A stretch of DNA of 6,883 nucleotides from a bacterium (GTDB taxonomy: Bacteria; UBP15; UBA6099; DSWB01), in NCBI GenBank assembly GCA_020061125.1, contig JAGUYV010000361.1:1-6883 (forward strand), given 5' to 3'. Position numbers and translations under genes: made by a program. Below, piece by piece: positions 1-6,883 of this stretch. The notes beneath the pieces are model-generated. The model made no database searches, was not told the DNA's origin, and saw only the letters and a program-made list of their open reading frames with translations. How positions within the stretch are numbered: the stretch's first letter is position 1; each line of letters begins with the position of its first letter.

Positions 1-69
1 AGTGAGGAAAAACACCGGGACTGGGTGCGTTTTGCGACAGCAAAACCTTGCCTGTCCCGCGTTTTTTCC
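1..69 (-). repeat. REP-like hairpin, subtype A, left copy
   Basis: This 69-bp unit is the reverse complement of the sequences at 2804-2872 and 3058-3126, with only one or two differences from each. Its core (17-58) has outer arms GGGAC and GTCCC enclosing a perfect 7-bp stem, GTTTTGC (29-35) and GCAAAAC (40-46), with a four-base loop. It has the look of a REP palindrome of the kind mobilised by RAYT transposases, and a RAYT remnant lies at 350. The repeat begins at the window edge and may continue to the left. It encodes nothing convincing. Confidence 0.8.
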
Positions 70-92
70 GACGCCGGGACTTTTTCAACGGC

Positions 93-134
93 CCCACTGG
101 GTCGCTTTCCGCAAGGAAAACGAAGCCTGTCCCC
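93..134 (-). repeat. REP-like hairpin, subtype B
   Basis: This unit has the same outer layout as the subtype A unit: an ACTGGG arm on the left and GCCTGTCCC on the right. The central stem is different, with TTTCC (106-110) pairing with GGAAA (115-119) around a GCAA loop. It is preceded by a reverse-oriented CTGTTGAAAAAG-type motif (77-93). The shared arms with an exchanged stem mark it as a diverged member of the same family. Confidence 0.6.
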
Positions 135-221
135 TGCATTTTTTCGCCCCCCGCACCTTTTCAACAGTCCCTCTGGGGCAGTGTTGTAAGCTGACCCAAA
201 AGCGCAAAACCAGCAAAAAAC

Positions 222-260
222 GGGGACTGGGAACGCGGCGGCTTTCCGCGTGCCTGTACC
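222..260 (-). repeat. REP-like hairpin, subtype C, left copy
   Basis: The arms are GGGACTGGG and a slightly altered GCCTGTACC. The central stem is ACGCGG (233-238) with CCGCGT (246-251) and a seven-base loop. The same stem occurs in the opposite orientation at 3299-3317. The stretch 1-349 as a whole holds only these hairpin units and the short spacer motif between them; I see no gene in it. Confidence 0.6.
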
Positions 261-349
261 TGTTTTTTACGGTCGCCAGGCTCTTGCAACAACCCCTCAT
301 CGCAATTTAAGCAATTGACAAACAGGAAATTTCGCAGCATCATTTCTTC

Positions 350-409
350 ATGTTATCAAGATCGCGCATAGTGCTGCCGGGAATCGCGTATCATGTCACC
401 CAGCGCGGG
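350..409 (+). pseudogene. RAYT (REP-associated tyrosine transposase) N-terminal remnant
   Basis: The frame from ATG 350 begins MLSRSRIVLPGIAYHVTQRG. This matches the characteristic N-terminus of REP-associated tyrosine transposases of the Y1/HUH (IS200/IS605-like) superfamily, where an RxRIVxPG-xxxHVTQRGN block leads into the first beta strand. After the RG the similarity stops: the expected asparagine, the HUH histidine pair and the catalytic tyrosine are all absent. The reading frame stays open to 901, but that part runs through duplicated repeat DNA in what appears to be the wrong frame. No ribosome binding site precedes the ATG. I read it as a broken transposase whose relatives may once have spread the surrounding REP hairpins. 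Confidence 0.75.
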
Positions 410-500
410 TACATGATTTTGCTGCAACACACGGCACATTCTCTGCAACGCAACCACAACGGCGCGGTGCGCTTCTGCATCCCGTATTTGCATATAACAA

Positions 501-626
501 ACGGTAAGCGCGGTGCTGTTGAACAACCCCAGCCTCCCTGTTTATTCCATCGCATATCTCAAAGCACTTCTCGACCGTCTGCTCAAACCGGGAAAAAGAG
601 GGCCAAAAAAGGAAAAAGAGGAATAA
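501..626 (+). pseudogene. Transposase-like C-terminal tail, copy 1
   Basis: The frame starting at ACG 501 reads TVSAVLLNNPSLPVYS, then AYLKALLDRLLKP, a basic lysine-rich end, and TAA at 624-626. An upstream TAA at 495-497 closes the frame, so only the last 41 codons survive. A basic tail ending directly at an element tip is what the 3' end of an insertion-sequence transposase gene looks like. I cannot name the family from this fragment, and a RAYT C-terminus is only one possibility. The longer overlapping frame from ATG 350 is less likely to be the true one, because differences between the two copies are mostly synonymous or conservative in this frame. Confidence 0.5.
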
Positions 627-643
627 TTAAGTATGGTGTCCCC
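624..643 (+). repeat. Element-tip motif, copy 1
   Basis: TAATTAAGTATGGTGTCCCC begins at the stop codon of the first transposase-like tail. Its reverse complement, with small changes, occurs at 2704 and 2958. The position just after a transposase-like tail suggests it is the right terminal repeat of an insertion element. Confidence 0.65.
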
Positions 644-668
644 GAAACTCCGTTTTTGCGCATAACTA

Positions 669-794
669 ACGGTAAGCGCGGGGTTGTTGAACAATCCCAG
701 CTTCCCTGTTTATTCCGTCGCTTATCTCAAAGCACTTCTCGACCGCCTGCTCAAACCAAGAAAAAGAGAGCCAAAGAAGGAAAAAGAGGAATAA
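669..794 (+). pseudogene. Transposase-like C-terminal tail, copy 2
   Basis: This is the duplicate of the tail at 501-626, reading TVSAGLLNNPSFPVYSVAY and ending in TAA at 792-794. In this frame the coding parts of the two copies differ at eleven positions. Six of these are synonymous, and the rest include conservative changes (Leu to Phe, Ile to Val). The frame is again closed upstream by TAA (663-665). Confidence 0.5.
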
Positions 795-811
795 TTAAGT
801 ATGGTGTCCCC
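792..811 (+). repeat. Element-tip motif, copy 2
   Basis: This site is identical to the motif at 624-643. It faces the inverted copy at 2704-2722, and the minus-strand AT-rich gene lies between the two. Confidence 0.7.
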
Positions 812-830
812 AAAACTCCTCAAAACTCCT

Positions 831-2444
831 TTATTGTCGTTTCATCATTTCCTTATTCAGCTTCTTCCAGTGTTCAAGTTTATTCATTTCTTCCTCATTA
901 ATGCTGAAAAAATAAACGAAGCCTTTGTTCAATCTCTGTGTTCTTCGGTAATTAAAATGCGAAATCAAACCAGTGTCCAATCTTTGTATTCGTCGGCCTG
1001 TGAAATGCAATGTGTATCTTGATTTATTATATTTGTCGAGGATTTTATACTTGTCGAACTCACATCGATTTAGTCCATAATAATCTATGTCCTTCGCCGC
1101 TTTCAAAGAATCATATTTTAGCTCATCCATTAGCGTTACTGTGGTATCGCATGGAACAATGTTTTTATCGATAAAAACCATAGTTCGGCAGGAATAAATA
1201 GTGCAAAGAAATGTCGATAACTCTCCATCAGCATGGGGTAAGATCGGGTATGTGCGTGTATTTCTTTCTATGGGTTTAGACATGAATTTGCCCGCATTTC
1301 TTACGCTTTCAGGCCCGAATGAACATGTCTTATTACCATATATGCCAAACTTTAGCGCTTTAGCCGTCGCTGCAGCCTTTTTCAAGTCGGCTGTGGCATA
1401 CTCACATCCATGAGCGTATCCAGCGGCGCACATTTCTTCAGTCACGCTTTTCAGTTCGCCTTCGTTATCAATCAAATAGATGCGTGCTTCGGATATTGCA
1501 TTGAGCATTTTTACGACTCCAAATTCAACAATTACTTGTTTTCCGACGATGGTCTGGACTAAAAAATCATGCGCTTTAACACCGCAAGGCTCTTCGTTCT
1601 TAAGTGTGAACTCTGCCTGGAACCTGTCTGATGGATTTGAAAAATAATTGTCTATGTAGTACGCGTCCGGCAGGCGAATGTCCATTAACCTAACATACCA
1701 TGTCTGCTCGCCGTCTTTTAGATTCTCAACAATTTCTATGACATTATCTGGATAGACACAACGAACAGTGAATTGAGATTCCACTGGTGTTGAACGAAGG
1801 CGATTCGCGATCTTGATGAAATTGTCTATGTCTTGAATAGAGATATGACCACGATATTTAGAAGCGCGCATAACCGATTTGTCACGCTTGGAGAACTCTC
1901 CTAATAGATTCTTCCATTTCAATTCATGATGGCTGATGCCAAAATGCCGCATGAGAAATCCGTTGAAGGCGTTGATGTTTGGAAAGTACAGGTATTTCTT
2001 ATTTGCATCGATAGAAAAAAAGGCAAATGCGGGATCATCATTGTTAAATCTATCGAACACCGAACCATCAGATGCAGACAAAATGAACATGGTTTTTTTA
2101 TACTCTGCATAAGCTAGCAATTTATTTCCTTGAATGTTACTTTCACCGATAAGCCTACAAAAGTGAGGAATATCCATGGCCGTGCTCAAACAGATATCGA
2201 CTTCGTTCGACAAGTGAACAACTTGCGCATACATCGGATTTTCGTATGAGTTGAGCTTTTTGCAATTCCAAACAGCTGTCAGCGCTGGAACTATACTTAT
2301 GGCAATGAGGAAATAATTTGTTTTCATATTTATTGCGTAAGAAATAAGCGCCGCTAAAAGAAAAATTGCGCTAAGGCCTAAGAACAGCCCTTGTCCGACA
2401 ACATAAGAGAACCCCTCAAATGGACCGCCGGTAGATTCAATCAT
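831..2444 (-). CDS. Membrane-anchored SNase-like (staphylococcal nuclease fold) protein, probably catalytically degenerate
   Basis: The product has 537 residues from ATG 2444. That start has GGAG (2456-2453) eight bases upstream, whereas the in-frame ATG at 2465 has no visible Shine-Dalgarno sequence. Two hydrophobic segments (about 15-38 and 43-59) followed by a Lys-Lys pair suggest a hairpin anchor with a cytoplasmic body. Residues about 225-370 follow the SNase/thermonuclease layout: a strand ending in PDNV where the family has DGDT, YVRLMDIRLPD at the RL-x-x-x-D-x-PE site, AHDFLVQTIVGKQVIVEF, then VTEEMCAAGYAHG and a final ADLKKAAATAKALKFGIYG helix. Aligned by eye, the Arg35 equivalent is kept (R252). 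The Asp40 equivalent is Arg257, Glu43 is Asp260, and the Arg87 site is Ala320 or shifted to Arg321. DNA cleavage is therefore doubtful. Residues 60-224 and 371-537 are not recognised. The C-terminus contains a 16-residue repeat and a charged tail. The gene is clearly AT-richer than its neighbours and stands alone between repeats, which suggests lateral acquisition. Confidence 0.75.
   Translation of the reverse strand: MIESTGGPFEGFSYVVGQGLFLGLSAIFLLAALISYAINMKTNYFLIAISIVPALTAVWNCKKLNSYENPMYAQVVHLSNEVDICLSTAMDIPHFCRLIGESNIQGNKLLAYAEYKKTMFILSASDGSVFDRFNNDDPAFAFFSIDANKKYLYFPNINAFNGFLMRHFGISHHELKWKNLLGEFSKRDKSVMRASKYRGHISIQDIDNFIKIANRLRSTPVESQFTVRCVYPDNVIEIVENLKDGEQTWYVRLMDIRLPDAYYIDNYFSNPSDRFQAEFTLKNEEPCGVKAHDFLVQTIVGKQVIVEFGVVKMLNAISEARIYLIDNEGELKSVTEEMCAAGYAHGCEYATADLKKAAATAKALKFGIYGNKTCSFGPESVRNAGKFMSKPIERNTRTYPILPHADGELSTFLCTIYSCRTMVFIDKNIVPCDTTVTLMDELKYDSLKAAKDIDYYGLNRCEFDKYKILDKYNKSRYTLHFTGRRIQRLDTGLISHFNYRRTQRLNKGFVYFFSINEEEMNKLEHWKKLNKEMMKRQ
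921..1016 (-). repeat. 48-bp tandem duplication inside the SNase-like gene
   Basis: Two diverged copies lie 48 bp apart: CAATCTCTGTGTTCTTCGG starts at 930 and CAATCTTTGTATTCGTCGG at 978. In the protein this gives two 16-residue repeats, GRRIQRLDTGLISHFN followed by YRRTQRLNKGFVYFF. The period is a multiple of three, so the frame is kept. It sits just before the charged C-terminal tail. Confidence 0.7.
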
Positions 2445-2489
2445 ACAGTTATCTCCGATTGTCATTACTTGAATTGCTCAGACACAATG

Positions 2490-2723
2490 CTAATTAGCCC
2501 TTTATTCGGTGCCGGATACAATGGATGGTCGGTGAAATCAAAACCCCTTTCGCAAGAACATTCGTATTACTGGCGATTATATGCAGATCTGGGTACAATG
2601 TATATAAACGGCGACGGTTCGCGCGATGAGGTTGATCTCTATGCAAGCAATGAATTTTACGGCGGTAATATGGAAGGAAGAGGCGGGGTATGTCTGGAAT
2701 TATGGGGACACCATACTAATTAG
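2490..2723 (+). other. Orphan reading frame ending inside an element tip
   Basis: The + strand frame is open from well upstream. From ATG 2490 it gives 78 residues starting MLISPLFGAGYNGWSVKS, with an acidic middle, NGDGSRDEVDLYASNEFYGG. Its last codons (WGHHTN and stop) are supplied by the element tip at 2704-2722, so any original gene has been truncated there. No ribosome binding site precedes the ATG, and the frame partly overlaps the 5' region of the divergent SNase-like gene. The composition looks protein-like, but I recognise no family. It may be a relic fragment or chance. Confidence 0.3.
2704..2722 (-). repeat. Element-tip motif, inverted copy 1
   Basis: GGGGACACCATACTAATTA is the reverse complement of the motif at 792-811 with one base missing. 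Together the two form an inverted pair enclosing the SNase-like gene and the orphan frame. Confidence 0.7.
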
Positions 2724-2803
2724 AAATTTAAAATTGTAAAAACAAATCAAAATAAGGAAGTAGAAATTCAGGGACGCTGGGGCTGTTGATAGAGCCTTGC
2801 GCC

Positions 2804-2872
2804 GGAAAAAACGCGGGACAGACAAGGTTTTGCTATCGCAAAACGCACCCAGTCCCGGTGTTTTTCCTCACT
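2804..2872 (+). repeat. REP-like hairpin, subtype A, right copy 1
   Basis: This is a 69-bp inverted copy of 1-69 with two substitutions. The stem GTTTTGC/GCAAAAC is intact around a TATC loop, and the outer arms GGGAC (2815) and GTCCC (2852-2856) are kept. Confidence 0.8.
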
Positions 2873-2957
2873 TTTGCTCATTTGCGGTACTTGGAAACGC
2901 AGCGAAGAAAATCAAATATCGAGGGGGGCTGTTGAAGAAGCCCGGCGGGGGAATTAT

Positions 2958-2976
2958 GGGGACAGCATACTAATTA
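2958..2976 (-). repeat. Element-tip motif, inverted copy 2
   Basis: GGGGACAGCATACTAATTA is the second inverted copy of the tip motif and differs from the copy at 2704 by one base. It opens the second 254-bp unit. Confidence 0.65.
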
Positions 2977-3057
2977 GAAAGCCTTCATTGTGATAACGAA
3001 TCAAAATGAGGAAGTAGAAATGCAGGGACGCTGGGGCTGTTGATAGAGCCTTGCGCT

Positions 3058-3126
3058 GGGAAAAACGCGGGACAGGCAAGGTTTTGCTGTCGCAAAACGC
3101 ACCCAGTCCCGGTGTTTTTCCTCACT
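3058..3126 (+). repeat. REP-like hairpin, subtype A, right copy 2
   Basis: This is a 69-bp inverted copy of 1-69 with one substitution, making it the closest match to the left copy. Stem and arms are intact around a TGTC loop. Confidence 0.8.
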
Positions 3127-3288
3127 TTTGCTCATTTGCGGTACTTGGAACCACGGCGAAGAAAATCATAACGATTTGTTCAACGGTCCCACAGGCCCGG
3201 TTTAATCCAACATTTGCTGTGAGTTCTGCGTTCGCAAAAATCTGGGGCCGGGGGCTGTTGAAAAAGCGCGAGGGGCGAAAGAATCCTG

Positions 3289-3322
3289 GGGGGCAGGCAC
3301 GCGGAAAAACGCCGCGTTCCCG
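3289..3322 (+). repeat. REP-like hairpin, subtype C, right copy
   Basis: This unit carries the stem ACGCGG (3299-3304) and CCGCGT (3312-3317), with GGGGCAGGC and GTTCCC arms. It is oriented opposite to the C unit at 222-260. It is the last repeat before the chromosomal-type genes begin. Confidence 0.6.
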
Positions 3323-3352
3323 GCGCCCATTTTCTGCTGCGCTTGCGCCAGG

Positions 3353-3381
3353 TTGACAAAATCCCGGATAAAAAGTATTTT
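3353..3381 (+). promoter_or_regulatory. Sigma-70-type promoter of the Rrf2 gene
   Basis: TTGACA (3353-3358) is a perfect -35 box. A 17-bp spacer leads to TATTTT (3376-3381), an acceptable -10 box. The predicted transcript would start near 3388, about 35 bases before the ATG, which leaves room for the GGAG (3411-3414) ribosome binding site. Confidence 0.7.
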
Positions 3382-3384
3382 GGT

Positions 3385-3395
3385 TCAACAATTGA
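3385..3395. promoter_or_regulatory. Possible operator dyad at the Rrf2 promoter
   Basis: TCAACAATTGA is a perfect short dyad (TCAA-CAA-TTGA) that covers the predicted transcription start. Rrf2 regulators often repress their own genes from sites overlapping the promoter, so the location fits autoregulation. The dyad is short and could be chance. Confidence 0.3.
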
Positions 3396-3422
3396 GTTTA
3401 TGCGGGGATCGGAGAGCCCAAC

Positions 3423-3851
3423 ATGTCATCCATTGTAAAAATCACGGGGGCTGCGTCCCTGGCCCTGCACGCCATGTCGTATCTGGCCGTGCACGCGGAT
3501 CAGGGCATGACCTCAACACGCGAGGTGGCCGAAGCGTTCAAGTGCTCGGAGGATCACCTCAAAAAAGTGGTGCAGCGCCTGGTGCGCGCGGGCGTCATCA
3601 AGACCGTTCGCGGCCCCCGCGGCGGCATCGCCCTGGCGCGGCCGCCCGCAAAAATCACGCTGCTCGAAATCTTCGAGGCCATGGAAGGCCCGCTCAATGA
3701 CAACAACTGCATCCTGGGCAACCCCGTGTGCCAGTACAAGGAATGCATCCTGGGCGGGCTTACGGAATCCTTGAACAAACAGGCCAGAGCCTATCTGTCC
3801 AAGACAAAGCTCTCGCAGCTCGCCAAACGCATCGCCGGAAACGACGGCTGA
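3423..3851 (+). CDS. Rrf2-family transcriptional regulator, probable Fe-S sensor
   Basis: The protein has 142 residues, normal for Rrf2. The start is supported by GGAG at 3411-3414, eight bases before the ATG. A winged helix-turn-helix covers about residues 25-75: the helices around TSTREVAEAFKCSEDHLKKVV are followed by the family's wing, VRGPRGGIALARPP (62-75), and then ITLLEIFEAMEGP. Three cysteines, C96, C103 and C108 (spacing C-x6-C-x4-C), occupy the place where IscR, NsrR and RsrR-type proteins bind an iron-sulfur cluster. It therefore probably senses iron-sulfur status, nitric oxide or redox state. The cysteine spacing does not by itself say which. Its own promoter and a possible operator lie just upstream, and the membrane protein gene that follows in the same direction is a likely target. 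Confidence 0.9.
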   Translation: MSSIVKITGAASLALHAMSYLAVHADQGMTSTREVAEAFKCSEDHLKKVVQRLVRAGVIKTVRGPRGGIALARPPAKITLLEIFEAMEGPLNDNNCILGNPVCQYKECILGGLTESLNKQARAYLSKTKLSQLAKRIAGNDG

Positions 3852-3954
3852 ATAGCGCCCCCTGGCTGCGCGGGAAAACGCGAGCGGGCTGTTCGCCGCG
3901 GTTTTACCTTGAACCTGTGTTCTCCATGATTTCGCATCCCCCCGGAGCGCGCCC

Positions 3955-5214
3955 TTGCGGACAATACCTGTCAGGACCATAAACGCGTATCACCTTGCGG
4001 CGCTGGCCTATCTGGCGCTGGCCGCGGGTTGCGGCGCGATCATCGCCGCGCACGCTTCGCCGGACCTGCAGGTGAGCGGCTGGTTCATCCTGCACGCGCA
4101 CCTGGCGTTCATGGGCTTCGGCACGCTCACCGTGCTGGGCACGCAGAAAGTGCTGGCCGCGCATGTGCGCGCCGGGTGGGACGGGTTCACGCCGGGCGCC
4201 ATGCCGGGCGCGCGCTTCCTGGCCGCCATCACGCTGTGCCTGGCCGGGATCTGGGCCATGTACCTTGCCCAGGGCCTCACCGGCAACAACGCCTTTTACA
4301 TCGGGGGCATGGCCGCCGCGGCCGGGGTGCTCGCCTGCCTTGCCGTTTACACCGCCCGCCTCTACCGCGGCATCACCCTTGCCACTCTGCGCCGCAACAT
4401 GCCCGCCCGTTTCTTTCTCACTTCCATGTTCATCTGCTTTCTGGCCTACGGGCAGCTCATCTACATCACCGCTTTCAATTTCCTGCCCTGGCTGCCCTTT
4501 TCCCACACCATGCCCCTGCGCGTGAACTACCTCGCGCTGTCCTTCCCGCTTTCCCTCACGGTCATGGCCTGCATCCGCATGCCTTTCCACCTCAAGGACG
4601 AGAGTCTGAAAAAAGCGCGCTTCAAGCCCCTGTGGGAATCCCAGTACGCCATCCTCGTGGCCGGCGTGTTCTCCCTGTTCTTCTCTCTCATTTTCGACTC
4701 CCCGCATTTTCACGATGTGTACACCGTGCTGCAGGCCGCGTTCTCGGGCATCCTGTTTTTGAGCATCCTGCTGCTGATCGGGGCCATGATCACGGACCGC
4801 CGGGCGGACCGCTCCCTGCCCTGGGGCATCTGGCGCTTGTATGTATCCGCCGTGGCCTATCTGTTCCTGGCGGGCATCGCCGGGTTCCTGCTCGGCTACG
4901 GGTGGAACCGGCAGGGGCCGGAATACTATTTCCTCATCCAGGCGCACATCCACCTCGCGCTGCTGGGCTGGATCGGGTTCGGGCTGACGGGCGTGTATTC
5001 CTATCTTCTGCACATGGCCGGGCGCGCCGCGTGCCGCCACGGAAGCCTGAATTTCTGGCTCATGCACGCGGGAGTAGTTATCATGCACCTTGGCATCTGG
5101 TATAAAAGCTGGGCGCTGCGCGGCGCGGCCGGCGCGTGCGTGGCCGCCGCGGCCCTCACCCTCATGTCCTGCGCCGCAGGAGAATACCGCCTCAAGCGCG
5201 GCCATTCCGTTTAG
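3955..5214 (+). CDS. 12-helix membrane protein with paired His-x-His motifs (heme-copper oxidase subunit I-like or NnrS-like)
   Basis: The protein has 419 residues. The start is TTG 3955, with GGAG (3944-3947) seven bases upstream; the next in-frame ATG would delete the first helix and most of the second. I count about twelve membrane segments (approximately 12-33, 41-66, 88-106, 113-133, 152-174, 190-207, 231-249, 256-279, 292-315, 326-352, 364-383, 387-406). Two helices carry a matching motif: LHAHLAFMGFGTLTVLG (46-62, H47 and H49) and QAHIHLALLGWIGFGLTG (329-346, H331 and H333). H371 and H378 lie in a late helix. Such in-membrane histidines are typical of heme ligands in Cox1-like proteins and of NnrS. 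I do not see the complete copper and heme ligand set of a true oxidase. It follows the Rrf2 gene by 103 bp, and I see no convincing terminator between them. A role in nitric-oxide or redox stress is inferred from this pairing. Confidence 0.7.
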   Translation: MRTIPVRTINAYHLAALAYLALAAGCGAIIAAHASPDLQVSGWFILHAHLAFMGFGTLTVLGTQKVLAAHVRAGWDGFTPGAMPGARFLAAITLCLAGIWAMYLAQGLTGNNAFYIGGMAAAAGVLACLAVYTARLYRGITLATLRRNMPARFFLTSMFICFLAYGQLIYITAFNFLPWLPFSHTMPLRVNYLALSFPLSLTVMACIRMPFHLKDESLKKARFKPLWESQYAILVAGVFSLFFSLIFDSPHFHDVYTVLQAAFSGILFLSILLLIGAMITDRRADRSLPWGIWRLYVSAVAYLFLAGIAGFLLGYGWNRQGPEYYFLIQAHIHLALLGWIGFGLTGVYSYLLHMAGRAACRHGSLNFWLMHAGVVIMHLGIWYKSWALRGAAGACVAAAALTLMSCAAGEYRLKRGHSV

Positions 5215-5274
5215 CACCGCAGAATTGTTTCATTTTCAGCCGATATAATTAAAAAATCACTGCTGGCAAATATC

Positions 5275-5304
5275 TTTTCGCGGGGTTCCGCTTTGTGGTA
5301 TAAT
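5275..5304 (+). promoter_or_regulatory. Extended -10 promoter of the small ORF at 5311
   Basis: TGG-TATAAT gives a perfect -10 hexamer at 5299-5304 with the extended TGn element. The -35 region (TTTTCG, 5275-5280) is weak, as is common with extended -10 promoters. The -10 box ends six bases before ATG 5311, so transcription would begin at or next to the start codon. A second TATAAT at 5244-5249, in the same AT-rich gap, has no recognisable -35. Confidence 0.6.
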
Positions 5305-5310
5305 GACTCC

Positions 5311-5655
5311 ATGAGCGCCGCGGCCGGTTATTCCCTGTGCGATCTTCTGTCCATGCCCACGCAGAGCAGCTACTGCTTTTTCGCGCAGGACAAAAGCGGC
5401 GAGGGCGAGATTGACATCCTGGGCCGGCTCGACCCCAACCAGTTTTTCAGCTACCAGCACCTGTTGCGCGACATCAATGTGAACTACGGCTACATGCTGC
5501 CGCGGGGCGATTACCGCGTGGTGTTCGCGGCCAGCCCGGCGGCGTTCCCCACGCTCAAGGCCGGAATGCCCGAGCCGATGCGGCACGCCGTGGTGCGTTC
5601 GCCCCGCCTCGAGGGCCACGAGTTCGTGGCCGTTTACTATTTCGACCCCGAGTGA
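5311..5655 (+). CDS. Small hypothetical protein, unrecognised
   Basis: The product has 114 residues starting MSAAAGYSLCDLLSMPTQSS. An in-frame TTG at 5293 would add six residues, but it lies under the promoter, so ATG 5311 is preferred. No Shine-Dalgarno sequence precedes the ATG, which agrees with a leaderless message. There is no signal peptide or membrane helix. The middle (GEGEIDILGRLDPNQFF) is acidic and the end (EFVAVYYFDPE) looks like a beta strand, so a small soluble alpha/beta protein is likely. GC-rich third positions match the neighbouring genes, which supports real coding. I recognise no family. It ends about 200 bp before the esterase gene, and both lie in the same reading frame. 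Confidence 0.65.
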   Translation: MSAAAGYSLCDLLSMPTQSSYCFFAQDKSGEGEIDILGRLDPNQFFSYQHLLRDINVNYGYMLPRGDYRVVFAASPAAFPTLKAGMPEPMRHAVVRSPRLEGHEFVAVYYFDPE

Positions 5656-5774
5656 CCCGTGCGGATCGCGCTTGCGGGCAACGGTTTTCCCATCAACGAT
5701 TCATATCCGGACACACGGCCCGGCGGCCGCATGCGGATTGGCGCGGGGTCCGTGCGCGGGCGGAGTTTCGGGCA

Positions 5775-5780
5775 TATAAT
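5775..5780 (+). promoter_or_regulatory. Candidate -10 box upstream of the esterase gene
   Basis: A perfect TATAAT sits in otherwise GC-rich DNA, 76 bases before ATG 5857. No good -35 lies 16-18 bp upstream (GTGCGC at 17 bp), so an activator or another mechanism would be needed. The predicted leader would contain the inverted repeat at 5791-5831. Confidence 0.4.
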
Positions 5781-5790
5781 GGTAAGCGCG

Positions 5791-5831
5791 GAGCGCGCGC
5801 AGCCATCAGGAGATATGCGCCGCGCGCGCTC
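5791..5831. repeat. Perfect 10-bp inverted repeat in the esterase leader
   Basis: GAGCGCGCGC (5791-5800) and GCGCGCGCTC (5822-5831) are perfect inverted arms around 21 bases. The loop carries AGGAG (5808-5812) and an in-frame ATG (5815). It has no T-tract, so it is not a standard terminator. The ribosome binding site of the preferred start (5842-5847) lies outside the stem. Confidence 0.6.
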
Positions 5832-5856
5832 ATATCCATGGAAAGGATCTCCCGCG

Positions 5857-6883
5857 ATGAGAACCATCCGATTGCTGATTATCTTCGCAGCCGTGCTGCT
5901 GCCCTGTGCGGCCGCGCGCGCCGCGGACTCCGATTGCCCCACCTGCCGCTGGTTCCACAGCCAGGCCCTGGGCGCGGACCGCATGTACCACATCTTCCTG
6001 CCTCCCGGCTACGACCGGGACACGGACGCGCGTTATCCCGCGATCTATCTTCTCCACGGCTACAATTTCGCGCGCAACCACCCGGAACAGAGCGCCCCGG
6101 CCGAGGAAGTCAACCACTGGGTCATGCAGGAGAACATTCCCGAAATCGCAACATGCCTCATGACGGAATCCTCATTCGAGGCCGCGGACGCGTGCCTGGC
6201 CGCGCGGGGCGTGGACGCGCCCAACGATGTAGTGTCCGCGCTCCGGGCCGAGTACCCGGACCTGGCCCTGCCCCTGCCCCCCATGATTGTGGTCATGCCC
6301 GACGGCGACAACAGCTTTTACATGAACCGCAAGGACGGGCTGAAGCTGTTTCCGCCCGAGGATGGGCCGGACTGCGTTGACGGGCTTTGCAAAGGCGCCA
6401 CGGGCCAGCATGAAACCTATATCGTGCAGGATCTGGTGGCGCACATTGACGCCACATACCGCACCATCGCGGATCGCGGCGGCCGCGGCATCGGCGGCTT
6501 TTCCATGGGCGGCATCGGCAGCATGTTCCTGCTCCTGCGCCATCCGGACATTTTCTCGTCCGTCACCTCGCACAGCGCGGTCTACACGCTCATGGACTGG
6601 ACCTCCGACCCCCTGTTCATCGGCTACGCCAAAGACACCACGCCCGAGATCATGAGCCTGTTCACGGGCGGCTCGGGCAAGCTCGCGGACCTGGACAAGG
6701 ACTACCTCCAGTCCTACGACCCCTACTATCTGCTGCGCGATTTCAACCGCACCGACATTCACATCTATTTCGACACTGGCGAGAAAGATGCGTTTGCGGG
6801 CATGAAGGATTTCAAGACCATCAAGAAATTTGAGGCTGGCCTCGAAAAGAAAGGCTTGCCCTCGCGGCCCGCGCAGCACATCA
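5857..6883 (+). CDS. Exported esterase-family (PF00756-type) alpha/beta hydrolase, 3' end missing
   Basis: 342 codons are visible before the window ends. ATG 5857 has AAAGGA (5842-5847) nine bases upstream and gives a standard signal peptide: a basic start (MRTIR), a hydrophobic core, and a likely cleavage after ARA at residue 22. An in-frame ATG at 5815 would add 14 residues in front of it. The mature part shows the layout of the esterase D/feruloyl esterase/antigen 85 family: FLPPGYD (47-53), YLLHGYN (64-70), IVVMPDGDN (144-152), the nucleophile elbow GGFSMGG with Ser216, and the strand IHIYFDTGEKDAF with Asp311 as probable catalytic acid. The catalytic histidine should lie beyond the edge. 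An extra segment of about 60-70 residues (about 76-140) separates YLLHG from the PDG strand. Cysteines at 27/30 (CPTC), 100, 113, 173 and 178 could form disulfides in the periplasm. The substrate cannot be told; a carboxylic ester such as an acyl-sugar is typical. Confidence 0.85.
   Translation, partial: MRTIRLLIIFAAVLLPCAAARAADSDCPTCRWFHSQALGADRMYHIFLPPGYDRDTDARYPAIYLLHGYNFARNHPEQSAPAEEVNHWVMQENIPEIATCLMTESSFEAADACLAARGVDAPNDVVSALRAEYPDLALPLPPMIVVMPDGDNSFYMNRKDGLKLFPPEDGPDCVDGLCKGATGQHETYIVQDLVAHIDATYRTIADRGGRGIGGFSMGGIGSMFLLLRHPDIFSSVTSHSAVYTLMDWTSDPLFIGYAKDTTPEIMSLFTGGSGKLADLDKDYLQSYDPYYLLRDFNRTDIHIYFDTGEKDAFAGMKDFKTIKKFEAGLEKKGLPSRPAQHI

Follow-up and report, generated by a model that had tools for sequence, protein, structure and literature searches.

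The gene at positions 831 to 2444 of the minus strand encodes a predicted membrane-anchored protein of 537 amino acids (P0001), whose residues ~222 to 372 (positions 1329 to 1781, minus strand) are staphylococcal nuclease (SNase)-like and are predicted to form an OB-fold domain with a degraded active site. The window, which is the whole stretch of 6,883 nucleotides analyzed here, is the entire contig C70 of a fragmented genome (513 contigs, 79% complete). Taken together, the observations point, at about even odds in our judgment, to an accessory protein of the mobile genome that would act as a noncatalytic, membrane-anchored binding protein. The open reading frame, the SNase similarity, the residue losses, the AT-rich patch, and the element ends were observed directly; the topology, the loss of catalysis, the binding, and a role in genetic conflict are inferred.

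The frame starts with an ATG at position 2444 and stays open for 537 codons up to the stop codon at positions 831 to 833, and a GGAG ribosome-binding site lies 12 nt upstream of the ATG. In 1,000 composition shuffles the longest open reading frame was 184 amino acids, against 537 for P0001. Because the frame is intact, the gene is probably maintained. The initial annotation had described an anchor of two N-terminal helices, which agrees with the hydropathy of the protein: a transmembrane helix was found at residues ~13 to 38 and a second, weaker one at residues ~43 to 61 (positions 2262 to 2408, minus strand). A single-sequence AlphaFold2 model, which was of low confidence, placed helices at residues 8 to 39 and 44 to 65. 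The two hydrophobic stretches likely form an N-terminal hairpin, as judged from the sequence, and because the second helix is followed by two lysines (KK), a cytoplasmic location of the soluble part is favored.

The two regions flanking the SNase-like domain, residues 62 to 221 (positions 1782 to 2261, minus strand) and residues 376 to 537 (positions 834 to 1319, minus strand), are both basic, with 21 K+R and 16 D+E in the former and 29 K+R and 20 D+E in the latter. Neither region matched a family in Pfam, PADLOC, or PHROGs-type profile searches, so the earlier description of two unrecognized flanking domains stands. Since the single-sequence AlphaFold2 prediction of the full-length protein was uninformative (pLDDT 36), there is no reliable model for these regions. 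Matches of P0001 to a holin (PHROGs), LysM2, and MOSC were judged to be chance and were rejected. The C-terminal region contains a 16-residue tandem repeat, RRIQRLDTGLISHFNY / RRTQRLNKGFVYFFSI, at residues 484 to 515, which was also seen at the DNA level (positions 900 to 995, gene on the minus strand).

The similarity of the central ~145 residues to staphylococcal nuclease, which had been noticed by eye, was recovered by Pfam, our own profile, MAFFT alignments, and a structural model. Pfam family PF00565 matched residues 251 to 368 with an E value of 0.01 and 16.7 bits; because this score is below the curated cutoff of 21 bits, the SNase membership of P0001 is a statement of statistical homology and not a Pfam call. 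In a profile scan of the genome, PF00565 gave P0001 20 bits. We also built an independent profile, which started from the S. aureus nuclease as seed and comprised 47 SNase domains from other genomes; P0001 scored 18.8 bits with it, versus 7.8 bits for the best of 5,000 shuffles. Profiles restricted to canonical cellular or to viral SNases gave 15.0 and 10.7 bits, respectively, and the best of 3,000 shuffles reached 7.6 and 6.6 bits. The HMM signal came mainly from residues 280 to 370; for the first three strands and the R35/D40/T41/E43 region, we relied on the model, on the alignment given by Pfam, and on two alignments made with MAFFT. A single SNase-like stretch and no Tudor match were found in P0001 with Pfam and our SNase profile.

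The structure of residues 219 to 375 was predicted by AlphaFold2 with an alignment of 54 SNases from viral contigs. The model had an SNase-type OB fold with a mean pLDDT of 85.9 and a pTM of 0.82, and the pLDDT was ~90 or above over most of both halves. Because the alignment consisted of SNases, the model is partly circular and shows compatibility with the fold, not independent proof of it. In superposition by VIA-align (Z 14.6 to 15.7), SND1 (4qmg) was the top match with a Z score of 15.7 over 139 residues at 3.0 Å, and the entries of the S. aureus nuclease followed with Z scores of 14.6 to 14.8, so that the lead of SND1 over the latter entries was around 1 Z unit or less. Foldseek agreed with VIA-align. 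A search for PDB sequence matches to P0001 gave none apart from a single weak match, which was a short helix.

We then compared P0001 at the catalytic set of active SNases (D21, R35, D40, T41, E43, and R87). Only R35 was clearly kept in the Pfam, MAFFT, and viral alignments, and the substitutions were D40 to R, T41 to L, E43 to D, and D21 to N. In the 54 viral SNases, D19, D21, R35, E43, and R87 were invariant and D40 was D or N; at the columns of the five invariant residues, P0001 has P, N, R, D, and K, respectively. The equivalent of R87 was not found: depending on the alignment, the residue is K, S, or E, and its status is uncertain because there is a gap at that position. Alignment to cellular SNases showed the same losses and put E in the R87 column. 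An Asp sits one residue away from the D21 position, so D21 could be retained if the register were shifted. These results match the initial annotation, which had read Arg and Asp at the calcium-binding and general-base positions and had considered the second catalytic arginine to be replaced or shifted; proper alignment did not restore an intact active site. SNase-type catalysis by P0001 is unlikely from its sequence, and we rejected a nuclease annotation for the gene because the active site is lost. This loss of activity is not certain, because the RNase activity of Caenorhabditis elegans Tudor-SN survives the loss of most SNase catalytic residues (PMC5900569). The SNase-like domain also has a net charge of about -6 to -7, and this acidity speaks against the domain itself binding nucleic acid.

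The overall layout of P0001 raises the alternative that it is an active membrane-bound nuclease with a remodeled active site, which would cut incoming DNA or RNA at the membrane as SNIPE does. SNIPE is a catalytically competent anti-phage membrane nuclease with DUF4041 and GIY-YIG domains (PMC13190303), and P0001 would share with it an N-terminal membrane anchor, a middle region, and a nuclease-fold domain, with basic extra regions completing the resemblance. The Asp one residue from the D21 position, the replacement of E43 by another acidic residue, Asp, and the activity of Tudor-SN with a reduced residue set are in favor of this alternative. In contrast, the Arg that replaces D40 brings a positive charge into the metal site, and R87 and T41 are lost. 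In addition, the nuclease fold of SNIPE is a different one and its defense role is known, whereas Pfam and PADLOC found neither DUF4041 nor GIY-YIG in P0001, and PADLOC gave no match of the protein to any anti-phage defense model. A SNIPE-like role is attractive by layout, yet it would require an active cutter, and we regard it as unlikely. Because most of the residues required for cutting are lost, P0001 probably binds rather than cuts.

Domains that retain the SNase fold and have lost catalytic residues have a precedent in Tudor-SN (PMC5900569, PMC4277250). Like the SN domains of Tudor-SN (SND1), P0001 combines the SNase fold with the loss of most catalytic residues, and 4qmg appears to be its best structural match according to the model; in contrast, Tudor-SN is eukaryotic and soluble, combines a Tudor domain with SN domains in tandem, and still cuts RNA with parts of its chain. 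Compared with the S. aureus/thermonuclease family PF00565, P0001 has the OB barrel and helices in the same order and keeps the equivalents of Arg35 and Pro42. It differs from these nucleases in the equivalents of D40, T41, E43, D21, and R87, in an extra loop past the E43 position and a shorter loop before the last helix, and in the N-terminal membrane hairpin and the two extra regions. Altered catalytic residues are no rarity among SNase-like domains, as shown by N6/N4 DNA methyltransferases of the same bacterial order and other lineages that have a C-terminal SNase-like domain without the catalytic residues (L081, L082, L083, L084, L087, L092, and L096; Pfam was run on L081, L087, L092, and L096). 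These fusions resemble P0001 in the loss of catalytic residues and in their occurrence in the same order, but they have a methyltransferase part and no membrane hairpin. A special kinship of P0001 to the methyltransferase-fused SNases was rejected, as their profile gave 7.0 bits versus 8.2 bits for the best shuffle.

The gene lies in a patch of 40% GC, versus 62 to 64% GC for the genome, and the adjoining genes of 62 to 64% GC encode an Rrf2 regulator, a membrane protein, and an esterase. This patch sits between inward-facing ends of Y1-transposase elements (left, positions 1 to 817; right, positions 2696 to 3168), which confirms and refines the mobile island that had been proposed for it. On the left, an open reading frame at positions 350 to 901 begins with the remnant of the N terminus of a REP-associated tyrosine (Y1) transposase, SRSRIVLPGIAYHVTQRG (positions 350 to 411, plus strand), and the right end of the element is present as a tandem duplication of 168 bp with AATTAAGTATGGTGTCCCC near the end of each copy (positions 482 to 817, plus strand). 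On the right, the inverted element end GGGGACACCATACT... with its repeat is present in two copies that are 91% identical (positions 2696 to 2914 and 2950 to 3168, plus strand). With up to two mismatches allowed, the end motif AATTAAGTATGGTGTCCCC had 18 matches in this genome, no control matches, and one match in the other six genomes of the phylum. A GC-rich repeat, CGGGACTGGGTGCGTTTTGCG..., also has inverted copies around the patch (positions 2799 to 3126 and 1 to 74) and occurs at many places in the genome, often at contig ends. The locus is like RAYT elements in having a remnant of a Y1 transposase gene and inverted repeated ends beside the gene, and unlike them in that the ends bracket unrelated AT-rich genes, an arrangement for which a shallow literature search found no described precedent.

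A forward end followed by a reverse end was found at seven places in the genome, with intervals of 0.4 to 2.5 kb that bracket differing genes (the window, L039, L042, L044, and L046 to L048). The GC content was 32 to 40% in five of the seven intervals and 48% and 54% in the others. The bracketed genes are unrelated to one another: the L039 interval encodes a three-helix protein of 224 amino acids, and the L042 interval encodes a multihelix protein of 323 amino acids. In L046, a 261-amino-acid protein with a weak match to the CXXCG family (Gmx_para_CXXCG) adjoins an intact Y1_Tnp gene (PF01797, E value 3.6e-12) beside the shared end sequence, whereas the window holds a remnant only. Among the further AT-rich genes, which lie beside single ends, are those for a membrane protein of 207 amino acids (L177), for a protein resembling DUF2019 (L043), and for a NucS-like nuclease that matches the PADLOC phage defense candidate PDC-S11 (L049, E value 1.4e-16). 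Many of the AT-rich orphan genes in the sister patches of this genome encode membrane proteins. The PDC-S11-matching nuclease lies together with two uncharacterized proteins in a three-gene AT-rich patch of contig C31 (L049, positions 4014 to 5584; L187, positions 1014 to 3239). At some element ends, partial duplications occur in a stuttered form, such as two to four copies of TGTCCCCAAAACTCC (L043, positions 1842 to 1959; L044, positions 5330 to 5361; L046, positions 1253 to 1320; L047, positions 1244 to 1280); these ends look as if elements had repeatedly inserted at their own ends. The elements may move AT-rich genes or may merely accumulate in AT-rich patches; one genome fits either.

Given this company, an immunity-type role of P0001 is possible by analogy. 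In its specific form, P0001 would be a membrane protein of the orphan immunity or antitoxin-like type and would neutralize an incoming toxin or prophage function, with the SNase-like domain mimicking or binding a nuclease or its substrate. The single AT-rich genes at the same ends encode small or membrane proteins with weak DUF2019 and Gmx_para_CXXCG matches, and a basic partner could bind to the SNase-like domain, which is acidic. Both of these family matches are, however, below the curated cutoffs, no toxin partner was found in the window, and P0001 is unusually large for an immunity protein; we give this form a low probability. A bolder proposal is that Y1-transposase ends of this lineage capture or carry single AT-rich foreign genes as exchangeable cassettes in which membrane-anchored conflict proteins are frequent, with P0001 as a membrane sensor that would use a dead SNase domain to detect invading nucleic acid, or a protein of a phage or toxin, at the membrane; it is in our view rather improbable.

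With the whole protein and pieces of it as queries, no homologs of P0001 were found in scans of genome contigs and viral contigs or by tblastn in plasmids and phages, nor were any found in 98 related genomes, in the seven-genome phylum, or in ~600 genomes of three other phyla (those of G034, G058, and G046). The lone match in the other phyla was a transmembrane stretch with internal stop codons and was rejected as a relative. Several of these searches were pattern based and reach close relatives only, so distant relatives may still exist. With no homologs, no conservation backs any functional residue of P0001. The gene could be read as foreign DNA that no longer has a function and is in decay, with the C-terminal repeat and the lost catalytic residues as early signs, and its position among degraded transposase remnants, the absence of relatives in these searches, and the tandem duplication of the element ends fit such a history. 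However, the frame has a good ribosome-binding site and is open over 537 codons, and it is at the active site that the substitutions are concentrated, with a fold-determining pattern that is still compatible with the model, which makes decay a rather unlikely account. A resemblance to SNase that arose by chance or from a generic OB fold is very unlikely, because the subthreshold Pfam score, the HMM coverage of chiefly the C-terminal half, and a model made from an SNase alignment are outweighed by a profile score well above the maximum of 5,000 shuffles, by 14 to 15 bits with profiles free of degenerate members (above all shuffles), and by the high pLDDT in both halves.

The reading that we prefer, a noncatalytic binding protein, can be outlined as follows. 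P0001 would be a horizontally acquired accessory protein that its N-terminal helical hairpin anchors in the inner membrane, with ~475 residues probably on the cytoplasmic side. The SNase-like domain, presumably devoid of metal binding and general-base chemistry, would act at the face of the membrane as a noncatalytic module for binding protein or nucleic acid, and the basic flanking regions may make contact with nucleic acid or lipid. Given the acidic SNase part and the basic flanks, the simplest guess is protein binding by the former and contact with nucleic acid or lipid by the latter. The gene would be carried between Y1-transposase (RAYT-type) element ends like other AT-rich orphans, a setting that fits a selfish or conflict-type gene. 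A defense or immunity role is plausible by analogy, with indirect support from the PDC-S11 candidate and the weak immunity-like or DUF matches in the other AT-rich patches at these element ends. Of the interpretation first given for this gene, the fold, the altered residues, the two helices, the flanking regions, and the mobile island were all supported, and the binding or sensing role keeps the conditional form in which we state it here.

Tudor-SN of eukaryotes is the main known source of SNase-like domains without catalytic residues. A bacterial version tethered to the membrane would be a further application of this fold, and AT-rich orphan genes between the ends of transposase elements could mark a path for the spread of accessory genes in this poorly sampled phylum.
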